64,000 nucleotides of DNA. Origin: Candidatus Zixiibacteriota bacterium (GTDB lineage Bacteria; Zixibacteria; MSB-5A5; GN15; PGXB01). The number at the start of each line of letters is the position of its first letter. Position 1 is the first letter of the stretch. The notes under the pieces are model-generated. The model ran no database searches, had not been told where the DNA came from, and saw only the letters and a list, made by a program, of their open reading frames with translations. The translations under genes were made by a program, and so were the position numbers. This document shows positions 1 through 64,000 of the stretch, in pieces. The stretch covers positions 132,380-196,379 of the forward strand of contig LS998015.1 in assembly GCA_900498245.1 (NCBI GenBank). The letters run 5' to 3'.

Positions 1-1119
1 ACCGATAATATAGTCGTTAATTATCTGACGACAAGATTTAAAAATGCTTACGTTACCGATATGAGTTCCCCGTCAGCGCATTTTGAACGTTCTATTAATG
101 GTGATGACACTGTTCATGTTCACCTGGTTCATAATGCACAATATGATAATTATTATTCGGAATCCGAATCATATGCTTCCCTTTGCAAGCTCACACTTGA
201 ATTCCAACCAGATAGCTACAGCCCGAGCTATAGCCAGCAGGATATCCTATTTGGCTACATTGACAGTATTCCCGGGAAACCAAAGCACAGAGTTATTGAT
301 ACCACCGGAAATATTGTAATTAATTCGGCGAACGGTCTTCTTGCACTTCACATGGATTCAATAATGGTTTATGTTGGCGAGGCAAGTGCAACAAACAGTT
401 CGGGAACGGGTTGTGGAGGAATCGCAGGCGAAGTCAGAATTCGGAATAATTTCGATCTTTCAGGGTTTACCTTGGATGTGAGTACAGCGAATAATATATA
501 TATTGATTATGTCACACCAATATCGGGAGTAAGCGCTACGAAATTATCAGCACAGACTTACCGCCTTGCTTCGGACAGCTCATTTGCAGCAATTGCTGCC
601 AATGGATCCAATTATACAAAGATTGCAGATATTTATTACAAACCGGCATGCGGATTAGAACCTGGCCATCAATACCAGACTTATCCATCTTTCAGCAATG
701 GAGTCCTCGTGTATTCCACTTCAGATACTGCATTTTTTGCCTCCACTACGGCCGGATTGGTGACAGTCACTGTGCCACAGGAAGGTTGTAGTTGCGGAGG
801 AGGATCCAAAATGGCAGCTCAGGATTCGCCTGCGCTTCCTCTTGATTATAGCTTATACCCATGTAGGCCAAATCCCTTTAATATGCAGACCACTATTGCC
901 TTCGATCTGCCGAAGCCATCTTTAGTAATACTCGAAATTCGAAATATTCTTGGCGAAAAAGTGACAACGATAGTCAATGGATTTTTAGAAGCGGGCCGTC
1001 ATGAAGTGATTTGGGATGGCAAGAATCAGTTGGGCAAGGATGCCGCTACAGGAGTTTATTTCTACAGCATTAGGGCAGCCAACTTCAGCAGTACAAAGAA
1101 AATGCTGCTTCTGAAATAA
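1..1119 (+). CDS. Secreted protein with C-terminal FlgD-like sorting domain (5' end missing)
   Basis: The reading frame is open from the first base of the window, so the start lies upstream and only the last 372 residues are seen. The middle part is rich in Ser/Thr/Asn/Gly and looks like a beta-sandwich (possibly cohesin-like, uncertain), followed by a Cys/Gly-rich linker (CSCGGGSK). The last ~90 residues form the FlgD-Ig-like/Por-type module: PNPFN, then WDGKNQLGKDAATGVYFYS, ending in KMLLLK. In the FCB superphylum this module marks exported, surface-attached proteins. The same module ends the protease at the other edge of the window. Function beyond export is unknown. A hairpin terminator follows directly. 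Host-type gene, not island cargo. Confidence 0.8.
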   Translation, partial: TDNIVVNYLTTRFKNAYVTDMSSPSAHFERSINGDDTVHVHLVHNAQYDNYYSESESYASLCKLTLEFQPDSYSPSYSQQDILFGYIDSIPGKPKHRVIDTTGNIVINSANGLLALHMDSIMVYVGEASATNSSGTGCGGIAGEVRIRNNFDLSGFTLDVSTANNIYIDYVTPISGVSATKLSAQTYRLASDSSFAAIAANGSNYTKIADIYYKPACGLEPGHQYQTYPSFSNGVLVYSTSDTAFFASTTAGLVTVTVPQEGCSCGGGSKMAAQDSPALPLDYSLYPCRPNPFNMQTTIAFDLPKPSLVILEIRNILGEKVTTIVNGFLEAGRHEVIWDGKNQLGKDAATGVYFYSIRAANFSSTKKMLLLK

Positions 1120-1132
1120 ATTGATGCCAAAA

Positions 1133-1162
1133 GGGGAAAGCCGCAATAAAAGCGGCCTTCCC
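1133..1162 (+). terminator. Hairpin terminator after the secreted-protein gene
   Basis: GGGAAAGCCGC pairs with GCGGCCTTCCC around an AT-rich loop with one A/C mismatch. It sits 13 bases after the stop codon. The following U-run is weak, so efficiency is uncertain. Confidence 0.6.
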
Positions 1163-1258
1163 GAAAGATACTAAAGGACTTGCTTTTTGCATGAGAAATG
1201 CCGATATTATATATTATTGCCAGCGATTACTTCAATCTGGTGGAGGCCGGCTGAATCT

Positions 1259-3577
1259 ATGCTATTAAGACGAAGGCTGGGAGTATTCTTCATTTTTGTT
1301 CTCTTACTTCTTGGGGGGAGTCTAAAGGCGGAGGATACCCCTGATCCGGATAATTACCGAAATCCTTATCTGGCCCGATTTTTTAAATTAGACAGTATGG
1401 ACGGCTCACGGCTTTATCAGAAACTGTTCATGCCCTTTGAGCCGGGTCAGGAGGATACGGTTATGACTCTGCCGCCCGCTTTTTACCGTCCCCAGGAGTA
1501 TGAGTTCAATCCTGCCTTCGTCAATGGCACTCTGTGGACTGTTCCGACCGACATCAAAGTGAAGGACGGGATATATGCTTATGTTTCTTTTATTATGGGT
1601 TTGGGGATATTCGATATATATGATCCGACACATCCCCGGCTTTTGTCCCTGAATAACTTTGAAACTTCAATTTTGAACCTTCAATTATATAATGATACCT
1701 TGCTTTTTGTGACTGCGTGGGGTGAGGGAGGCGGGTATGCGCTTTACATAATGGATGTCAGCAGGCCCAATAATCCCCGATTGGTCAGCAAATATGGCAA
1801 GGGATTCCATGGTTGGAATGTGATATATGATGGCTGGCATGGCTATTTATGCGCAGGAGACAGCGGTTTACAAGTGCTTAACCTTGCGCAATTGGGCGAC
1901 CCCGTTTTATCATCAAGCTACCACCTAAATGATGCCTATAATATGGTGAAAAGAAATGACACCGGATATGTTGTTGATTTTGGAATTGGTGGCACTTCAA
2001 CAAGCCTAACCATCTTTAATTTGAAAGATTACACTCAAGGCCCAATACGAATAGGAAGCATAGGCACAAAGAATCAACCTCGGGCCGTTGATGTCCGTGG
2101 CAGATATGCTTATGTGGCGGATTGGAATGGTCATATAGATAAGGGTGATTTAATGGTGGTCGATATTTCCAATCCGGCGACTCCGGTTTGCGTCAATTAT
2201 TTTCAAGGTTTTATCGGCTATCATGGCCCCTACGATTTACAGATTTACGACAGCATTATGTGTATGAGCACTTTTTATGGAAATACCGCGGTTCTTAATC
2301 TTAGCGACTCGGTCAACCCGGTGGTTCTGGGATACATTATGTCACCCAAATACGGGGCCACGACAGGATTAGATCTGCAATGGCCGTATTGTTACACGGC
2401 TGATTATGGCCGGGGAATGCAGGTTGGAGATATTTCCAATCCCGAGAATCCCCAATTTCTGGGCGGGTTCTCCTTTTTTGCTGATAACTCAATTAGTATA
2501 TTCGATTTGACGACAATGATGGTCAGGGGCAACTATGCTTACGTTTTTGTTCAAGGCCCCGGCCTCGTTTCTTTGGACGTGACTGATCCGACCAAGCCTA
2601 TTGTATTGGATTATGACAATATAACCCAGGACGTTTATGCCTTTGATATTGATGGGAATTATGCCTATAAAGCGAGCCAGGATTTTCGCATTCAGATAAC
2701 GGATATTTCGAATCCCCGGGACCTCAAGCCGATTCCGGATTTTTATATGCCCGGCAAGGCCAATGATATTGTCACAAGAGAAAACCTGGCTTATGTTGCC
2801 GATGATTCGGCGGGACTCAAAATTCTGGATATTTCCGATCCCCGCAATATTCATATTGTGGGACATTATAACGACATCTATTTCGGCGGGCAGGAGGCGA
2901 TGTCGATCGATATTGAAGACACTCTGGCCTGCATTGGTGATTTTTCGGGGATGCAGGTGGTGAATATCAAAGATCCGACGCATCCGGTGGGTCTGGGGCG
3001 ATTCACAGATCAGGAGTATATCACCGATATCAAAGTCAGGAATCGAATCGCCTATTTGGCGACTGAGACTTTAGGGGTGACGGCGATCGATTTCAGCGAC
3101 CCGAATCATCCTTATCTCCTAAGTTTCTTTAGAAGTATCTGTGATGAGCCTTTTAAGATACGACTTCAAGGGAAATATGCCTTAATCGGCAACACCGGCT
3201 GTAACGGCCGGGAGATCAAGGTTCTGGATATATCCGACCCGGCCGATATCAAACTGGCCAGTGAGATAAATTCCAACGGTAATATGGGACTGGATGCGGC
3301 CATTGTCGGAAGTCGCTATATTTATTCGCTCGATTATCGAGGACTGGCCATTTTTGATGCCGGCAAGACATTATATACCTGCGGGGATGTCAACCTGGAT
3401 AACAGGGCCAATATATTGGATATCTCCAATCTGATTAAGTATCTCTTTCGGCATGATTCGATGGCCGACCCGGGCAGCGGGGATGTTAACAGCTCCGGGA
3501 AAATTGATCTCATCGATATTACATACCTAATTGATTATATCTATCGAAATGGGCCTCGCCCAGTGTGCCAAAATTAA
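1259..3577 (+). CDS. Secreted LVIVD-repeat beta-propeller protein with C-terminal type I dockerin
   Basis: The frame is open from 1187, but the ATG at 1259 is preferred because it opens a clean signal peptide (MLLRRRLGVFFIF, hydrophobic core, GGSLKAED) about 13 bases after a GGAGG. The 772-residue product carries about twelve repeats of the LVIVD type (pattern L.I.DISNP..P...G), known to build beta-propellers in surface proteins. The last ~65 residues are a type I dockerin: two calcium-binding loops (GDVNLDNRANILDIS and GDVNSSGKIDLIDIT), ending GPRPVC. Dockerins bind cohesins or act as surface modules. The stop codon lies inside sequence shared with an XRE gene copy (see remnant at 3568), suggesting the 3' end was touched by a rearrangement. 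Confidence 0.85.
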   Translation: MLLRRRLGVFFIFVLLLLGGSLKAEDTPDPDNYRNPYLARFFKLDSMDGSRLYQKLFMPFEPGQEDTVMTLPPAFYRPQEYEFNPAFVNGTLWTVPTDIKVKDGIYAYVSFIMGLGIFDIYDPTHPRLLSLNNFETSILNLQLYNDTLLFVTAWGEGGGYALYIMDVSRPNNPRLVSKYGKGFHGWNVIYDGWHGYLCAGDSGLQVLNLAQLGDPVLSSSYHLNDAYNMVKRNDTGYVVDFGIGGTSTSLTIFNLKDYTQGPIRIGSIGTKNQPRAVDVRGRYAYVADWNGHIDKGDLMVVDISNPATPVCVNYFQGFIGYHGPYDLQIYDSIMCMSTFYGNTAVLNLSDSVNPVVLGYIMSPKYGATTGLDLQWPYCYTADYGRGMQVGDISNPENPQFLGGFSFFADNSISIFDLTTMMVRGNYAYVFVQGPGLVSLDVTDPTKPIVLDYDNITQDVYAFDIDGNYAYKASQDFRIQITDISNPRDLKPIPDFYMPGKANDIVTRENLAYVADDSAGLKILDISDPRNIHIVGHYNDIYFGGQEAMSIDIEDTLACIGDFSGMQVVNIKDPTHPVGLGRFTDQEYITDIKVRNRIAYLATETLGVTAIDFSDPNHPYLLSFFRSICDEPFKIRLQGKYALIGNTGCNGREIKVLDISDPADIKLASEINSNGNMGLDAAIVGSRYIYSLDYRGLAIFDAGKTLYTCGDVNLDNRANILDISNLIKYLFRHDSMADPGSGDVNSSGKIDLIDITYLIDYIYRNGPRPVCQN

Positions 3578-3775
3578 TTATATTGTTCAAAAGTGTCATA
3601 TTTGACTTTGGCATCATGAATTTCTTTACGAATTTCGTTGTGAAGATTTTGATAAAGAAACTGAGGCGGGACAACCAAAATCCCTGCTGGCTAGAATTGG
3701 TTAATCAATGAAGGCATCTTGCGGGCCTTCTACCAATCCGTACGGCTGAAATTGCATTTTGCTGCAAATGTCGGA
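3568..3775 (-). pseudogene. Decayed copy of the XRE regulator gene found at 6310-6597
   Basis: The DNA from 3568 to about 3745 aligns clearly with 6302-6465, the 3' half of the intact XRE gene: both have CCAAAATTAATYATATTGTTC followed by a near-identical stretch through TTTGGCATCATGAATTTC, then weaker but co-linear similarity. The reading frame is broken and the HTH-coding half is lost or unrecognisable. It lies between a dockerin gene and an orphan dockerin fragment, so a mobile insertion once also reached this host-like region. Upper boundary approximate. Confidence 0.7.
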
Positions 3776-3810
3776 TTTCAGGAGGCTTTGGCCCGCAATA
3801 GTCGCTTATA

Positions 3811-4023
3811 TTGAAAGAGCCAGGGGATGCCAACGGAGACGAGGCCGTTAATATTATTGATATATCGTCTATAACGGATTTTATTTATCATGGCGGGGAT
3901 GCCCCCAGTTGCATTGCGTCCACTGACCCAAATAATAATGGGGTCGTCAATATGCTTGATCTATTTTCCCTAACAAATTATCTATACAAAAGTGGCCCAG
4001 CTCCGATTTGCGGACATGCATGA
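3811..4023 (+). pseudogene. Orphan dockerin fragment
   Basis: Seventy codons hold only a type I dockerin: loops GDANGDEAVNIIDIS and DPNNNGVVNMLDLF, ending SGPAPICGH. The only possible start is TTG, a stop lies just upstream in frame, and no catalytic or binding domain precedes it. It is best read as the severed 3' end of a larger dockerin gene, left behind when the XRE copy at 3568-3775 or its carrier inserted. A good terminator follows. A real tiny dockerin peptide is possible but less likely. Confidence 0.6.
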
Positions 4024-4039
4024 TATCCGTTTAACAAGT

Positions 4040-4062
4040 CCGGGGAGATCTTAACTCCCCGG
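4040..4062 (+). terminator. Rho-independent terminator
   Basis: Perfect 8-bp stem CCGGGGAG/CTCCCCGG with a 7-base loop followed by GCTTCTTTT. It closes the dockerin fragment. Confidence 0.75.
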
Positions 4063-4139
4063 GCTTCTTTTGAAAGAATTTCTATTGGTGTTCAAAGCGA
4101 TATTTTTTATATTTTACAATTGGCAGCAGACGCAGTATA

Positions 4140-6188
4140 ATGAAAAAAGACAAAAATATCTCTCTGATCCTGTTCATAATTCTTTTGGTTCTGGTTGCAA
4201 TAAAAATCATACCCTTCATTTGGCCTGATACAAGAACCTGGGGTTTTGATCATTTGATTTTTGTGCCTCATTGGATAGCGCTTACCGCATTTGCCTTGAT
4301 GGTCATATCGTTGCTAGTGGCGCTGTCCGAATTGGGCGCCAGACTGGGACGAAATTTGGTAAATACATTTTGTCAGACCTTTTTCTATGCGAAATGGAGA
4401 ATTTGGTATCGGCTGATTTTCATTCTATCAGCCCTGGTCATATTCGTAATATTCAGTCAGTCAACCCATTTTTTGGGAGACGGGTACCAAAATCTCGGCA
4501 ATCTTGGTCAAAAAGGCAGTACATTTTTAAAATGGACGGAAAAGGGTACATGGATGGTGCTGGGGGCGGTCCAGAGTCTGCTGGGCATAAAAGATATGCA
4601 GAACGCCCTGATATCCTACCGATTGATTTCATATATAGCAGGTGCCGTATCAATCTGGTTCTACTTTCTCATAGCTCAGATCGGCAGTACTACAAACCTG
4701 GTGCGATTTATTACATTCAGCACATTACTATTATCCGGTTCTTTGTTACTATTTTTTGGTTATGTCGAAAATTACTCATTACTATATCCCTGTCTGGCGG
4801 GCTTCATTTATTTTTCTCTGAAGTACCTTTCTTTGGGCAGAAATCTCTCCGTTGCGGTTTTATTTCTATTTATGGGCATTTTACTCCACTTCCAGATGAT
4901 GGCTTTTGTCCCCGCCTTTCTATTTATGGTTTTTTATCAAGGCCGCGGTCGAAAATTATTTGAGAATTATAAGAAGATTATCCTAATATCTGCAGCTGCC
5001 ATTGCATCCGCCGGGGCAATTTTGTTTATGGCGAAATACAGAAATGACCTGGCATTTCGAGGGATATTTATGCCTCTTTGGACGGGTTTCCAGTCCGATC
5101 CAAAATATACTCTGCTTTCCCCCTCGCATTTGACTGATATAATGAATCAATTGCTTCTGTTGTCACCGTTGATCCCTTTTTTGGCTTTTAGCGGCTTTGA
5201 AAGTCGGGAAAAACTGAGGATTGATAAGCGTATTGTCTTTCTTGCTCTTGTTTCGGCAGGTTCTTTGGCTTTCGTTCTATTTGTGGACCCGAAATTGACG
5301 ATGCCGCGTGACTGGGATCTCTTTTCATTGTCAGCGTTTGGGATGACCCTTCTGTTCATATTGTCCATGAGGGAGAAGAGTTTTGGAATGATCTTCAATT
5401 TCATACCGGTTATGGTGGTGATTATGCTCGTATCATCAGGTTCCTATCTTTTTGCCAATCTTAATACCAATCGCTCTATCAGATATCTCAATTACATAAT
5501 AAATCTCGACAAGGGAAAATCGCTCCAGAGCCTGGGAATATTGGGTAATTATTATGCCGCGAAGGGAGACTCAAAAACGGCCGATTCCATTCGCACCCTG
5601 CTTAGTGAATACTATCCGGACAGGTCAAATATCAGATTAGCACTTGCTGACATTGAACGCGGAAATTTGGGTAAGGCACGGGAGATTGTAAATAATTTGA
5701 CGCCGGATCCGTACTCAACTGAATACATGACAATAAAGGTTATTTTATACTACAACGAGGGCAATTATGATTCAGCCCTGGCGGCAGTCGATTCCGCGAT
5801 TCAAAACAGTCGCTATATGCCTCAATTGTATATATATCGCTCACGAATATTGTTGAAGCGGCACGACCTGGAACGCGCCATTGAGACACTTCAGATGGGA
5901 CGAAGGCTATCGGGTTATGATAATAGAGAGTTGATAAAAGAGTTGCTGACAATTTATGATGTTTACAACACTCCCGACTCAATAATTGGTTATGCCAGAT
6001 TGTTAATAAGGCTTGATTCGACGAGTTGTGACGGTTTTTATTATTTATTTATAGGATATGCAAAAGCGGGCGATAGCGCCGTGGCCAGGCAGGCTATCGA
6101 CAATTATTATTCTCACTGCAAGAATGATCCCTTATTTGATATTAGAAACAGACATATAAAGAAAGTTTTTCCTTTTGTTCCCCATTAA
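4140..6188 (+). CDS. Polytopic membrane protein with C-terminal TPR repeats (GT-C-like)
   Basis: 682 residues. The first ~440 hold about ten to twelve hydrophobic helices (e.g. residues 5-27, 45-67, 90-110), resembling the GT-C fold of lipid-linked sugar glycosyltransferases of the PMT/ArnT kind. The short acidic motif after helix 3 (HFLGDGY) is where such enzymes carry a catalytic acid. Residues ~450-682 are degenerate TPR helices (ALAAVDSAIQ, AIETLQMGRR), which bind partner proteins. Predicted site: inner membrane with a soluble C-terminal domain. Probably a cell-envelope or protein-glycosylation enzyme of the host, by fold resemblance only. It is the last host-like gene before the island. 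Confidence 0.65.
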   Translation: MKKDKNISLILFIILLVLVAIKIIPFIWPDTRTWGFDHLIFVPHWIALTAFALMVISLLVALSELGARLGRNLVNTFCQTFFYAKWRIWYRLIFILSALVIFVIFSQSTHFLGDGYQNLGNLGQKGSTFLKWTEKGTWMVLGAVQSLLGIKDMQNALISYRLISYIAGAVSIWFYFLIAQIGSTTNLVRFITFSTLLLSGSLLLFFGYVENYSLLYPCLAGFIYFSLKYLSLGRNLSVAVLFLFMGILLHFQMMAFVPAFLFMVFYQGRGRKLFENYKKIILISAAAIASAGAILFMAKYRNDLAFRGIFMPLWTGFQSDPKYTLLSPSHLTDIMNQLLLLSPLIPFLAFSGFESREKLRIDKRIVFLALVSAGSLAFVLFVDPKLTMPRDWDLFSLSAFGMTLLFILSMREKSFGMIFNFIPVMVVIMLVSSGSYLFANLNTNRSIRYLNYIINLDKGKSLQSLGILGNYYAAKGDSKTADSIRTLLSEYYPDRSNIRLALADIERGNLGKAREIVNNLTPDPYSTEYMTIKVILYYNEGNYDSALAAVDSAIQNSRYMPQLYIYRSRILLKRHDLERAIETLQMGRRLSGYDNRELIKELLTIYDVYNTPDSIIGYARLLIRLDSTSCDGFYYLFIGYAKAGDSAVARQAIDNYYSHCKNDPLFDIRNRHIKKVFPFVPH

Positions 6189-6309
6189 ATATTAAAACTT
6201 GACCAGGCCGCCAAATAACATAAAGTTATCATATATTGTTGATAGAAAGATAGAGGACGAGAATATCTGTAATATTATTTTCGATTGGAAATGACGCTAT
6301 TGGCCAAAA

Positions 6310-6597
6310 TTAATCATATTGTTCAAAAATGTCATATTTGACTTTGGCATCATGAATTTCTTTACGAATTTCCCTATAAAGGTTTTGGAATAGAAATTGG
6401 GGCTGAATACCCAAAACCGCAGCAAGTTTGAAAAGATTTATTAAAGATGGTAGCTTACGGCCTTTCTCCCAATGGGCGATATGGGAAGCGGATTTCTGCC
6501 CCATCAGTTTGGCAACTTCCTTAATTACCAAATGCCTGCTCTTTCTGACGTGCCTAATGTCATTCGGAATCTCTGTTGAATGGACAATTTTTGCCAT
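6310..6597 (-). CDS. XRE-family HTH transcriptional regulator
   Basis: 95 residues; helix-turn-helix at about 20-60 (SRHLVIKEVAKLMGQKSASHIAHWEKGRKLPS), the Cro/CI type with the usual W-E-x-G turn. The start ATG follows a good AGGAGGGT. A second, decayed copy is at 3568-3775. Upstream, at 6667-6682, sits the TTGCC-N6-GGCAA box shared with other regulators here. It lies next to recombinase 1, so it may control integration or excision; inferred from position only. Confidence 0.8.
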   Translation of the reverse strand: MAKIVHSTEIPNDIRHVRKSRHLVIKEVAKLMGQKSASHIAHWEKGRKLPSLINLFKLAAVLGIQPQFLFQNLYREIRKEIHDAKVKYDIFEQYD

Positions 6598-6639
6598 AAT
6601 TATACCCTCCTGATTATTAATTTATCAGTAAAAGGAAGG

Positions 6640-6682
6640 ATATGGCGACATATCAATTGTTATCAATTGCCTACTCCGGCAA
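6640..6682 (-). promoter_or_regulatory. Promoter of the XRE gene with TTGCC-N6-GGCAA box
   Basis: On the minus strand the inverted repeat (6667-6682) runs directly into a -35-like TTGATA; a TATCCT lies 18 bases on. The box matches four others in the window (18114, 19018, 28026, 42346). The spacing to the -10 is looser than in the other four. Confidence 0.5.
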
Positions 6683-6795
6683 TTTGCTGTGGAAAAGTCT
6701 GATTATCCAAATGGGGCTTTCAAATCAGACCAAAATTCTGTCCTGTATCGGTGCAAGAAAATCCTATGATCCAAAAAACCGGCGGTCTCTCTAAA

Positions 6796-7692
6796 TTACC
6801 TAAAATCGTTCAGCGGGTGCTTGAGCATCTGTGAGCGCAAATGTTCAGTACTAGCGGCTAGGTAGATTGTCGTGGTTTTAATGTCGCTGTGTCCTAACAT
6901 CTTGGAAAGTGAGAATATATCACACCCTCCTTCGAGCATGAGCGTTGCGAATGTGTGTCTAAGCTTGTGGACGCTAAACCGAATGCCGGATACTTTCTTC
7001 ATGAACTCAACAAGTCTCTTCATCCCCGTTTCGGTAAACCCCATATTTCGGTTCAATGAGGTGAAAAATTCCGGGCAAGTTTTCTTGAGACGGTTTCGTT
7101 GCTCAATGTACCTCCGTAGAATACCTGATAGGGTCGGGCTCATTGGCACGACCCGATCCTTGCTGCCCTTGCCCTGTCGAATGAAGATTGATTGATTCAT
7201 TATGTCGACGTCTACCATCTTCAAATTGAGGAGCTCTTTTTTTCTCAATCCTGCATAGACAAAAGTTGCGAAAATGGCGTGGTTTCGGAATCGCTGGAAG
7301 GTATATGGGTAAGGGTAATTTTGCGCAATCTCCAGAAGACGGAGTACCTCTTGTTTCTTCAGCTTTGAGGGTAATTTTTTCTCAGTCTTTGGCATTTCCA
7401 TATCGTCCGTTGGGTTCGATTGCAGATATCCCTGGCGAACACACCACCGAAAGAACACGGCAAGAGATTTGTGATAGGTAATGAAAGAGTTTGGTGCCCA
7501 ATGTCTTTCCTGCCTGCCGTGAAAGAAGAACTCTCTCACCTTGGAATCGGTGCAATCTTCGACCACCTGCACATTAAGGTGTCTTAAAAGCAGCCGCACA
7601 GTCAAGTGGTAGCGCTTGATGGTGTCCGGCGAGTATCCGAGCATATATTTCGAATAATCGCAAAAATTATTGAGAGCGGTGATGATGTCCAT
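6796..7692 (-). CDS. Tyrosine recombinase 1 (phage-type integrase)
   Basis: 298 residues. SAM-like core-binding domain at ~1-95, catalytic domain ~110-298. The full catalytic set is visible: R150 (YAGLRKKEL), H242 and R245 (HKLRHTFA), H268 (LGHSDI) and Y277 (TTIYLAA). Close paralogue of recombinase 2 (14104-14997). It starts 51 bases from the 3' end of the tRNA-Thr gene at 7744, the usual arrangement for an integrase next to its tRNA attachment site. A small dyad (ACCGCA/TGCAGT type) between gene and tRNA is shared with recombinase 2. Confidence 0.9.
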   Translation of the reverse strand: MDIITALNNFCDYSKYMLGYSPDTIKRYHLTVRLLLRHLNVQVVEDCTDSKVREFFFHGRQERHWAPNSFITYHKSLAVFFRWCVRQGYLQSNPTDDMEMPKTEKKLPSKLKKQEVLRLLEIAQNYPYPYTFQRFRNHAIFATFVYAGLRKKELLNLKMVDVDIMNQSIFIRQGKGSKDRVVPMSPTLSGILRRYIEQRNRLKKTCPEFFTSLNRNMGFTETGMKRLVEFMKKVSGIRFSVHKLRHTFATLMLEGGCDIFSLSKMLGHSDIKTTTIYLAASTEHLRSQMLKHPLNDFR

Positions 7693-7743
7693 AGGAATTG
7701 CTTAATTAAAAAAATACCGCAATTTCGTTGCAGTACTTTTTCA

Positions 7744-8029
7744 TGGAGCCGTTGGGCGGATTTGAACCGCCGACCTACTCCTTCGCTTCCACCGCTATTT
7801 CAGCCCCTTTTTGGGACCTATTAGCGGGCTAGACTGTATATTAAGCCTTCCCGTTTGGGCTTTGGCTCCCCTTGTCAGTCGTTCGCCCCGCCAAATGGCG
7901 GGGACGGTCTGACCCCGCGGTCGCGGGGCTTTAACCGTTATTCAGGATTCGCGACCGGGTTTCACCGATCGTGGGCAGGACTTTGTGCGGCCCACCATGG
8001 AGTTGCTCTACCAGCTGAGCTACAACGGC
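7744..8029 (-). tRNA. tRNA-Thr(GGU), interrupted in the anticodon loop
   Basis: Two exons, 8029-7994 (36 nt) and 7783-7744 (40 nt), join into a standard 76-nt tRNA with encoded CCA. Acceptor stem GCCGTTG/CAACGGC is perfect, D-stem GCTC/GAGC, anticodon stem ACTCC/GGAGT, loop A-U-GGU-A-A with U33, variable AGGTC, T-arm GGCGG-TTCAAAT-CCGCC. Identity threonine from the GGU anticodon. The break falls between positions 36 and 37. The 3' exon recurs exactly at 15050-15089 next to a second recombinase, so the same half is an integrase attachment site. Confidence 0.85.
7784..7993 (-). ncRNA. Group I intron (210 nt) in tRNA-Thr
   Basis: The 5' exon ends in U and the intron ends in G (omega-G), as group I splicing needs. 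Core signatures on the RNA: P/J4-5 element CGGUGAAACC, Q element GAAUCCUGA, P6 ACGGU/ACCGU, then P7 formed by GACUG (R) and CAGUC (S), with S in the context AAUAUACAGUC close to the family consensus. P8 AGCC/GGCU lies between the P7 strands. Two extra GC hairpins (CCCCGC/GCGGGG and CCCCGCC/GGCGGGG) are present. No ORF, so no homing endonuclease. A P1 with the usual U-G wobble is not obvious; GUGGGC/GCCCAC pairs there instead. Confidence 0.78.
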
Positions 8030-8159
8030 GCATTGTATACGATGATTTTTGAGAAGCCCGTGACCTATTCCGGTATGGAATAGGCCCATTTGAGGGCATT
8101 TCTCGTCATTTTTCGGCTAAGATTAGCCATTTTTCACCATTTTGCCGGGGACCCATTCA

Positions 8160-8377
8160 TTACCATCAAATCAACCGAAACCAAAAATGAAATAATGGGC
8201 TTATCTATTGAGTGAAATCATCGTTTGCCATTTTTTATAATAGGGAGCCGATGGACCTGTTCTCTACATATTTTGGCGGGGGGAAAAGCGACTGAATAAT
8301 ACTGCAATGATTGAAGTATTTGGTTGGTAAGATGCGACTAACGAAAATTAACATTTCTAAACAAAAATTTCAAGTAA
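8160..8377. repeat. About 215-bp direct repeat, copy A
   Basis: Matches 15088-15301 at high identity (from TTACCATCAAATCAACCG through TTGGTAAGATGCGACT). In copy A it lies 130 bp beyond the tRNA 5' end; in copy B it is joined directly to the tRNA 3' exon. No gene is visible inside. Probably one arm of the integrating element family. Confidence 0.8.
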
Positions 8378-8572
8378 GCCTGATAATCTCCAAGATAGCA
8401 TTGTGTCTTGTCTTCAATCCTAATTTTTTCAGGTAGTCGAGTTTTATAAAATTACATCCCAATAAATAAAATACTTGGAGAATTGTATCCTGACATCGTG
8501 CCTTACCAATACCAGTAATTTAACTAAGTTAGTTGATAACCCCATTTTATTCATGGTTTTTCCATAAGCAAA

Positions 8573-8598
8573 AAGCCCCGCTTTTTAAAGCAGGGCTT
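8573..8598 (-). terminator. Rho-independent terminator of the small acidic gene
   Basis: On the minus strand AAGCCCTGCTTT pairs with AAAGCGGGGCTT around AA, followed by TTTTG. It starts 20 bases after the stop of the small gene at 8619. Confidence 0.85.
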
Positions 8599-8618
8599 GA
8601 TTGACCCGTTATTCAAAA

Positions 8619-8726
8619 TCAATCTTCCTCATCATCTTCTTCGTCGTCGGTGGACAATCCGGTGAGATTCTCTGCCATCTCCTCCGCTGTGTCCAGGATC
8701 CCTTCGATAATTTCCATCGGATCCAT
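8619..8726 (-). CDS. Small acidic hypothetical protein (35 aa)
   Basis: A 36-codon frame with strong signs of being a gene: AAAGGAG five bases before the ATG and a strong intrinsic terminator 20 bases after the stop. The product begins MDPMEIIEGILDTAEEMAEN and ends in a run of Asp/Glu (TDDEEDDEED). An amphipathic helix with an acidic tail suggests a protein-binding or DNA-mimic role, but no family is recognised. It is the only gene between the tRNA and the nuclease/ATPase operon. Confidence 0.6.
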   Translation of the reverse strand: MDPMEIIEGILDTAEEMAENLTGLSTDDEEDDEED

Positions 8727-8993
8727 CGCCACTCCTTTCCGTTGGCAGTTTTGCCGCCAACTAACCAGGGTTATGGCGCCTTCCGGACATTGCACCTAGT
8801 TATACGGCCTTTGACAAGAAATGATTGAATTTTAATAATTTTCCCTGGGACCATAAAATAATTGATGAATTCTCAAAAACTCCCTTAACTTTTATTTGAT
8901 GATTGACGATCATTTAATTGCAATTGTATCGAGAAATATCAATTGAGTAATAATGTCATTATTAGGGCCTAAATATAATTCGAAATTAAAAAT

Positions 8994-9057
8994 GGGTCTC
9001 ATCATTCAAGCTCCGGACATTGCAATTTAACCGGCGCTGACACAGATGATGAGACCC
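8994..9057. repeat. 12-bp inverted repeat, long-loop hairpin
   Basis: GGGTCTCATCAT at 8994-9005 and its exact complement at 9046-9057, 40 bases apart. On the minus strand it is followed by ATTTTTAATTT, so it may end transcription from the DUF2779 operon. The sequence TCCGGACATTGCA in its loop (9012-9024) also occurs at 8782-8794. Otherwise 8727-9419 shows no gene. Confidence 0.55.
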
Positions 9058-9353
9058 TTTATATTTAAAGATCCATTATTTAGCAAGTATACCCACGTAT
9101 TTCTTGCTCAGAAGATAACTTAGACCTCTTGGTTTTAATATAGTACTTCTAATACATGAGTCAAGCGCGAAGTCTGCATTATTTGATTTGATACAAATTT
9201 AACGACTATTATAATATGTTGCTTTTTAGTAATCATGCTCCACTCGGTGCATGCATCGCTTCGCACAAGCATTATTGGTGAGCGATTAAAGTATCTGAGA
9301 TTGCGTCACTGGAGGAATTAAACTAGTCACCCTAAGTCGCGGTTATACAATAC

Positions 9354-9400
9354 TGGCAGTTTCCTGGCCCCCTGCCAAGTTCCGTTCCGCCCTCAAAATC
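9354..9400. repeat. Short hairpin box, copy 1
   Basis: TGGCAG...CTGCCA stem with loop TTTCCTGGCCCC, followed by a CCGCCCTC-like tract. A diverged copy with the same stem and flank is at 18383-18430. Possibly an element end or a terminator; function unknown. Confidence 0.5.
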
Positions 9401-9419
9401 AATTATCCGATCAATCTAG

Positions 9420-10907
9420 TTAAGACACATACGCCTGAAGGTGTCTAAATATTTCAACCATTGCTAATGTATCCATACAGCAATAGTCCAATAACGCCTT
9501 TTTAATACTTTCCTTTTGAGATTCATCTAAGTCATCGAATATTAGCTTCCGCCAGTTTTCCATAGCTTCGGTGCCTCCTTGGATAGATAGGTCTTTGTAG
9601 GAAAATTGGGGTAAGAGCGCGGGCAATACTTTCTTAATTGAAGTTCCGCCTTTGAATCCAGGGTGCAAATAGGACTCCTTAAACACTGTCTCCAAATCAA
9701 AAGTCCGCGCATTGAGATCTAGGAGCATTTGGGCGTGAAGCGGATTCAATTCAGCCATCTCTTTGTTTCTCGTATTTTCGAATGAAGCGTGCCAGGAAAC
9801 AACTTTTCCGCCGCTGCAATCAATGCCTTTCAAGTATTCCAAAAGATTGCCCGGAACATCAGCAATGCTTGTGCCGAGATATTCGTAATGCTGAAGTGTT
9901 CCGTCTTTATGAAGTTTATGAATCGACACCTGAAACGGAATATGCTGATAAGGCCCATACCCATCAAGAATGGGAATAGCGGCGCAGTAGGTTTCATAAT
10001 CGAGGAAGTATAGGGGATAGGACAGCGAATCCAGAAGTTTCTTAATTGCGTCATGGTCAATTTGTGGCTTTTGCGATCTAGCCACTTGCACTTGATTATT
10101 TTGTATATCCGTCAATTTGAAGCTGTCCGACACATCTTCTATCTTTACAATTCCGGACTGGATAATAGTCTTAATTTTCTCCGGACGAATTCTAAGGATA
10201 TCATGTACGGAATAATCCGGCACGTCCGGGTTGAAAACACCAAAACTCGAACAGTGATTCCCTCTAGTCAAATAGAGACAGTCACAAAAGACCAGGTCGA
10301 TCTGGTCCTTATTCAACAAAGTTAAAGCCTCCAGCATTTCGGCGGCAGTGTTGTCAGCGGCCTTCTGTACATCCTCTGACACATCATGTATTTTAAGGAG
10401 TTCCTTAACGTTCAGTTTCCCCGCCCTCCTATATTCCTTATTGAGGTGCACTATGAACGTTCGATCTACAGAAACTCCGGATTGCTCCAGCACAAGTTTT
10501 TGAAAGGTGACATCCTTTATGTGGTTGTGAGATCTGTCAGTTTTTACCTCGGTCGAAGACTTGACTTCATAAATATCCCACTTGTCAGTATCAGCATTGA
10601 AGCGGAGTATATCAATCCTCGCGAGGCAGTTGTTATTGGAAACCGTAGTGGCTTGAAATATCGGGGAAGTGTGACTGTCAATTAGTCTTTTGGTTTCCAA
10701 CAAAGATTGCTCCAATTCGCTGCTCACAAGGGTGCCATTTGGGAATAAAGAATGGGCCAAAAGCTCTACTTCTTGACCCTCTTCAATCTTACTTTCCTCA
10801 AAGTCCGTTGGCACCGGGGCAATATAAAGGTCGGGTCGTTTCTTTTTGAGCCACAAGCACTTGGAGCACTGCAAATATTCAATGAAATCAGTTTTTGTTA
10901 AGTACAT
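9420..10907 (-). CDS. DUF2779 protein with PD-(D/E)XK-like nuclease core
   Basis: 495 residues. The N-terminus (LTKTDFIEYLQCSKCLWLKK) is the usual opening of DUF2779 proteins. A PD-(D/E)XK-like pair is seen at D~96 (ARIDILRF) and E-x-K at ~116 (IYEVKSSTEVK). The C-terminal half starts YFLDYETYCAAIP (~300) and continues with acidic residues spaced like a DnaQ/RNase H-type exonuclease. Likely a nucleic-acid nuclease, inferred from motifs. It starts 46 bases after the ATPase gene 10954-13935 and is surely co-transcribed, so the two probably form one defence module. N-terminal CSKC may bind a metal cluster. Confidence 0.8.
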   Translation of the reverse strand: MYLTKTDFIEYLQCSKCLWLKKKRPDLYIAPVPTDFEESKIEEGQEVELLAHSLFPNGTLVSSELEQSLLETKRLIDSHTSPIFQATTVSNNNCLARIDILRFNADTDKWDIYEVKSSTEVKTDRSHNHIKDVTFQKLVLEQSGVSVDRTFIVHLNKEYRRAGKLNVKELLKIHDVSEDVQKAADNTAAEMLEALTLLNKDQIDLVFCDCLYLTRGNHCSSFGVFNPDVPDYSVHDILRIRPEKIKTIIQSGIVKIEDVSDSFKLTDIQNNQVQVARSQKPQIDHDAIKKLLDSLSYPLYFLDYETYCAAIPILDGYGPYQHIPFQVSIHKLHKDGTLQHYEYLGTSIADVPGNLLEYLKGIDCSGGKVVSWHASFENTRNKEMAELNPLHAQMLLDLNARTFDLETVFKESYLHPGFKGGTSIKKVLPALLPQFSYKDLSIQGGTEAMENWRKLIFDDLDESQKESIKKALLDYCCMDTLAMVEIFRHLQAYVS

Positions 10908-10953
10908 ATAGTTGCTAAGTTCGTTAGAAAAGCCTATTTGCCTTTATGCACAC

Positions 10954-13935
10954 TTAGGCTATTCTCACCTTCTCCGACAATTGATACTTTCGATTTCGAT
11001 TTCCAAAGGCAGTTTTGCCGCCCTCAAGAATGTCACAGACCTGTTCTAGAATTCCGTCTTCCAAGTCCTCAACTGGCACATTGGGTAGCTTTTCCGCCTG
11101 ATTCTCAAGTGAGCCTGAAGTATACTGTAGCCGCGGTTGCCGTTCGCCATGATAATTGGCAATAATTACCTGCTCCGCATCCGTATTCACGACCAAGTTG
11201 GGATTATGTGTCACCATTATTATTTGCCTATATACTTTTCGCTCACGAAAGTACTGCATCAAATCACTGTACACGGACAGATTGTCTAGGTTCTCTTCAG
11301 GTTGGTCGATTATCAAGGGACGGCAGTCATCTTTGTCAATGGCCAGATAGAGCATCATTAGAATGATGCCCTTTTGGCCTGGGGACAAAAGATATAAGTC
11401 AACTCCGTCAAACTTAAGCGATGACACAACCTCGAAATATTCTGGATCATAGAGCCAATTGTAGTAATGCTGAATTGTAAGACCCTCTTTTAATTGCTGC
11501 ACTACGTCGATCGGTTGCCCTTCACACTCGCGGAATTGGCCTTCAAGGGATGCCAAGCGAGCCTTGGTACTCGCTTCATTTATTGATAGCTTCATACACT
11601 CCTCCCAAGCAGTATCCAATGCTTTCCCCAATGCCCGCAACTCACGAAAATTGCCTCTGCGAGTTCGGTCCAATATGTTTAGCCCAACATCACAATGTTC
11701 TTTGATTCGATAGTGGATCTTTGCCTCAAAGACCAGACGTTTCTTAGTCTCAGAGCCCGCGAGCAATGACGCCTGCAGCGGAGTGTAAAGCGCCTCTATT
11801 TTGGTCTTCTCGCGCTGGAGGATTTCAAAATAATCACAGTAATGTTTTAGACGCTCCTCTTCAAGATGCTTCTGCTCAGGCAAAAGCACCGAATCTATGT
11901 TCTCAAGCTCGAGTTTAATAGCCTTAACAGCGGTTTCAGTTTCCTGAATCACTTTCTTTTGCTGCTGATATTTGAGTTTCTGAGTTTCATACGCTCGAGT
12001 TTCCTTGCTTTTTCGATTTATGGTATCACCGAGCTCTTTGAGATTATTAGCAAACATCGCCTCCGTACTAATTCCGCAGAGAATGCCGACTGGTTCCTTT
12101 TCACCTGACCTAATTGTATCTATCTCACCCTTGAGTGCAGTGGCTCGTTCGTTCAGTATCTTAGCAATACCGGTTCGATTCAGATTCACTTTGAATTCAT
12201 CGGACAGTGGGATTTCGGCAGCGCTGAGTAGCTTCCCAATTTCTTCTTCAAACTCCGTAATGCTGTGTCCGAATGACTCAACTTGAGCCTGCACCTCGTC
12301 CACAACATTGATAGTTCCCTGTCTTGTCGCAATGGCTTCTTCAAGCCGTCTCTTTTGCTCCTCCAGAGTCGCTAACTCATCCTGCGCCTTCTGGTCTTCC
12401 TCGGGCAATTTCGGCAGAGATTTCCTGAGTCGCTTCAATTCCTCTTGGCGCTGTTTTAAATCTTCCTGCTTCTTACCCTTGCCTTCGATTGTCCAAATAA
12501 TACCCGATAGTCTAGCATTGGCCTCAGAGATTTTCTTGCTCAACTGTCGCTTCTCATTTGTAAACTGCCGAAGCGCTTTTGACTGCAGTTCCTTGAAATT
12601 CGATGCGCCTAAACGTTCAGTCTCATCCAGGGCTTGAAAAATCACGTTCTCAATTTGCCGCTGCAATTCACCACTGTGCTCCGGAGCACATAGCTCTTCT
12701 ACGGCACCTTGCGGCAAATACCTAACGAGACCTGCATCATCCTTCAGTTTCCCCACTTCAAACGTAGTCGTGGTGCCATCAGCCCAATCAGTGGTGATAG
12801 TGGCACCGCTAATTGATTCTTGGTGTCTATCGGCTTTCCGTAGAAATGCGTCCGAGTGCGGATCGCTACTTCCAGCTCCATACGCTATGGCCTCGGCAAG
12901 AGCGGATTTGCCAGAACCACGCCCACCGATAATAGTCACGAGGTCGCGATTAAGTGGCAATTCAAAGTTATTTGGAAACCAGTTTTTGGAGTCGCGTATG
13001 ATGATACGTTGAATAACTTTGTGATCCGCCTTGAAATTTGGAGGAGCGTCACCAATAAAAACTCGCTCTTCTGGCTCATTCATTACCTGCTTAAGCCCGG
13101 CAAAAGTGGGATCTGCCTTAATCCATTGAAGCGTTGTGCCCACATCTTCAAGTCTGTGCGCGTCTGAACCATGCAAGATCAGTGGATTGAGATTATTATT
13201 CTTAAGGTCGATTCGATGCTCTGCAATCTTCGCCGGGTCATTGACGCACGTCATCGCAAAATGGCTGCGGTTGATCAGGTCTCTTTTCTCCGCAGCGGAT
13301 TGATCCCATCGCGCCTGATCCCACTCCGAAAAGCCAATAGCCGTAACGTACTTTCCGCGAAAGCAGGACTTTCCCTCTAGGCACTTCATAATATCCTCCC
13401 TGCTGTAGGTAATATTGTCGAACCCTACCTGCAAATCAGTCTTATTACGGACCGGATTTCCTTCCGGAGCCTGTTGCTTTATTTGCCTGCCTAGATCGCT
13501 AAGAGACCTTACTGTCGGCGTCTGCTGCCACTCACTCTTGTCAGTAATGTGATATCCTTTCGATAGACAATTCAAAAGCTGTTCGCGGATGTCAGGGATA
13601 GACACAGAGGTATCGAAAAGAACATGGAAGTTGTGACGACGTTTAGAGTTTGTTGTACCGGCGAAAGTATCAAGACGAAATTCTATGTTTGGTATGAGAA
13701 GGGCAATATTGGGAAATTCGCTTTTGCGTGCTTTGAGTTTCTCATATCCATCAATAAACAAATAATCACAAATACCGAGAACCTTAACTTCAGATGGGAG
13801 CGAAGAAATCTTTGCGACAAATTGATTCCAGATTTCGGGCGTATCTCCACCATATTGTTGAACAATGGACTGAGGGGTGTGGATATGCAAATCCCATTTA
13901 CGCCATTCAGAACCTCTGGGAAATTGACCACTCAT
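10954..13935 (-). CDS. PHP-domain SMC-like ATPase (TrlF-like)
   Basis: 993 residues. N-terminal PHP phosphoesterase/nuclease domain: WDLHIHTP (H17, H19), GICDYLF, NFHVLFD and GSDAH near 257, the metal ligands of the family. Walker A GGRGSGKSA near 340, a long coiled coil (~450-750), ABC signature LSPGQKG near 850, Walker B LIIDQPEENLDN near 878, and a late MVTHNPN switch. This RecN/SMC-like layout matches the family annotated as TrlF-type AAA-like ATPases, thought to act in defence against phages or plasmids. The ATG follows TGGGAG. First gene of the operon with the DUF2779 nuclease; a DNA/RNA-sensing ATPase that licenses cleavage is the natural inference. Confidence 0.85.
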   Translation of the reverse strand: MSGQFPRGSEWRKWDLHIHTPQSIVQQYGGDTPEIWNQFVAKISSLPSEVKVLGICDYLFIDGYEKLKARKSEFPNIALLIPNIEFRLDTFAGTTNSKRRHNFHVLFDTSVSIPDIREQLLNCLSKGYHITDKSEWQQTPTVRSLSDLGRQIKQQAPEGNPVRNKTDLQVGFDNITYSREDIMKCLEGKSCFRGKYVTAIGFSEWDQARWDQSAAEKRDLINRSHFAMTCVNDPAKIAEHRIDLKNNNLNPLILHGSDAHRLEDVGTTLQWIKADPTFAGLKQVMNEPEERVFIGDAPPNFKADHKVIQRIIIRDSKNWFPNNFELPLNRDLVTIIGGRGSGKSALAEAIAYGAGSSDPHSDAFLRKADRHQESISGATITTDWADGTTTTFEVGKLKDDAGLVRYLPQGAVEELCAPEHSGELQRQIENVIFQALDETERLGASNFKELQSKALRQFTNEKRQLSKKISEANARLSGIIWTIEGKGKKQEDLKQRQEELKRLRKSLPKLPEEDQKAQDELATLEEQKRRLEEAIATRQGTINVVDEVQAQVESFGHSITEFEEEIGKLLSAAEIPLSDEFKVNLNRTGIAKILNERATALKGEIDTIRSGEKEPVGILCGISTEAMFANNLKELGDTINRKSKETRAYETQKLKYQQQKKVIQETETAVKAIKLELENIDSVLLPEQKHLEEERLKHYCDYFEILQREKTKIEALYTPLQASLLAGSETKKRLVFEAKIHYRIKEHCDVGLNILDRTRRGNFRELRALGKALDTAWEECMKLSINEASTKARLASLEGQFRECEGQPIDVVQQLKEGLTIQHYYNWLYDPEYFEVVSSLKFDGVDLYLLSPGQKGIILMMLYLAIDKDDCRPLIIDQPEENLDNLSVYSDLMQYFRERKVYRQIIMVTHNPNLVVNTDAEQVIIANYHGERQPRLQYTSGSLENQAEKLPNVPVEDLEDGILEQVCDILEGGKTAFGNRNRKYQLSEKVRIA

Positions 13936-14103
13936 AATAACGCTCCCATTTAATAATAAAATTCACTAAGGAATTGTTGCCTTAGTATAATGATATTTAT
14001 AACGCTTCGCCAGTATTTTAGCCGGAGATCCCATATAAGCCAAATTTCCGCATTTTTGTACCAGATCCGGCAAATTTAAGATTTCACTCGCCTCTTCTTA
14101 CTT

Positions 14104-14997
14104 CTAAAAGGCGTCAAAGGGATGTTTAAGCATCTGCGCCCGCAGGTGCTCCGGACTTGCAGCGAGGTATATGGTCGTCGTCTTGATATCACTATGTCCG
14201 AGAATCTTGGAAAGCGAAAAAATGTCACAGCCGCCCTCCAGCATAATGGTAGCGAAAGTATGTCGGAGCTTGTGAATGCTAAACTGGATGCCCGATTTGT
14301 CTTTCAAGAAATCCACGAGCCGCTTCAAGCCCGCTTCAGTGAAACCCATATCCCGGTGCATTGAAACAAAGAATGCTGAACAGGCCTTATTAAGACGAAT
14401 GCGCTGCTCGCGATAGCGGTTCAATATTCTGCCCAGAGTGGGGCCAATGGGAATGATCCGATCTTTATTTCCTTTGCCTTGGTGAACAAATATTGCCATA
14501 TTAGCCAAGTCAACATCCGGCATTTTCAATTGAAGCAATTCACTTTTTCTCAAACCGGCTAAGATGAAGGTCGCCAGGATAGCATAATTCCGATATCGTT
14601 GAAAAGCATGGGGGAAAGGATAATTGCTGACAACATCCAATAGATGCAGTGCCTCTTGCTTGGTCAACCTGGACGGAAGCTTTTTTGCCTTCCTGGGCAT
14701 TTCAATATCCGTGGTTGGATTTGATGTTAGGTAACCCTGGCCTACACACCAGCGAAAGAAGACCGCAAGGGAATTCAGATAAGTAATAAACGTCGTCGGG
14801 GCCCAATGTTTTTCCTGCCTGCCATAATAAAAAAACTCTCTAACCTTAAATTCGCTACAGTCCCCAACCTCCTGAGCCTGAATATGTCTTTGCAGGTGTG
14901 TTACAGTGGCCCGATAGCGATCAATGGTTTTCTTTGAATATCCCCGAACATAATTTGAATAATTACAAAAATCATTAAGAGCCGATGAAAGTTCCAT
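14104..14997 (-). CDS. Tyrosine recombinase 2 (phage-type integrase)
   Basis: 297 residues, co-linear with recombinase 1 throughout and clearly its paralogue. Catalytic residues visible: R150 in LAGLRKSEL, H/R in HKLRHTFA, H in LGHSDIKTT, Y in TTIYLAA. It starts about 50 bases from the isolated tRNA-Thr 3' half at 15050-15089, repeating the geometry of recombinase 1 and the intact tRNA. Probably the integrase of the element carrying the PHP/SMC ATPase and DUF2779 genes. Confidence 0.9.
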   Translation of the reverse strand: MELSSALNDFCNYSNYVRGYSKKTIDRYRATVTHLQRHIQAQEVGDCSEFKVREFFYYGRQEKHWAPTTFITYLNSLAVFFRWCVGQGYLTSNPTTDIEMPRKAKKLPSRLTKQEALHLLDVVSNYPFPHAFQRYRNYAILATFILAGLRKSELLQLKMPDVDLANMAIFVHQGKGNKDRIIPIGPTLGRILNRYREQRIRLNKACSAFFVSMHRDMGFTEAGLKRLVDFLKDKSGIQFSIHKLRHTFATIMLEGGCDIFSLSKILGHSDIKTTTIYLAASPEHLRAQMLKHPFDAF

Positions 14998-15049
14998 AGT
15001 AATAAGTTGATTAAATTGTAAATACCGCGAAACCTCTGCAGTATTTTTC

Positions 15050-15089
15050 TGGAGCCGTTGGGCGGATTTGAACCGCCGACCTACTCCTT
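15050..15089 (-). repeat. tRNA-Thr 3' half (attachment-site copy)
   Basis: Forty bases identical to 7744-7783, i.e. precisely the 3' exon of the intron-split tRNA-Thr gene: anticodon-loop AA, GGAGT, T-arm and CCA. No 5' half or intron follows; instead the 215-bp repeat starts at once. Such anticodon-loop-to-CCA segments are the standard identity block of tyrosine integrases. Confidence 0.85.
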
Positions 15090-15301
15090 ACCATCAAATC
15101 AACCGAGACCAAAAATGAAAAAATGGGCTTATCTATTGAGTGAAATCATCATTTGCCATTTTTTATAAAAGGGAGCCGGTGGACCTGTTCTCTACAATAT
15201 AGGGAGAGGAAAAAGCGATTAAAAAATACTGCAATGATTGAAGTATTTGGTTGGTAAGATGCGACTCAGAGACTTTATCATTTCTAAATGAGGTTTTCAA
15301 G
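15088..15301. repeat. About 215-bp direct repeat, copy B
   Basis: Second copy of the sequence at 8160-8377; here it abuts the tRNA 3' half with only the shared TT as junction. Its last bases run into a recombinase relic. Confidence 0.8.
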
Positions 15302-15385
15302 GGTGAGCGTCTCAACGTCTCCACGCATTGCAGATGTCGGGATATAACGCAAATATGTCGCGGTCATCCGGGTAAATCGCCGCAG
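15284..15385 (-). pseudogene. C-terminal relic of a recombinase-3-type integrase
   Basis: On the minus strand the sequence encodes MTATYLRYIPTSAMRGDV then ETLTLENLI and a stop, closely matching the last 30 residues of recombinase 3 (MTATYLRCLPTTAMRGDV). Nothing recognisable of the rest remains. It shows that a fourth integrase once sat here. The stretch 15386-15570 holds nothing else I can identify. Confidence 0.75.
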
Positions 15386-15570
15386 AAAGCCTTTCCACAC
15401 TCTAAAACGGTAATCCAGCCATGAGACTGATAATTCATCGGAGATTTCTATCAATACTAATCAAATACAAATTATCAGAAGAATAAACTAATTTAGATCC
15501 CTAAAGGATAAGAGTCTCGACCAACACATATTAATTGTGCGGTCAGTCACTTAGAATAAAACAGAATTAT

Positions 15571-16116
15571 TTATTGACCGAGTAATTGCCTTAATTCATT
15601 CAAGGATTTCTTCATTCCCCTTCGGTTTATTCCCAAAAAAGGTATGTCTATTTTTTCATTGGCTAACTGGTTTCTTAAAGCTTCGATATAAAGACCGGGA
15701 CGATGGAATGCCCCCCTTGATGAATACTGGATTTTAATTGAGCATGAAGGTGAATACTCTATCCCCAAGATTGCCACTATTTCATAGCCGCTTGCTAAAA
15801 GGCCTCTAATCATTAATGCCATTTCTGAAGCCAATCGATGACAAATTTCTCTAAATTCGGGCGTGTCATATTGTTCTATCCCATTCGGTCCTCTTTTAAG
15901 ACCGCTTACGTATCCACCAAGTTGGCTTTCGGGACATGGCATTTGAATCAAATTTAAATCATGCTGTAATATTTCCTCAATTATTGGTTTGATCACGGCT
16001 CGCCAACCATATCTAACAATACCTTGAGCTTGAAAAGCCTGACAGATTAAACAAAATGGAATGAAGATAAATTTCTTGCTTCGTTCGTCCGGGACTTTTA
16101 TTTTTGCAGTGGTCAT
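15571..16116 (-). CDS. TudS-related putative desulfidase (DUF523-like)
   Basis: 181 residues. The MPCPES motif followed by GG (LIQMPCPESQLGG) and a buried Cys-containing first strand (FIPFCLICQAFQAQGI) match the CD3072/TudS-related group, relatives of thiouracil desulfidase that hold a labile Fe-S cluster on three cysteines. Other cysteines: C in RLASEM-region and EYSPSCS. It overlaps the PP-loop ATPase gene by four bases, so the two are translationally coupled. Likely role: sulfur handling on a nucleobase or small molecule, inferred from family. Confidence 0.7.
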   Translation of the reverse strand: MTTAKIKVPDERSKKFIFIPFCLICQAFQAQGIVRYGWRAVIKPIIEEILQHDLNLIQMPCPESQLGGYVSGLKRGPNGIEQYDTPEFREICHRLASEMALMIRGLLASGYEIVAILGIEYSPSCSIKIQYSSRGAFHRPGLYIEALRNQLANEKIDIPFLGINRRGMKKSLNELRQLLGQ

Positions 16117-16832
16117 AGAATTCCTCCTTGATTTAGAAAAGCCTTTGGTTGGGTAGTAATTAATTTTCGCCCCCGAGGCAATACAATTTTGTCGAAATAT
16201 TTTCTTACAGCCTTTTGAATTTCTTTATCGGGCATTATTCCGTCTGGCAAAGAAACACCAATTAAACATTGAGGCTCTAGTGTTTTAGGAATAAATCCTC
16301 TTAATAGTAAAAGATTTTTCCTTTCCCAATCTGAATCTAGGTCCCATACCGGCAACAATAATTCTATTGAATATTCTAAGAACATTTTTTTAAATCCCTC
16401 AATCATATTAGGTAATTCTATTACAAAACCCTGATCTTTGCGAGCCCCATCAGCAATATACTTTATTCCCATCTGCTTTGCTTTTATGGCCGACCAAATA
16501 TACATTGCTGATCTACAAGTTAAACAATGAAACTGGGAAATGGTTAGTTCGCCATACTCTTTTGATATTTCGCTTGGTTTCAGATTAAAATAAGGCAAAA
16601 TAAACTCTCGCCATATTCCAGCAACAGAGTGTACACCTAAAAACTCTGCCCTATTCTTTCCATATCGCTTTATAATTCTCTTTGCCCCGTGCTCAGCGTT
16701 GTGGGCACCTAAACCGACACCATTTTCAAAGGTTACCATGTAAATTTTATATTTTTCCTCCATCAGATAGCATCCTGCAAGAAAAGAGTCTCTTCCTCCC
16801 GAAAACAACAATATTGCTTCTTTATTATTCAT
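16113..16832 (-). CDS. PP-loop ATPase (thiolation/amidation type)
   Basis: An ATG at 16847 is in frame, but the ATG at 16832 has the better ribosome site (GGAAAGG) and gives the classical PP-loop at the very N-terminus (LLFSGGRDSFLAG, residues 9-21). A CxxC (FHCLTC) lies mid-protein as in sulfur-transferring members. PP-loop enzymes adenylate a substrate before sulfur or nitrogen transfer (ThiI, TtcA, QueC). Its coupled partner is a TudS-like desulfidase, so the pair may add and remove, or relay, sulfur. Substrate unknown. Not a close match to tRNA TtcA or QueC by the motifs visible. Confidence 0.75.
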   Translation of the reverse strand: MNNKEAILLFSGGRDSFLAGCYLMEEKYKIYMVTFENGVGLGAHNAEHGAKRIIKRYGKNRAEFLGVHSVAGIWREFILPYFNLKPSEISKEYGELTISQFHCLTCRSAMYIWSAIKAKQMGIKYIADGARKDQGFVIELPNMIEGFKKMFLEYSIELLLPVWDLDSDWERKNLLLLRGFIPKTLEPQCLIGVSLPDGIMPDKEIQKAVRKYFDKIVLPRGRKLITTQPKAFLNQGGIL

Positions 16833-17068
16833 ATACCTTTCCTTCATTTTCTATCTTCACTTTATGCTATTTGTTTTGTCTTTAGGTTCATCTGTACAGA
16901 GATTATATTACTCTACCATTATTATAGATTAGTATGATAATAAATCATATTATTAATGTCAAATTACTTGTTTCACACCATCACATATTGCACCCCGTAG
17001 GATAATGTCCGCCTAAAATTGGCATTCTAGCATAACGCAATACTGCAAGATCGTCGGAATGCTTATCC

Positions 17069-17110
17069 CCGGAGCCGATGACCGGAATTGAACCGGGGAG
17101 TCGCACTCAC
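17069..17110 (-). repeat. tRNA 3'-end-like fragment next to recombinase 3
   Basis: On the minus strand CCCGG-TTCAATT-CCGGT then CATCGGC-TCC is a T-arm (one mismatch) plus acceptor 3' strand of a tRNA whose 5' strand would read GCCGATG, a threonine-like acceptor. No 5' half is present. Ends six bases from the stop of recombinase 3; probably an attachment-site remnant. Confidence 0.6.
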
Positions 17111-17115
17111 TATCA

Positions 17116-18057
17116 TTACACTAAATTATCAAGTGTAAGTGTCTCCACATCTCCTCGCATTGCGGTTGTCGGGAGACAACGCAAATAGGTCGCGGTCATG
17201 CGGATATCGCGATGCCCCAATAGCTGTTTAAGTTTGGCTATGTCACTCCCATTGTTAAGCAGATTGACTGCAAAGGTATGCCTAAGCTGGTGCAAATGAA
17301 AATTTACCCGGGAGGATTTGCGGATGGTTTCCACTAGGTGCTTCAATCCATTGGCTGTCAGTCCCCCATCATAATTAGAGGAAACAAACAAGAATGGTGT
17401 TGCCAGTTTTCTTTGATATCTCTCGATAAAATATTCACGGAGGATCTTTGAAAGTTCTAAGGAAATTGGGATTATTCTGCGAAGACGAGATTTAGAAGTC
17501 TCAGCGCGGACGGTTAATTCTCGACGCTGCAGATCGACATCCATTACTTTAAGATTAAGCAACTCCCCTTTCCGCAACCCTGTGTAAAGAAATGTGGAAA
17601 AAATGGCAATATTGCGCTTCTGGAGGAAATTGTCGAAAAACATGGCGCTCATGGCCAGGGCCCCGAACACCTTTTCAATTTCTTGCCGAGTAAGATATTT
17701 CCGGTCTTCATACTGCACATCAGGATAGTCCATGAGTGTCAAGGGATTTGTCTTAATATGCTTATGATTTTCCAGCCACTTGAAGAATCTGTTCAATTTG
17801 CTCCTATATGTGGCAATAGTGGATTTTCTCACGCCCACTTTTTTAATCCCCCGCCCGACCATTCTTGTTCGCGTTTCAAGACGCCGAAAAAACTCAGTCA
17901 ATGTTGCAGGAGTAACATCTTTCATGGATATGCCGGCCATGACCTGGCATAACAAAAAAAAGCTCTGTTCGTATCCCCGCAAGGTATCTCGGGATAATCG
18001 CGTTGAATAACGCTGTTCCTTTAGGAATCGTTTGTGGAGTTCTTTCAATTCAGGCAT
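17116..18057 (-). CDS. Tyrosine recombinase 3 (XerC/D-like)
   Basis: 313 residues, a different subfamily from recombinases 1 and 2. Core-binding domain ~1-110; catalytic residues R162 (YTGLRKGEL), H256 and R259 (HQLRHTFA), H282 (LGHRDI), Y291 (TATYLRC). Its promoter carries the TTGCC-N6-GGCAA box shared with three XRE regulators and the annealing-protein operon, so its expression is probably tied to theirs. A C-terminal relic of a close homologue is at 15284. Confidence 0.9.
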   Translation of the reverse strand: MPELKELHKRFLKEQRYSTRLSRDTLRGYEQSFFLLCQVMAGISMKDVTPATLTEFFRRLETRTRMVGRGIKKVGVRKSTIATYRSKLNRFFKWLENHKHIKTNPLTLMDYPDVQYEDRKYLTRQEIEKVFGALAMSAMFFDNFLQKRNIAIFSTFLYTGLRKGELLNLKVMDVDLQRRELTVRAETSKSRLRRIIPISLELSKILREYFIERYQRKLATPFLFVSSNYDGGLTANGLKHLVETIRKSSRVNFHLHQLRHTFAVNLLNNGSDIAKLKQLLGHRDIRMTATYLRCLPTTAMRGDVETLTLDNLV

Positions 18058-18084
18058 AATAGACCATCAAGAATGGCATCTTAC

Positions 18085-18129
18085 AGAATACAAATCTTAA
18101 CAAAGTTGCTCAATTGCCGAGTTAGGCAA
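18085..18129 (-). promoter_or_regulatory. Promoter of recombinase 3 with TTGCC-N6-GGCAA box
   Basis: Minus strand: inverted repeat 18114-18129 flows into -35 TTGAGC (18108-18113), 17-base spacer, -10 TATTCT (18085-18090). The box touches the -35 exactly as in the four other copies. Confidence 0.65.
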
Positions 18130-18750
18130 CCTTCTAAATTTACCTGTGGAAATCGCTATTGCAGGAACATAATCAAAATCGAAGTTTGATCCACCCTTCA
18201 AAAGGCATGTAAAAGTCGTCCAAATAATACGAAATACCCATGGCGCCACATTTTATTATTATTCAAAGTCTTAAAATAACTTCAGGGCAGCCGGGAAAAT
18301 AATGATTGGGGACTCATTTATCCAAAATATGTGTCGATGTATATTTACAAATTCGATTGTGAGGGTTTGGATGAATCTCACCTGGCAGTTTCCTAGCCCC
18401 CTCTGCCATGGTTCATCCTGCCCTCTAATAATATATTTATTCCTCTTCCATTGCCGCTCGAAACTGGTTAGAACAATCGGAAAGGACCTTAAACTGGCCC
18501 ATTATGCGAAAACAATGACTTATTTAGGGTGATTTGCTAGTCAAGAAACAAATCTTTGATAAGGCAGGATCGAACTTAATCCTGAGAGACGAAATTCTAC
18601 AAATCTCTACCCAAAAATCGTTCTCATATCTCGAAAAACAACCACTTCGTCCGGACTGGTGCTCCAGGCTGGATCTTGTTAGAACTTTTTTCAGCCAAAG
18701 CCGAGAAGAGGTGGATATCCCTTTATTGGAAGTAAAAGAGTAGGTACAAA
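18130..18750. other. Intergenic region with hairpin box copy 2 and a gene relic
   Basis: The hairpin TGGCAG...CTGCCA at 18383-18408 with flank to 18430 repeats the box at 9354. At 18534-18743 (+) a TTG-started frame encodes an 69-residue peptide with SYLEKQ....DW and LVRTFF; a similar string (DWTLVAEVRTFF) is encoded at 43714-43811 after a stop codon. Both look like 3' ends of the same lost gene type. No confident gene. Confidence 0.4.
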
Positions 18751-18978
18751 TTAACTAAAATTATTTTCAGAAATATTCTGATCAAAGGAAAATAATTCTT
18801 CAATGGGCAGTCCTGTCACTTGACTGGCTTTAATTGCCCAGGTTATATGTGGCCGAGTCTGTCCCCCTTCCCAACGGGATAATGACTTAACAGAACAATC
18901 TATTAATTTGGCTAAATCCTTAAGTTTCAGGTTATGTTCCTTTCTATAGATATATAGAGGATGATTGGGTCGATTTAT
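18751..18978 (-). CDS. XRE-family regulator, paralogue of 27745-27987; start codon doubtful
   Basis: HTH protein: HPLYIYRKEHNLKLKDLAKL...SVKSLSRWEGGQTRP, Cro/CI type. The only upstream in-frame start (TTG at 19017) is itself the -35 box of the promoter, so it cannot be the translation start. The paralogue starts with ATG at the aligned position; here that codon is ATA (18976-18978). Either an AUA/AUU start is used or the gene has recently lost its start. Regulates, presumably, itself through the box at 19018-19033. Confidence 0.55.
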   Translation of the reverse strand: MNRPNHPLYIYRKEHNLKLKDLAKLIDCSVKSLSRWEGGQTRPHITWAIKASQVTGLPIEELFSFDQNISENNFS

Positions 18979-18989
18979 AGGTACAATAC

Positions 18990-19033
18990 AATATAGCAGT
19001 ACCCTAGGATTTGGCAATTGCTGAAGTAGGCAA
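18990..19033 (-). promoter_or_regulatory. Promoter with TTGCC-N6-GGCAA box (XRE 18751)
   Basis: Minus strand: box 19018-19033 (one arm reads AGCAA), -35 TTGCCA (19012-19017), 16-base spacer, -10 TATATT (18990-18995). The spacer shares the string GGGTACTGC with the promoter at 27998-28041. Confidence 0.65.
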
Positions 19034-19123
19034 GTTTTTGTTGATAACTTATTCGTAATAGTTAAGACTTAATCTGACATTTGGATAAGGAAATCTATAA
19101 GTTTTATTGGAGGAATATTAAAG

Positions 19124-20194
19124 ATGCCGACGGAGCAGAAAATAATCAAGAATAATCTAGGGGTTTTGGAATTGGCTCGGCAGTTGAGGAATGTATCTTA
19201 GGCCTGAAAGATAATGAGTTTTCCTGTGATAGTTATTATAGATTCAAGAAATTGCATGAGCGGGACTTGAGACAGCTTTAGCCGACATCGGCCGCAGGAA
19301 GCCGATATTTAAGAATCGGGTGGCGCCAGAAGTGGAGAAACCGATGACCGGACCGGCGAAAGACAATCCGGCCTTTGATCAGCTGCGGGTAGCCAACGAA
19401 TTGAAGAAGGGCAGAATTTTCATCTCCCCGGCCGGTGTCCGATGCGTTTGGTTAAGGCATGATCTGGGGAAATTACAGAAACACCTGAAGGCTTTGGAGG
19501 CGAAGATGGCTCAGGAGAATTTGATATTGACCGAGTCGCGGCGGGTCTCCAAGGCGAGGAAGAAGGCCGAGGCGGAGGAATGCGGTGAGATTGAGATAGA
19601 GCCATTCGGGTTATCTGGGAGCACAGGAAACGTTCTATGTGGGGACCCTACAGGGAGCGGGAAGGATTCACTAGCGGATTTTCATCGACACCTACACCAA
19701 AGTAGCCTTTGCTAAGCTTTATGACGGCAAGAATGCATTGGCAGCAGCCGACCTTTTAATGACCGGGCAATTCCCTTTTTAGAGGGAGCTGAGATTCCGC
19801 TCTTGCGCATCTTAACCGATCATGGGACGGAGAACTGCGGCAATCGTGATTATCATGAGTATCAGCTTTGGCGGACTATTGAGCGGATCAATCACGGCAA
19901 GATCAAAGCCTGTCATCCCCAATCCAATGATATCTGCGAGAAGTTCCACAAGACTATTCTAAATAAATTCAATCAAGCAGCATTCAGAAAGTAAGTCTAT
20001 GGAACCTTTGATGAGTTACAGGCTGATCAAGATATTTGGCTTCTGGAATATAATGAGAAGCGTTGCCACATGGGTCAATACTACTTTGGGAAAACACCCA
20101 TACAGACCTTCATCGATTTGATGGACATGGCAATAAAGAAAATGCCAAATTCGCATTTACAGACAGAAAATCAAACAACGGACGTGTCAATTAA
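19124..20194 (+). pseudogene. Decayed IS481-like transposase
   Basis: From an ATG after GGAGG the frame reads MPTEQKIIKNNLGVLELARQ and continues, through several stops and frameshifts, with recognisable pieces in order: a DSYYRFKKLHE-like HTH segment, NPAFDQLRVANELKKGRIFIS, LRILTDHGTENCGN (rve catalytic region), HPQSNDICEKFHKT, and YFGKTPIQTFIDL near the end. This is the order of IS481-type DDE transposases. The gene is clearly inactive. Terminal repeats were not identified. Confidence 0.85.
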
Positions 20195-20300
20195 AGTACC
20201 AACTATTACATACAAATATTCCGCAATCCCAAGTCAATAAGATTTATTCGAAGAATTACGCTAAGCCAATTGACAATAAGTTAACCACCGGAACGCCGTC

Positions 20301-21791
20301 TTATTTCTTTATTGTCCATATTAGGACTATAAGGCTGGTTATTATTGTCATCAGCAATGTCAAAAATGCAACTATATCTGAAGCTGGAGTCGCTGAAATT
20401 GAAAGTTTAAATACCCCTAAGAGATGCCCAATTGTTGGGCCTAATATCAGACCAGACAAGATAACAGAAAGCGTTGCAATAGACCTTTTCAATCCAGAAA
20501 CATCCTCATTCAATTTGATTCTTTCGCTCTCTTTCTTGTCTCTCTCCATCTCTGCAAGCATTCGTTTACCCCGCTCAATTGTAGTGTTAGCTTGAGAGGC
20601 CCATACTACATCATCGTATAACTCCAGCATTGGCCGTTCTGCAAGCTCCCAATGCTCATAAACTTCTTCTAGAGCGAAGCAATAAAATATTGTTAGAAAC
20701 ATAGTATGCATCAAGCTGCCATCCACAAATACTTGTTTCTCATCGCACGTCCATCTCAAGGCCCGAAATACTATCGGTGCCTCTGGAGTCTCCCGCAACA
20801 AATAAGATGCCCTGATATATGCATATAAACATCTAAACGTGTCTACGTGAGTACCCCATTCACCATTAATTTGATGCGTTTCGAGATAACGTAATCCACC
20901 CATTACAGCAATACGCATTGCAGTTGCTTGATCTGGTTCAATGAGATCTTTGAGTTTTCCGGCAATTGTTTCAATAGGACAGATGGGCGTTCCATGAAAG
21001 CTCGCGTATGCATATGCTAAGGCCTCAATAACTTCTGCAGTTTGAAAGTAGTTGCCCCAATAATATAGCACATCTTCCCGATCAACATTTGCTGAACGAC
21101 TCCTCCCGTCTCCGCCACTTTTTTCAACATCTGCCTCTTTAAGCAAATACCTAACTATATCAGCCTCTAACGGCACCCTACGCGGTTTGGCTCTTCTGGA
21201 TAGGTACCCTGCATGTTCAGCTTTCTTAAGCAATGGCATATGATATGCACGCATCATTACAAGAGTAATAAGTATCTGTGCTACATCACATGCCCCGAAA
21301 GGAAATTTTACATCTGTTTCCCAAATGTCAAATCTGTGTGCCAACCAATGCAATGCACCCTCGACGGTTCTTTCGATTTCAGCTTGTTTTTTATCCGCGA
21401 ATTCGCTGGGACAAGCGCGTAATGCTGTTAGTAAACCTCGAATTACAACTGAGGTATCCCAGGTAACACCTTCCCATGTACATATCTCACCCAATATTGG
21501 ATCATTAATCCACTTTGCAGATGCAAGCAAACGATTTGCTGTTTCGCCAATACGGGTAACAATTTGGCTACAAAGAATCGATTCTTCCTTGTGTTGTTCT
21601 AAGATATGCCTAGTCCAAGTCAGAAATTCTATGCTTAGAGCAGCTTCCCAATTACTATTACATGCAAGCGCTAATACTCCAGTAGGTTGAGAACCCACCA
21701 ACCATTTTGCGGCATCCAATATCTGCTTTGTGCGGAGATTATTTTGAAGTGATTCATTGAATTGCTTAAAAGGAATTGGTTCTACTCGCAT
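20301..21791 (-). CDS. Alpha/alpha-toroid protein with two C-terminal TM helices
   Basis: 496 residues. Residues ~20-370 are helical with spaced GxW-type turns (EGVTWDTSVVIRGLL, NGEWGTHVDTFRCLYAYI, GALHWLAHRFDIWETD), the pattern of six-hairpin toroids such as terpene cyclases and prenyltransferases. No clear DDTA or DxDD catalytic acid is seen, so cyclase activity is unproven. A KRMLAEMERDKKESER coiled segment leads to two membrane helices at the C-terminus (IATLSVILSGLILGPTIG and IVAFLTLLMTIITSLIVLI). Last gene of a four-gene minus-strand set with a radical SAM protein and aldehyde dehydrogenase, 26 bases after its neighbour. Confidence 0.6.
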   Translation of the reverse strand: MRVEPIPFKQFNESLQNNLRTKQILDAAKWLVGSQPTGVLALACNSNWEAALSIEFLTWTRHILEQHKEESILCSQIVTRIGETANRLLASAKWINDPILGEICTWEGVTWDTSVVIRGLLTALRACPSEFADKKQAEIERTVEGALHWLAHRFDIWETDVKFPFGACDVAQILITLVMMRAYHMPLLKKAEHAGYLSRRAKPRRVPLEADIVRYLLKEADVEKSGGDGRSRSANVDREDVLYYWGNYFQTAEVIEALAYAYASFHGTPICPIETIAGKLKDLIEPDQATAMRIAVMGGLRYLETHQINGEWGTHVDTFRCLYAYIRASYLLRETPEAPIVFRALRWTCDEKQVFVDGSLMHTMFLTIFYCFALEEVYEHWELAERPMLELYDDVVWASQANTTIERGKRMLAEMERDKKESERIKLNEDVSGLKRSIATLSVILSGLILGPTIGHLLGVFKLSISATPASDIVAFLTLLMTIITSLIVLIWTIKK

Positions 21792-21817
21792 AATAGCACC
21801 TTTTCATAATGACCTTC

Positions 21818-23554
21818 TCATTTTGCGCTGAGGCTGGTCACAACTCCCCTTTCATTCATATCTATTGTCGCCAAATCTAATGTAACATTATCATCATCAG
21901 AAGGATATATATGACGGTTGCATTGCAGCTTAGTCATGCTAATATTAAAGCTACGAAGCATTTCGCGCTTCTCGTTGTTCAGCGCATCATCTGTAATGTA
22001 TTCTGCTCGGATGGAAAATCTTCCACGTGGAAGACGAATTCGTGAGAATAAGGATTTGTCATAAAGTGCTCTATCAAATATTCTAGAACCCCAAAGTAAT
22101 TCAAACTTATTCCGTACAGGGAAGAATAATCGAATAGTCCTTTTATTTGCCAAAGACGAAATGGTATCAAGCGTCAACTTGAGATCATTACAAGTTTCCC
22201 CCGGATATCCATGAAAGGCAAATAACTTATTTAGTATGCCTGAATCTGCAGAATCATTTATATTCCGTATCATTGTATGACACGTGACACCCTTATCCAT
22301 GCTATTTAATATTCTTTGCGATGCCGACTCAAAGCCCCATTCCAATACACGGCAACCTCCCTTATACCAAGTATCGAAAACATTTAGAGTAAATTCCGAC
22401 GAAAATTTTGCGTAAGACAACCATCGCACGCTGGGTATACATGTAGCAACTTCTTCAGCAATTGCCGTTCCCAATTCAACTGGCAATGCATCATCGGTGA
22501 AATGAAATAATTTTATGTCATGTTTCTTATAAGCAGAAACCATGTCATTTACAACCTGTTTTGTAGGTCTTAACATGTGCTGACTATATGTTTGCCAATG
22601 AACACAAAAGCGACACCTCGCCCAGGAACATCCCCTTGATGCTTGGACAGGGAGAGCAGGCACGAGATAAAGGCTGAGAGGCATGACGGAATAATCCGGC
22701 GCTCCTGTTTCTTGCGGAGCTTGATACCGCAATTGAGAATGACAAAGTGAATGGTTAGTTCGATAATAAAGATTTGGGGTATACCGAATTGCTTCGTTGC
22801 GGTCAGCAATTGACTTAAGCAACATGGGCAATGTCTCCTCTGCCTCCCGCGTCAAGACAAAATCTATCTGTGAATAACTTAATAAATACTGTGTAGGAAA
22901 TTTTGTGGGGTCAGGGCCTCCTATTACAATAGGAATTCTGAATTCCTTCTTTATTCTTTCCGCCAAATACATTGAAAACTGTCGCTGTATGTCCAATATT
23001 GACAAACCAATTAACTCTGGCTTTAAACGCGATATTTGTTCCAAAACTCCTGTTATCTCTTCTTCTATAGGATCCACGTCGCATGTAATGGAGAATATCC
23101 ATGGGCATGCTAAATACAAATCTATAATATTGTGTAGACAACGTGAGACATGAAATACGCCCAGGATAGAGTTAAAGCCAACCTCGCTCTTCATTTGCTC
23201 CGCATATTGTCGACTTAACATAGCATCGCGTGCTTTGGCAATATCTTTAAGTGAACAGCCAAGCGATTCCAGGTGCATTAGCCACTCAATCATCAATACG
23301 GCTCGCTGCTGAATCAGAGAATTTGAAAATAGTCTTCTTGCCAGAAACGGTAGTATGGAAGTCCTTAATGCCGATAGCCATTGCTCCGTCATTAGCCGAT
23401 AGCGAATTGTCGCATTCAAGTCGAAAGCGACCGATTTGTAGCCAGACGCTCTAAGAGCGCCAGCCAAGACCGGAATTGCCAAACCTGGATAATCAACGTT
23501 CTTATTTGGACACGTTATGAGAACAATTCTGGTTTCAGCAGAATTCAACATCAT
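21818..23554 (-). CDS. B12-binding-domain radical SAM protein
   Basis: 578 residues. N-terminal ~200 residues resemble a cobalamin-binding Rossmann domain (VLITCPNKNVDYPGLAIPVLAGALRASGY, EEITGVLEQISRLKPELIGLS, IGGPDPTKFP), though the DxHxxG histidine motif is not evident. Radical SAM core follows: QASRGCSWARCRFCVHW, with a C-x4-C-x2-C cluster site, then FHFTDDALP and EWGFESASQRIL typical of strands 2-4. These enzymes do methylations and unusual carbon chemistry. It overlaps the Cys-rich neighbour by four bases (coupled). Confidence 0.8.
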   Translation of the reverse strand: MMLNSAETRIVLITCPNKNVDYPGLAIPVLAGALRASGYKSVAFDLNATIRYRLMTEQWLSALRTSILPFLARRLFSNSLIQQRAVLMIEWLMHLESLGCSLKDIAKARDAMLSRQYAEQMKSEVGFNSILGVFHVSRCLHNIIDLYLACPWIFSITCDVDPIEEEITGVLEQISRLKPELIGLSILDIQRQFSMYLAERIKKEFRIPIVIGGPDPTKFPTQYLLSYSQIDFVLTREAEETLPMLLKSIADRNEAIRYTPNLYYRTNHSLCHSQLRYQAPQETGAPDYSVMPLSLYLVPALPVQASRGCSWARCRFCVHWQTYSQHMLRPTKQVVNDMVSAYKKHDIKLFHFTDDALPVELGTAIAEEVATCIPSVRWLSYAKFSSEFTLNVFDTWYKGGCRVLEWGFESASQRILNSMDKGVTCHTMIRNINDSADSGILNKLFAFHGYPGETCNDLKLTLDTISSLANKRTIRLFFPVRNKFELLWGSRIFDRALYDKSLFSRIRLPRGRFSIRAEYITDDALNNEKREMLRSFNISMTKLQCNRHIYPSDDDNVTLDLATIDMNERGVVTSLSAK

Positions 23555-24552
23555 TTATCCTCCACTTTATTTCTGCTGGGCGGAATGTATTGATAATCCC
23601 AGTCATGTTCAATAATAGATAACCGCTTCGCACTAACATATGCATGATAAGTTGCATCTAGAATATTGCGAATCCCGATATTCGTATGGATAAACTCGTA
23701 TGGACAATTTGCCGAAGTAACTGCTGCCTTGGGACATACAATGCAACAGCTATTATGCTCACATTTTCGACACTTTAAATATCCCTGGACTAATTCTGCA
23801 AACGTAATTGAAAACGGGCAAGACATTTCGTGAAGCCAAACAATATTATTCTTCGCTGCCAAAGTAGCTAAACATCCACCCAAGGGACAATTCATCGCCT
23901 TGATCTTTGTAAGCTGAGAAACAGCTAGACCACGTAGCAACGAAGTTAGTCCACACAAAATTCCTGGTGGCGCAGATAACCACCAAGCAGATTGAAGTGA
24001 CAAAAGATCCATTATCAAGGAAATGTCAGATTCAGCTCGGATTTCGCCAGGGTCAAGATCCCAACAAAAGGGAATATCTTCTGACATATGAATTTGACCG
24101 TCGACCAGTCTCCTAAAATTTTGTTTCATTTGGCAAAATCCCCACGTCGGGACCCCATAAGTCATAAATAGCTTCACTAAATTAATGCTTTGATCCCATG
24201 AACTATCAAGCCGGATCAATAACTGCAAAGCTTCTGCGAGAGTATCAGAATTTATTATTATATTCTGCATCTGCTGGGCAGTTTCTGGATAGAGGACAAG
24301 ATTTATCCGCGGCTCGATCCAGCCAAGGCCCATGGGATAGCGCCTTGTCATCTCAATTGCTTTGAAATATGAATTCAAATCGCTCGATTTGTCATCAATT
24401 ATTGTTATTGAACAATCAATCATTGACTTAGCCAAATACGTTTTCCTAAATTGCCGAATCATATTTTCTAATCCAAAAAGTTCTCGTGCCTGCAAGAATA
24501 ACGACCAATGCGGCAGCAAGTCTGAAGAATTATGAGTCTTCGGATTATTCAT
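23551..24552 (-). CDS. Cys-rich protein coupled to the radical SAM enzyme
   Basis: 333 residues, family not recognised. The C-terminal third has many cysteines (MNCPLGGC, EMSCPFS, CRKCEHNSCCIVCPKA, SANCPYEF), a SPASM-like pattern that could hold auxiliary Fe-S clusters. The N-terminal part could be a degenerate TIM barrel without the SAM-cluster motif. Starts after GGAGAGG and overlaps the next gene by ATGA. By context, a partner or substrate-handling subunit for the radical SAM protein. There is no precursor-peptide gene visible in the 157-base gap upstream. Confidence 0.6.
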   Translation of the reverse strand: MNNPKTHNSSDLLPHWSLFLQARELFGLENMIRQFRKTYLAKSMIDCSITIIDDKSSDLNSYFKAIEMTRRYPMGLGWIEPRINLVLYPETAQQMQNIIINSDTLAEALQLLIRLDSSWDQSINLVKLFMTYGVPTWGFCQMKQNFRRLVDGQIHMSEDIPFCWDLDPGEIRAESDISLIMDLLSLQSAWWLSAPPGILCGLTSLLRGLAVSQLTKIKAMNCPLGGCLATLAAKNNIVWLHEMSCPFSITFAELVQGYLKCRKCEHNSCCIVCPKAAVTSANCPYEFIHTNIGIRNILDATYHAYVSAKRLSIIEHDWDYQYIPPSRNKVEDK

Positions 24553-24709
24553 TCACCTCTCCATTGTGATTGCACTAAGTCTTTGATTTCATTATTCTCA
24601 TTCTATGCCTATTCTTATGGTAATGACCAATTGATTCAAAACATATTGTTGTTCACTGAAATTTCCATTATTCGAAGAAAATGGCAATCCCCACTTTAAT
24701 TCTCCATAA

Positions 24710-26185
24710 TCAATATGGATACCACCATGGCCGCCGCGTATCTTTATTGAAATCTACACTTATATGTGTAAATCCTGAATAATCAAACAATGAATGATAA
24801 GACAGTTCTTTGCTAGTGCCACTTTTCCTAAATCCGCCCCATGGCCCTGCTGGAAAGGCAACATTTACATCATTAATCCACACCATACCGACCCGGATGC
24901 GCTTTGTCATCTCAAATGAATTTGCTAAAGAACGAGTCCAAATCGAAGCGCCTAGGTCATAATCGCTATCATTCGCAACTTCTAATGCTGCAGTTTCGTC
25001 ATCGACGATCATAATGGGGGCAACCGGCCCAAAAGTCTCTTTATTCCATACCTTCATATTCGACGTAACCCCGGTAATGATTGTAGGCTCAAAGAAGAAA
25101 CCATTTGCCAGCCCATGTTTATGTAATTGCTTTCCTCCATGCAATATTGTTCCGCCGTGCTTGACGGCGTCTTGAATATGTGCCTCGACCTTTTGCATTT
25201 GCTTTAGGGATATAAGAGGACCCATATCAATGCCTTTTGACATACCATACCCTATTCGCAACTCTGAGGTTTTTTTCACGAATAACTCAATGAAATCTGC
25301 CGCAATGTTCTTCACGAGGATTATCCGTTCTGCTGATGTACATACCTGACCGCAATTTGTGTAACTTCCCCAAACAGCTCCACTCGACGCAAGATCTAAG
25401 TCGGCATCGCTGCATACAATAAAAGGGTCCTTTCCTCCTAGCTCCATTAGCAACTTGGTCGGTCTACCAATGGACATTGATGCAATTTCTTTCCCGGTTT
25501 CCATGCTCCCCGTAAACGAAATACAATCGGGGCAATGTTTAATTGCAGCCTTGCCTACATTTGGGCCACCAGTAATGAGATTTATTACTCCAGGAGGAAA
25601 GTCACCGGAATTGAAGCACTCAATTAACATTTCAGCTACTAATGGAGAATATTCCGAAGGCTTAAGCACAACTGTGTTGCCAGCTGCAATAGCAGCGGCC
25701 AACGTCCATGCAGGAAGTTCAAAGGGATAATTCCAAGGTTTAATCGCGAGAACAACTCCCAATGGCTTATAATTAGAATAGTTAAACTTCCCTGGAAATA
25801 ATGATTCATCTACTGGATATGTCTCACCGGCCAATGCAATTGCAGCATGATCCGCGAGAAACGCAACCATGTCAGCAGTTTCTATAGCTTCAATAGCTGC
25901 CTCAGATCTTGCCTTTCCCATTTCGGTTGTAATCAATACTTCAATATCTTCTTTGCGCTTCCGGATTTCATCAGCGACGCATTTCAGCTTCTGAGATCTT
26001 ATTGATATTGGCGTCATTGACCAATTTAGAAAAGCTTTTCGCGCGAACAACATGGCATCAGCAATTTCTGTTTCTGAGGCTAGACTATAACAGCCGCAAC
26101 TTGAACCATTACCTGGGTTGATTGATTGTTCACTACGAGCAACCTCAAGCCATTGTCCGTTAATGTAAATTGATGATTTGGGCAT
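24710..26185 (-). CDS. Aldehyde dehydrogenase (NAD(P)-dependent, ALDH superfamily)
   Basis: 491 residues, full length for the family. Seen: KPWNYPFELPAWTLAAAIAAGN (cofactor/oxyanion region), FTGSMETGKEI, general-base Glu in ELGGKDPFI (~247), catalytic Cys in NCGQVCTSAERI (~280), and ETFGPVAPI. Closest in style to succinate-semialdehyde/benzaldehyde dehydrogenases. First gene of the set running through the radical SAM pair to the toroid protein, so it probably oxidises an aldehyde made or consumed by that pathway. Substrate unknown. Confidence 0.85.
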   Translation of the reverse strand: MPKSSIYINGQWLEVARSEQSINPGNGSSCGCYSLASETEIADAMLFARKAFLNWSMTPISIRSQKLKCVADEIRKRKEDIEVLITTEMGKARSEAAIEAIETADMVAFLADHAAIALAGETYPVDESLFPGKFNYSNYKPLGVVLAIKPWNYPFELPAWTLAAAIAAGNTVVLKPSEYSPLVAEMLIECFNSGDFPPGVINLITGGPNVGKAAIKHCPDCISFTGSMETGKEIASMSIGRPTKLLMELGGKDPFIVCSDADLDLASSGAVWGSYTNCGQVCTSAERIILVKNIAADFIELFVKKTSELRIGYGMSKGIDMGPLISLKQMQKVEAHIQDAVKHGGTILHGGKQLHKHGLANGFFFEPTIITGVTSNMKVWNKETFGPVAPIMIVDDETAALEVANDSDYDLGASIWTRSLANSFEMTKRIRVGMVWINDVNVAFPAGPWGGFRKSGTSKELSYHSLFDYSGFTHISVDFNKDTRRPWWYPY

Positions 26186-26583
26186 TTGATAATCTCCTTA
26201 ATAGGGCATTTCCCTAAAATCTCAATAAATTTGCAGACATTTCGAACAAAATAATATTTTTCCATTTTGTGTGCAGCATTCTATAGAGTTTCGAGCGAAT
26301 CCCCCCCGGTCAATATCTGTTTTGGACTGTGATCTACACGAAATTCGATTCGCCTCCATTTTTCCCGATTATTATAGTCAATTTTGTTCACCTTGTCAAT
26401 TGACTTATTATAAAATATTTGCAATACTTTTGAAATATCATGACTAAGCTTGCAATAATATGCCGTTTTCAAAGGAGGTCATTGATTTTATTTCGTCATG
26501 TTTTCTTCTTGTCATAATATTAAAGAACATTATGAACTCCTAAATTACGGTTGAAATATTATTGATAAGGGAGTGGTGGCTCG
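26186..26583. other. Divergent intergenic region
   Basis: Separates the minus-strand cluster from the plus-strand GNAT gene. On the plus strand AAAGGAGGTCA at 26471 precedes a TTG-started frame of 11 codons ending in TAA, a possible leader peptide or nothing. AT-rich; no other structure seen. Confidence 0.35.
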
Positions 26584-27438
26584 ATGTTATTTTTTGTGAA
26601 AAAGAGAATCAAGTCAATTTGGCACATATTGGAGAGAATGATATTTTGGTTAATGGCAATTTACGAATTATGGCATCTCTATATTTTGACGTTCAAGATC
26701 GCTAGCAAGATTCCATTCAGTAACTACAAAGGCGAAGTTGCTATCGTAATTGGCCTGCTCTTGTTAATAATTATTATGATATACCGACGTCACGTTATGA
26801 AAAGACAATATAATAGTCCCCAGATCCCAGAAATAATGTCGCGCATTGCATTAACGTTTCGGCAAGCTGCAGAATCCGATTTGAGAGCGATTATTAATCT
26901 CGATCGTGAATATTTGGGGTCGAAGGAAGTCATTTCCAAAATGACATTTCGTAAGTGGTTGCGAAAAAATCCAAATACATTTCGGGTTGCGCTTCATAAT
27001 GATTATATCATTGGGTACTATTCCATCATGCCATTGTGTAAGCATACGCTTGATTTGTTTATAGAGGGCAAAGTGCGTGAGCGCTCCTTTCGGGAGAAAG
27101 ATATACACACAGTAGCAAACATGCACAAGTTGAAAGCAGTTTATATATTTTCCTTAGTCGTCAGTCCTCGAATGGGGACTCATGCTGTATATCTTACGAT
27201 TAAAGATTTGGTCAAACAACTCGACATCTGTCGCGGTGAAGGTGGTGTACTTACTGATCTTTATGCTACTGGCGCAACGAACCGTGGAGAAAAACTACTA
27301 AGAAAGTTGGGATTTCAACCAATTGGCAAGGACCCAAATTGTCGCAAGGATCGGCATCAACTATTTTTAATAAATATTCCCCTTAATATTAGCTTTCGTA
27401 CAGCTATTCAGCGGCGGAGAAAACACCTTGCTTGGTAA
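26584..27438 (+). CDS. Membrane-anchored GNAT-like acetyltransferase
   Basis: 284 residues. Two N-terminal hydrophobic helices (~15-38 and ~55-75: VAIVIGLLLLIIIMIY) are followed by a soluble domain with GNAT features: FRQAAESDLRAIINLD at its start, the strand AVYIFSLVVSPRMGTH where the acetyl-CoA loop follows, and GENLLRKLGFQPIG-type end (here GEKLLRKLGFQPIG). N-acylation of a membrane-proximal substrate is plausible. Divergent from the radical SAM/ALDH cluster and perhaps part of the same pathway. Confidence 0.65.
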   Translation: MLFFVKKRIKSIWHILERMIFWLMAIYELWHLYILTFKIASKIPFSNYKGEVAIVIGLLLLIIIMIYRRHVMKRQYNSPQIPEIMSRIALTFRQAAESDLRAIINLDREYLGSKEVISKMTFRKWLRKNPNTFRVALHNDYIIGYYSIMPLCKHTLDLFIEGKVRERSFREKDIHTVANMHKLKAVYIFSLVVSPRMGTHAVYLTIKDLVKQLDICRGEGGVLTDLYATGATNRGEKLLRKLGFQPIGKDPNCRKDRHQLFLINIPLNISFRTAIQRRRKHLAW

Positions 27439-27614
27439 ATTGAAGGTGCACAGAAGTTATATTTTCCAATATTCTAAATGCAAAATCATATGATATTTAT
27501 GCAGAATAGCAGCTGAATATTTCTTGCAATTTATATTCGCTTCAGGTAGAAAAGAAAAGCTGCTGGATCCGCAAAGATCAATTCGATAATGGAACCCTTA
27601 AGGATAAACGAGCA

Positions 27615-27812
27615 GTGATCGGTCTAATCAATGACGTTCGCACTTATTTGTGGGAAAATCTGCATTCAATCACATTTAAAAATATTTCTGAGTTGATCAT
27701 GAAATTCAAAGTGCAAGGCGGAAGAATTAATCTGGTGTCACGGATTAAAAAGGATGGGAAGAAGGAGTTGGTGAACAAGAAGCCACTATTGTCTCTGCAA
27801 AAAGCTGGTTAA
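27615..27812 (+). pseudogene. Unrecognised gene fragment
   Basis: A GTG-started frame, open upstream to about 27550 without a start, overlapping the 3' end of the convergent XRE gene. Encodes VIGLINDVRTYLWENLHS and a Lys-rich tail. No ribosome site. Reported only as a possible truncated gene. Confidence 0.25.
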
Positions 27813-27987
27813 TGGATAAACAAGTTAGCTTGCTCACTTTGGCTGCCATGAGCAAATGGGGTAAAGTCTGTCCCCTTTCCCAACGGGATAGAGATTTAAC
27901 AGAACAACCTACTAATTTGACTAAATCCTCCTGTCTTAGGTTACGTTTTTTTCTATAGATATATAAAGGTGATTTAGGATTATTCAT
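27745..27987 (-). CDS. XRE-family regulator, paralogue of 18751-18978
   Basis: 81 residues from the ATG at 27987: MNNPKSPLYIYRKKRNLRQE, then HTH ...SVKSLSRWERGQTLP. A longer in-frame start at 28044 would lie upstream of the promoter -35 and is rejected. The -10 box ends 10 bases before the ATG, so the transcript has almost no leader. The C-terminal tail (ETIVASCSPTPSSHPF) differs from the paralogue, possibly because the 3' end was replaced. Confidence 0.7.
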   Translation of the reverse strand: MNNPKSPLYIYRKKRNLRQEDLVKLVGCSVKSLSRWERGQTLPHLLMAAKVSKLTCLSINQLFAETIVASCSPTPSSHPF

Positions 27988-27997
27988 AATATGGTAC

Positions 27998-28041
27998 AAG
28001 ATAGCAGTACCCCAAGATTTGACAATTGCGGAAAGTGGCAA
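27998..28041 (-). promoter_or_regulatory. Promoter with TTGCC-N6-GGCAA box (XRE 27745)
   Basis: Minus strand: box 28026-28041 (arms TTGCC/CGCAA), -35 TTGTCA (28020-28025), 16-base spacer, -10 TATCTT (27998-28003). Confidence 0.65.
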
Positions 28042-28261
28042 CATATTGTGGAAAAAGAAATGGTTTTCAAAAGCAATTTGCTCTGATCGATGAACCTAAA
28101 TAAAACAGTATAGGTTTGGAGGAGATAAAATATTTGCCGGAGGTTATTTGAAAGACTTGACTAAGGCTGGTGCGCCCAAATTTAGGAATAAGAGCAGGGG
28201 TCTCGGCAAGCTTTTTTGGGGTTTTTTAAAGTAAAGGCAGTTATACACTAGTGAATATAAA

Positions 28262-28301
28262 GTAAAAGAATCTTGACATTCTTTTACATTTAGATTATTC
28301 T
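28262..28301 (+). promoter_or_regulatory. Promoter and palindromic operator of the Fic operon
   Basis: Consensus -35 TTGACA (28273-28278), 17-base spacer, -10 TATTCT (28296-28301), then six bases to the ATG, so the mRNA should be leaderless. A 26-bp dyad, GTAAAAGAAT-N6-ATTCTTTTAC (28262-28287), lies over the -35 and would block RNA polymerase when bound. The Fic protein's own C-terminal helix-turn-helix is a candidate binder. Confidence 0.75.
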
Positions 28302-28307
28302 TAAACC

Positions 28308-29387
28308 ATGACTATAATCCATTACAATCCGCCTAAGTTGCCGGTAAGACTAGACTTAAGCCGAATTGCCGGCGACTTGGCTGAAGCTGAGTATTCAGTG
28401 GGCCTCTTGGAAGGTATGCAGAAAAAACTCCAAAATCCTGCTCTTTTGATCGCTCCTTTAAGCGCCAAAGAGGCAGCCATAAGTTCCAAGATTGAGGGAA
28501 CCAAAAGTACGGCCTCAGATGTCTTTATATATGAAGCCAGCGGCCAGCAACAAAAAGCCGATACAGCCGAAGTGGCCAATTACCGCAAGGCCATGGTTTA
28601 TGCCATAGAAGAACTGGCTGAAAACCGTCCCTTCTCTCTTCATTTTATCCGGAAACTACATGACATACTATTAACCGGCGTGCGTCATCGAGGGGAAATC
28701 GGCAAATTCAGGTCAGGCGATGTCTGGATTGCAGAAAGACCTGGTGACCCGATTGAAAAGGCGATCTATGTGCCTCCCGAGCACATTCACGTCAATGAAT
28801 TCATGGAAAATATCATGGACTATATCCAGTCCTCCAAGGACCGGCTATTAGTGACTGCCGGTTTGGTTCACTACCAGTTTGAGGCTGTGCACCCCTTTGA
28901 GGATGGCAATGGCAGAATCGGCCGTTTGCTAATACCGCTATTATTGTTTCACAAAAAGAAACTAACCCTGCCGATTATTTACTTAAGCGGTTATTTTGAG
29001 GCTCATCGAGATGTGTATATTGCCGCGCTTCATGAAGTGGATAAAAGACAGGAATATACCGAGTGGCTGTCGATCTTCCTTAAAGCCGTGACCGATCAGG
29101 CTCGCGTGACCCAGCAGCTCATGGAACGGATATTTTCATTGCATGACGGCTTGCGATCGGAATTTGAGAAACTCAAATCACCCTATATCATTCCGGTGAT
29201 CGAAACCATGTTCCGTTATCCGGTATTCACCATTCCCCGGCTGATTGAGGAGACAGGGGCGACCCGCATTACCTGTATGACCTTACTCGGTTCGCTTAAA
29301 AAAGCCAATTATGTGCAGGAACTTCCCAATCGAAGTGGCAGGTATAAGTTATTCGCCTTTACAAAGTTGCTGGAGATAATCCGATAA
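28308..29387 (+). CDS. Fic-family protein (AMPylator-like) with C-terminal winged helix
   Basis: 359 residues. N-terminal Fic_N segment with the inhibitory-helix-like SSKIEGTKST (residues ~65; S-x-x-x-E-G/N type), then the catalytic loop HPFEDGNGRIGR (~194-205), the full HPFx[D/E]GN[G]R motif. The C-terminal ~70 residues (FTIPRLIEETGATRITCMTLLGSL) are a winged-helix DNA-binding domain. Fic proteins transfer AMP to target hydroxyls; this DUF4172/Fic/wHTH layout is common. The nuclease gene starts 32 bases downstream. Confidence 0.88.
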   Translation: MTIIHYNPPKLPVRLDLSRIAGDLAEAEYSVGLLEGMQKKLQNPALLIAPLSAKEAAISSKIEGTKSTASDVFIYEASGQQQKADTAEVANYRKAMVYAIEELAENRPFSLHFIRKLHDILLTGVRHRGEIGKFRSGDVWIAERPGDPIEKAIYVPPEHIHVNEFMENIMDYIQSSKDRLLVTAGLVHYQFEAVHPFEDGNGRIGRLLIPLLLFHKKKLTLPIIYLSGYFEAHRDVYIAALHEVDKRQEYTEWLSIFLKAVTDQARVTQQLMERIFSLHDGLRSEFEKLKSPYIIPVIETMFRYPVFTIPRLIEETGATRITCMTLLGSLKKANYVQELPNRSGRYKLFAFTKLLEIIR

Positions 29388-29419
29388 TTTTTTTGATGAT
29401 TTAGTCAACACTTTCTGAT

Positions 29420-30910
29420 ATGAGTAAGAGACCGAAAGTAATGTCGACACTAAATCCGATTCATTTTGAGGATCTGGAACCTCATCGATTTGAAGATCTT
29501 GTCAGGCATCTCATTTACGACTTCCGGGACTGGCAAAACATAGAAGCAATTGGCAGGGATGAAGGTATTGACATAAGGGCCTGGGAAAAAGCCCGCATAG
29601 CAACCAATCAAAGTGATGAGAAGGATGAAGATGAAGGCGAGCATGTGATTGATGGCAATTTGTGGGTAATTCAATGTAAGCGAGAATCGAAATTAGGTCC
29701 CTCAGGCATTAAGAGGATAGTATCTGAATTCTCCTCAAACCAGAAAGTATACGGATATATTTTAGTGGCGCCGGCCGACTTTTCAAAAAAATCACATGAT
29801 ATATTTAGAGAAGAAATCAGGAAAAAGGGCATCACCGAATGCTATCTTTGGGGTAAGGCCGCGCTTGAAGATATTTTACTCATGCCGAAAAATGACCATA
29901 TTCTTTTTGCATTTTTCGGCATCTCTTTGTTAGTAAAAAGAAGAACTCGAGTCTCAGAAGTCAGATTCAGGGTGAATAATAAAAACAAGCTGTTTCGAAT
30001 ATTCGGTTCTAATAATTTTAACAATGACTTTCATGCTCCGATTCTCATTCGTGATATAGCTGTTACTCATTATCCATTCGAAGAGAATTATGAGGATTTC
30101 AAAAAGCGTCCTCGCTGGGAAGAATTTGTTGCTTATGGATATCAACCGGAGGGGCTTCTTGTGCATATGCGAAGATTCTATGCACATTTCGACCCGGATA
30201 GAGAAGAATACGATTATGCCCAGGATTTAGATTTACTCAATAGAATGCCGCGCCTTTATGAAAAGCAGGATCCTAAACAACATGAACATTGGGAGCGCGT
30301 TACAGATTTCTGGAGGCACTTGCCAAGAAGATTCCAAGCTTATTGCGAGCTCGACGGAGTTGTTGAATGGCAAGATATCCTTCTTATCGACGATAAAGGG
30401 GATGCCCTTTTTGAGTGTCCCCATATTTATGTTGAAGGACGTGACAATGATTCGCTGATACCAAGGCAGGGGCTGATTCTTGATTTAAACCGGAGTAGAA
30501 TCAGAGTGGAAAAGTCCTTTGTGAGGAAGAGCATATTTCCCAAGAAATATCCGCCGATAAGGAAACTTGCAGTAACAAAGGGCAAAATGTTTACGCTGGA
30601 CCCCGATACAAAACGGCTTTTTACAATTCATCTTGCATTAGAAGGGACTCTATTTGATGTGGACAAAAAATACCGCTCATTTAAGGCCAGAGAAATAATT
30701 CAGGTATCTGACGTATTGATAGACAATGAACCTTTGTATCTTGAAATTACTTACCGTTACATGACGACGGTCAATAAATACTGCGGTGAGACTCAAGATC
30801 CTATTAAAAAGATTTCTATAGAAAAGCAGGCTGGAAGAAAAGTGAATAATAATGAGAAAATAGATGTTCTGGAGTGTCAACGCATTTCAAGTTGGCAATT
30901 AAAGGATTGA
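29420..30910 (+). CDS. Mrr-like restriction endonuclease protein
   Basis: 496 residues. N-terminal Mrr/REase fold: HRFEDLVRHLIYDF, RDEGIDIRAWE (D~51) and WVIQCKRES (Q-x-K at ~84-86), the (D)-(Q/E)xK active site of type IV restriction enzymes. The remaining ~330 residues match no domain I know and may recognise substrate. Downstream of the Fic gene in one operon; a Fic-controlled nuclease or two-part defence unit is the inference. Confidence 0.75.
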   Translation: MSKRPKVMSTLNPIHFEDLEPHRFEDLVRHLIYDFRDWQNIEAIGRDEGIDIRAWEKARIATNQSDEKDEDEGEHVIDGNLWVIQCKRESKLGPSGIKRIVSEFSSNQKVYGYILVAPADFSKKSHDIFREEIRKKGITECYLWGKAALEDILLMPKNDHILFAFFGISLLVKRRTRVSEVRFRVNNKNKLFRIFGSNNFNNDFHAPILIRDIAVTHYPFEENYEDFKKRPRWEEFVAYGYQPEGLLVHMRRFYAHFDPDREEYDYAQDLDLLNRMPRLYEKQDPKQHEHWERVTDFWRHLPRRFQAYCELDGVVEWQDILLIDDKGDALFECPHIYVEGRDNDSLIPRQGLILDLNRSRIRVEKSFVRKSIFPKKYPPIRKLAVTKGKMFTLDPDTKRLFTIHLALEGTLFDVDKKYRSFKAREIIQVSDVLIDNEPLYLEITYRYMTTVNKYCGETQDPIKKISIEKQAGRKVNNNEKIDVLECQRISSWQLKD

Positions 30911-31305
30911 ACCTGGTCGCTAAGAAGTTCAGCCATTTAAATTAATCAATAAGACAATGAAACACCAGGGATTATCGGCGTTTGTCTGTTTTTGGGAGTG
31001 GACACTTGTGTCCCTTTGATGCGCCAAGTGCTTCTCACGATACCATACCCATTAGTAGATTATGTACTCAAGCTGAGTCGCGGCCGCCTCGATGACGTCG
31101 AGATCCAATATCTCTTCTCCGGATCGGAGTTGCTTTTTGCGTCGCTTTCGTTCATGCCTCAAGCATGAAACAGAACATTCAAGTTAGGAAGGGAGGGATA
31201 TTTGCCTACTGATCTCCCGCTAGGTACCTCTACTAGATATTTGACAGCAAGCGATCTGGATGTGTCCCACATCTAGTGCCAACAGCAGCCTCTTTGGGCC
31301 TTTGG
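30911..31305. other. Intergenic region, no gene seen
   Basis: About 395 bases between convergent operons. GC content is higher than the neighbours and a minus-strand open frame of ~45 codons exists around 31050-31170 without a credible start. No hairpin with U-run found. Confidence 0.4.
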
Positions 31306-32298
31306 TCATTCCGTTTTCCATGCTTCGGCGAAGGGTAATTCCCCCTTTGACAATTTTACGATTAGTTCATCGTATTTCTCCGGGGTGGGCAATCCCTCCA
31401 TTCGTATTTGGTTATTGAATCCCATTACTTGTCCAACTTTAAGCAGCGCTTCGTTCAGCCGCGCCATAATGTGAATGCGTAAGAGTGCCATTTGTCGCTT
31501 CATCTTAAGGTGTCGGACAAGTCGAAAGTACTCCGTGGACCTTTCGCGATAAGTTCCTCGTGCCGTCCATCCCAGATGCATTGTGATACTGGCAATCCAC
31601 AATTCATAGCTTTTGCGATAAGACATGAAGTCGAACACCTTCTCGACTTTGTCCTGTTTCATTTCTTCTAACGCGAAACTAGGTATCACACTTTGTCCTA
31701 AGCGCGCCATGTTACCTATAAGCCTGCGATGTCTGCGAGGTGATCCTAGTTCTGAGGGCAAATCGAGCAAGATCAATCTCGCCGGGTCAATCCTGCGAAC
31801 TCGTTTGAACAAACTAAGCTTCTTAACATCTTCCCCACTAGTATCGAAATAGAATGGTATTCCCATGACATGATGAACAATTCCGTGCGGAATGTGGTGT
31901 AGCTCAAATGCCATGCACTTCTTTCTTTCTTGGTCTGCAAAGTAGTACACGATTTCGCAATCTAACTTGCCGTATGCAGCGAGTACATGAGCCGCGTAGC
32001 GCACAAACCCGCACACCATACCTCTCAGGTCATCGGTACGTCCATAGTGCGATGGAAGGGCGTTGCATATCATCTGCTCAACTTCCTCTGAGGCAGGTTC
32101 CAACGACACGCCATTAGGAGATTTATATTCATCATATGAAAAGGGTATGATTCCTGTGTGAATATCTTCAATTAACATGTGCGAGTTCGCTGAAGTGAGT
32201 ATCATTTCTGAGTATGGATCGCGCGCCAATGAATGTCTCCTCAGTATTTGTCGAGTGTTGGGAAGGTCCCGCGTTTCCATGTGCGTGTGTCGTTTCAT
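31306..32298 (-). CDS. Hypothetical protein, last gene of CBASS-like operon 1
   Basis: 330 residues, family not recognised; no membrane helix. Notable: a His-rich segment (FELHHIPHGIVHHVMGIPFYFD), a basic helical C-terminal half (RHLKMKRQMALLRIHIMARL) and DLPSELGSPRRHRRLIG. It overlaps the 4TM-protein gene by four bases (ATGA type), so it belongs to the same operon as the CD-NTase and SLATT genes. Could be an accessory or a second effector. Confidence 0.7.
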   Translation of the reverse strand: MKRHTHMETRDLPNTRQILRRHSLARDPYSEMILTSANSHMLIEDIHTGIIPFSYDEYKSPNGVSLEPASEEVEQMICNALPSHYGRTDDLRGMVCGFVRYAAHVLAAYGKLDCEIVYYFADQERKKCMAFELHHIPHGIVHHVMGIPFYFDTSGEDVKKLSLFKRVRRIDPARLILLDLPSELGSPRRHRRLIGNMARLGQSVIPSFALEEMKQDKVEKVFDFMSYRKSYELWIASITMHLGWTARGTYRERSTEYFRLVRHLKMKRQMALLRIHIMARLNEALLKVGQVMGFNNQIRMEGLPTPEKYDELIVKLSKGELPFAEAWKTE

Positions 32299-34835
32299 TC
32301 GTCTGATTCTAGGGGATTTGCCTCACCATCAAGGGATCTCTTTAGGCCATATTTATCGGAAAAAGTAATTTCCTTGCCTTCTGGGCGTTTGATTACATAC
32401 TGCACTATAAATACTTCTGCAATAGGAACGAGTGGTTCGTGTCCGCCGCGGCACAAAACAGTTATCAATTTACTCTTGTGTGCAGTATGCTGATTAATTC
32501 CGTGCAAGTAGCCCGGACGAAGCACATCTGATATGAACCCAAGTTCTTGAAGTTTCTGATTCAGTGACAACTTCCATCTCGTTCGTATTGTCTGTCGGGG
32601 CGAAATACGAAGATCTCCATGACGATACTCGTACAAGGTAATCAGATGGGCAAGCAATGCCTGTGGTTTTGCGTGTGTTTTCAAAAGGGACGCCCACACC
32701 TTTTCACAGGACGGCCATATTGCTGGATTCTGATAGAGTTCAGAATAGACGATAGCATAGGCACTGATGTCTAGCACATCAAGTAGCGGGTCACCTGCGA
32801 TGGCAATTTGCGTTTCTGGTAACCATCCATGCAGTTCTTTTCGAAGTTTGTCATAGGCTTGCATTGCAGATAGGGCAAGAACCGGGAACAAGTCCGCAAA
32901 TCTGTTGCTATCATTTTCAATGAGGGATTGATAGGTCTCCCAGCAGACGATGTTATACCCTTGCCCAAACAAATCTGGTAATGTGTCATCTCGATCACTT
33001 TGAGAGAATGAGGGCAAGCAATTGGCAAGCGACCCAACAATGCTCTTGCGAGCAGTCTCAATCCGATCCCTAACTTTCTGCCAATCAGGCGATGTCCACG
33101 GAATCTCCTTCTCAATTCGGTATTGCTCCGAATCTTGCCAAACCTGCTCAATTCTCGGAAGATGAGCCAATAACTTGCTACATAGCTCTAGGCCTCGCTG
33201 ACAATGAAATGCCGCAAAAACGAATTTACCCTCTGCAACCAGGGCGCGAGCCGGTTCAACGAAGTCTTCGTCAAGTATCTCCAAGGAAGCTTCTAGAGAA
33301 TCGTAATACCTATCGAGGAGATGTTTAAGTATCAATTGGACCACATACCAATCCGGTGATATGACCCCTTTTTCTACGATTCGCTCAAATTGCAGACTGT
33401 TCTGCAGTTCTTCAATGCTCTTTAGAATTCCTGGTGGAAGCCGCAATTCGTAGATACCATGCTCTGATGACCAGTCGACATGTGTGCACCGATCCACGAC
33501 CTGTCGCAGGTCAAGTGACGCCATAAACTTCAGACAGCCAAGTACGATTGAGAGATAGCTGAGTCGGCTGGCGTCATATGACGCAAGGCTCATTTCTCGC
33601 TGCTCCATTGTCTCAGGTGCGACCGACGTCATCTCAGTCGAGATCGGTCTCAGCAACTCCGCAATCAGGCTCCGGCCGTTGCGGACCTCCAAAGATAGGC
33701 CGAGAGATTCACAGTATTTGTGAAATTGAATCAATGCAGTATAGGTTACTTTCAGACGTCGCTCACTTGGAAGGAGCGACAGGCTCCGGCTCATTGCATT
33801 GATAATATCCTTTTCGAGCCAAAAGTGATCTGGGACCTCTTTGGGTGGCACATAGCCGCCAGCTTGAACGGCCATTGTCAGCCGCGTGTCGTCTGCGAGG
33901 AAGTAGTTTTCGTGGCGAGGAATTCGCTTGTACCAGAGGCTCTCAGACGGGATACAGAATCGTAATTTCAAGTACTCCTCAAGAAACAAAGCGCATTTCG
34001 CCAGTAAAACTCGAAGGGAGTCTCGAGTAAGATGTGATTCCTGACTGGAAAGCTCCAACAAAGACTCAAGGCTGTTAAGTTCGCTAACAGCCTGCTGGCG
34101 AAAGTGATTCTGAAATGCGCCTTCTGTCCACATGCGTCCATGTGATGATGCGAGTCTCGCAGATTTGATCAACTCAGCAAAGAGAGTATCGCTCAGAGTC
34201 GTTGGATCAAGGAAATAGAATGCCCGAACTGAAAGATATAGAAAACCTGCGATGCCAAGCATTCCCAAAAGGAGGACAGCCAGCAGAGATACCAACCCAA
34301 TGGTGCCTCCAAAAATCGTATAACCGAGCAGAAGGAGGCCCCAGACAGTAGTAACGGCTAGAATTCGAAGATATTGTCTGCCTCCGGGCTCGCGAAGGAA
34401 ATGCTCACGCATTCCAGGACTTATAGCTACAAATCGAGATGACACAACCACGCTGATAGCTGTAAAGTACAAACCGAGCAAGAGCCCTGAAAGGGAGGCA
34501 ATCGCAATCAGTGTATCTCGCACCAAGTCGTTATGTCGCAGGATCTGTTGCTGCAAATTAGCGTGTAGTTCAACTAACCTTCGAAAAAGCGCAAAGTCGG
34601 AAGTGCCAATCTTTGATACGAAGTGGTCGAAGACTATCAGTAGAACGAGAATCAACAGGCCAAGGAGGGCGCTGGCAAACGCCTTTCCCGCAAGGAACCT
34701 AAAGACTGAAATTTCATCTCTTGAACGTCCTGCCCTTTGGATTGAGCGGTAATAGAGCCTCTGCAAAAGGAACCGTGTTTTGGTGAAACGGCTTTTTAGT
34801 ATCCAATAAACCTTTCGGTGTTTCAGGGAGAACAT
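32295..34835 (-). CDS. Large 4TM membrane protein of CBASS-like operon 1
   Basis: The frame is open further upstream, but that part overlaps the SLATT gene and translates its tail out of frame; the Met at 34835, 19 bases after the SLATT stop, is the better start. 846 residues: basic N-terminus, membrane helices at ~50-72, 108-132, 157-177 and 180-205, then a ~640-residue soluble helical domain of unknown family. Candidate membrane effector or signal partner for the nucleotide made by the CD-NTase. TM plus large soluble part is unlike the known small CBASS pore proteins. Confidence 0.7.
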   Translation of the reverse strand: MFSLKHRKVYWILKSRFTKTRFLLQRLYYRSIQRAGRSRDEISVFRFLAGKAFASALLGLLILVLLIVFDHFVSKIGTSDFALFRRLVELHANLQQQILRHNDLVRDTLIAIASLSGLLLGLYFTAISVVVSSRFVAISPGMREHFLREPGGRQYLRILAVTTVWGLLLLGYTIFGGTIGLVSLLAVLLLGMLGIAGFLYLSVRAFYFLDPTTLSDTLFAELIKSARLASSHGRMWTEGAFQNHFRQQAVSELNSLESLLELSSQESHLTRDSLRVLLAKCALFLEEYLKLRFCIPSESLWYKRIPRHENYFLADDTRLTMAVQAGGYVPPKEVPDHFWLEKDIINAMSRSLSLLPSERRLKVTYTALIQFHKYCESLGLSLEVRNGRSLIAELLRPISTEMTSVAPETMEQREMSLASYDASRLSYLSIVLGCLKFMASLDLRQVVDRCTHVDWSSEHGIYELRLPPGILKSIEELQNSLQFERIVEKGVISPDWYVVQLILKHLLDRYYDSLEASLEILDEDFVEPARALVAEGKFVFAAFHCQRGLELCSKLLAHLPRIEQVWQDSEQYRIEKEIPWTSPDWQKVRDRIETARKSIVGSLANCLPSFSQSDRDDTLPDLFGQGYNIVCWETYQSLIENDSNRFADLFPVLALSAMQAYDKLRKELHGWLPETQIAIAGDPLLDVLDISAYAIVYSELYQNPAIWPSCEKVWASLLKTHAKPQALLAHLITLYEYRHGDLRISPRQTIRTRWKLSLNQKLQELGFISDVLRPGYLHGINQHTAHKSKLITVLCRGGHEPLVPIAEVFIVQYVIKRPEGKEITFSDKYGLKRSLDGEANPLESDE

Positions 34836-34854
34836 AGGCAAGACGCGGTTTTGC

Positions 34855-35403
34855 TTAATGCTTCCTATCCTTCGGCGGATTCGGGTTGTTGGCCGGTGGG
34901 ACGGTGTCGCTGTCGCGAATCGGGCCCGATGGATCGTGAACCCTTTGGTGAATACGGTCTCGTGCGATTGCAAAGGCCTTAGTATCAGTTTCTGGCGTCA
35001 GCTGCACAAGATCATTGTATCGTTGATGCAAATTCCTCACAGATTCATAGAATTGCTCATCGGATAAGCAAGACTCAAACGAAACGTGTAAGAAACGGGC
35101 ATCGTGCTTCAGGGCAGTGTACGCGCGGGCTGCACTCATATGAGACTGATAGTCTCGGTCAGGGTTCAGTATGTTGGCAACAGCAGACACTGATGCGCTG
35201 ATCGCGGCCAGTATGGCAAGAATTTCCGGTAAGACTCCACTGGCCGCTAACGTCCCCATCATTGCGGCCAGAATCGCCGGGGCAACCTTAAACCAAGCGG
35301 ACTTCCGCTTGTTTCGCAGTGCAATCTGATGGTGGGACTCTGCGGTATAGAGGCAATTGTCCTGAATGTCGAATACTTCGCTTAGCAGTTTGTTTCGATC
35401 CAT
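34855..35403 (-). CDS. SLATT-type two-TM effector with DUF2188-like tail
   Basis: 182 residues. A short N-terminal helix (HHQIALRNKRKSAWFKV), two adjacent membrane helices (~40-56 and 59-79), and a C-terminal helical region (AARAYTALKHDARFLHV) are the hallmarks of SLATT domains, which occur next to SMODS nucleotidyltransferases and are thought to be pore-forming effectors. Residues ~158-182 (GPIRDSDTVPPANNPNPPKD) copy the tail of the DUF2188 protein two genes upstream, with DNA similarity too. Seven bases separate it from the CD-NTase gene. Confidence 0.8.
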   Translation of the reverse strand: MDRNKLLSEVFDIQDNCLYTAESHHQIALRNKRKSAWFKVAPAILAAMMGTLAASGVLPEILAILAAISASVSAVANILNPDRDYQSHMSAARAYTALKHDARFLHVSFESCLSDEQFYESVRNLHQRYNDLVQLTPETDTKAFAIARDRIHQRVHDPSGPIRDSDTVPPANNPNPPKDRKH

Positions 35404-35410
35404 AGTCTGG

Positions 35411-36331
35411 TCAGTTTATTGGTAAAAGGTCACCATAAAGTTCTTTCCAGCCCGCGATCTGCTCCCGCTCGGTCGAAGCCGTCAGCAGCGAACTGGTATA
35501 TTTCGAGAGAACAAGAATTGCATGTTGCGTATTCGGAATATGCTCTTGGCTTACGGTGGCGGCGGGCGAATTACTATCCTTCAGGCGTAAAGGTTGGCAC
35601 AATTGTGATACTGCAAAGGCGAAGAATCCGGAGATTAGCGACGGATATGAAAATCCGCGGCCTGCTCTTAGGTCCGCAAGTAAAATTGCAGGGACCGAGT
35701 GATAGGCCAGCACCTCAAGTTGGAATGACGACATATTCGGAAAAAACTGGCGTTTCAACGCCTTGAGCATTTTGATAGTGGGCACAAGCCATCCTGATGT
35801 AACCTTGTTCATTTCTGTAATCTGCTCAGCATCATGGTCGTAATCGGCGTGTTTCCAGGTCCCCTCGGATGAAGGAATCCAGTATCCTCGGCCTTTTGGC
35901 GGGCAAGGCGTGCCATCAGGAGCCATTGCTATGTTGTCGCAATACGCCGGAACGAGTTCGACTTTCACGTCGTCTTCATAATGGAAGCAAATTGTGGGCG
36001 CATCTGCATATGGTGATTTCGATCCATATCGGTCGCTTTGCCCAATATTGGTGGCAAGCCTATGTAGGGCCTCACGTGGGGTAATTCCCCCAATTGGAAC
36101 CCACCTATCGAACTGCCCAAGTTCAATCAGAATATCGATATCAAAGGTGTCTTCCTCTCTTGGCGGAATTCTGGTACTTCTCTGTAATGATCCAATAAGT
36201 GCAGTTCGAATACCCGGATCAGCATTTTCGATGACGGATCGGACCGCTTTATGGTGCGTTGATATTTGGCCCTGATATGTGGGGCTCAATTCAAGGTTTG
36301 ACTTTAGATTCTCAAAACACTCAGAAAGCAT
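35411..36331 (-). CDS. CD-NTase (SMODS cyclic oligonucleotide synthase), operon 1
   Basis: 306 residues. Nucleotidyltransferase signature: G47-S48 (LIGSLQRSTRIPP), metal acids D64 and D66 (TFDIDILIEL), third acid E125 (VKVELVPAY), and the helical SMODS core after it (SGWLVPTIKMLKAL). These enzymes make cyclic di- or trinucleotides on phage infection. The downstream SLATT gene supplies a membrane effector; upstream are a DUF2188 protein and a LexA-like repressor. Start after a five-base gap from DUF2188. Product nucleotide cannot be told from sequence. Confidence 0.88.
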   Translation of the reverse strand: MLSECFENLKSNLELSPTYQGQISTHHKAVRSVIENADPGIRTALIGSLQRSTRIPPREEDTFDIDILIELGQFDRWVPIGGITPREALHRLATNIGQSDRYGSKSPYADAPTICFHYEDDVKVELVPAYCDNIAMAPDGTPCPPKGRGYWIPSSEGTWKHADYDHDAEQITEMNKVTSGWLVPTIKMLKALKRQFFPNMSSFQLEVLAYHSVPAILLADLRAGRGFSYPSLISGFFAFAVSQLCQPLRLKDSNSPAATVSQEHIPNTQHAILVLSKYTSSLLTASTEREQIAGWKELYGDLLPIN

Positions 36332-36336
36332 AGGTA

Positions 36337-36579
36337 TTAGTGCTTCTTATCCTTCGGCGGACAGGGGTCGTTGGCCGGTGGAACCGTGTCGCTGTCGCGG
36401 ATAGGACCAGACGGCTTGTGAATTCGAACTTCCCCGCCACCGCTGTTGGCCGCGAATTGCTTTGCCATCCTTTCGGCAGCTGCTTGCGTGCCCGCTGTGC
36501 CACTGGCCCGGTCGGCGCCCTCCCGCTTCACTTGCCATTGGCCGGACGCTTTGTTCTTAGTCACGTGATAGTTGGACAT
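36337..36579 (-). CDS. DUF2188 protein, operon 1
   Basis: 80 residues. N-terminal beta-rich part with YHVTKNKASGQWQVKREG and the helix AAAERMAKQFAAN, then the family's tail: IRDSDTVPPANDPCPPKDKK. DUF2188 is a small domain of unknown function found near stress and defence genes. It sits between repressor and CD-NTase, exactly as the second DUF2188 gene (46172) does in operon 2. Its 3' 80 bases resemble the end of the SLATT gene. Confidence 0.85.
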   Translation of the reverse strand: MSNYHVTKNKASGQWQVKREGADRASGTAGTQAAAERMAKQFAANSGGGEVRIHKPSGPIRDSDTVPPANDPCPPKDKKH

Positions 36580-36590
36580 TGATTTGTGCC

Positions 36591-37226
36591 TTATAGTCTT
36601 AAAGTTGAATTATCTATAACCCTCTGCACAATGCCCAACACCTGGAAATCTTCGGTCAGGATTATGGGCTTGTGTTTCGGATTCGATGAACGTGGTTTCA
36701 AGATGACAGCCTGTGGCTGGCGATGGTATTCCTTGATAGTGGCTTCGCCGTCAATTAGGGCGACCACAATGTCGCCATTGCTGGCGGTCTGCTGTTGCCT
36801 GACCAAAACAAGATTCGAATTGAGAATTCCGGCTTTGTTCATAGAGTCGCCGGTGGCCCGCAGGAAAAAGTAGCGGTGGGGGCGTTTGGCAAGTTGAACT
36901 GACACCGGAATCATGGCCTTTATATTCTCTTCCGCCAGAACCGGAGCGCCGCATGGGGCGGAACCGACTAGAGGGACGCTGACAGTCTGAGCGTGTGATT
37001 CGGTTTCCCGCAGGTCCTTTATAAGGCGGATTTGGCCGCGACCGTTTCGTATAATGAACCCCTTTGCTTCGAGCTTCTCAAGGATGTAGGCCGCCGCCCT
37101 AGGGGATTGATACTTCAGCTGTTTCTGGAGATCTCTGACCGATGGGGCTCGCCCCCCGTGAATAATCTGGTTTCTAAGAAACCGGAGAGCCTCCAGCTCC
37201 TTTTCTGTTAGGACGTGAGTATCCAT
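36591..37226 (-). CDS. LexA-like repressor (S24 family), operon 1
   Basis: 211 residues. N-terminal winged helix (~1-65: LTEKELEALRFLRNQIIHGG, APSVRDLQKQLKYQSPRAA) as in LexA. C-terminal S24 autopeptidase: cleavage-site-like CGAPV (Ala-Pro rather than Ala-Gly), catalytic Ser in ATGDSMNKAGI (~143), Lys in GEATIKEYHR (~181). Such repressors self-cleave with RecA on DNA damage. First gene of the CBASS-like operon; a dyad over its -10 suggests autoregulation. Confidence 0.85.
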   Translation of the reverse strand: MDTHVLTEKELEALRFLRNQIIHGGRAPSVRDLQKQLKYQSPRAAAYILEKLEAKGFIIRNGRGQIRLIKDLRETESHAQTVSVPLVGSAPCGAPVLAEENIKAMIPVSVQLAKRPHRYFFLRATGDSMNKAGILNSNLVLVRQQQTASNGDIVVALIDGEATIKEYHRQPQAVILKPRSSNPKHKPIILTEDFQVLGIVQRVIDNSTLRL

Positions 37227-37236
37227 AATATCCTAG

Positions 37237-37266
37237 TATTGTATAACGGCGTATAATATAAGTCAA
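37237..37266 (-). promoter_or_regulatory. Promoter/operator of CBASS-like operon 1
   Basis: Minus strand: -35 TTGACT (37261-37266), 17-base spacer, -10 TACAAT (37238-37243). An imperfect 22-bp dyad TATT-N14-AATA centred on CG (37237-37258) covers the spacer and -10 and is the likely repressor site. Leader to the ATG is 11 bases. Confidence 0.65.
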
Positions 37267-37306
37267 GCACAATCTTTAAAAGTGGTATTAACCTGCCCCT
37301 GGCGTG

Positions 37307-37771
37307 CTACTCTCTCTGGGCAATTAGCCAAATAACCGCAGCGCCGATCCCCAGCCAGACTAGGCCATCAGTTTGCTCTTTTTTCCGAACGCGTTGAAAG
37401 ACGCTCTGGTGTAGCCACGCAAGCGCTTTTCCCGGGTCCTCGTAGTATGGCAGGTATTTGAGGTCCTTAAGAAATCCGTCAAGGCTTACGCCTCTGTCGA
37501 GTACCACAGGTAGAATTGCTTTATCCGCGCCTTTGGCGATTCCTATTTCCTGAGGCACCCATTCTGATAATTGTGAGTTCCTACTCCAAAGAAGAAGGAA
37601 CAAATCACAATCTCTGATCGCCTTAGTGATTTCAGCACTAAGGCATGAGCCCGGCAACGCTGAATACTCGGCGAGAAAGACGCGGGAGCCTGTCTGCTCA
37701 AGCAGTGCCTTGGTCTGATTTGCTAAAAAGATATCACGGGTCGAATAGCTGATGAAAATTTTGAAAGCCAT
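37307..37771 (-). CDS. TIR-domain protein with C-terminal TM helix
   Basis: 154 residues. TIR fold at 1-125: FKIFISYSTRD (strand A/box 1), VFLAEYSALPGS, CDLFLLLWSRNSQLSEWVPQEIG with the putative NADase glutamate E75, and AILPVVLD. Residues ~136-150 form one membrane helix (VWLGIGAAVIWLIAQ). Bacterial TIRs usually act as NAD-consuming or signal-making defence proteins. Last gene of the set with a GIY-YIG protein and a zinc-ribbon protein, 9 bases after the former. Confidence 0.85.
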   Translation of the reverse strand: MAFKIFISYSTRDIFLANQTKALLEQTGSRVFLAEYSALPGSCLSAEITKAIRDCDLFLLLWSRNSQLSEWVPQEIGIAKGADKAILPVVLDRGVSLDGFLKDLKYLPYYEDPGKALAWLHQSVFQRVRKKEQTDGLVWLGIGAAVIWLIAQRE

Positions 37772-37780
37772 ATTTTTCTC

Positions 37781-38068
37781 CTATCCTATGCGTTTGTTAC
37801 AGATCGGTTGGAGTTCTGTTATCAGTTGTCTTTCCCTATAGCTCGGGTCGCCATTGGTTACTTCATCCACCCAGTATGTCGGACTCTTACGGGCTATGAG
37901 TGGATTGTCGCCGTTCAGATGGTCCAGCAATCTTTGGCGAATGTCTCCCTTGCCTACATAAACCCACACACCTTGTCGATATAAACCATAAACACCGATT
38001 TGATTAGGAGCGATCGCTTCGACATTAGAGCGTGTGAATAACCGCGGTTCTTGTTGAACAAATGGCAT
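37781..38068 (-). CDS. GIY-YIG-like nuclease domain protein
   Basis: 95 residues from the ATG at 38068, chosen because GGAGG lies six bases before it; an upstream TTG is inside that ribosome site. GVYGLYRQGVWVYVGKG matches the GIY-(x10)-YIG motif, with R in DIRQRLLDH and the metal Glu in YRERQLITELQP. Small stand-alone GIY-YIG domains cut DNA or RNA. Its position between a zinc-ribbon protein and a TIR protein is unusual. Confidence 0.75.
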   Translation of the reverse strand: MPFVQQEPRLFTRSNVEAIAPNQIGVYGLYRQGVWVYVGKGDIRQRLLDHLNGDNPLIARKSPTYWVDEVTNGDPSYRERQLITELQPICNKRIG

Positions 38069-38103
38069 TTCTGCCTCCAATTAAAATGTGTTATCCTCGG
38101 TAA

Positions 38104-38127
38104 ACGGGTGGAGAGACCCCCACCCGT
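38104..38127. terminator. Intercistronic hairpin
   Basis: Perfect 8-bp stem ACGGGTGG/CCACCCGT with an 8-base loop between the zinc-ribbon and GIY-YIG genes. No strong U-run, so an attenuator or processing site is as likely as a terminator. Confidence 0.5.
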
Positions 38128-38146
38128 GTCACCGCCATTAATGAAT

Positions 38147-38314
38147 TCAGGACGTGCACTTGCCGTCCTTCTCCTTTGCCTTGCACTCATTACAGAGCTC
38201 GCCACTGGATGGCTTTGTGTAACTGGTTTCTACATCCGAGCCGGTCGGATAGTTTGAACAGTTGCGACACCAGTGCCAGGTGTCCTTGTCTTTGCGGCGT
38301 CTGTAAATCGCCAT
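38147..38314 (-). CDS. Small zinc-ribbon-like protein
   Basis: 55 residues from the ATG at 38314 (AAAGGA ten bases before). Four cysteines in two CxxC knuckles, WHWCRNCSNYP and ELCNECKAKE, suggest one zinc site. N-terminus YRRRKDKDTWHW is basic and aromatic, as in 'DUF' zinc ribbons that bind nucleic acid. First gene of the TIR/GIY-YIG set; function unknown. Confidence 0.65.
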   Translation of the reverse strand: MAIYRRRKDKDTWHWCRNCSNYPTGSDVETSYTKPSSGELCNECKAKEKDGKCTS

Positions 38315-38412
38315 TGGAAGTATCCTTTCCGGGGTAATTAACCCCTGTTCGGCCTGTAAGCGGACGGTGCTAACAGACAATTCAAAAAAAGAGACTGCCC
38401 TCTTGCAAATAC

Positions 38413-39135
38413 TTACATCAAGTCCAAATCCATTTGAAACTCGTCCGGTATATAACCCAAATCCTTGAGTCGATACACCGTTGCCTCAAAGCTCACGTCA
38501 AATACATCGGCCAGACGTCTGATGACGGAAACGGCTGTGCCTTTCCTAATAGCGTCTTTCATACTAAGTTCTTGCCGCTTCCCGAGCAATGCGTCGACCT
38601 TTTCTTTAATAAGATGCTTCGGGAGAAGTAAAGAGGCCATACACCTATTCGCCTGATATTCCCACCACTCGCCGGCATAATGCCTGTTGCCAACTGCTTC
38701 TTGACGACATAAAATTACCTGATTCATTTTATTATGCATTGGATCATCAAACAATGATAGGGTTGAAGTGTCTTTCAAAAATATATCTCGATGGCAACAT
38801 ATATGACCTGCTTCATGAGCAAGTGTGGTGCGTAATCTTCGGCGTGCAATATCTTCGACTTCCGCAGCGTCCGCCAATTTGCGATTGATTTCAATCACAG
38901 CACTCCCATCAGGATAAAATTTCGTACGTCCAAGTAGTTCTGGAGCCATTGGAACGAAATCAGGTTCAATGCCATACGCTTTCAGTAACACAAGGTCCAC
39001 ATCAATTCCTGCTCCATCATTGAAGACTTCCCCGCCGCAACTATGCCTAAGCACATCCATCATGACTTCAAACTCTTCATCTTTGAAGTATGGCTGTTTG
39101 CCCCTTAGGCTGCTTTTGATATATGAAAGCCTCAA
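38413..39135 (-). CDS. ImmA/IrrE-type metallopeptidase
   Basis: 240 residues. Zinc motif HEAGH at ~105 (TTLAHEAGHICCHRD), with the downstream WEYQANRCMASLLLP giving the third ligand region. ImmA/IrrE peptidases cut a partner XRE repressor upon stress. It overlaps the XRE gene 39132-39509 by four bases, the classical repressor-antirepressor pair. The TIR operon follows 33 bases beyond its end, so the pair may control that operon, as CapH/CapP pairs control some CBASS loci. Confidence 0.85.
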   Translation of the reverse strand: MRLSYIKSSLRGKQPYFKDEEFEVMMDVLRHSCGGEVFNDGAGIDVDLVLLKAYGIEPDFVPMAPELLGRTKFYPDGSAVIEINRKLADAAEVEDIARRRLRTTLAHEAGHICCHRDIFLKDTSTLSLFDDPMHNKMNQVILCRQEAVGNRHYAGEWWEYQANRCMASLLLPKHLIKEKVDALLGKRQELSMKDAIRKGTAVSVIRRLADVFDVSFEATVYRLKDLGYIPDEFQMDLDLM

Positions 39136-39509
39136 CTCTGTCCACCCCTTTTCTTTTTTGCCTGATCTTCTCGAAGACTCTCTCGCAATCTATCCAAAAT
39201 TTCCCTTGGATCTCGCCCGGAAGATCGAGCCTCTCTTAGCATTTGCTTCATTTCTGGATTTTCGTTTACCCATTCTGTCAACGCCGGATCCAGCCGAGCA
39301 TCTAATGATTTGAGACGCTCGTACGACCCACCGACGCTTCGAAGCTCATTGGCTATCCTTCTGAGATATTCGTCAGATGGCAATCTTCGTCCATGTTCTA
39401 TATCCGACAGATGGGCAGCTGAAATATTGGTGCGTCTACCAAACTCTCGTAATGTGAACCCTGCTTTAAGCCGCAGGGCCCTGATTTCTTCGCTCAATTT
39501 TTTTCCCAT
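39132..39509 (-). CDS. XRE-family repressor paired with ImmA-like peptidase
   Basis: 125 residues from the ATG at 39509. HTH at ~5-60 (LSEEIRALRLKAGFTLREFG, SAAHLSDIEHGRRLPS), then a linker and helical C-terminus ending KKKRGGQS. Start chosen because the promoter -10 lies six bases upstream; an in-frame upstream start would be inside the promoter. The mRNA should be leaderless. Couples to the peptidase gene by ATGA overlap. Confidence 0.85.
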   Translation of the reverse strand: MGKKLSEEIRALRLKAGFTLREFGRRTNISAAHLSDIEHGRRLPSDEYLRRIANELRSVGGSYERLKSLDARLDPALTEWVNENPEMKQMLREARSSGRDPREILDRLRESLREDQAKKKRGGQS

Positions 39510-39515
39510 GACTGC

Positions 39516-39544
39516 AATGTAAGCATACATAGCGAACATGTCAA
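39516..39544 (-). promoter_or_regulatory. Promoter of the XRE-ImmA pair
   Basis: Minus strand: -35 TTGACA (39539-39544), 17-base spacer, -10 TACATT (39516-39521), six bases to the ATG. Partial dyad GTTCGC...GCTTAC in the spacer is a possible operator. Confidence 0.7.
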
Positions 39545-39582
39545 GATAGTTTTATTAAAATGATGCTTTTAGGAAAAAAAGA

Positions 39583-39606
39583 GGGGCGCTTCAAATTAAG
39601 CGCCCC
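39583..39606 (-). terminator. Rho-independent terminator of the recombination operon
   Basis: Minus strand: perfect 9-bp stem GGGGCGCTT/AAGCGCCCC, 6-base loop, then TC and seven T. Ends the DUF932 / nuclease / annealing-protein operon. Confidence 0.9.
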
Positions 39607-39627
39607 ATTATGTTACCGTTAAAAGAG

Positions 39628-40698
39628 TTATGCTGCGCGTCGAAGCAGAGCCCCAGCCCGCCTTTCCAGATCAACTCTTTTGTCCGCATGCAGATAATTC
39701 CTCGCTACGGCTGTCAACCCCTGGACCATGCCCCACAAAGACATCCCATTGCCCGCATCGGTCATGCCTTGATGCCAGGCTTGGGTGATTTCTGGTCGGG
39801 AAAATGGTTGAGACTTAGACCATCTGAGAATATCATCAAGCGATCCCCCAATAACCTGCTTGTGGGCCAGCGCCACTGAATCCTTGATCTTATCATTGAG
39901 CGCCCTGTTCTCAATAAAACGGTTTATGGCCGGAATTGCCTCTTTGTAAAAACGATCTAATGCTCGGTTTCGGTGGATAATCCTCAATTCCTCAATCTGT
40001 TCCGCACCCCATACGATATGGTTGCCACAGATATGGTTATAAAGGAAGGTGGTTAAGCCGAATGTGGCAGCACCGGTCTCGGAATTCCAGCAGAAGAAAC
40101 CTCGGCTTAACCGGCTTTCTTCAACCTCAATCGGTTCTTCGTCATTAATGAGGAATATGAACATGTCCCGATCAGAAGCATATAGCCCACTGTATTCATC
40201 ATAGGCATATGGCGGGGTATGCCAACCGCTGTTGCTTATGGCCTCAAGCAGTTCGGTTAGTACATCATAATCCCAGATGCGGCCGTAAGTAGGACTGGTA
40301 AAGGCCGAAGCGAGATTCATAGGACATTCTTTCCCCGGCTGATCACTATGTCGCATGAGGACTTTGCATTCCCCGGTTGCCATTGTCAGACCGTGTTCCA
40401 GGCATTGGGCTGTCATTTCAGCGGGAAGCGTCCGCAAATATCCGGCCGGAGCTCCGACTCTTTGGCATAATTGTGAAAAAGACCAATTGGTCAACAAAGC
40501 CTGGGGAGAACGGCCATTGAGATTCAAGGCTCCTCCTCGCGAGGCATAGAGCCTTGTACCCTTGAGCGGCCTGACCTCTTCTGAGGCGTTGTGCTTTCTC
40601 TTCCCAGTGAATTCCAGAATGGTTTCCAAATCAGGGAACCTTTCATCCGGCGGTCTTTTGGCCCACTGTAGATGGGCTTCATAAAGGTCGGTCGGCAT
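39628..40698 (-). CDS. DUF932 (phage/plasmid-like) protein
   Basis: 356 residues. Characteristic DUF932 blocks: TNWSFSQLCQRVGAPAGYL, SPTYGRIWDYDVLTELLEA, LYASDRDMFIFLINDEEPI, RGFFCWNSETGAATFGLTTF and GGSLDDILRW. Found on plasmids and prophages next to RecB-like nucleases and annealing proteins, as here; role unknown but linked to recombination or replication. Third gene of the operon beginning at 42220. A second copy at 53153-54205 is interrupted by an amber codon. Confidence 0.85.
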   Translation of the reverse strand: MPTDLYEAHLQWAKRPPDERFPDLETILEFTGKRKHNASEEVRPLKGTRLYASRGGALNLNGRSPQALLTNWSFSQLCQRVGAPAGYLRTLPAEMTAQCLEHGLTMATGECKVLMRHSDQPGKECPMNLASAFTSPTYGRIWDYDVLTELLEAISNSGWHTPPYAYDEYSGLYASDRDMFIFLINDEEPIEVEESRLSRGFFCWNSETGAATFGLTTFLYNHICGNHIVWGAEQIEELRIIHRNRALDRFYKEAIPAINRFIENRALNDKIKDSVALAHKQVIGGSLDDILRWSKSQPFSRPEITQAWHQGMTDAGNGMSLWGMVQGLTAVARNYLHADKRVDLERRAGALLRRAA

Positions 40699-40736
40699 AT
40701 ATTATCTCCTTTCAATTTCCAACCATTGATTTGTCT

Positions 40737-41495
40737 TTAATTTCTCCATTTCTGGCAGGTCTCGAAATATTCGCAGGTGGGGCATTGCCACCCCATGTTG
40801 GGGTAGAAATTTCCACCCTTTATTGACCTGATCACCCCCTTGGCAATGTGAAAGAACCTGACCAAATCCCGTTTTTCTCGGATTACTTCGAAAGACTGCA
40901 TTTTGACATTCTTGGATTTGATCAGGACATCCAGCCTTAAGTTTGCCCTCCGTTTGTAAAGTATCAAGAAGGCATAAGCATAGGCGGTCAGCTGCAAATG
41001 CTGCAGAATAGCGGTCTGGTCATAATTCCTAGCCGCGGTTTTGAGTTCCACCACTGTGTCCCCGGATTCGATAAGGTCAAAATAGCCGTCTAAAGGCAAA
41101 TCCAGAGTTTCACCGGTTTCCAGCTCAGTCAAAGGCACTCGGAAGGGCAATTCCATGGCCTCAGGCAGTCCCCCGGCATATTCCTTGAGATATACAGCCA
41201 GAAGCTCTTTGCCTTTGGCCAAAAGGATCTCCGGACCATCCCCGTTTTTAAAGCGGATTTCATCAATGGCTTGGGCTTGGATATCGGCTTCGAATATCCT
41301 GACCACCTCTTCCCAGGGCGGGAATCTGCCATTCTTGCGGCCTTTATGCCACCATTCAATGGCAGCATGAACCCCTGAACCTAAAGCCAGCTCTGCTGGC
41401 TTAAAAGGCTTTGGCAGACGGTCGACATACTGATACCGGTATTTCAGGGGGCACATGAGGTAAAGGTTTATCTGAGAAACAGAAATATTGTCCAT
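40737..41495 (-). CDS. RecB-like PD-(D/E)XK exonuclease with Fe-S-type cysteines
   Basis: 252 residues. Opens with VSQINLYLMCPLKYRYQYVD, then GSGVHAAIEWW, active site D in LDGYFDLIES and E-x-K in VVELKTAARN, and closes with CPTCEYFETC. One N-terminal and three C-terminal cysteines are the Cas4/AddB-type iron-sulfur arrangement. Resects DNA ends for the annealing protein encoded just upstream (stop and start overlap by one base). Confidence 0.88.
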   Translation of the reverse strand: MDNISVSQINLYLMCPLKYRYQYVDRLPKPFKPAELALGSGVHAAIEWWHKGRKNGRFPPWEEVVRIFEADIQAQAIDEIRFKNGDGPEILLAKGKELLAVYLKEYAGGLPEAMELPFRVPLTELETGETLDLPLDGYFDLIESGDTVVELKTAARNYDQTAILQHLQLTAYAYAFLILYKRRANLRLDVLIKSKNVKMQSFEVIREKRDLVRFFHIAKGVIRSIKGGNFYPNMGWQCPTCEYFETCQKWRN

Positions 41496-42220
41496 CAGGC
41501 GGCCACTCCGGCAAGCATACTGGCCGCGTCATTCAAAAGCAGGTTGATCATTTCACTGGCCTCGGCTTTGGTGACCTCCTTCAGGCTGTTTACGCCAAAG
41601 GTCTGCTTCAGATATTCCTGCCCGGCATCGGCATTGACCCCGTTTTCGGCCAGGATTCGGAACAAATACCTTCTCTGGGCCTCGGACATCATTCCCTCTG
41701 ATTCGTGCCTTGATTCCCCGGGTTTTGAGCTGTCAGGCTTCTTTGAAGTGGTCTGAGCGCCATTATTGACGCTCTTAGGGGCATTCACGGTCTGAGGTTT
41801 GGCCTGAGTGTCAATTTGAGCCGGGAAAGCGGTTTTCTTCTCCTCAGCATTCTGATACTCATTACCAAGTTCCTCAAGAGCCACAATACCGATATTGACC
41901 GCATCCCTTAAAGCCCTGGCTTTGGCCCGGGTAATAGCCATGCGGATGATATGGGGGATGATCCGGGAATCGACATTCTCCGGACTGGCGTCTCCGTAGT
42001 CTCTGAAGACCCCTTTTTCCGTTTCCACTTCCGCCATGGAAATCGCGGTCATTTCATTGGCCTTGGAAGGGGCCTGAATCAGCTCTGTTGAAACCTTTTT
42101 CAGACCTTCCTGATGCGCCCGATTAAGCAGGCCAGCGTAAGTGACAACCTCTTTAGTATCAATGACCCGCCCCTGCGGATCCTTGATTTCGATGGTTGTG
42201 ACCAGGTTTCCGTTTTTCAT
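41495..42220 (-). CDS. Single-strand-annealing-like protein (Rad52/Erf-type)
   Basis: 241 residues. The core DYGDASPENVDSRIIPHIIR followed by MAITRAKARALRDAVNIG is a motif of Rad52-like/Erf-related phage annealing proteins. A Ser/Lys/Gln-rich linker leads to a C-terminal helical tail (MSEAQRRYLFRILAENG) that resembles small protein-interaction tails in such proteins. With the RecB-like nuclease it forms a two-component recombination system. Promoter carries the TTGCC-N6-GGCAA box. Confidence 0.7.
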   Translation of the reverse strand: MKNGNLVTTIEIKDPQGRVIDTKEVVTYAGLLNRAHQEGLKKVSTELIQAPSKANEMTAISMAEVETEKGVFRDYGDASPENVDSRIIPHIIRMAITRAKARALRDAVNIGIVALEELGNEYQNAEEKKTAFPAQIDTQAKPQTVNAPKSVNNGAQTTSKKPDSSKPGESRHESEGMMSEAQRRYLFRILAENGVNADAGQEYLKQTFGVNSLKEVTKAEASEMINLLLNDAASMLAGVAA

Positions 42221-42317
42221 CTGTCACACTCCTTTTCAGTGATTGTTTTGGTTTAGGGTTTTTTAATGAACGCTTTTAGGTTGCCCCTATAATTCTTATG
42301 GGCAGTCCGTAGGCTCT

Positions 42318-42361
42318 ATGATAGATGAGCGGTGAAATCGATCAATTGTCGAATTCGGCAA
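42318..42361 (-). promoter_or_regulatory. Promoter of the annealing-protein operon with TTGCC-N6-GGCAA box
   Basis: Minus strand: box 42346-42361 (TTGCC-GAATTC-GACAA), -35 TTGATC (42340-42345), 16-base spacer, -10 TATCAT (42318-42323). The box lies midway to the divergent ATPase gene and could affect both. Confidence 0.65.
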
Positions 42362-42407
42362 CTTTTCCTCCCTTTGAAGTGGATAACCTTTCGGCTATTC
42401 TTTGGAT

Positions 42408-43694
42408 ATGACAAATGACAGAATCATTATTCTGGGTGAGACGAATTATCGGAATGTCCGTAGGAGGTTTGGCATAAAGCCTGAAGATCGCCGAAGGCAT
42501 ACCTATATTGTGGGGAAAACCGGCATGGGGAAATCGACCCTGCTTTTAAACATGATCATCCAGGATATACAATTTGGCAATGGCCTGGCCGTCTTTGACC
42601 CTCATGGGGATCTGGTGGAAAAAGTGCTTAATTACATTCCCCCGAAAAGAATCAATGAAACCATTTACTTCAATCCGGCTGACACAGAATATCCGATTGC
42701 CTTTAATCCTTTGTATAATTCGGATCCTTCCCAAAAGCATCTGGTGGCCTCAGGGATAATTCAGGTATTCAAGAAAATCTGGGCTGACTCCTGGGGTCCC
42801 CGACTGGAATATGTTTTAAGGAATACCCTTTTGGCTCTCCTGGAAAATCCTGGGCAGACACTGTTAGGGGTAAGCCGAATGCTGACTGATGACCAATTCA
42901 GGGCAAAAATTGTATCAAGAGTGAAGGATCCAGTTATCAGGCACTTCTGGACCGTGGAATATGAAGATTACCCAAAGGTTTTTCGAACTGAGACCATATC
43001 GCCTATTCAAAATAAGGTCGGTCAATTTCTGAGTAACCCCATTATCAGAAATATTGTTGGCCAGTCCAAGACCAAGTTTGATTTATTAAAAATATTGAAT
43101 AATGGCGGTATATTGCTATTGAATTTGGCCAAAGGGAAGATCGGAGAGGACAATTCCTCACTTCTGGGGTCCCTAATGATAACTGAAATCTATCTGGCCG
43201 CCTTAAGAAGGGCCAATATTTCTGAGGAAAAAAGGCGTGATTTCTATCTTTACGTAGATGAACTGCAATCTTTTATCACTGATGATTTCCCGTCAATATT
43301 ATCAGAGGCCAGGAAATACAAACTCAATATCGCTGGAATGACCAATCAATTTATTTCGCAATTACCGAAACATATGGTGTCCTCAATATTGGGGAACATT
43401 GGCACTCTAATTGCTTTTACGGCAGGATCAGAAGACGCACGGATTCTAGAAAGCGAGCTCCGGCCCAATTTTAATGCCGACAATCTTCAAAATCTTCCGA
43501 AGCGCAATGTTTACATGAAGCTTTCAATAGATGGTTCCACTTGTCAGCCATTTTCGGCACATACAATTCCTCCTCAGGAGTTGAATCGCATTTCTCAAAG
43601 GGAGAATATTATGGACCAATCACGACAACGATATTGCAAAGTCAAACAATCTCTCGAGCATATAATTAAGAGGTGGCTTTGCGGTAATTCCTGA
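42408..43694 (+). CDS. VirD4/HerA-like DNA-translocating ATPase
   Basis: The ATG at 42408 is preferred to a TTG six bases upstream. About 428 residues. Walker A IVGKTGMGKSTLLLN (~30-45), FDPHGDLVEKVLNYIP typical of type IV coupling proteins/TraM-recognition ATPases, Walker B DFYLYVDELQSF (~285), and AGMTNQFISQLP sensor. No N-terminal membrane helices, so a soluble conjugation or DNA-pumping factor. Divergent from the recombination operon, suggesting this module came from a plasmid or conjugative element. No relaxase or T4SS genes are present. Confidence 0.8.
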   Translation: MTNDRIIILGETNYRNVRRRFGIKPEDRRRHTYIVGKTGMGKSTLLLNMIIQDIQFGNGLAVFDPHGDLVEKVLNYIPPKRINETIYFNPADTEYPIAFNPLYNSDPSQKHLVASGIIQVFKKIWADSWGPRLEYVLRNTLLALLENPGQTLLGVSRMLTDDQFRAKIVSRVKDPVIRHFWTVEYEDYPKVFRTETISPIQNKVGQFLSNPIIRNIVGQSKTKFDLLKILNNGGILLLNLAKGKIGEDNSSLLGSLMITEIYLAALRRANISEEKRRDFYLYVDELQSFITDDFPSILSEARKYKLNIAGMTNQFISQLPKHMVSSILGNIGTLIAFTAGSEDARILESELRPNFNADNLQNLPKRNVYMKLSIDGSTCQPFSAHTIPPQELNRISQRENIMDQSRQRYCKVKQSLEHIIKRWLCGNS

Positions 43695-43865
43695 AGCTGA
43701 TTGAAATTTCCTATTTGAATTAATCAGAAGTACCTGGATTGGACCCTGGTAGCCGAAGTCCGAACCTTTTTCATTAAAGAACTACCAAAAACTGAGGATT
43801 TCTACTGCTGAGTGCCTATAAAAAATGGGTCTTTCGAATTTCTGCTCCAAACGCCCTCCAATCCA

Positions 43866-45314
43866 TTAATTTTTCCCAATATCGACGTCGATATGGTCAG
43901 CGGCTACACAGACACCATTTTTTATTACATAACACTCGACATAGTGATTGCCCCAATATTTCGTCGATTCCTTTCGACGTCTGTAACCGTCGTCATCATA
44001 AATTTCGCCCCGAAGTTGCCCGATCCGACGCGCTTCAGCACCCGTGTTCTTCACCTTCCATTTAATCTCATATGGTTCAGGAACACTGCAATACTCCACA
44101 ATAAACTCAAGACTTTTATACTTCTTGAGGGGAAATCTGGATCCCAACAGTTTGAATGGCCTGAATCCGTCTTGAGTTACATTCGCATTTATTCGCACAG
44201 AGTATTGCAGATTCGTAATAATCCCAAAATCGGTCAGAAACTGCTCATTGGCTTCCCTAGCTTGGACGGGGCGGATTCCTTTGACAAAGACCTGCTGAAA
44301 CGACCGAGTGACCTTATCAAGGACCCTCTGGAACGGCTGAATAATGCCGGTTTTGGACTCACCCCTTAAAAAAATTCGCAATGCATCTGCTACCGTTTGG
44401 GGAGTATCCGCTGTAGCCACGGCCGTTAACGCATCCTGTGCCCTTTGCTGCTTTGAGAGAATGAGGACTTTTTCCTGAAGGGTCAACTTTTCAAGATACT
44501 GATCAATGAATTTGGATTCATCGGCACGGTCCGGAAAATGTGGGCGTTCAAGCAATTCAGGTAGACGAACAAAGAAACTTCGCGCCGCTTCAAGACAAGT
44601 TGAGCCTGGATGAGTCTTGAAGTAGCCTGTTACTGCTATCTCGGCATGAAATGATTTAAGCAAGAAGCGATCATCCTGCTGCTTACAATACCATCTCCAC
44701 CTTTTCACCAATTTAACTGTCTTTCTTAACTTTCCGCCTGATTGATCATCAACGGTAGTGGCCTCCTGGATATAACCTTTAGGGTCAGACTTTATCCAAT
44801 TTAGTGAAGGTGGTTGTGCGGATTTTATCAACTGCTCATATATCTGACGCCTATTATGAATGGAAAGATGCGCCGTCTCCGGCACCCAAAACATACTATT
44901 ATCCGCAGGTACAGCGGGAACCACATCAATTGAAAAATCGTCCTCAGAACCAAAATAGATCCCCACAGAATGCGGCTGCGGTTTAATGGTCGCCGAAGTA
45001 CCATAGAAATCATGCAATTCTTGAGCAAGACTTTCGATGATACGTTTAATATCCAACTTGGCTGGGTCAATGGCGGCTTCTGCAAGCCGCAAAGTCTTGA
45101 TCACTTCGTCCGGCAACTGATAAATAACATCAAGATCATTGACTGGCGTGGAAGACGTTCGCCTAGCATACGAACCGCTCTGAAACGTGTGTCCAGCAAG
45201 GAAATCCTGCAGTTGGTTATACCTTCTGGAAATCTCTGCCTGCTCGATATCGGTGGGAGAGAGATGTTCGCGTATGTATGACTCAACTAATGTATTAATG
45301 TCACTTACGGTCAT
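43866..45314 (-). CDS. CD-NTase with AGS-C sensor domain, operon 2
   Basis: 482 residues. Catalytic core: G47-S48 (FQSGSYARRT), D60 and D62 (PVNDLDVIYQL), D130 (DDFSIDVVPAV), then GGKLRKTVKLVKRW helix. The last ~135 residues (YKSLEFIVEYCSVPEPYEIK through HYVECYVIKNGVCVAADHI) match the AGS-C (adenylyl/guanylyl synthase and SMODS C-terminal sensor) domain. A different subtype from the operon 1 enzyme. Overlaps the upstream TM-protein gene by 14 bases, so translation is coupled. Last gene of operon 2. Confidence 0.88.
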   Translation of the reverse strand: MTVSDINTLVESYIREHLSPTDIEQAEISRRYNQLQDFLAGHTFQSGSYARRTSSTPVNDLDVIYQLPDEVIKTLRLAEAAIDPAKLDIKRIIESLAQELHDFYGTSATIKPQPHSVGIYFGSEDDFSIDVVPAVPADNSMFWVPETAHLSIHNRRQIYEQLIKSAQPPSLNWIKSDPKGYIQEATTVDDQSGGKLRKTVKLVKRWRWYCKQQDDRFLLKSFHAEIAVTGYFKTHPGSTCLEAARSFFVRLPELLERPHFPDRADESKFIDQYLEKLTLQEKVLILSKQQRAQDALTAVATADTPQTVADALRIFLRGESKTGIIQPFQRVLDKVTRSFQQVFVKGIRPVQAREANEQFLTDFGIITNLQYSVRINANVTQDGFRPFKLLGSRFPLKKYKSLEFIVEYCSVPEPYEIKWKVKNTGAEARRIGQLRGEIYDDDGYRRRKESTKYWGNHYVECYVIKNGVCVAADHIDVDIGKN

Positions 45315-45840
45315 ATGGATAGCTGGCTACGGTTGAAAATATCTGATTAAGCAATGTCAATGGAAAATTGGCTAGTAACGTATAGGGATACTCATCCAGA
45401 AGTTTTTTATCTGAACCGCCGACGGCGTTATTACCGTATGTATACACAATTAACGGCACATGGTTGCTCTTAACGCGGCTGAGAATATCGGGAAGTCCCT
45501 CCATTCCCGGTTTGTATCCGATCACAACAACGCAATGTTTCTCTGAAGGATTAAATGTCCGGTACTCTTGTGGTTCCTCGGCTATGTTCAGGAGTTTATT
45601 TGTCTTAAGCAATTGGATTTCTGATTTCATTTCGCCACCTGGAATCATCTGACCGGAATTCATTGTCGGTATTAGCACGATGACCGGACGCTTGAGGTTT
45701 CTGTACAGTCGCCATTGCCGACGGAAGATCCACTTAGCAAAAGCTCCATATATAAGTACGTTGGTCCCAAGCCATATTATGGCCAAGATGGTCCACTGAA
45801 GAAGTGATAGTGTGGATAACGCACTCCACAATTGTTGCAT
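45301..45840 (-). CDS. TM protein with Rossmann-like soluble domain, putative CBASS effector
   Basis: 179 residues. One membrane helix at ~16-36 (WTILAIIWLGTNVLIYGAF), a basic stretch (RRQWRLYRNLKR), then alternating strands and helices: PVIVLIPTMNSGQMIPGGEM, KHCVVVIGYKPG, VPLIVYTYGNN, reminiscent of TIR/receiver-type Rossmann folds, but without a recognisable catalytic set. Directly upstream of and overlapping the AGS-C CD-NTase, where an effector is expected. Not a family I can name. Confidence 0.65.
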   Translation of the reverse strand: MQQLWSALSTLSLLQWTILAIIWLGTNVLIYGAFAKWIFRRQWRLYRNLKRPVIVLIPTMNSGQMIPGGEMKSEIQLLKTNKLLNIAEEPQEYRTFNPSEKHCVVVIGYKPGMEGLPDILSRVKSNHVPLIVYTYGNNAVGGSDKKLLDEYPYTLLANFPLTLLNQIFSTVASYPYDRK

Positions 45841-45864
45841 ATAATTCTTTTCCCAATTATGAAA

Positions 45865-46161
45865 TTAAGTTGTTCGATGACCCCAAGCCCAATCACCGCC
45901 GACTGCTACAAAGATTTCAGATGTAAAACCCCGGGTCTTAAACGCCCGATGAATTTTATCACTCAAGTCATCTCGAAGACTGCTAGCGCTAGTAGCAGTT
46001 AATTGGCCAGCTATCATCGTCGTAGGCAGTTGGACGGTTGTGCCGTCATCAGCGGCTAGGTTGTGCGTTAGGCCTATTCCCCTCAGGTTGTAGTATGCAT
46101 TTTGGTAGTCCTGATAACTAGCGTTCTTGAGGTCGAAACTACAAATAGCAAAATAGCTCAT
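45865..46161 (-). CDS. Small ferredoxin-fold (Cas2/VapD-like) protein, operon 2
   Basis: 98 residues from the ATG at 46161 (10 bases after the DUF2188 stop); upstream in-frame starts would overlap DUF2188. MSYFAICSFDLKNASYQDYQ opens like Cas2/VapD RNases (strand with D then helix), followed by a helix pair and SEIFVAVGGDWAWGHR. The match is by secondary-structure pattern only. Position inside a CD-NTase operon is notable; could be toxin, sensor or regulator. Confidence 0.6.
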   Translation of the reverse strand: MSYFAICSFDLKNASYQDYQNAYYNLRGIGLTHNLAADDGTTVQLPTTMIAGQLTATSASSLRDDLSDKIHRAFKTRGFTSEIFVAVGGDWAWGHRTT

Positions 46162-46171
46162 AGTTTTTATT

Positions 46172-46402
46172 TTAATGCTCTTTATCTTTTGGCGGGCAGG
46201 GATCATTTCCAAAGCTATCTTTGCTTCGGATTTGACCGTTTCGACCATGCGTTATCAATTCCGACTTGTTTTGGCGTGCAATTGGCCGAGCCGCGTTCTC
46301 GGCTAACTCTTGAGTACGATGAGTTGAGAGAGGGGCCTGACGTCCCTCTTGCTTAACGCCCCATCGGTTGCCCACAGGGACTACGTGAATGTTCTTTCCC
46401 AT
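46172..46402 (-). CDS. DUF2188 protein, operon 2
   Basis: 76 residues: HVVPVGNRWGVKQEGRQAPL, helix TQELAENAARPIARQN, and the classical tail LITHGRNGQIRSKDSF then GNDPCPPKDKEH. GAAGGAG-type ribosome site before the ATG. Sits just after the LexA-like gene, as in operon 1, but this copy keeps the textbook DUF2188 sequence while operon 1's is diverged. Confidence 0.88.
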   Translation of the reverse strand: MGKNIHVVPVGNRWGVKQEGRQAPLSTHRTQELAENAARPIARQNKSELITHGRNGQIRSKDSFGNDPCPPKDKEH

Positions 46403-46456
46403 ATTAAAATCTCCTTCTTGGTTCGGAAGGCTGCAATCGAATGATCGCCGGGGTCT

Positions 46457-47065
46457 TTAGCGGATAGTATTTCTTAATACACCTCGCACTAGCCCGAGAA
46501 CTCGAAACTGTTTATTTGAGCCCACCGGAACCGGATTAAATTTATTATTAAATGATACAAGAAAAATCTGATTATTTTCTCGAACGAACTTTTTTGCATA
46601 AATTCCATCGCCAAGCGCTGCCACTACTACCTGACCATTATCAGGGTCCTCATTTGGCTGGATTATTAATAAGTCATTATTGTGTATCTTTGGTTCCATT
46701 GAGTCGCCCTTTGCCCTGACTAAGAAATAGTCTGGTCCAATGCGCATTGTGCGTGCTGGCAATGGAATTTGTTCCTCAATATTATCCTCAGCGTAGAATT
46801 CCTGATAGCCGCAAGCGGCGTTGCCATACAGGGGAAGATAAACAATATCTTTGACGGGGTTTTTCACGACCTGGAAGCCAACGTCGTCCTCAGGAATAAG
46901 ATATCCTTTGGACACGAGTTGTTTGAGGTGGTGGGCGATGGTATTTGCCGAAGAAATCCCTATTTTCATGCCTAATTTACGCAATGATAGCGGCTTGTCT
47001 TCACATTGAGCCATGACCTTGAGAAGGCGCTCTTGGGTTGGGTGTAGCTTCTCGAAAGTGTTCAT
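46457..47065 (-). CDS. LexA-like repressor (S24 family), operon 2
   Basis: 202 residues from the ATG at 47065. Winged helix at ~1-65 (LHPTQERLLKVMAQCEDKPL, KLGMKIGISSANTIAHHLKQ), then S24 peptidase: cleavage-type NAACGYQEF (Ala-Cys-Gly), catalytic Ser in RAKGDSMEPKI (~120), Lys in GIYAKKFVREN (~157). A longer frame upstream is rejected because the promoter lies between. First gene of operon 2; likely induced by DNA damage or phage signals through self-cleavage. Confidence 0.85.
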   Translation of the reverse strand: MNTFEKLHPTQERLLKVMAQCEDKPLSLRKLGMKIGISSANTIAHHLKQLVSKGYLIPEDDVGFQVVKNPVKDIVYLPLYGNAACGYQEFYAEDNIEEQIPLPARTMRIGPDYFLVRAKGDSMEPKIHNNDLLIIQPNEDPDNGQVVVAALGDGIYAKKFVRENNQIFLVSFNNKFNPVPVGSNKQFRVLGLVRGVLRNTIR

Positions 47066-47071
47066 ATTTGT

Positions 47072-47100
47072 ATTATATTTAACGTTTATTCTATTGTCAA
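47072..47100 (-). promoter_or_regulatory. Consensus promoter of CBASS-like operon 2
   Basis: Minus strand: perfect -35 TTGACA (47095-47100), 17-base spacer, perfect -10 TATAAT (47072-47077), then six bases to the ATG. Such a strong, leaderless promoter demands tight repression, fitting an autoregulated repressor. Confidence 0.8.
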
Positions 47101-47355
47101 GATTATTTAGGACACAAGTTATGCCCAATATATCCCCAGTAAGCATCCTTTCTCGGAAATTGAAATGATTCATAAAGTTATGACAGACTGGTAATTGGGT
47201 CAGAGCTCTTTGCTGTGGAAGTATAAATGGCCATCCTACTTCTGTAAATCGTCGAGCAGCATTTATCCAATGCAAATGTCTTACAAATTAATCAAAACAC
47301 TGCATGAGCGCAAATCTCATGAGGGAGTTTAAGCTGGAAAATGGTTTATATCCCG

Positions 47356-48564
47356 TTACTTTGGATTGTATGTGTTCAATAGGCCTGATTCCTTATCGAA
47401 ATATTTCTGCTCAATATTGAGCCAGTTCAAATCAAAGGGGTGGTCAGACTGAGGATGATGCCAGAGGACAGGGCTGACTGTATCGATTGCTCCTACAGTA
47501 AGGCCGGAAATGAATAATACCCCGCTCAAGTGGGAATTTGCATATCCGCTCTTCGGGTCGGTCCAAATGCCCTTAAGATCTCTCCGAGCCTTAGTCTGAT
47601 AGGTGCCGTCTTTGTTTGTGATATAATCCACCACCACTTTTCCGCACAGCGCGTCCATAATTATTTCATCATCACATAATTTGCCTTCACGTATCACGCT
47701 CACGGCGATAATAAATGGCATATCGAATTTGCCATATTTCCTGCTTTTGGCGATCACACTCTCCCTAATGGCCGCATCCACGTTAACTCGAAAGGCCCCG
47801 CGGGACACCACGCCCACCACCCGGGATTCCGCCGTCCTTCGCCGGCAGGCCTCCCCTTTTACGGGCAAAGCCGTAAATTCAAGTCTCCATCCCTCCTGAA
47901 GATAGGTCCACTGTGGCAGTATTTTCGACTCCTCATACTCGAGGCAAACCTGATGATAATCCAATTTATCGATACTGTTCTGCAGGAACCTCCTGATACT
48001 GCTTGACTTGGGCTGGGACTTTGAATCTCGCGAACGTATTTCAACCGAAACCAGAAAGTTTGGTGAGTTCACGTCGTCTATCGCGTCAAGAATATTGGCC
48101 TCAAACTTGTTTATTCTTTCCACGGGCTTATCGTCATATACCAGTGCGGCCTCCAGCACGAACTGCGGCCGGGCATCGCGAAACGCAAAAAACTCCGGCC
48201 TGCTAGACAGGCGGGGCAGGTTGGGGTGAACCTTAGGAATAAAGTCGTTCAGCAGCAGCAACTGGTGTAGATAAAGCTCGGTCAGAGCCGCCAGATGCTG
48301 CGCATTGTCTTTTGATCTGAACCGCTGGCACAGGTCCTTTGCTGAGTCGGTATTGCGCGTTCTGTACTCCCGAAACCAGGATTCCAGAGTCGTCCTCGCC
48401 TTCCTAATGTGCGGCCGATTTGACCGGTTGGCATATGCGTAGCATGGTTCGCTGTAATCCGCGGGGGCATCGTCGGTTCTCTCCATTCTGTCAAAGAGCG
48501 TATCGTTCACGTGGTAAATCCAATAAAATTCGGTTTGAAGCAAAGCAGCAGACCAAGTGACCAA
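47356..48564 (-). CDS. Hypothetical protein, possibly PD-(D/E)XK-like
   Basis: 402 residues if the TTG start is used; GTG at residue 19 or ATG at 27 are alternatives and none has a clear ribosome site. RPEFFAFRDARPQFVLEAAL resembles the PDF...LEA strand pair of a widespread nuclease-like family; the Lys of a full active site is not obvious. The C-terminal YGKFDMPFIIAVSVIREGK fits a second conserved block of that family. Downstream of the AbiE pair, on the same strand, 29 bases apart. Confidence 0.6.
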   Translation of the reverse strand: MVTWSAALLQTEFYWIYHVNDTLFDRMERTDDAPADYSEPCYAYANRSNRPHIRKARTTLESWFREYRTRNTDSAKDLCQRFRSKDNAQHLAALTELYLHQLLLLNDFIPKVHPNLPRLSSRPEFFAFRDARPQFVLEAALVYDDKPVERINKFEANILDAIDDVNSPNFLVSVEIRSRDSKSQPKSSSIRRFLQNSIDKLDYHQVCLEYEESKILPQWTYLQEGWRLEFTALPVKGEACRRRTAESRVVGVVSRGAFRVNVDAAIRESVIAKSRKYGKFDMPFIIAVSVIREGKLCDDEIIMDALCGKVVVDYITNKDGTYQTKARRDLKGIWTDPKSGYANSHLSGVLFISGLTVGAIDTVSPVLWHHPQSDHPFDLNWLNIEQKYFDKESGLLNTYNPK

Positions 48565-48593
48565 ACGCCAAATTCGCCGGCAAACGGCATCGC

Positions 48594-49289
48594 CTACCGC
48601 CCGCTTTCCAATCGCATCCGCAGAAGAAAAATGGTTTCCGTTCGCAGCTTGGCTCTGGCCCAGTCCTTTTGACTCCTGTCCAGCAGCTCGCCGACGCCCT
48701 GCAGGATGCTCCTATCGCTGGTTTTTTCCAGAGCCGCGATTGATTTTTCCAGCACCCGAGCGAAAGGCATTTTCGCGCGCTCCTCCACAATCTCCTTATT
48801 TATAGGCCAGTTGTGTTCCAGAAAGAACCAGACGTCATAAATGTCGCGGCTGGTCCTGCCGATTCGCTCCTGCATGGCCATGAGTTTATGGGCGAACATG
48901 TCTTCCTGAACCATCACTAGCATAGATATACCCAGGTACGTTTTAACTTCATATCGGGAACCGAAAGAACGGCAATTAATCTCTACCTTAATATTCTGGG
49001 TATTCTCCTCATAGGACAACAGGAAGAAGATGCTGAACCGCTTCCGGCTTGCATCCCTGATCGTTCCGTATTTTTTTATAATTCTCTCCACCCGTTCGAA
49101 AACAATGTCGCCCTTGCTGTCATCCAGCAGGTCAAAATCAAGATCGACCGAGAAACGGGTGAGACCGTAGAAGATGAAGGCGGCGGTGCCACCTTTGAAG
49201 CCCAGATGCGGGGCAATCTTGGTGTCAGTGTATATGTCCTTCAGAATCTGCAGGAGAATATGCTTATGGACCGCCGTGTTCAGAGTCAT
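48594..49289 (-). CDS. AbiEii-type nucleotidyltransferase toxin
   Basis: 231 residues. FKGGTAAFIFYGLTRFSVDLDFDLLD carries the G-G-T/A...DxD nucleotidyltransferase signature of AbiEii/AbiGii toxins; later IKVEINCRS and DMFAHKLMAMQERIGRTSRDI fit the family. These toxins modify tRNA by adding nucleotides and arrest growth in phage-infected cells. The antitoxin gene ends seven bases upstream. Starts at an ATG after an unclear ribosome site, probably coupled. Confidence 0.88.
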   Translation of the reverse strand: MTLNTAVHKHILLQILKDIYTDTKIAPHLGFKGGTAAFIFYGLTRFSVDLDFDLLDDSKGDIVFERVERIIKKYGTIRDASRKRFSIFFLLSYEENTQNIKVEINCRSFGSRYEVKTYLGISMLVMVQEDMFAHKLMAMQERIGRTSRDIYDVWFFLEHNWPINKEIVEERAKMPFARVLEKSIAALEKTSDRSILQGVGELLDRSQKDWARAKLRTETIFLLRMRLESGR

Positions 49290-49296
49290 AGGTGAT

Positions 49297-49881
49297 TTAA
49301 TCCTGTGATTTGAAGTGCCTGTAAAACATATTGACTTTCTTGGCCATTCGGTTGTTGTTATACATCAACAGCAGTTCGAATACATTGTCCCAGTTCAGGG
49401 GGGCCAGATTGTCGAAGTGGTAGTCCGGGTTGATATAAATGGTATCCAGAAATGCGCGTTCCCTGGTCGCAATTGAATGCTCGCCCTTGTTCTCCACTCC
49501 CGCGGGATTGATCAGGACAGGATTTTTTATTTTCCTGTATTCGTATGTCTGTCCGTCGCAGACTATTTCCCTGGTCAGATACGAGGCGACCAGAATCCGG
49601 TCGTAGAATTGAAAGGTAATGCCCGCCTTGGAAAGCACGGTCTCAAAACTGACATAGGAAGGGGTAAAGATTCTGGTGGCCAGTTCCAGCCTATCATAGC
49701 CGGAGTCTTTGGCGTACAGACCCCTGCGGATGCGATACAATTCCCTCTTATTGACGTAGTAATTGAGCCTGACGCGGGCGGCATTTGTGCGGGAATCGCC
49801 CCATAATAAAGCGATGTCTTTTGTGCTAAAAACCGTCTTTTTGGACCTTAGAAGAATTTTTAGGAAATTGCCCTTTTCCAT
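49297..49881 (-). CDS. AbiEi-family antitoxin/transcriptional regulator
   Basis: 194 residues. N-terminal winged-helix-like segment (FSTKDIALLWGDS...VRLNYYVNKRELYRIRRGLYA), then the AbiEi C-terminal block (TPSYVSFETVLSKAG, ATRERAFLDTIYI). These type IV antitoxins repress their own promoter. A 15-bp perfect dyad lies 17 bases upstream of the ATG, a good operator. Confidence 0.88.
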   Translation of the reverse strand: MEKGNFLKILLRSKKTVFSTKDIALLWGDSRTNAARVRLNYYVNKRELYRIRRGLYAKDSGYDRLELATRIFTPSYVSFETVLSKAGITFQFYDRILVASYLTREIVCDGQTYEYRKIKNPVLINPAGVENKGEHSIATRERAFLDTIYINPDYHFDNLAPLNWDNVFELLLMYNNNRMAKKVNMFYRHFKSQD

Positions 49882-49897
49882 AGATATAGCCTATACA

Positions 49898-49912
49898 TTA
49901 GGATTATCCTAA
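49898..49912. promoter_or_regulatory. Palindromic operator of the AbiE pair
   Basis: TTAGGAT-T-ATCCTAA, perfect 7-bp arms, just upstream of the AbiEi ATG. AbiEi regulators are known to bind inverted repeats in their own promoters. Confidence 0.6.
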
Positions 49913-50092
49913 CTTACGGTTCATATTGTACACCTGGTCCAGCAGAATGTCAATAGAAAATTCCAGACAAATGGACGCCAAAATTTGAAGAATCCATCTA
50001 AATCAGGTTGCGGCTGATATTTGCCGGCTGGCAAAAAACTGAGAACAATTGCTGGCATAAGGGTCTTCGCAACATTAGTGAAAAAAGCAGCT

Positions 50093-51640
50093 CTACCGCT
50101 CGGTATAGTTCAGATATATATTGGCAACCACAAATTTATCTGTCAAGATTGAGTACCTATTATCAAAAACCATATAGTATTTTCCCGGTTTGGGGAATCG
50201 GAAATCGACCTCATACAGCGTTACCTTATCCGTTCCAAGCAAATCTTCAGCCTTATTACCGTTGATCCAATTGACATAGTTGACCTCATCAAAGATATGG
50301 AACTTAATGTCGTTGTGGGCGCCGCCCGACGCCCGAAACTGGCCCTTTAGGATTGCATTCTTAACCGCGGGCGACGATAAATCCAGTAGGAAATGCCAGG
50401 AGTTGCCCGCAGGTATTATCGCCGAATCATTTACAACCACCTGACTGAGAATTGGCGGCGGCAATGAACTCACATAGTCATGAATCCAATTAAATTTGTC
50501 CGAATTTTCAACCAGTCCGTCAGCATCAACTTCATTCAGTTCGGCAAGAATGTTTTCCTGACGTTCTTCGGGATCAGGGTGGGTAGCCGCCCATTTCTCG
50601 AGAATATTGCCTTGTGGACCGCCCAATCTTTTAAAGGATTCAAACAGGGTGACCATGCCGTGCGGATCAAATCCCGCCTGAAACATATTATAAAAGCCCA
50701 GAAGGTCGGCCTCCCGTTCCTCTTCCCGGCTGTATTGCATTAAGCCAAAAAAGGCTACGAGACTGCCAGCTTGCTTCAGGCTGGCCACCCAATTGTTGTG
50801 GTCTTGATTGAGAATAAGCCCGCTGGCTTCGATTATGCCGCTGTAGAGCAATTGTTTGGATAATTGCTGACTCATATGGTTCCCAACATTATGTCCAATT
50901 TCGTGAGCAATGACACCGACAAGCTCAGCTTCAGAGCCTAGTTTCTCTAGTAGGCCGCGATATATAAATATCCTGCCCCCGCCTACGGTAAAGGCGTTGA
51001 CTTCATCGCTGTTTAGGATCCTGCAAGAGTACACATTATTGCCCTTCTTGCTGAATTCGCCAACATGCTTTGTAAGGCTGTCAAGGTAATTATCAACGAT
51101 GGTATCATTGATAACTGGCGACTCTCGTTCAATTTCAGCGGCGCTGGCCTCCGCCATTTGGAAAATTGAACTGGAATCAAGAAGATTGAAGCCGGAAGCG
51201 CAGTCGAGTCGGTCGATATTTGGAATATTAAGATTGAAATATATACACTTGATCGAGTCAGAAGGGATAGATTTCTTATTGCCATTCAATGTAGTGCCAG
51301 ATTGAAATCTTTTGCGGTCGAGTTTGGACATTGCTCCGTAAATCACCGTGCCGGATACCATGTGGACTTCATCTGTTCCCGCCACTACTGGTGAAATTTC
51401 GGAAAGTGATGAGACTGTGTCAAATGAACAAGCCTTGATACTATGTAAACGATAAATCTCGTTTTTTCCGTCTTTCTTGAGCACGAATAGGAATTTATTA
51501 TCTTCATACTTAACGAACTCGAAGACGCCATTCGTATTATTTAAAAAAGCAACTCTGACAAATGCCTTATTCTTTGCAAAACATAGTGACACCCATATAA
51601 TAAAAATAAATGCCATGATTGTGAACGATCGGCAATTCAT
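50093..51640 (-). CDS. Secreted M48-family metalloprotease
   Basis: 515 residues. Signal peptide at 1-22 (FTIMAFIFIIWVSLCFA). Peptidase M48 motif HEIGHNVGNHM at ~245, third ligand region EEREADLLGFYNM near ~305 and the THPDPEERQENI block, as in BepA/LoiP-type periplasmic proteases. A C-terminal beta-rich ~130-residue extension (SWHFLLDLSSPAVKNAILKG onwards) looks like a carbohydrate- or ligand-binding sandwich. Starts after GGAGGAATA. Probably outer-membrane quality control; may be host rather than mobile cargo. Confidence 0.85.
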   Translation of the reverse strand: MNCRSFTIMAFIFIIWVSLCFAKNKAFVRVAFLNNTNGVFEFVKYEDNKFLFVLKKDGKNEIYRLHSIKACSFDTVSSLSEISPVVAGTDEVHMVSGTVIYGAMSKLDRKRFQSGTTLNGNKKSIPSDSIKCIYFNLNIPNIDRLDCASGFNLLDSSSIFQMAEASAAEIERESPVINDTIVDNYLDSLTKHVGEFSKKGNNVYSCRILNSDEVNAFTVGGGRIFIYRGLLEKLGSEAELVGVIAHEIGHNVGNHMSQQLSKQLLYSGIIEASGLILNQDHNNWVASLKQAGSLVAFFGLMQYSREEEREADLLGFYNMFQAGFDPHGMVTLFESFKRLGGPQGNILEKWAATHPDPEERQENILAELNEVDADGLVENSDKFNWIHDYVSSLPPPILSQVVVNDSAIIPAGNSWHFLLDLSSPAVKNAILKGQFRASGGAHNDIKFHIFDEVNYVNWINGNKAEDLLGTDKVTLYEVDFRFPKPGKYYMVFDNRYSILTDKFVVANIYLNYTER

Positions 51641-52198
51641 TATTCCTCCAATTTATAATGGCCAGCAGAACTAATATATGTCATCCAAAATGGATATCCT
51701 GATAAGAATAGCCTCGCTTTAAGTTTCTGACTTGCAGCATCATCGGTTTATTTCCTCTTACGGGACATTATTATTTGGAAATGATAAGAAATTTGCTGTC
51801 ATTTTTGACGATTATCATACCTTTTTGACCAAGGGCAAGCAAATCTATCATTTGTGTCGGATTCCAGAAACTTCGACTTTAAATTACCTCTCTATCGATT
51901 AATCGGATAAAATTACAAGAGCATTAGGCAATATCCGGGTCGCGGCAAAGGTTATTATGTTTGCAGGAAAAGAAACACTACGCGGCTCCTGAGGATTCAA
52001 GGACTCAACTCCGAAATGCCTCATAGTTAAATCAGCCTTCTGAAAAAAGGGGCTTTTTTTAGGATACTGGTTCTCCCAATGGAAATTGCTGTCGTGCATA
52101 ACATAAACTTGCCTTTGCATACCTGGCCTCGATTGCAGGATCTGCCCTGCCCAATGCCTTATAATTAATAAGTCTCATTCACCCAAAAAACAGCTCAA
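51641..52198. other. Intergenic region, one doubtful small frame
   Basis: A minus-strand frame at 51899-52120 (73 residues, MQRQVYVMHDSNFHWENQYP) follows GAGGCCAGGT, but matches no family and lacks terminator or neighbours; low confidence as a gene. An AAAAAAGGGGCTTTTTTT motif at 52044-52061 is a possible weak hairpin. Otherwise nothing seen. Confidence 0.3.
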
Positions 52199-52927
52199 TT
52201 ATTGTTGCTGTATGTCGCGCTGTATAAGCTCACAGAGCATCCGATGAACGTGTTCAGCATTCAGTTTACTTAAATTTTCTTGTGATTTAGCAACGGAGTC
52301 CTTAAAAATACCGATACTGAAACCAGTTGAGGAGAAGGTCTCAAGTGCCATATCAATTATTTCGAAACCCTCAGAGCCCGCGGCAAATAGCGCTATACCT
52401 ATAAGATTAGGTTTATTTTGATCATCGTCAAAAACCAGCCAACTATCACTTACTCCCAATGGGAAGCTGGCCTTTCCAATCGCTGGATTTGCGTGCTTAA
52501 TGCCGGAGAAATAACGATAAATTTCTTTGTTAGCCTCATATTCTGATAAGTCTGGATAGAGTGCCAAAATAAGATCGGAAACCTTCCAAGGTTTAGTATT
52601 TTCCTTGCTATGTTCTATCCATTTATGTGCCAGGTTTGAATTGCACCCAATGTACTTCACATCGAGCTTAAGTTCAATTAAAGTCAGCAACAATACACTG
52701 GCATCACGCACAAAACCGTTGAGAGCCAACAGCAGAACCGAATGAAGCGATTCGCGTAACCTAAAAAGAGACATGAAGGAAACCTTGTTGGTAATGGATA
52801 ACGGTCTTTTCGTCCCCTGGCCAGCCATTTCAATTATCAATGAACCGGCGATGTTTATCTGGTCATAGACAATTTGACCAAAAGGCTTGACCAACGGATG
52901 TTCCGCATATTTGGTCGCTATATACAA
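52199..52927 (-). CDS. DUF5677-like helical protein
   Basis: 242 residues, all-helical. SLFRLRESLHSVLLLALNGF, VRDASVLLLTLIELKLDVKY, and HKWIEHSKENTKPWKV are the conserved blocks of DUF5677-type proteins (clustered R, E and H residues), and the C-terminus HRMLCELIQRDIQQQ is typical. Found scattered in defence islands; function unknown. No operon partner here. Confidence 0.65.
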   Translation of the reverse strand: MYIATKYAEHPLVKPFGQIVYDQINIAGSLIIEMAGQGTKRPLSITNKVSFMSLFRLRESLHSVLLLALNGFVRDASVLLLTLIELKLDVKYIGCNSNLAHKWIEHSKENTKPWKVSDLILALYPDLSEYEANKEIYRYFSGIKHANPAIGKASFPLGVSDSWLVFDDDQNKPNLIGIALFAAGSEGFEIIDMALETFSSTGFSIGIFKDSVAKSQENLSKLNAEHVHRMLCELIQRDIQQQ

Positions 52928-53152
52928 ATTGTATTACTCTCCAAAATTCAAAGACTTCCGGCATAGTTAACGCAAAGAAAAAAACAGTCTACATTGTGCC
53001 CCAATTTTTCAGTATTTTTCCCTGGTTTCTGGAGGGCTACAATGATATTTCATATATTGATCAATTGGAGTTCGTTAGTCAAGAAAAATCATAATCAGCA
53101 CGCACTAAAAGAGATTGAGAGGAAGCCAAAGCGCATTTAAGTAAAGTGCATT

Positions 53153-54205
53153 TCAGGTGGCAAGCAGAGCCCCTGCTCGCCGCTCCAAATTAACGCGTTT
53201 GTCGATAAAAGGTAATTCTCTGGCATAAGCTGTCAGACCCTGGACGATTCCCCAGGTCATGGTCACATCCTCGCCCTCGGCAATTCCGTAATTCCACGCC
53301 TTGTCGATCTGGCCTTTGGTGAACTGTGAAGCCTGCAGCCGTTTGAAGATTTCCTCCGGCGTACCGGCAATTCTTTCCCCCATAGCCCTGATAGCAGTAT
53401 CTCTGACCATATCGTCCAGATTGCGATTTTCAATGAGTTTATTCATGAGCGGGACAGCCTCCGAATAAAATCGGTTCAGGGCATGGTTGCGGTGGAAAAT
53501 GCTGAGTTCTTCTACCTATTCGGCGCCCCAGACAATTTGGTTCGCGCAAACATAGTTGTACAGGAAAGGCGTCAGACCGAAAGTTGCCGCACCGGTTTCC
53601 GAGTTCCAGCAGAAAAACTCCCGCCCGAACCTAGCATTCCCCACTTCCACTGGTTTCTCATCTGTCACCAGGAAAATAAACATATCCCGGTCGGAAGCAT
53701 AAAGGCCGCAATTATCTCCGCCGTATGAAGGAGGGGTGCTGTCTCTTATTGATTCCATGATGGCTTCGACCGTATCGCAGTCCCAGATCCTGCCGTAAGA
53801 AGGGCTGGTAAAGGCGGAAACCATGTTCTGCGGCTTATTTTCCTGCAGAATCTCATTTTTGCGGATAAGAATTTTGGTATCTCCGCCATTTGAAGAGATT
53901 CCATGTTCCAAACACTGGGCGGCAATTTCCGCGGGCAAGGTATTCAAATAACCGGAAGGGGCTGCCGCCTGCTGGCATAGCTGGGTGAATGCCCAGTTGG
54001 TCAATAACGATGTCTGCATGGAGCCGTTCAGGGTCAAGGCGCCGCCTATGGCGCCATAGAGTTTTAATCCTCTAAGCGGTCTGACATCCTCAATTGAGGC
54101 CCGCTTACGATTGCCGGTGAATTCCGGCAGGTCGTCGAGACTGGCGAATCTCTCGTCCCGGGGCCTGGTCGCCCATTGCTTATGGGCGTCAAAAAGATCA
54201 GTCAT
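53153..54205 (-). pseudogene. Second DUF932 gene, interrupted by a single amber codon
   Basis: Co-linear with the intact DUF932 gene 39628-40698 over its whole length and in one frame (TNWAFTQLCQQAAAPSGYL, SPSYGRIWDCDTVEAIMES, REFFCWNSETGAATFGLTPF, NLERRAGALLAT end). At 53516-53518 the frame has TAG where the intact copy has a glutamine codon (WGAE-stop-VEELS versus WGAE-Q-IEELR). No other lesion is visible, and AAGGAGG precedes the ATG. Either a recent nonsense mutation or an amber codon that is read through or suppressed. Confidence 0.85.
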
Positions 54206-54811
54206 TTTAAGACCTCCTTTGATTTGATAAAGGTTCTATTTGTGGAAGGAGCATGCGGCTGCTGACCGAAGTCTCTTTGCAGCCGTACAATTCAGTTTAC
54301 CTATTGAATGAAAGTATGCAATTTCCGAGACAGGATACTCGGTGTGGATATTAAATTCGAATGATTGTCATGAGTGGGAAATTTTTGAAAGGACGCAAGA
54401 AATATCGCAACGGCGTTTATAACCAACTAAATTCATGCAATTATCTTTAATATTACATTTTGCAGATCGGATGTTTTAAAGAGATTAAGATATGATTTTG
54501 ACAATATTATTGATTAAGCAATGGAAAATGCATATATGCAATTTGACCAAATGATATTAATCGATTGATGGAAACCGATAATAAATGAAATAAAAAAGTG
54601 CGATCGTCTTTGCTGCAATTTTGGCAACAGTGGCAATTACTACTGGAAATTACCCGAGGTTTGCAAGTCGACAGCTTGAGTGAATCTTAAATAGTGCAAT
54701 TTTATAATATTAATTGGTATTGGGTAAATTGGATTTACTCCACAATAAAATTACTATTGCATTTTGTTGGCTTTTATTTAAATTATATAAAAAATAGGGA
54801 CGGAGATATGT
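54206..54811. other. AT-rich intergenic region, no gene seen
   Basis: About 600 bases, visibly AT-rich from 54480 onward. No convincing frame, hairpin with U-run, or repeat was found. It probably holds the promoter of the following small membrane-protein gene. Confidence 0.4.
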
Positions 54812-55291
54812 ATGGCAGATTTGTCTTTAATTAATTGTAAAGAAAACCCGGCAACAGAGGGGTTCGTCTTAGTCTGTATATTTGCACTCGCCGCATCATT
54901 GGCATTTTCCCAATCCTCAAATCAAATAAGCGCATCTGGTCGCTTGACATTGATTGAATCTGGATTGCTAGGGACTCTTGGGACTGGGCTAATGTATTTA
55001 TATTGGTTTAGAATGAATCGCATAAAAGCAGTGATGGGCTCCCTATGGGGCTCTAAAGGTTCTTTTAAGACCATTCCTGACGACAATGGGGTCAGATTAT
55101 TAATTCCCAAATGGTCTATGCTTATTTTTGATTTGGTCTCCTGTCTAATATTGGGGGGATTCTGCGCAGCATTTTTTTCGTCAGGTGCAAATTGGAAAGA
55201 ATCTATGCTAATTGGGGCCACTTGGGAATCCTTTGTAGCTGGAGTAGTTATTAAAGGAGAAAAGGAACAAGAAAGTAGAAGTGGAGCTTAG
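54812..55291 (+). CDS. Small membrane protein
   Basis: 159 residues, three hydrophobic helices (~18-36 GFVLVCIFALAASLAF, ~52-70 LLGTLGTGLMYLYWF, ~105-128 LIFDLVSCLILGGFCAAFF) with a short basic soluble loop. No family recognised. GGAG precedes the start by a few bases. The 74-residue gene begins five bases after its stop, so they form an operon. Confidence 0.65.
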   Translation: MADLSLINCKENPATEGFVLVCIFALAASLAFSQSSNQISASGRLTLIESGLLGTLGTGLMYLYWFRMNRIKAVMGSLWGSKGSFKTIPDDNGVRLLIPKWSMLIFDLVSCLILGGFCAAFFSSGANWKESMLIGATWESFVAGVVIKGEKEQESRSGA

Positions 55292-55296
55292 ATATT

Positions 55297-55521
55297 ATGG
55301 GGAAATTTACCAAATTGCTTGGACAGATTGGGGCAATTCCGGAAGAAGTTCATTTCAGAGTGGGTGATAAGGTACTAATCTTGGGTGAAAATATTACCGG
55401 AGTGATAATGAGTTTTAAGCTAAAAGAAAAACCTGAAAAGGCAACTGTGAAAATCGACCTTTCGGGCGTGGATCGCGAATTTAATGTCTCTAATTTAAGG
55501 CCCTACAATGTTAGGGAATGA
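55297..55521 (+). CDS. Small SH3/KOW-like protein
   Basis: 74 residues: VHFRVGDKVLILGENITGVI, KATVKIDLSGVDREFNVSNL. The alternating beta pattern with RVGDKV is that of small SH3-like barrels that bind protein or nucleic acid. Function unknown; operon with the membrane protein upstream. Ends convergent with the C39-like gene, 22 bases apart. Confidence 0.6.
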   Translation: MGKFTKLLGQIGAIPEEVHFRVGDKVLILGENITGVIMSFKLKEKPEKATVKIDLSGVDREFNVSNLRPYNVRE

Positions 55522-55543
55522 ATTGTGATTCTAGGTGTGCACT

Positions 55544-57169
55544 TTAGTGCGGATGGCTGCTTTTATAACGTTCAATTATGAACAAATCAGTTGAAACGAA
55601 TTTCTCGGAATCAATATCGCGCTTAACAACGAACCCGTTCATGTGGAGTGAGAACAAAGAAGGGGCATATTTGTTTGCCGTTGAATCGAGTATTATTTCT
55701 CCGAAGATTTGTCTCAGTTTGGGTCCAGATTTTTCCAGTTCGGATCGCAACATCAATTCAATAACCCAAATATATAAAGGATAATGTTGTTTAGTGTAGA
55801 AATCAGCAAGCTTTGGGGGATATGAGCTTTTGACTCTTTTCAAAAATTCCATAGATCTTATCAAATACGCCCGGGTGACAACTGAATCATCAAGCGGAGA
55901 AGACAGAGGAAATTCCGATGGCAACAGGTCCAATGTGTAAGCGAGAAATTGATTATTAGATTTCTGCAATTCAAAACGGCTAAGCACATTATTGTCCGCA
56001 TCCCGCCTTAGAACTCCTGCGACGATTTCATCGGTATGTCTGGCTTGTATTGAGACCTCTTTAGGCAGGGGAACAATTACGCCATCAACCTGATTCATAC
56101 TTTTCCACCAATTTTCGTCTGAATTATCATGCGAGTTTGCAGGGACCAAATCTCGATCACTACCTTGCGATAAAAATTCATATTGGCCATCAATCCTTGG
56201 CATTATTTTATAAGGGCCAAGTCCATCATCGTTTACTATAATACCAGAAGTCCAATTATCAATGCTGGAAATAGCGGAAGAATTGGTTATAGTGTCGAAT
56301 GAATCTGAACCCTGCAAACTGCCAATTGCCAAAATGGCATGTGGGGGATTTTTTATCGAGAGAATTATAGGTATTTCCGAATCTATATATTTGACTATCC
56401 AATTAAGGGGAGCCCAAGATTCTGTCTTTTCACTTTTAAGGTCCAAAATTGGAGAATACCCTAGGTTGGATAAGGCGTTGACCATATGAAGTACAGTTAA
56501 TCCACCAGAGGGGAAAATTCGTCCTCCCCAGGGCAGATACAATGTGGCTGCATCTGTGATTTCATGAGGGAAATTCCGCTGAATGCCATATCTTCCATAT
56601 CTGTTATGCAAAAATTGAATAGCCATCCAAATCGCGGACTGGGCACATACCATAACCATTACGTCCTGACTAATATAAGGACACCCCATCACTTTGAAAC
56701 GCCTACCAAACAAATGAGCGTATGATGGTGACTCCAATATTACGGGGAAGTTCGACTGCTGATTAATTTGAATTGAGTCTTGAAATGGTTTAATAACAGT
56801 GCGTCCGACCCTTCCTCTTATCAGAGGCGTTATCACCGAGTAACCACAGTATAACGCATCGGAAATGCTGCCATCATATAAGGATTTTAAATCAATATCT
56901 CCAGTGAAGAAATGAAGTCTCTGGCATAAACTACTATATTGTTTAAACGCCTTGGAATACCATTTTGAATATAAGCTCTGATAATCAGAATCAATATACT
57001 CTTCTTCAAATAAGACTGACTTCACCCCAAGTCTTCTTTTTACATACTCAATCAGACTTCTTAAAGGAGCATTCGCATTTTCATGAATGACGCTCGGGGA
57101 AATTAACTGCGCCAACTTATCTTGAAAATCTTTGCTATCAATGTTGAAAAGTGAAAACCTATTATCCAA
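55544..57169 (-). CDS. C39/papain-like cysteine peptidase-like protein
   Basis: 541 residues. In the middle, CPYISQDVMVMVCAQSAIWM gives a catalytic-Cys helix start, GGLTVLHMVNALSNLGYSPI matches the helix that follows in C39 peptidases, and NPPHAILAIGSLQ supplies the His, with an Asp later. No signal peptide or ABC partner is present, so it is a stand-alone cytosolic enzyme or inactive homologue. The N-terminal ~170 and C-terminal ~200 residues are not recognised. Preceded by a terminator and small gene. Confidence 0.6.
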   Translation of the reverse strand: MDNRFSLFNIDSKDFQDKLAQLISPSVIHENANAPLRSLIEYVKRRLGVKSVLFEEEYIDSDYQSLYSKWYSKAFKQYSSLCQRLHFFTGDIDLKSLYDGSISDALYCGYSVITPLIRGRVGRTVIKPFQDSIQINQQSNFPVILESPSYAHLFGRRFKVMGCPYISQDVMVMVCAQSAIWMAIQFLHNRYGRYGIQRNFPHEITDAATLYLPWGGRIFPSGGLTVLHMVNALSNLGYSPILDLKSEKTESWAPLNWIVKYIDSEIPIILSIKNPPHAILAIGSLQGSDSFDTITNSSAISSIDNWTSGIIVNDDGLGPYKIMPRIDGQYEFLSQGSDRDLVPANSHDNSDENWWKSMNQVDGVIVPLPKEVSIQARHTDEIVAGVLRRDADNNVLSRFELQKSNNQFLAYTLDLLPSEFPLSSPLDDSVVTRAYLIRSMEFLKRVKSSYPPKLADFYTKQHYPLYIWVIELMLRSELEKSGPKLRQIFGEIILDSTANKYAPSLFSLHMNGFVVKRDIDSEKFVSTDLFIIERYKSSHPH

Positions 57170-57186
57170 GTGACCTCATAATAAAA

Positions 57187-57208
57187 GGCAGGCTCAACAG
57201 CGCCTGCC
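57187..57208 (-). terminator. Rho-independent terminator of the 72-aa gene
   Basis: Minus strand: 7-bp stem GGCAGGC/GCCTGCC with 8-base loop, then TTTTATT. Lies between the small gene 57230-57445 and the start of the C39-like gene. Confidence 0.85.
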
Positions 57209-57229
57209 CATAGTCAAAATCCATAAAGT

Positions 57230-57445
57230 CTAAAATGAGCGAATCCATTTAGTATGCGATTCAGATGCTGACCGCATTTGCTCGCGATCGATTTCCAGCA
57301 ATTTCCGATTCAACTGATCGGATCGGCTCGACCACCAAGTTCTGACAGAATTATCATCATTCAATTCCTGAAGTCTATTTCCACTATAGATTTGACTTGA
57401 TCTCTCTCGAGAAGCTTCCTCTTGCTTTTTCGTCAAGACGGGCAC
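57230..57445 (-). CDS. Small hypothetical protein
   Basis: The GTG at 57445 has AGGAGG at ideal spacing; an earlier GTG (57454) overlaps that site and is rejected. 71 residues, Arg/Glu/Ser-rich and helical (KKQEEASRERSSQIYSGNRL ... WWSSRSDQLNRKLLEIDREQ), no family known. Strong ribosome site and own terminator argue it is real and monocistronic. Confidence 0.6.
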   Translation of the reverse strand: MPVLTKKQEEASRERSSQIYSGNRLQELNDDNSVRTWWSSRSDQLNRKLLEIDREQMRSASESHTKWIRSF

Positions 57446-58194
57446 GGCTTTCACCTCCTAAAATAACCCACAATTATAATCCTTTTCGGCAAAATTGCAA
57501 GCAATCTTTCCTCTCTGAAATCTATTTTAAAAGTACAATTCTTCAATTTGATACGAACTGAAGGCACAAAACCAATATATATCCGATAAGTCGCTGTACT
57601 TCAATAAATTAGTATCAAACCAAATAACTACATCTATAATGTATTATTATTCAATAACTTGTCAAGGTATTTTAATATAAATGTTGTAATATGGGTACGG
57701 CTGGATATTTAAAATGTTAACTAAGACATCTTGAGGCGGAAGATCATCAATTTATCGCAAATTTGTTTCATTTTATACATCTAGCATACCCTAATATATG
57801 AGCTTTATTGGTTTACGCAAGAGAAAAAGTTTCTTACCAGATCTTCCATTAATAGCTGTTCGATAATGTGAATTCGGCAATATAATTAAATGGTCGGGCA
57901 TATGACGATGAAATATATTACCACTGGTCAGAAACTTGAGTCGTTCGATGATCAGTATCCGAAGCGGGCTCGAAGTGGGAATGTTGGACATGGCATATTG
58001 GTATCAGAATTCGTCACTATTTTGTCACCAACATTTCTAAGTGGTTTAACGACAATGCGGGTTATGGGGTTCGATTCCCCCAACCAAAAATTTAATTATG
58101 AGAAGATTTCAGTCAAAATTAATGATACAAAATATTTAATTTTCCTTCGGCCTTACTTTCACCAATTAGGTGAGCAGCCTTTTGAAGTACTGAG
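57446..58194. other. Right-edge intergenic region with a doubtful gene remnant
   Basis: 57455-57889 is AT-rich without clear features. A plus-strand frame at 57890-58201 (103 codons, ATG) encodes MKYITTGQKLESFDDQYPKR ... KFNYEKISVKIND and stops in the terminator at 58195; no ribosome site or family. Within it, 58064-58085 reads GGGGTTCGATTCCCC, a tRNA T-arm look-alike, but no acceptor or CCA follows. Likely the scar where the island meets host sequence. Confidence 0.35.
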
Positions 58195-58222
58195 ACAATA
58201 GGGCTCCGGGGAGCCCTATTGT
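58195..58222. terminator. Strong hairpin after the C25-like protease gene
   Basis: ACAATAGGGCTCC at 58195-58207 and its exact complement at 58210-58222, a 13-bp perfect stem. It ends the minus-strand protease gene and could stop transcription from both sides; U-runs are modest. Confidence 0.75.
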
Positions 58223-58240
58223 CTTTCAAAAATGACTTTT

Positions 58241-61200
58241 TTATTTTAATAGTGTCATTTTTCTGATAGCGGTGAGATCTCCGGCTTTGATGCGATAGAG
58301 ATATATACCTGACGCCGTTTCCCGACCAAAGTTATCCTTTCCGTCCCAGATTACCGAGTGCATTCCGGCCGACATTACTTTGCAGACGAGTGTGCGCACT
58401 GCCTGACCATTAATATTGAAGATTTTCAATTCCACCATAGACTGATTTGGAATTGTGAAATCAATGCGCGTCGACGCGTTGAAGGGATTGGGAAAGTTGG
58501 GATTCAATGCGAAGACAAGCGGAACGTTTGCAGTCTCTTCGTCGCTCACAACATAATATCCGCGGGCATAAACAATGTAGGAATCGCCTGAATCTGAAGG
58601 CTCACCTGGCGGAATTGGCAATGTTAATTCTAGAGATTCACCCTTCCTCAAAACGGCAAAATCATTATCGGATGTATTGATCAGTCTCGTAACTTCACCA
58701 TTAATGGAATGATGACCTTTTGAGGGAGAAAGCGGGTTCACAATCGGCTCAATTTTGGCGGGAATTATCAGTGGCAATTGATCGACTTTCCATCCATTGG
58801 TCCATTCATATTTTATTTGAATGGGATTGCCTTCGGTCGGCAGATTTATAGTGGAAAACATGTCCGCCGTATAGTCCCTTGAAGGACAATCCGCAAGCTT
58901 GATCCAATCCCCGTCTACTGTTTTATATGATAATTCCAGTCGGGATGGGATTGCAGGAAGTGAAGTGCCGGTATACGAACCAGAATCATTGGCATTTAGC
59001 TTTCTTTGAATTGGGGGCGGACAGTAATCCTTCATGGCTCCGAAATAATTGAGATATCCCTCATTATCCGACCCGGCAGGCATATCGTAATCAACAATGA
59101 GCCAACCAGAACCATCGGCTTTAAATATGACATTATCTTTGTTCTTGATTTGTGAAAGAACATCACTGCCTTTGGAGTCGTATGCCCTTACCGGTTCAAT
59201 TTTCATTTCGGGATAGAATATCTGCCCCTCAGGAGTCACAAGTGCCGAGATCCCATTTCGCGCCGGAACCTTCAACAGTTTGACTTCATCAATATAGGAT
59301 ATCTCATTTTGGCGTTCTTCGATTCGAATCCTATACCGATCCTCAATCGGGACTGGAGCTTGTTGTAGCATATAATAGTCAACCACCGGGCTGCCTTTGG
59401 GCGAATATTCAGATTGAGTCAGAATGGTATTCTCTTCCACATATCCATGACCATCCCATACTGTAAGAAAGGGGCAGGAACCACCACCGCCACCGCCGCT
59501 TGAATTAACATAGAATACTATCGATTTTTTAGTGGAATTCCCTGCCTTATCGTAAAAAAGAACTCTGATAGTATCATTACCCGCGGAGCCGGGGGCAGAA
59601 TAGTTGGTGGTATTGCTATTTTGATTAACAATTGAACCGCGAACTGCCGACCAACTGAAGGTTATCTGGTCGCCGATCGCAGCATCCGGGTCAGTCACCG
59701 TTATGGAAACTGTTTTGGACTGACTCGTGTAAACCGGCGTCGGGCTTATGGAAATTGCTGAAGATACTGGCTCGTGCCCCCAGCTATTGCCTGAATGATG
59801 AGCATCATGATTAATCTGATCGGAATACAAAAGACCGGGATTATACTCCCCAAGTTCCCAGGACCACAAGGAATCGGATACGGATACGCATCGCACAGAC
59901 GAACTATCTGCGGTCCTGCCAAGAGTTAAAGCCCCGCCTTTTGCCGAAATTGGAAAACCGGATATTTGCAGGCCGTCTTTGTCAAAGGCATATATATCAC
60001 GGTTACCGAAAACCGCGACTACGTCGGCCGTGTCATTGCCATCCACGTCAGCGACCAAGGGTGTTGAGGAACGCTCAACCGAGGCCAGATTCGAAATTTG
60101 TTTTGGCCATCCTGCAAGGCATTGACCACTCAGATCTATCGCATAAATTCTGTCGTTCAGTGTGGCAATAAGTTCCATAACTCCGTCATGGTTTATGTCC
60201 CCTGAAGCTGCTGCCGGCTGAGAGTAAAATGGCTTATTAACGCCCGAACGCGCAAAAGGCCAGGCGGCCGGTTCGGAGCCATCCCCGCGAATAAGATGAA
60301 TATGCTTCTGCCCGCCCTGAACGGCGATTTCCTGACCGGTAAATGCGCCGTCAAATTCCCCGATAATTGGGTCCGAAAGCTGGTAATTTCCGGATTCAAG
60401 TGTCACCGGGAAATTATTAAGTACCTGCCCGGATTGATTAAATGCATAAAGTTTGCTGTCTTTGGAGGTATAGATTATATCCAGGACACCGTCGCCATTG
60501 ATATCGCCGACCGCCGGAGAGGTCATGGATGACCCAGTAACGCCAGAATTATAAAAAACATCACCGGATTGAAGAAAACCCGAGCCATCATTCTTCCACA
60601 CGTGTATCTTGCCATCATCAGTGTTCAAAATTACTTCATGCAGACCGTCATTGTTCAAGTCTGCCAATACCGGCGCTGTAAAAAAGGCTTTGGCTGTGCC
60701 GCCAAGATTTTTTGGCCAACCGCTTACGCCTAAAACCTGTTGACCGTAAATTTTGCGGCAATGGATCTGATAATTGGTGCCTGCGGCATCTGCTATCACG
60801 ACTTCCTTATAGCCATCACCGTTGATATCCGCGACCGCCGGTGAAGTATAAATGAAATCAGCGCCCTGAACGGAAAAGAGGGCACCGTTGGCGCCATTGA
60901 TGTAAGACGTACCGTCTGAATTGTAGGCGTAAACCGTATTGCCCTTTGAGAAGAGAATTTCGCCGCTGCCATTGTTATCCAGATCGGCGACACTTACTTC
61001 CCAGGGAAAGGTTTGCGGGATACTGCCTGGAAAATCAGGGTCAACCGAGGGGTTGGTGGCCGCCGTAAGTAGTTGGGACATAACGCTCTCGTTTCCCGAG
61101 CTGTCCAACATGCTGATCCGATAATAGTAAGTCTGATCGATGTTCAAGCCTTTATCCAAATAATGCGAAGCCGCTTCTATTGGTTCTGATACGACTCTGT

Positions 61201-64000
61201 TCAGATTTCCCGGAGTCGTGCCTCGATAAACCAGGAATCCAAAGTGGTCGCTCGAGGCTACCGAATCCCACATTATATCAATAGCGTCATAAAAGGGAAG
61301 ATATGTGAGCCTTGATACCGGCGAGACAGCTTTTATGGAGAAAGGAATTGAGGTTTGTCGATTAAACCCATCCTGAATAACCAGATGAAATGGAATTGAA
61401 CTCCCCGGGGTTCCATTATATGAAAAAACAAAGGGAGAGGAATTGTTTTTGACGGATTTTGCCAGAATTTCCCCGTAATAAACCGAATCGACCAGCGAGA
61501 AGAAACTTAAATTGGGATCGGTTGAGGACAGTACGGCTGAAATCCCGTCAATATCACCAAAGCCGTCATTTCTAAGATTAATTGGCAGTTCAATGATTTC
61601 ACCGGATTCGATTATACCGTTCCCATTCCCGTCCGAGAATCCAAGATTATCATCGTCGATGACATGGGCATCCTTCCGCAGTACGGGCGCATTTATCAGA
61701 ATTTGGTGATCTTCTGAATAATCCACGCCTGTCTTGCCCAGCAGAAAATTAAGCTTCCCAAAAACCTTCTGATCGGCCAGCGCCGCGTCAACCTCCAGTA
61801 CCAGATTGGCGGATGCTACGGCCCAGCCTCCGGAAATCACTGTACCAATATAGACACTGTCAGAAATTACTCGAATTTGCGATGTGTCTCCGCTGGAGAT
61901 CTTCACAAAGCAATTGGTGGCCGCAGCAAAGCTCTGGTTCTGAACTGTCACCAATAGTCCGATTCGCTCGCCGGCCTCGATTCTGCCATTATTATTGCCC
62001 AGGGTTCCGCCGGTTGAATCGTCATCCACAGCCAACTCACTGATATTCAAACCGGCCTTATCTTCCAAGGGACCAATGAAAATGGTGTCTGCAACCGGGC
62101 GATAGCCGGATTTGACGGCACTACAATAAATCGGACCCACATGGCCGAAGGTCCAGCTAGATTGCCCGAAATCAACCTGACCATAACTATCAGTGGTGTC
62201 CAAAAGGTAAATGGTGCTGTCATATTGCAGAATTACTTCTGCGCCCTGAACTGGTGAACCGCTGGCCTGGACAGTGGCGACAATTGACGAATAGTTGGCG
62301 TCAAGGGTTAGGTCAGAAGGATTCAAAGAAATCGTCATAACCTGGGGATTATCTGTCCAGACTTGCATTTCCGGATCGCCCATTAAAGTATAATATATTA
62401 TGGCGTCTCGCCTTGATCCGTCATAAAAGGCGTCACCAATAATACTCTGTTTGGCCAGATTTAGCGCTTTTCCCAAAGCATTATCATCGTCGGTATAGCA
62501 ATGCGTTACAAAAGATCCGGCCATGATATCCGTTGCAAAGGGATTGTCATGGGCTGAACTGGCTATAGAAGCCGCAGCCCCTCCCGATGGGGATAGAATC
62601 AAATGGCGGGTGATATGATCATAATTGAAATCGGATAGATCGCAGGCAATATTATAATATATCCCATATCGACCGGCATTACTCAAAGCATCCGCATCAG
62701 AGTTGCCGAAATCCTGACGGGTGTGACCGGGTCCGTCCACCATCACCCAGCAGGAGGGATTGCAGGAATGACTGGTGCCGAAAACCAGATTGTAACCCTG
62801 ATTCATGTAGCTGATTGCGCCTGCCTTGCTGAGATTCCCTTCAGATCCGTCAGTATTGAATTCATACAATTTGTCCTTCTGAATACCTGCGGGCATATTC
62901 CCGGCCACCGTTTCACATACTTCAGCACCGTCACCCTGGTAGAAGGTAAATGAGCCAAGCAGCAGGATTCTATCCTGATAATCAGTGTATTGGGCGGCCA
63001 TTGAATAATTCATAACTTTGCTGACAAACAATTGTGCCTCTGCCGGTGTCTGAACCGGAGCTCTGCCGACGCCTATCTCCGGAATCAGGTCGCAAGAATC
63101 GTCTATTTCCCCGTAATAGTGATTGCGGTTGGCATTCCATTCTCCGTCAAGGCAAGCATAATAATAATCGCTCAATCTTTCCAATCCGCCCAAATCACTA
63201 ATCCAAACCTTTCGTGCGGGAATAAGACTATTGTCACCTCCCAACAAGACCCATTTCGTCCCCCAATTGGCATAGGCATGCTTTATAAATCGGCGAATTC
63301 GGTCCTGGGTATCGGCACCCCCCGGAAAATTGGACTCAATCCAGCTGACTGTCCGGATTGCAGCATTTATACCAAATTGGGCTTTCCACTTGGCGAAAGC
63401 ATTAAACGATGATTTCAGCGTGTCGACAGTGATAATTAAATATGGAACCAAAGTATCTACATTCGACGGGATTTCCATGGCCAAGGAAAGGTTCGGCGTT
63501 ACTTTCGATTCGACCGGTATATTCGCGAACAAATTTATATCCGCGGGATTTGCCACAATTTTCTGCAGCTCGTTCTGCATCTCGGTTCCATAACCGGGGA
63601 AGACCTTTTTCCTGGCGATGAATTCTCCCGCCGGGGCGTCAGTCTCTAATCTCACCTCAATTTCCTGATACAAAACAAGGCGGCCAGTGGCGCTTTCAAG
63701 ATGCAAAGGTCGGAAGCTTAAGACTGCCAAATGGTTTCCCTCCTGATACCCCTCATAAGCCAGGGAAACCGTTTTGGTGAAATAATCAAGGGGCAGCGTG
63801 GTGCGTTCCGCCGTATCCGAATTGATTGCAATATAATGAAAGCCCTCTAGTATAGTGGAGTCAATGACTTGGAAAGATATATTTGATATCTTGTGATCAG
63901 AGGGCAGAATAAAGGTCCGATTAATACTCGGCAATCGATATGTTCCAAAAACTATATTCGGAGACGATCCGGGCCAGGCAATTGTCTCGATGCCATTTTC
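58241..64000 (-). CDS. Giant gingipain-like (C25) protease with VCBS repeats and sorting domain (5' end missing)
   Basis: The frame stays open to the window edge, so the start lies beyond and over 1,900 residues are present. Order: propeptide-like beta region; Peptidase_C25 catalytic domain (PYLIITVDTLKSSFNAFAKW, VLLGGDNSLIPAR, catalytic-His loop FGTSHSCN, catalytic-Cys strand YYNIACDLSDFNYD); Ig/CARDB-like repeats with LVVTVQNQSF-type units; FG-GAP/VCBS repeats (VADLDNNGSGEILFSKGN, VADINGDGYKEVVIAD); an Ig-like 'SWSAVRGSI' domain; a GGGGGSC linker; and the FlgD-like sorting domain (NPNFPNPFNASTRID ... TASGIYLYRIKAG). Exported surface peptidase of the host; family cleaves after Arg/Lys and helps secretion or nutrition. 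Confidence 0.88.
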   Translation of the reverse strand, partial: ENGIETIAWPGSSPNIVFGTYRLPSINRTFILPSDHKISNISFQVIDSTILEGFHYIAINSDTAERTTLPLDYFTKTVSLAYEGYQEGNHLAVLSFRPLHLESATGRLVLYQEIEVRLETDAPAGEFIARKKVFPGYGTEMQNELQKIVANPADINLFANIPVESKVTPNLSLAMEIPSNVDTLVPYLIITVDTLKSSFNAFAKWKAQFGINAAIRTVSWIESNFPGGADTQDRIRRFIKHAYANWGTKWVLLGGDNSLIPARKVWISDLGGLERLSDYYYACLDGEWNANRNHYYGEIDDSCDLIPEIGVGRAPVQTPAEAQLFVSKVMNYSMAAQYTDYQDRILLLGSFTFYQGDGAEVCETVAGNMPAGIQKDKLYEFNTDGSEGNLSKAGAISYMNQGYNLVFGTSHSCNPSCWVMVDGPGHTRQDFGNSDADALSNAGRYGIYYNIACDLSDFNYDHITRHLILSPSGGAAASIASSAHDNPFATDIMAGSFVTHCYTDDDNALGKALNLAKQSIIGDAFYDGSRRDAIIYYTLMGDPEMQVWTDNPQVMTISLNPSDLTLDANYSSIVATVQASGSPVQGAEVILQYDSTIYLLDTTDSYGQVDFGQSSWTFGHVGPIYCSAVKSGYRPVADTIFIGPLEDKAGLNISELAVDDDSTGGTLGNNNGRIEAGERIGLLVTVQNQSFAAATNCFVKISSGDTSQIRVISDSVYIGTVISGGWAVASANLVLEVDAALADQKVFGKLNFLLGKTGVDYSEDHQILINAPVLRKDAHVIDDDNLGFSDGNGNGIIESGEIIELPINLRNDGFGDIDGISAVLSSTDPNLSFFSLVDSVYYGEILAKSVKNNSSPFVFSYNGTPGSSIPFHLVIQDGFNRQTSIPFSIKAVSPVSRLTYLPFYDAIDIMWDSVASSDHFGFLVYRGTTPGNLNRVVSEPIEAASHYLDKGLNIDQTYYYRISMLDSSGNESVMSQLLTAATNPSVDPDFPGSIPQTFPWEVSVADLDNNGSGEILFSKGNTVYAYNSDGTSYINGANGALFSVQGADFIYTSPAVADINGDGYKEVVIADAAGTNYQIHCRKIYGQQVLGVSGWPKNLGGTAKAFFTAPVLADLNNDGLHEVILNTDDGKIHVWKNDGSGFLQSGDVFYNSGVTGSSMTSPAVGDINGDGVLDIIYTSKDSKLYAFNQSGQVLNNFPVTLESGNYQLSDPIIGEFDGAFTGQEIAVQGGQKHIHLIRGDGSEPAAWPFARSGVNKPFYSQPAAASGDINHDGVMELIATLNDRIYAIDLSGQCLAGWPKQISNLASVERSSTPLVADVDGNDTADVVAVFGNRDIYAFDKDGLQISGFPISAKGGALTLGRTADSSSVRCVSVSDSLWSWELGEYNPGLLYSDQINHDAHHSGNSWGHEPVSSAISISPTPVYTSQSKTVSITVTDPDAAIGDQITFSWSAVRGSIVNQNSNTTNYSAPGSAGNDTIRVLFYDKAGNSTKKSIVFYVNSSGGGGGGSCPFLTVWDGHGYVEENTILTQSEYSPKGSPVVDYYMLQQAPVPIEDRYRIRIEERQNEISYIDEVKLLKVPARNGISALVTPEGQIFYPEMKIEPVRAYDSKGSDVLSQIKNKDNVIFKADGSGWLIVDYDMPAGSDNEGYLNYFGAMKDYCPPPIQRKLNANDSGSYTGTSLPAIPSRLELSYKTVDGDWIKLADCPSRDYTADMFSTINLPTEGNPIQIKYEWTNGWKVDQLPLIIPAKIEPIVNPLSPSKGHHSINGEVTRLINTSDNDFAVLRKGESLELTLPIPPGEPSDSGDSYIVYARGYYVVSDEETANVPLVFALNPNFPNPFNASTRIDFTIPNQSMVELKIFNINGQAVRTLVCKVMSAGMHSVIWDGKDNFGRETASGIYLYRIKAGDLTAIRKMTLLK

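Follow-up and report, generated by a model that had tools for sequence, protein, structure and literature searches.

The window analysed here, a stretch of 64,000 nt corresponding to positions 132380-196379 of the single-contig 3.5-Mb genome of a Candidatus Zixiibacteriota bacterium, encodes a tRNA-Thr(GGU) gene that is split in its anticodon loop by a 210-nt insert and is followed directly by a tyrosine recombinase gene. Two further recombinase genes and additional tRNA-derived sequences lie upstream, and the following features are distinguished in this region:

6796-7692, minus strand: int1, encoding a tyrosine recombinase and immediately following the split tRNA gene (Pfam Phage_integrase, E 4.9e-30)
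7744-7783, minus strand: 3' exon of the tRNA, nt 37-76, with encoded CCA
7784-7993, minus strand: predicted group I intron of 210 nt between nt 36 and 37, its last base (7784) being omega-G (69-sequence alignment and pair counts; model R1)
7994-8029, minus strand: 5' exon of tRNA-Thr(GGU), nt 1-36 (GCCGTTG...CTCCATGGT); spliced gene called tRNA-Thr(ggt)
8030-8159, minus strand: leader between the att core and the split tRNA gene, with a counterpart in 10 related loci
8160-8166, minus strand: att core ATGGTAA (anticodon-loop sequence), where the right end of the upstream element meets the left end of the split-tRNA element
8167-8374, minus strand: right end of the upstream element E2, with a ~87% identical copy at 15095-15301
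9420-13935, minus strand: E2 cargo, a DUF2779 protein (9420-10907) and an SMC/AAA ATPase (10954-13935) that weakly matches defence ATPases
14104-14997, minus strand: int2, tyrosine recombinase, 67% identical to int1
15050-15094, minus strand: second att core ATGGTAA and intact tRNA-Thr 3' half without intron (nt 32-76; 100% identical), immediately preceding int2
17116-18057, minus strand: int3, related to recombinases at the right ends of Patescibacterial elements

When the insert is removed, the exons on the minus strand (8029 to 7744) form the perfect 76-nt tRNA-Thr(GGU) that an earlier note on this DNA had read from them, and ARAGORN calls the product tRNA-Thr(ggt); the unspliced gene received no ARAGORN call and no Rfam match. 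The 210-nt insert between nt 36 and 37, which the same note had described as ending in G after an exon U, was located at 7993-7784, with U36 as the preceding exon base and G at its 3' end. A cut after U36 is the sole 5' cut that yields the Thr anticodon loop ATGGTAA, so that the boundaries are unique. The 286-nt unspliced RNA folds 5.5 sd better than its shuffles (z -5.5).

Along the minus strand, the array begins with int3 and a 3'-half-like remnant, continues through an element right end (15301-15095), an att core (15094-15088), the intact intronless 3' half, int2 and the cargo, and ends with the E2 right end (8374-8167), the core at 8166-8160, the leader, the split tRNA gene and int1. Both int1 and int2 adjoin tRNA sequence, and the att cores at 8160 and 15088 have the 7-nt loop in common. 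Since the two flanks of the att core before the split tRNA gene come from different elements, this core represents the junction of two elements' ends. The C-terminal remnant of a further int3-type recombinase copy is located at 15294-15374, while the tRNA 3'-half-like remnant (CGGTTCAATTCCGGTCATCGGCTCC) at 17071-17095, just past int3, is probably another displaced end. Neither half of a broken host tRNA, the 5' half included, nor the right end of the int1 element was found within the sequence examined, and the array may have been rearranged.

Core structure of the insert

The structure of the insert was derived from an alignment of 69 intron sequences with 49 pairs in P1, P2, P3, P4, P5, P6, P7, P8, P9.0 and P9. 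Its helices follow the order P1-P2-P3-P4-P5-P6-P7-P3'-P8-P7'-P9.0-P9, in which P7 crosses P3 to form a pseudoknot, and the P3/P7 crossing is a feature of all group I introns. The principal core elements in the window are:

7974-7976, minus strand: internal guide sequence GCC, which pairs with 7996-7994 (exon GGU) and forms the U36·G wobble (69/69 in the family)
7869-7946, minus strand: P3 (7946-7943 with 7874 and 7871-7869), crossing P7 and enclosing P4-P6; compensatory changes at 3/4 pairs
7904-7938, minus strand: P4 (7938-7933 with 7909-7904), with P5 inside (69-sequence pair counts)
7832-7880, minus strand: P7, GACUG (7880-7876) with CAGUC (7836-7832), enclosing P8; P7 invariant, P8 with compensatory changes
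7785-7829, minus strand: P9.0 (7829-7828 with 7786-7785) and P9; P9.0 covariation

In the 69-sequence alignment, 94.9% of the cells across the 49 pairs are paired and two-sided changes occur at 31 pairs, a result reached by none of 500 shuffles, and sliding the partners by 1-3 columns as a control lowered pairing to at most 44%. The P7 helix around P8 that the earlier note had proposed is invariant in 69/69 relatives. P9.0, which adjoins the terminal G, covaries in the 69 sequences (GC in 52 and AU in 17 at one pair, CG in 45 and UA in 17 at the other), and omega-G is found in 69/69, a terminal G having been a selection requirement for the relatives. P6 of the window is double-compensated, with C-G pairs where most relatives have G-C. 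A core covariance model (R1) built without the window sequence matches the window with 95.5 bits (E 2.4e-26).

The pairing at the 5' splice site differs from that first supposed. The earlier note had found P1 to lack a U-G wobble, probably from a register that paired U36 with A, and the minimum-energy fold likewise joins GUGGGC with GCCCAC and places U36 opposite A. This register was rejected, being broken in up to 22 of the 69 relatives with zero two-sided changes. All 69 sequences retain the register of GGU with GCC, which contains U36·G, and the extension of this P1 pairing covaries.

The Rfam model RF00028 (Intron_gpI) gave no match to the window insert at gathering or relaxed thresholds, even at E up to 10, which could favour a structured tRNA insert of another kind over a group I intron. 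Against this stand the canonical helix order, the P3/P7 crossing, the U·G pair at the 5' site, omega-G and the P9.0 covariation, and an insert outside the group I class is considered highly improbable. RF00028 also misses those Patescibacterial relatives examined; its failure is a limit of the model, and a match to it is not a defining feature of the ribozyme. The small group I intron in tRNA-Thr posited by the earlier note is thus supported by the 69-sequence covariation, U36·G, omega-G and P9.0. Of the observations which that note had set jointly against its own reading, the two open to computation, namely no match to group I models and an uninterrupted tRNA-Thr(GGU) gene elsewhere, were both made, and the group I reading is nonetheless upheld by comparison. 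They were too weak as grounds for rejection, because RF00028 misses the relatives too and the intact copy is explained by an acquired split gene.

The intron family and the origin of the window copy

A total of 85,000 prokaryote genomes were scanned for tRNA-Thr genes in which nt 37 is not A, and the exons were then paired computationally. Among the matches listed, there are at least 71 split tRNA-Thr(GGU) genes with at least 70 distinct sequences, the window included, all with inserts of 178-269 nt at the same position. Nearly all of the listed records that are named to phylum belong to the Patescibacteria, including Kaiser-, Nomura-, Wolfe-, Moran-, Uhr-, Vogel- and Doudnabacteria, Saccharibacteria and others. 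The inserts have a common core, GAATCCCGAATAACGGTTAA ... AAGACCGTGGC ... CCCGAACGACTGACAAGGG ... AAGATACAGTCTAGCCC ... GGTGTAAGCG, and exactly one intron copy is present in each of the 16 relative-bearing genomes tested. Most of the intron-bearing Patescibacterial tRNA-Thr genes have no recombinase and several are situated before rpmG, and the intron thus also occurs without the element. BLAST searches of the split gene against phages, plasmids and relatives returned exon fragments only. A second non-Patescibacterial record with split tRNA and recombinase, assigned to Niastella populi (L120; NZ_LWBP01000002.1, 5234-5414), resembles the window in having the core ATGGTAA upstream and no tRNA 5' half there, and may represent contamination.

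Group I introns of bacterial tRNA genes are found in tRNA-Leu(UAA) and tRNA-fMet of cyanobacteria, in tRNA-Ile(CAU) of Azoarcus, Acidovorax and Burkholderia and in tRNA-Arg(CCU) of Agrobacterium. The intron described here resembles the bacterial tRNA group I introns, among them those of fMet and Ile2 (PMC8450103), in being small (~200 nt) and ORF-less and in its anticodon-loop location, U·G pair at the 5' site and omega-G; it differs in its host gene, tRNA-Thr(GGU), in a core missed by RF00028 and in the recombinase alongside. Lui et al. (2021; PMC8172020) briefly noted group I introns in tRNAs of circularized CPR genomes; the passages concerned name neither the tRNA nor the intron structure and draw no connection to mobile elements, and these introns probably include the present family. 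The literature search covered open-licence PMC papers, which leaves precedence for the Patescibacterial intron family uncertain; the group I intron in tRNA-Thr(GGU) adds a further member to a known kind. Other tRNA inserts were observed in viral contigs (L209 near 3937, L217 near 2512, L208/L210 and L215), which carry tRNA-Asn(GUU)-like genes with anticodon-loop inserts of 46-92 nt, apparently between nt 34 and 35. Those of L209 and L217 resemble a complete CCA-ending tRNA (for example GTCCGAATAGTTCAG...CTTTGGGCACCA), a tRNA-like sequence nested in a tRNA gene, and ARAGORN made no call on the phage inserts.

In the phylum of the Zixibacterial host, the intron is present in one of 132 genomes, that of the window. 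The second, intact tRNA-Thr(GGU) gene for which a check had been advised is an ordinary one at 2196655-2196727 of the host genome, and its presence is accounted for by acquisition of the split one. The intron tree places the window as sister to L182, a Parcubacteria genome (support 0.95), int1 is closest by identity (77%) to the recombinase beside the L182 gene, and int1, int2 and the L182 enzyme group together in the recombinase tree (support 0.97). The split gene encodes its CCA, as do only ~5 of the 44 other tRNA genes of the host genome. To judge from sequence, the split gene is not native to the host, and horizontal movement of tRNA-Thr, intron and recombinase together from the Patescibacteria, a direction that we infer, would be the parsimonious reading. 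Concern over an assembly chimera was set aside, as the host genome is one 3.5-Mb contig with even GC across the region. Group I introns detectable with RF00028 occur in seven genomes of the host phylum (L048, L049, L051-L053, L047 and L050), and the flanks of those in L048, L049 and L051 resemble 23S rRNA; judging by their flanks, no recognisable tRNA contains any of these introns, and R1 matches none of them.

Integrative elements at tRNA-Thr(GGU) in Patescibacteria

Relatives of int1 with 57-77% identity are encoded directly after the split tRNA-Thr gene in Patescibacteria, and no close viral or plasmid relatives of int1 were found. The loci with a recombinase begin with the 5' half of an intronless tRNA-Thr gene, which stops exactly at nt 38 (..TGGTAA), and continue with a leader, the complete split tRNA gene, a hairpin resembling a terminator and, last, the recombinase gene. 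Among the loci listed, 8 of the 11 with a recombinase have an intronless 5' half at a distance of 155-178 nt upstream, as against one of the 58 others (Fisher p 1.7e-7). A matching 3' half, starting exactly at nt 32, is present in the genomes of L182, L137 and L190, so that both host tRNA halves bound an element in three Patescibacterial genomes, and the rejoined halves form a perfect tRNA-Thr(GGU). The halves agree in the acceptor stem in L182 (GCCGATG/CATCGGC) and in the anticodon stem in L137 (GCTCC/GGAGC), in both cases differing from the replacement gene, which identifies them as the two ends of a disrupted host gene. They overlap by 7 nt, nt 32-38, comprising the anticodon loop, and a 7-nt overlap is as expected for a tyrosine recombinase (PMC8371274). 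These elements evidently break the host tRNA-Thr gene within its 7-nt anticodon loop and supply an entire replacement gene, which in many of them carries the intron.

The element of L137 is ~13.6 kb in length, and that of L190 occupies ~25 kb between the tRNA-Thr halves (G151:C3:94871-119840; L281, L282); a second recombinase lies at the right end of the latter, and its cargo is similar to defence genes (a DrmD/BrxH-like helicase, a type IIG enzyme, HEC-01 (HEC-01A/B) and Ppl-like). All nine element-type Patescibacterial genomes tested contain a single occurrence of TGGTAA after a tRNA 5' half, and 12 other genomes with the split gene contain none. By this pattern, the split gene is the sole tRNA-Thr(GGU) seen in those 12 genomes, and the replacement is the sole one seen in the element genomes. 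The recombinase family was also searched for in 380 Patescibacteria genomes, a less biased sample, and five tRNA-Thr(GGU) elements were recovered; the complete replacement lacks the intron in four of them (L308, L309, L313 and L314) and contains it in one (L310). In view of these intronless replacements, the element is no longer taken to need the intron. Recombinases following an intact tRNA gene were also observed for Thr-UGU (L311) and Lys (L312).

The leaders of L182, L137, L120, L177, L190, L179, L126, L199, L100 and L164 and of the window (8030-8159) mostly show a GGTC-like start after the core, and an inverted repeat lies tens of nt before the tRNA, in many cases terminated by AGGTC, a sequence also found in the tRNA V-loop. 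These repeats are possibly recombinase arm sites or an RNA hairpin.

Islander islands target tRNA genes through anticodon-centred att sites and normally restore the target with the missing part that they carry (PMC4383910). The present elements share with them the tyrosine recombinase, the anticodon-loop crossover and the displaced 3' fragment, but they carry an entire second gene and leave that of the host broken. Conventional restoration of the tRNA by a carried 3' half was dropped for the int1 element in view of the intronless 5' halves upstream in its relatives; it still fits int2. On the combined sequence comparisons, the insert in the window is read, with a probability of roughly 0.8, as a 210-nt ORF-less group I intron that would have been inherited within the replacement tRNA-Thr(GGU) gene of an integrative element of Patescibacterial origin.

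Possible roles of the intron in the replacement gene

Under this reading, the tRNA precursor would be transcribed and the RNA would fold, exogenous G would attack after U36 at the U·G pair, and the exons would be joined by predicted self-splicing to a functional tRNA-Thr(GGU). The split gene might instead be a dead relic in its present host, a redundant tRNA that is perhaps neither transcribed nor spliced. The genome has an intact tRNA-Thr(GGU) gene, no convincing promoter-like site lies close upstream on the right strand, and the upstream element may separate the split gene from a host promoter. Against this speak exons and core helices that are all intact, the lack of any disabling change and the compensatory C-G pairs in P6, and a relic is considered unlikely.

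The adjacent tyrosine recombinase, with a predicted specificity for this site, would insert the element into the anticodon loop of an intronless host tRNA-Thr(GGU) gene across the 7-nt overlap of nt 32-38, [A/T]TGGTAA; the host gene would be split and a complete replacement supplied beside the recombinase. The intron separates nt 36 from nt 37, within this overlap, and by interrupting it in the window copy should leave the replacement no substrate for its own or related recombinases. The broken host genes, as seen in their 5' halves, are all intronless, and only at the decayed locus L181 does a recombinase follow the split gene with neither a core nor a 5' half before it. Comparison with the broken host gene, read from sequence in sets that were sampled differently, shows a different anticodon stem in all four intronless replacements and an identical one in seven of ten intron-bearing replacements (p = 0.07). 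These small numbers fit two possible routes by which self-targeting would be avoided, the intron or an altered anticodon stem.

Shielding of the replacement by the intron is plausible but unproven. In its full form, an element would break the only tRNA-Thr(GGU) gene of its host and provide a replacement that neither its own nor competing recombinases could cut, splicing would restore the tRNA, and intronless replacements would escape through altered anticodon stems; this proposal is advanced tentatively, at close to an even chance. A rival reading keeps the intron as real but takes its position in the overlap as coincidental, the element having captured an intron-bearing tRNA from a donor, with no protective role resulting. 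Anticodon loops are preferred sites of group I introns and of integrases alike, the same element family includes intronless replacements, and recombinase-free intron-bearing genes are common in Patescibacteria. The uniformly intronless 5'-half targets, the isolated exception of L181 and the contrast in anticodon stems argue against coincidence, which is rated at somewhat under an even chance.

The shielding proposal has a precedent in the disruption model for tRNA-Thr(GGU) of Caldiarchaeum, put forward for a single archaeal locus by Sugahara et al. (2012; PMC3293823), and in the Randau-Soll hypothesis that tRNA introns give protection, as cited there. The Caldiarchaeum case also involves tRNA-Thr(GGU), with a 5' fragment upstream, a complete intron-gaining tRNA and then a recombinase, and its intron is likewise proposed to protect the integrated element. 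In that one locus, an archaeal intron at 24/25 is excised by protein enzymes, whereas the present system has an intron of the bacterial, predicted self-splicing type, many loci, a precise 7-nt overlap and matched host halves.

These findings add tRNA-Thr(GGU) to the host genes of group I introns and disclose a large intron family missed by current annotation. As the split genes are invisible to ARAGORN and Rfam, the genomes that carry them appear to be without tRNA-Thr(GGU). Should the shielding proposal hold, the cell would become dependent on the element. The many comparable bacterial loci offer a direct test of the old idea of tRNA introns acting against integration, for which a single recombinase and the tRNA gene in two versions would suffice.
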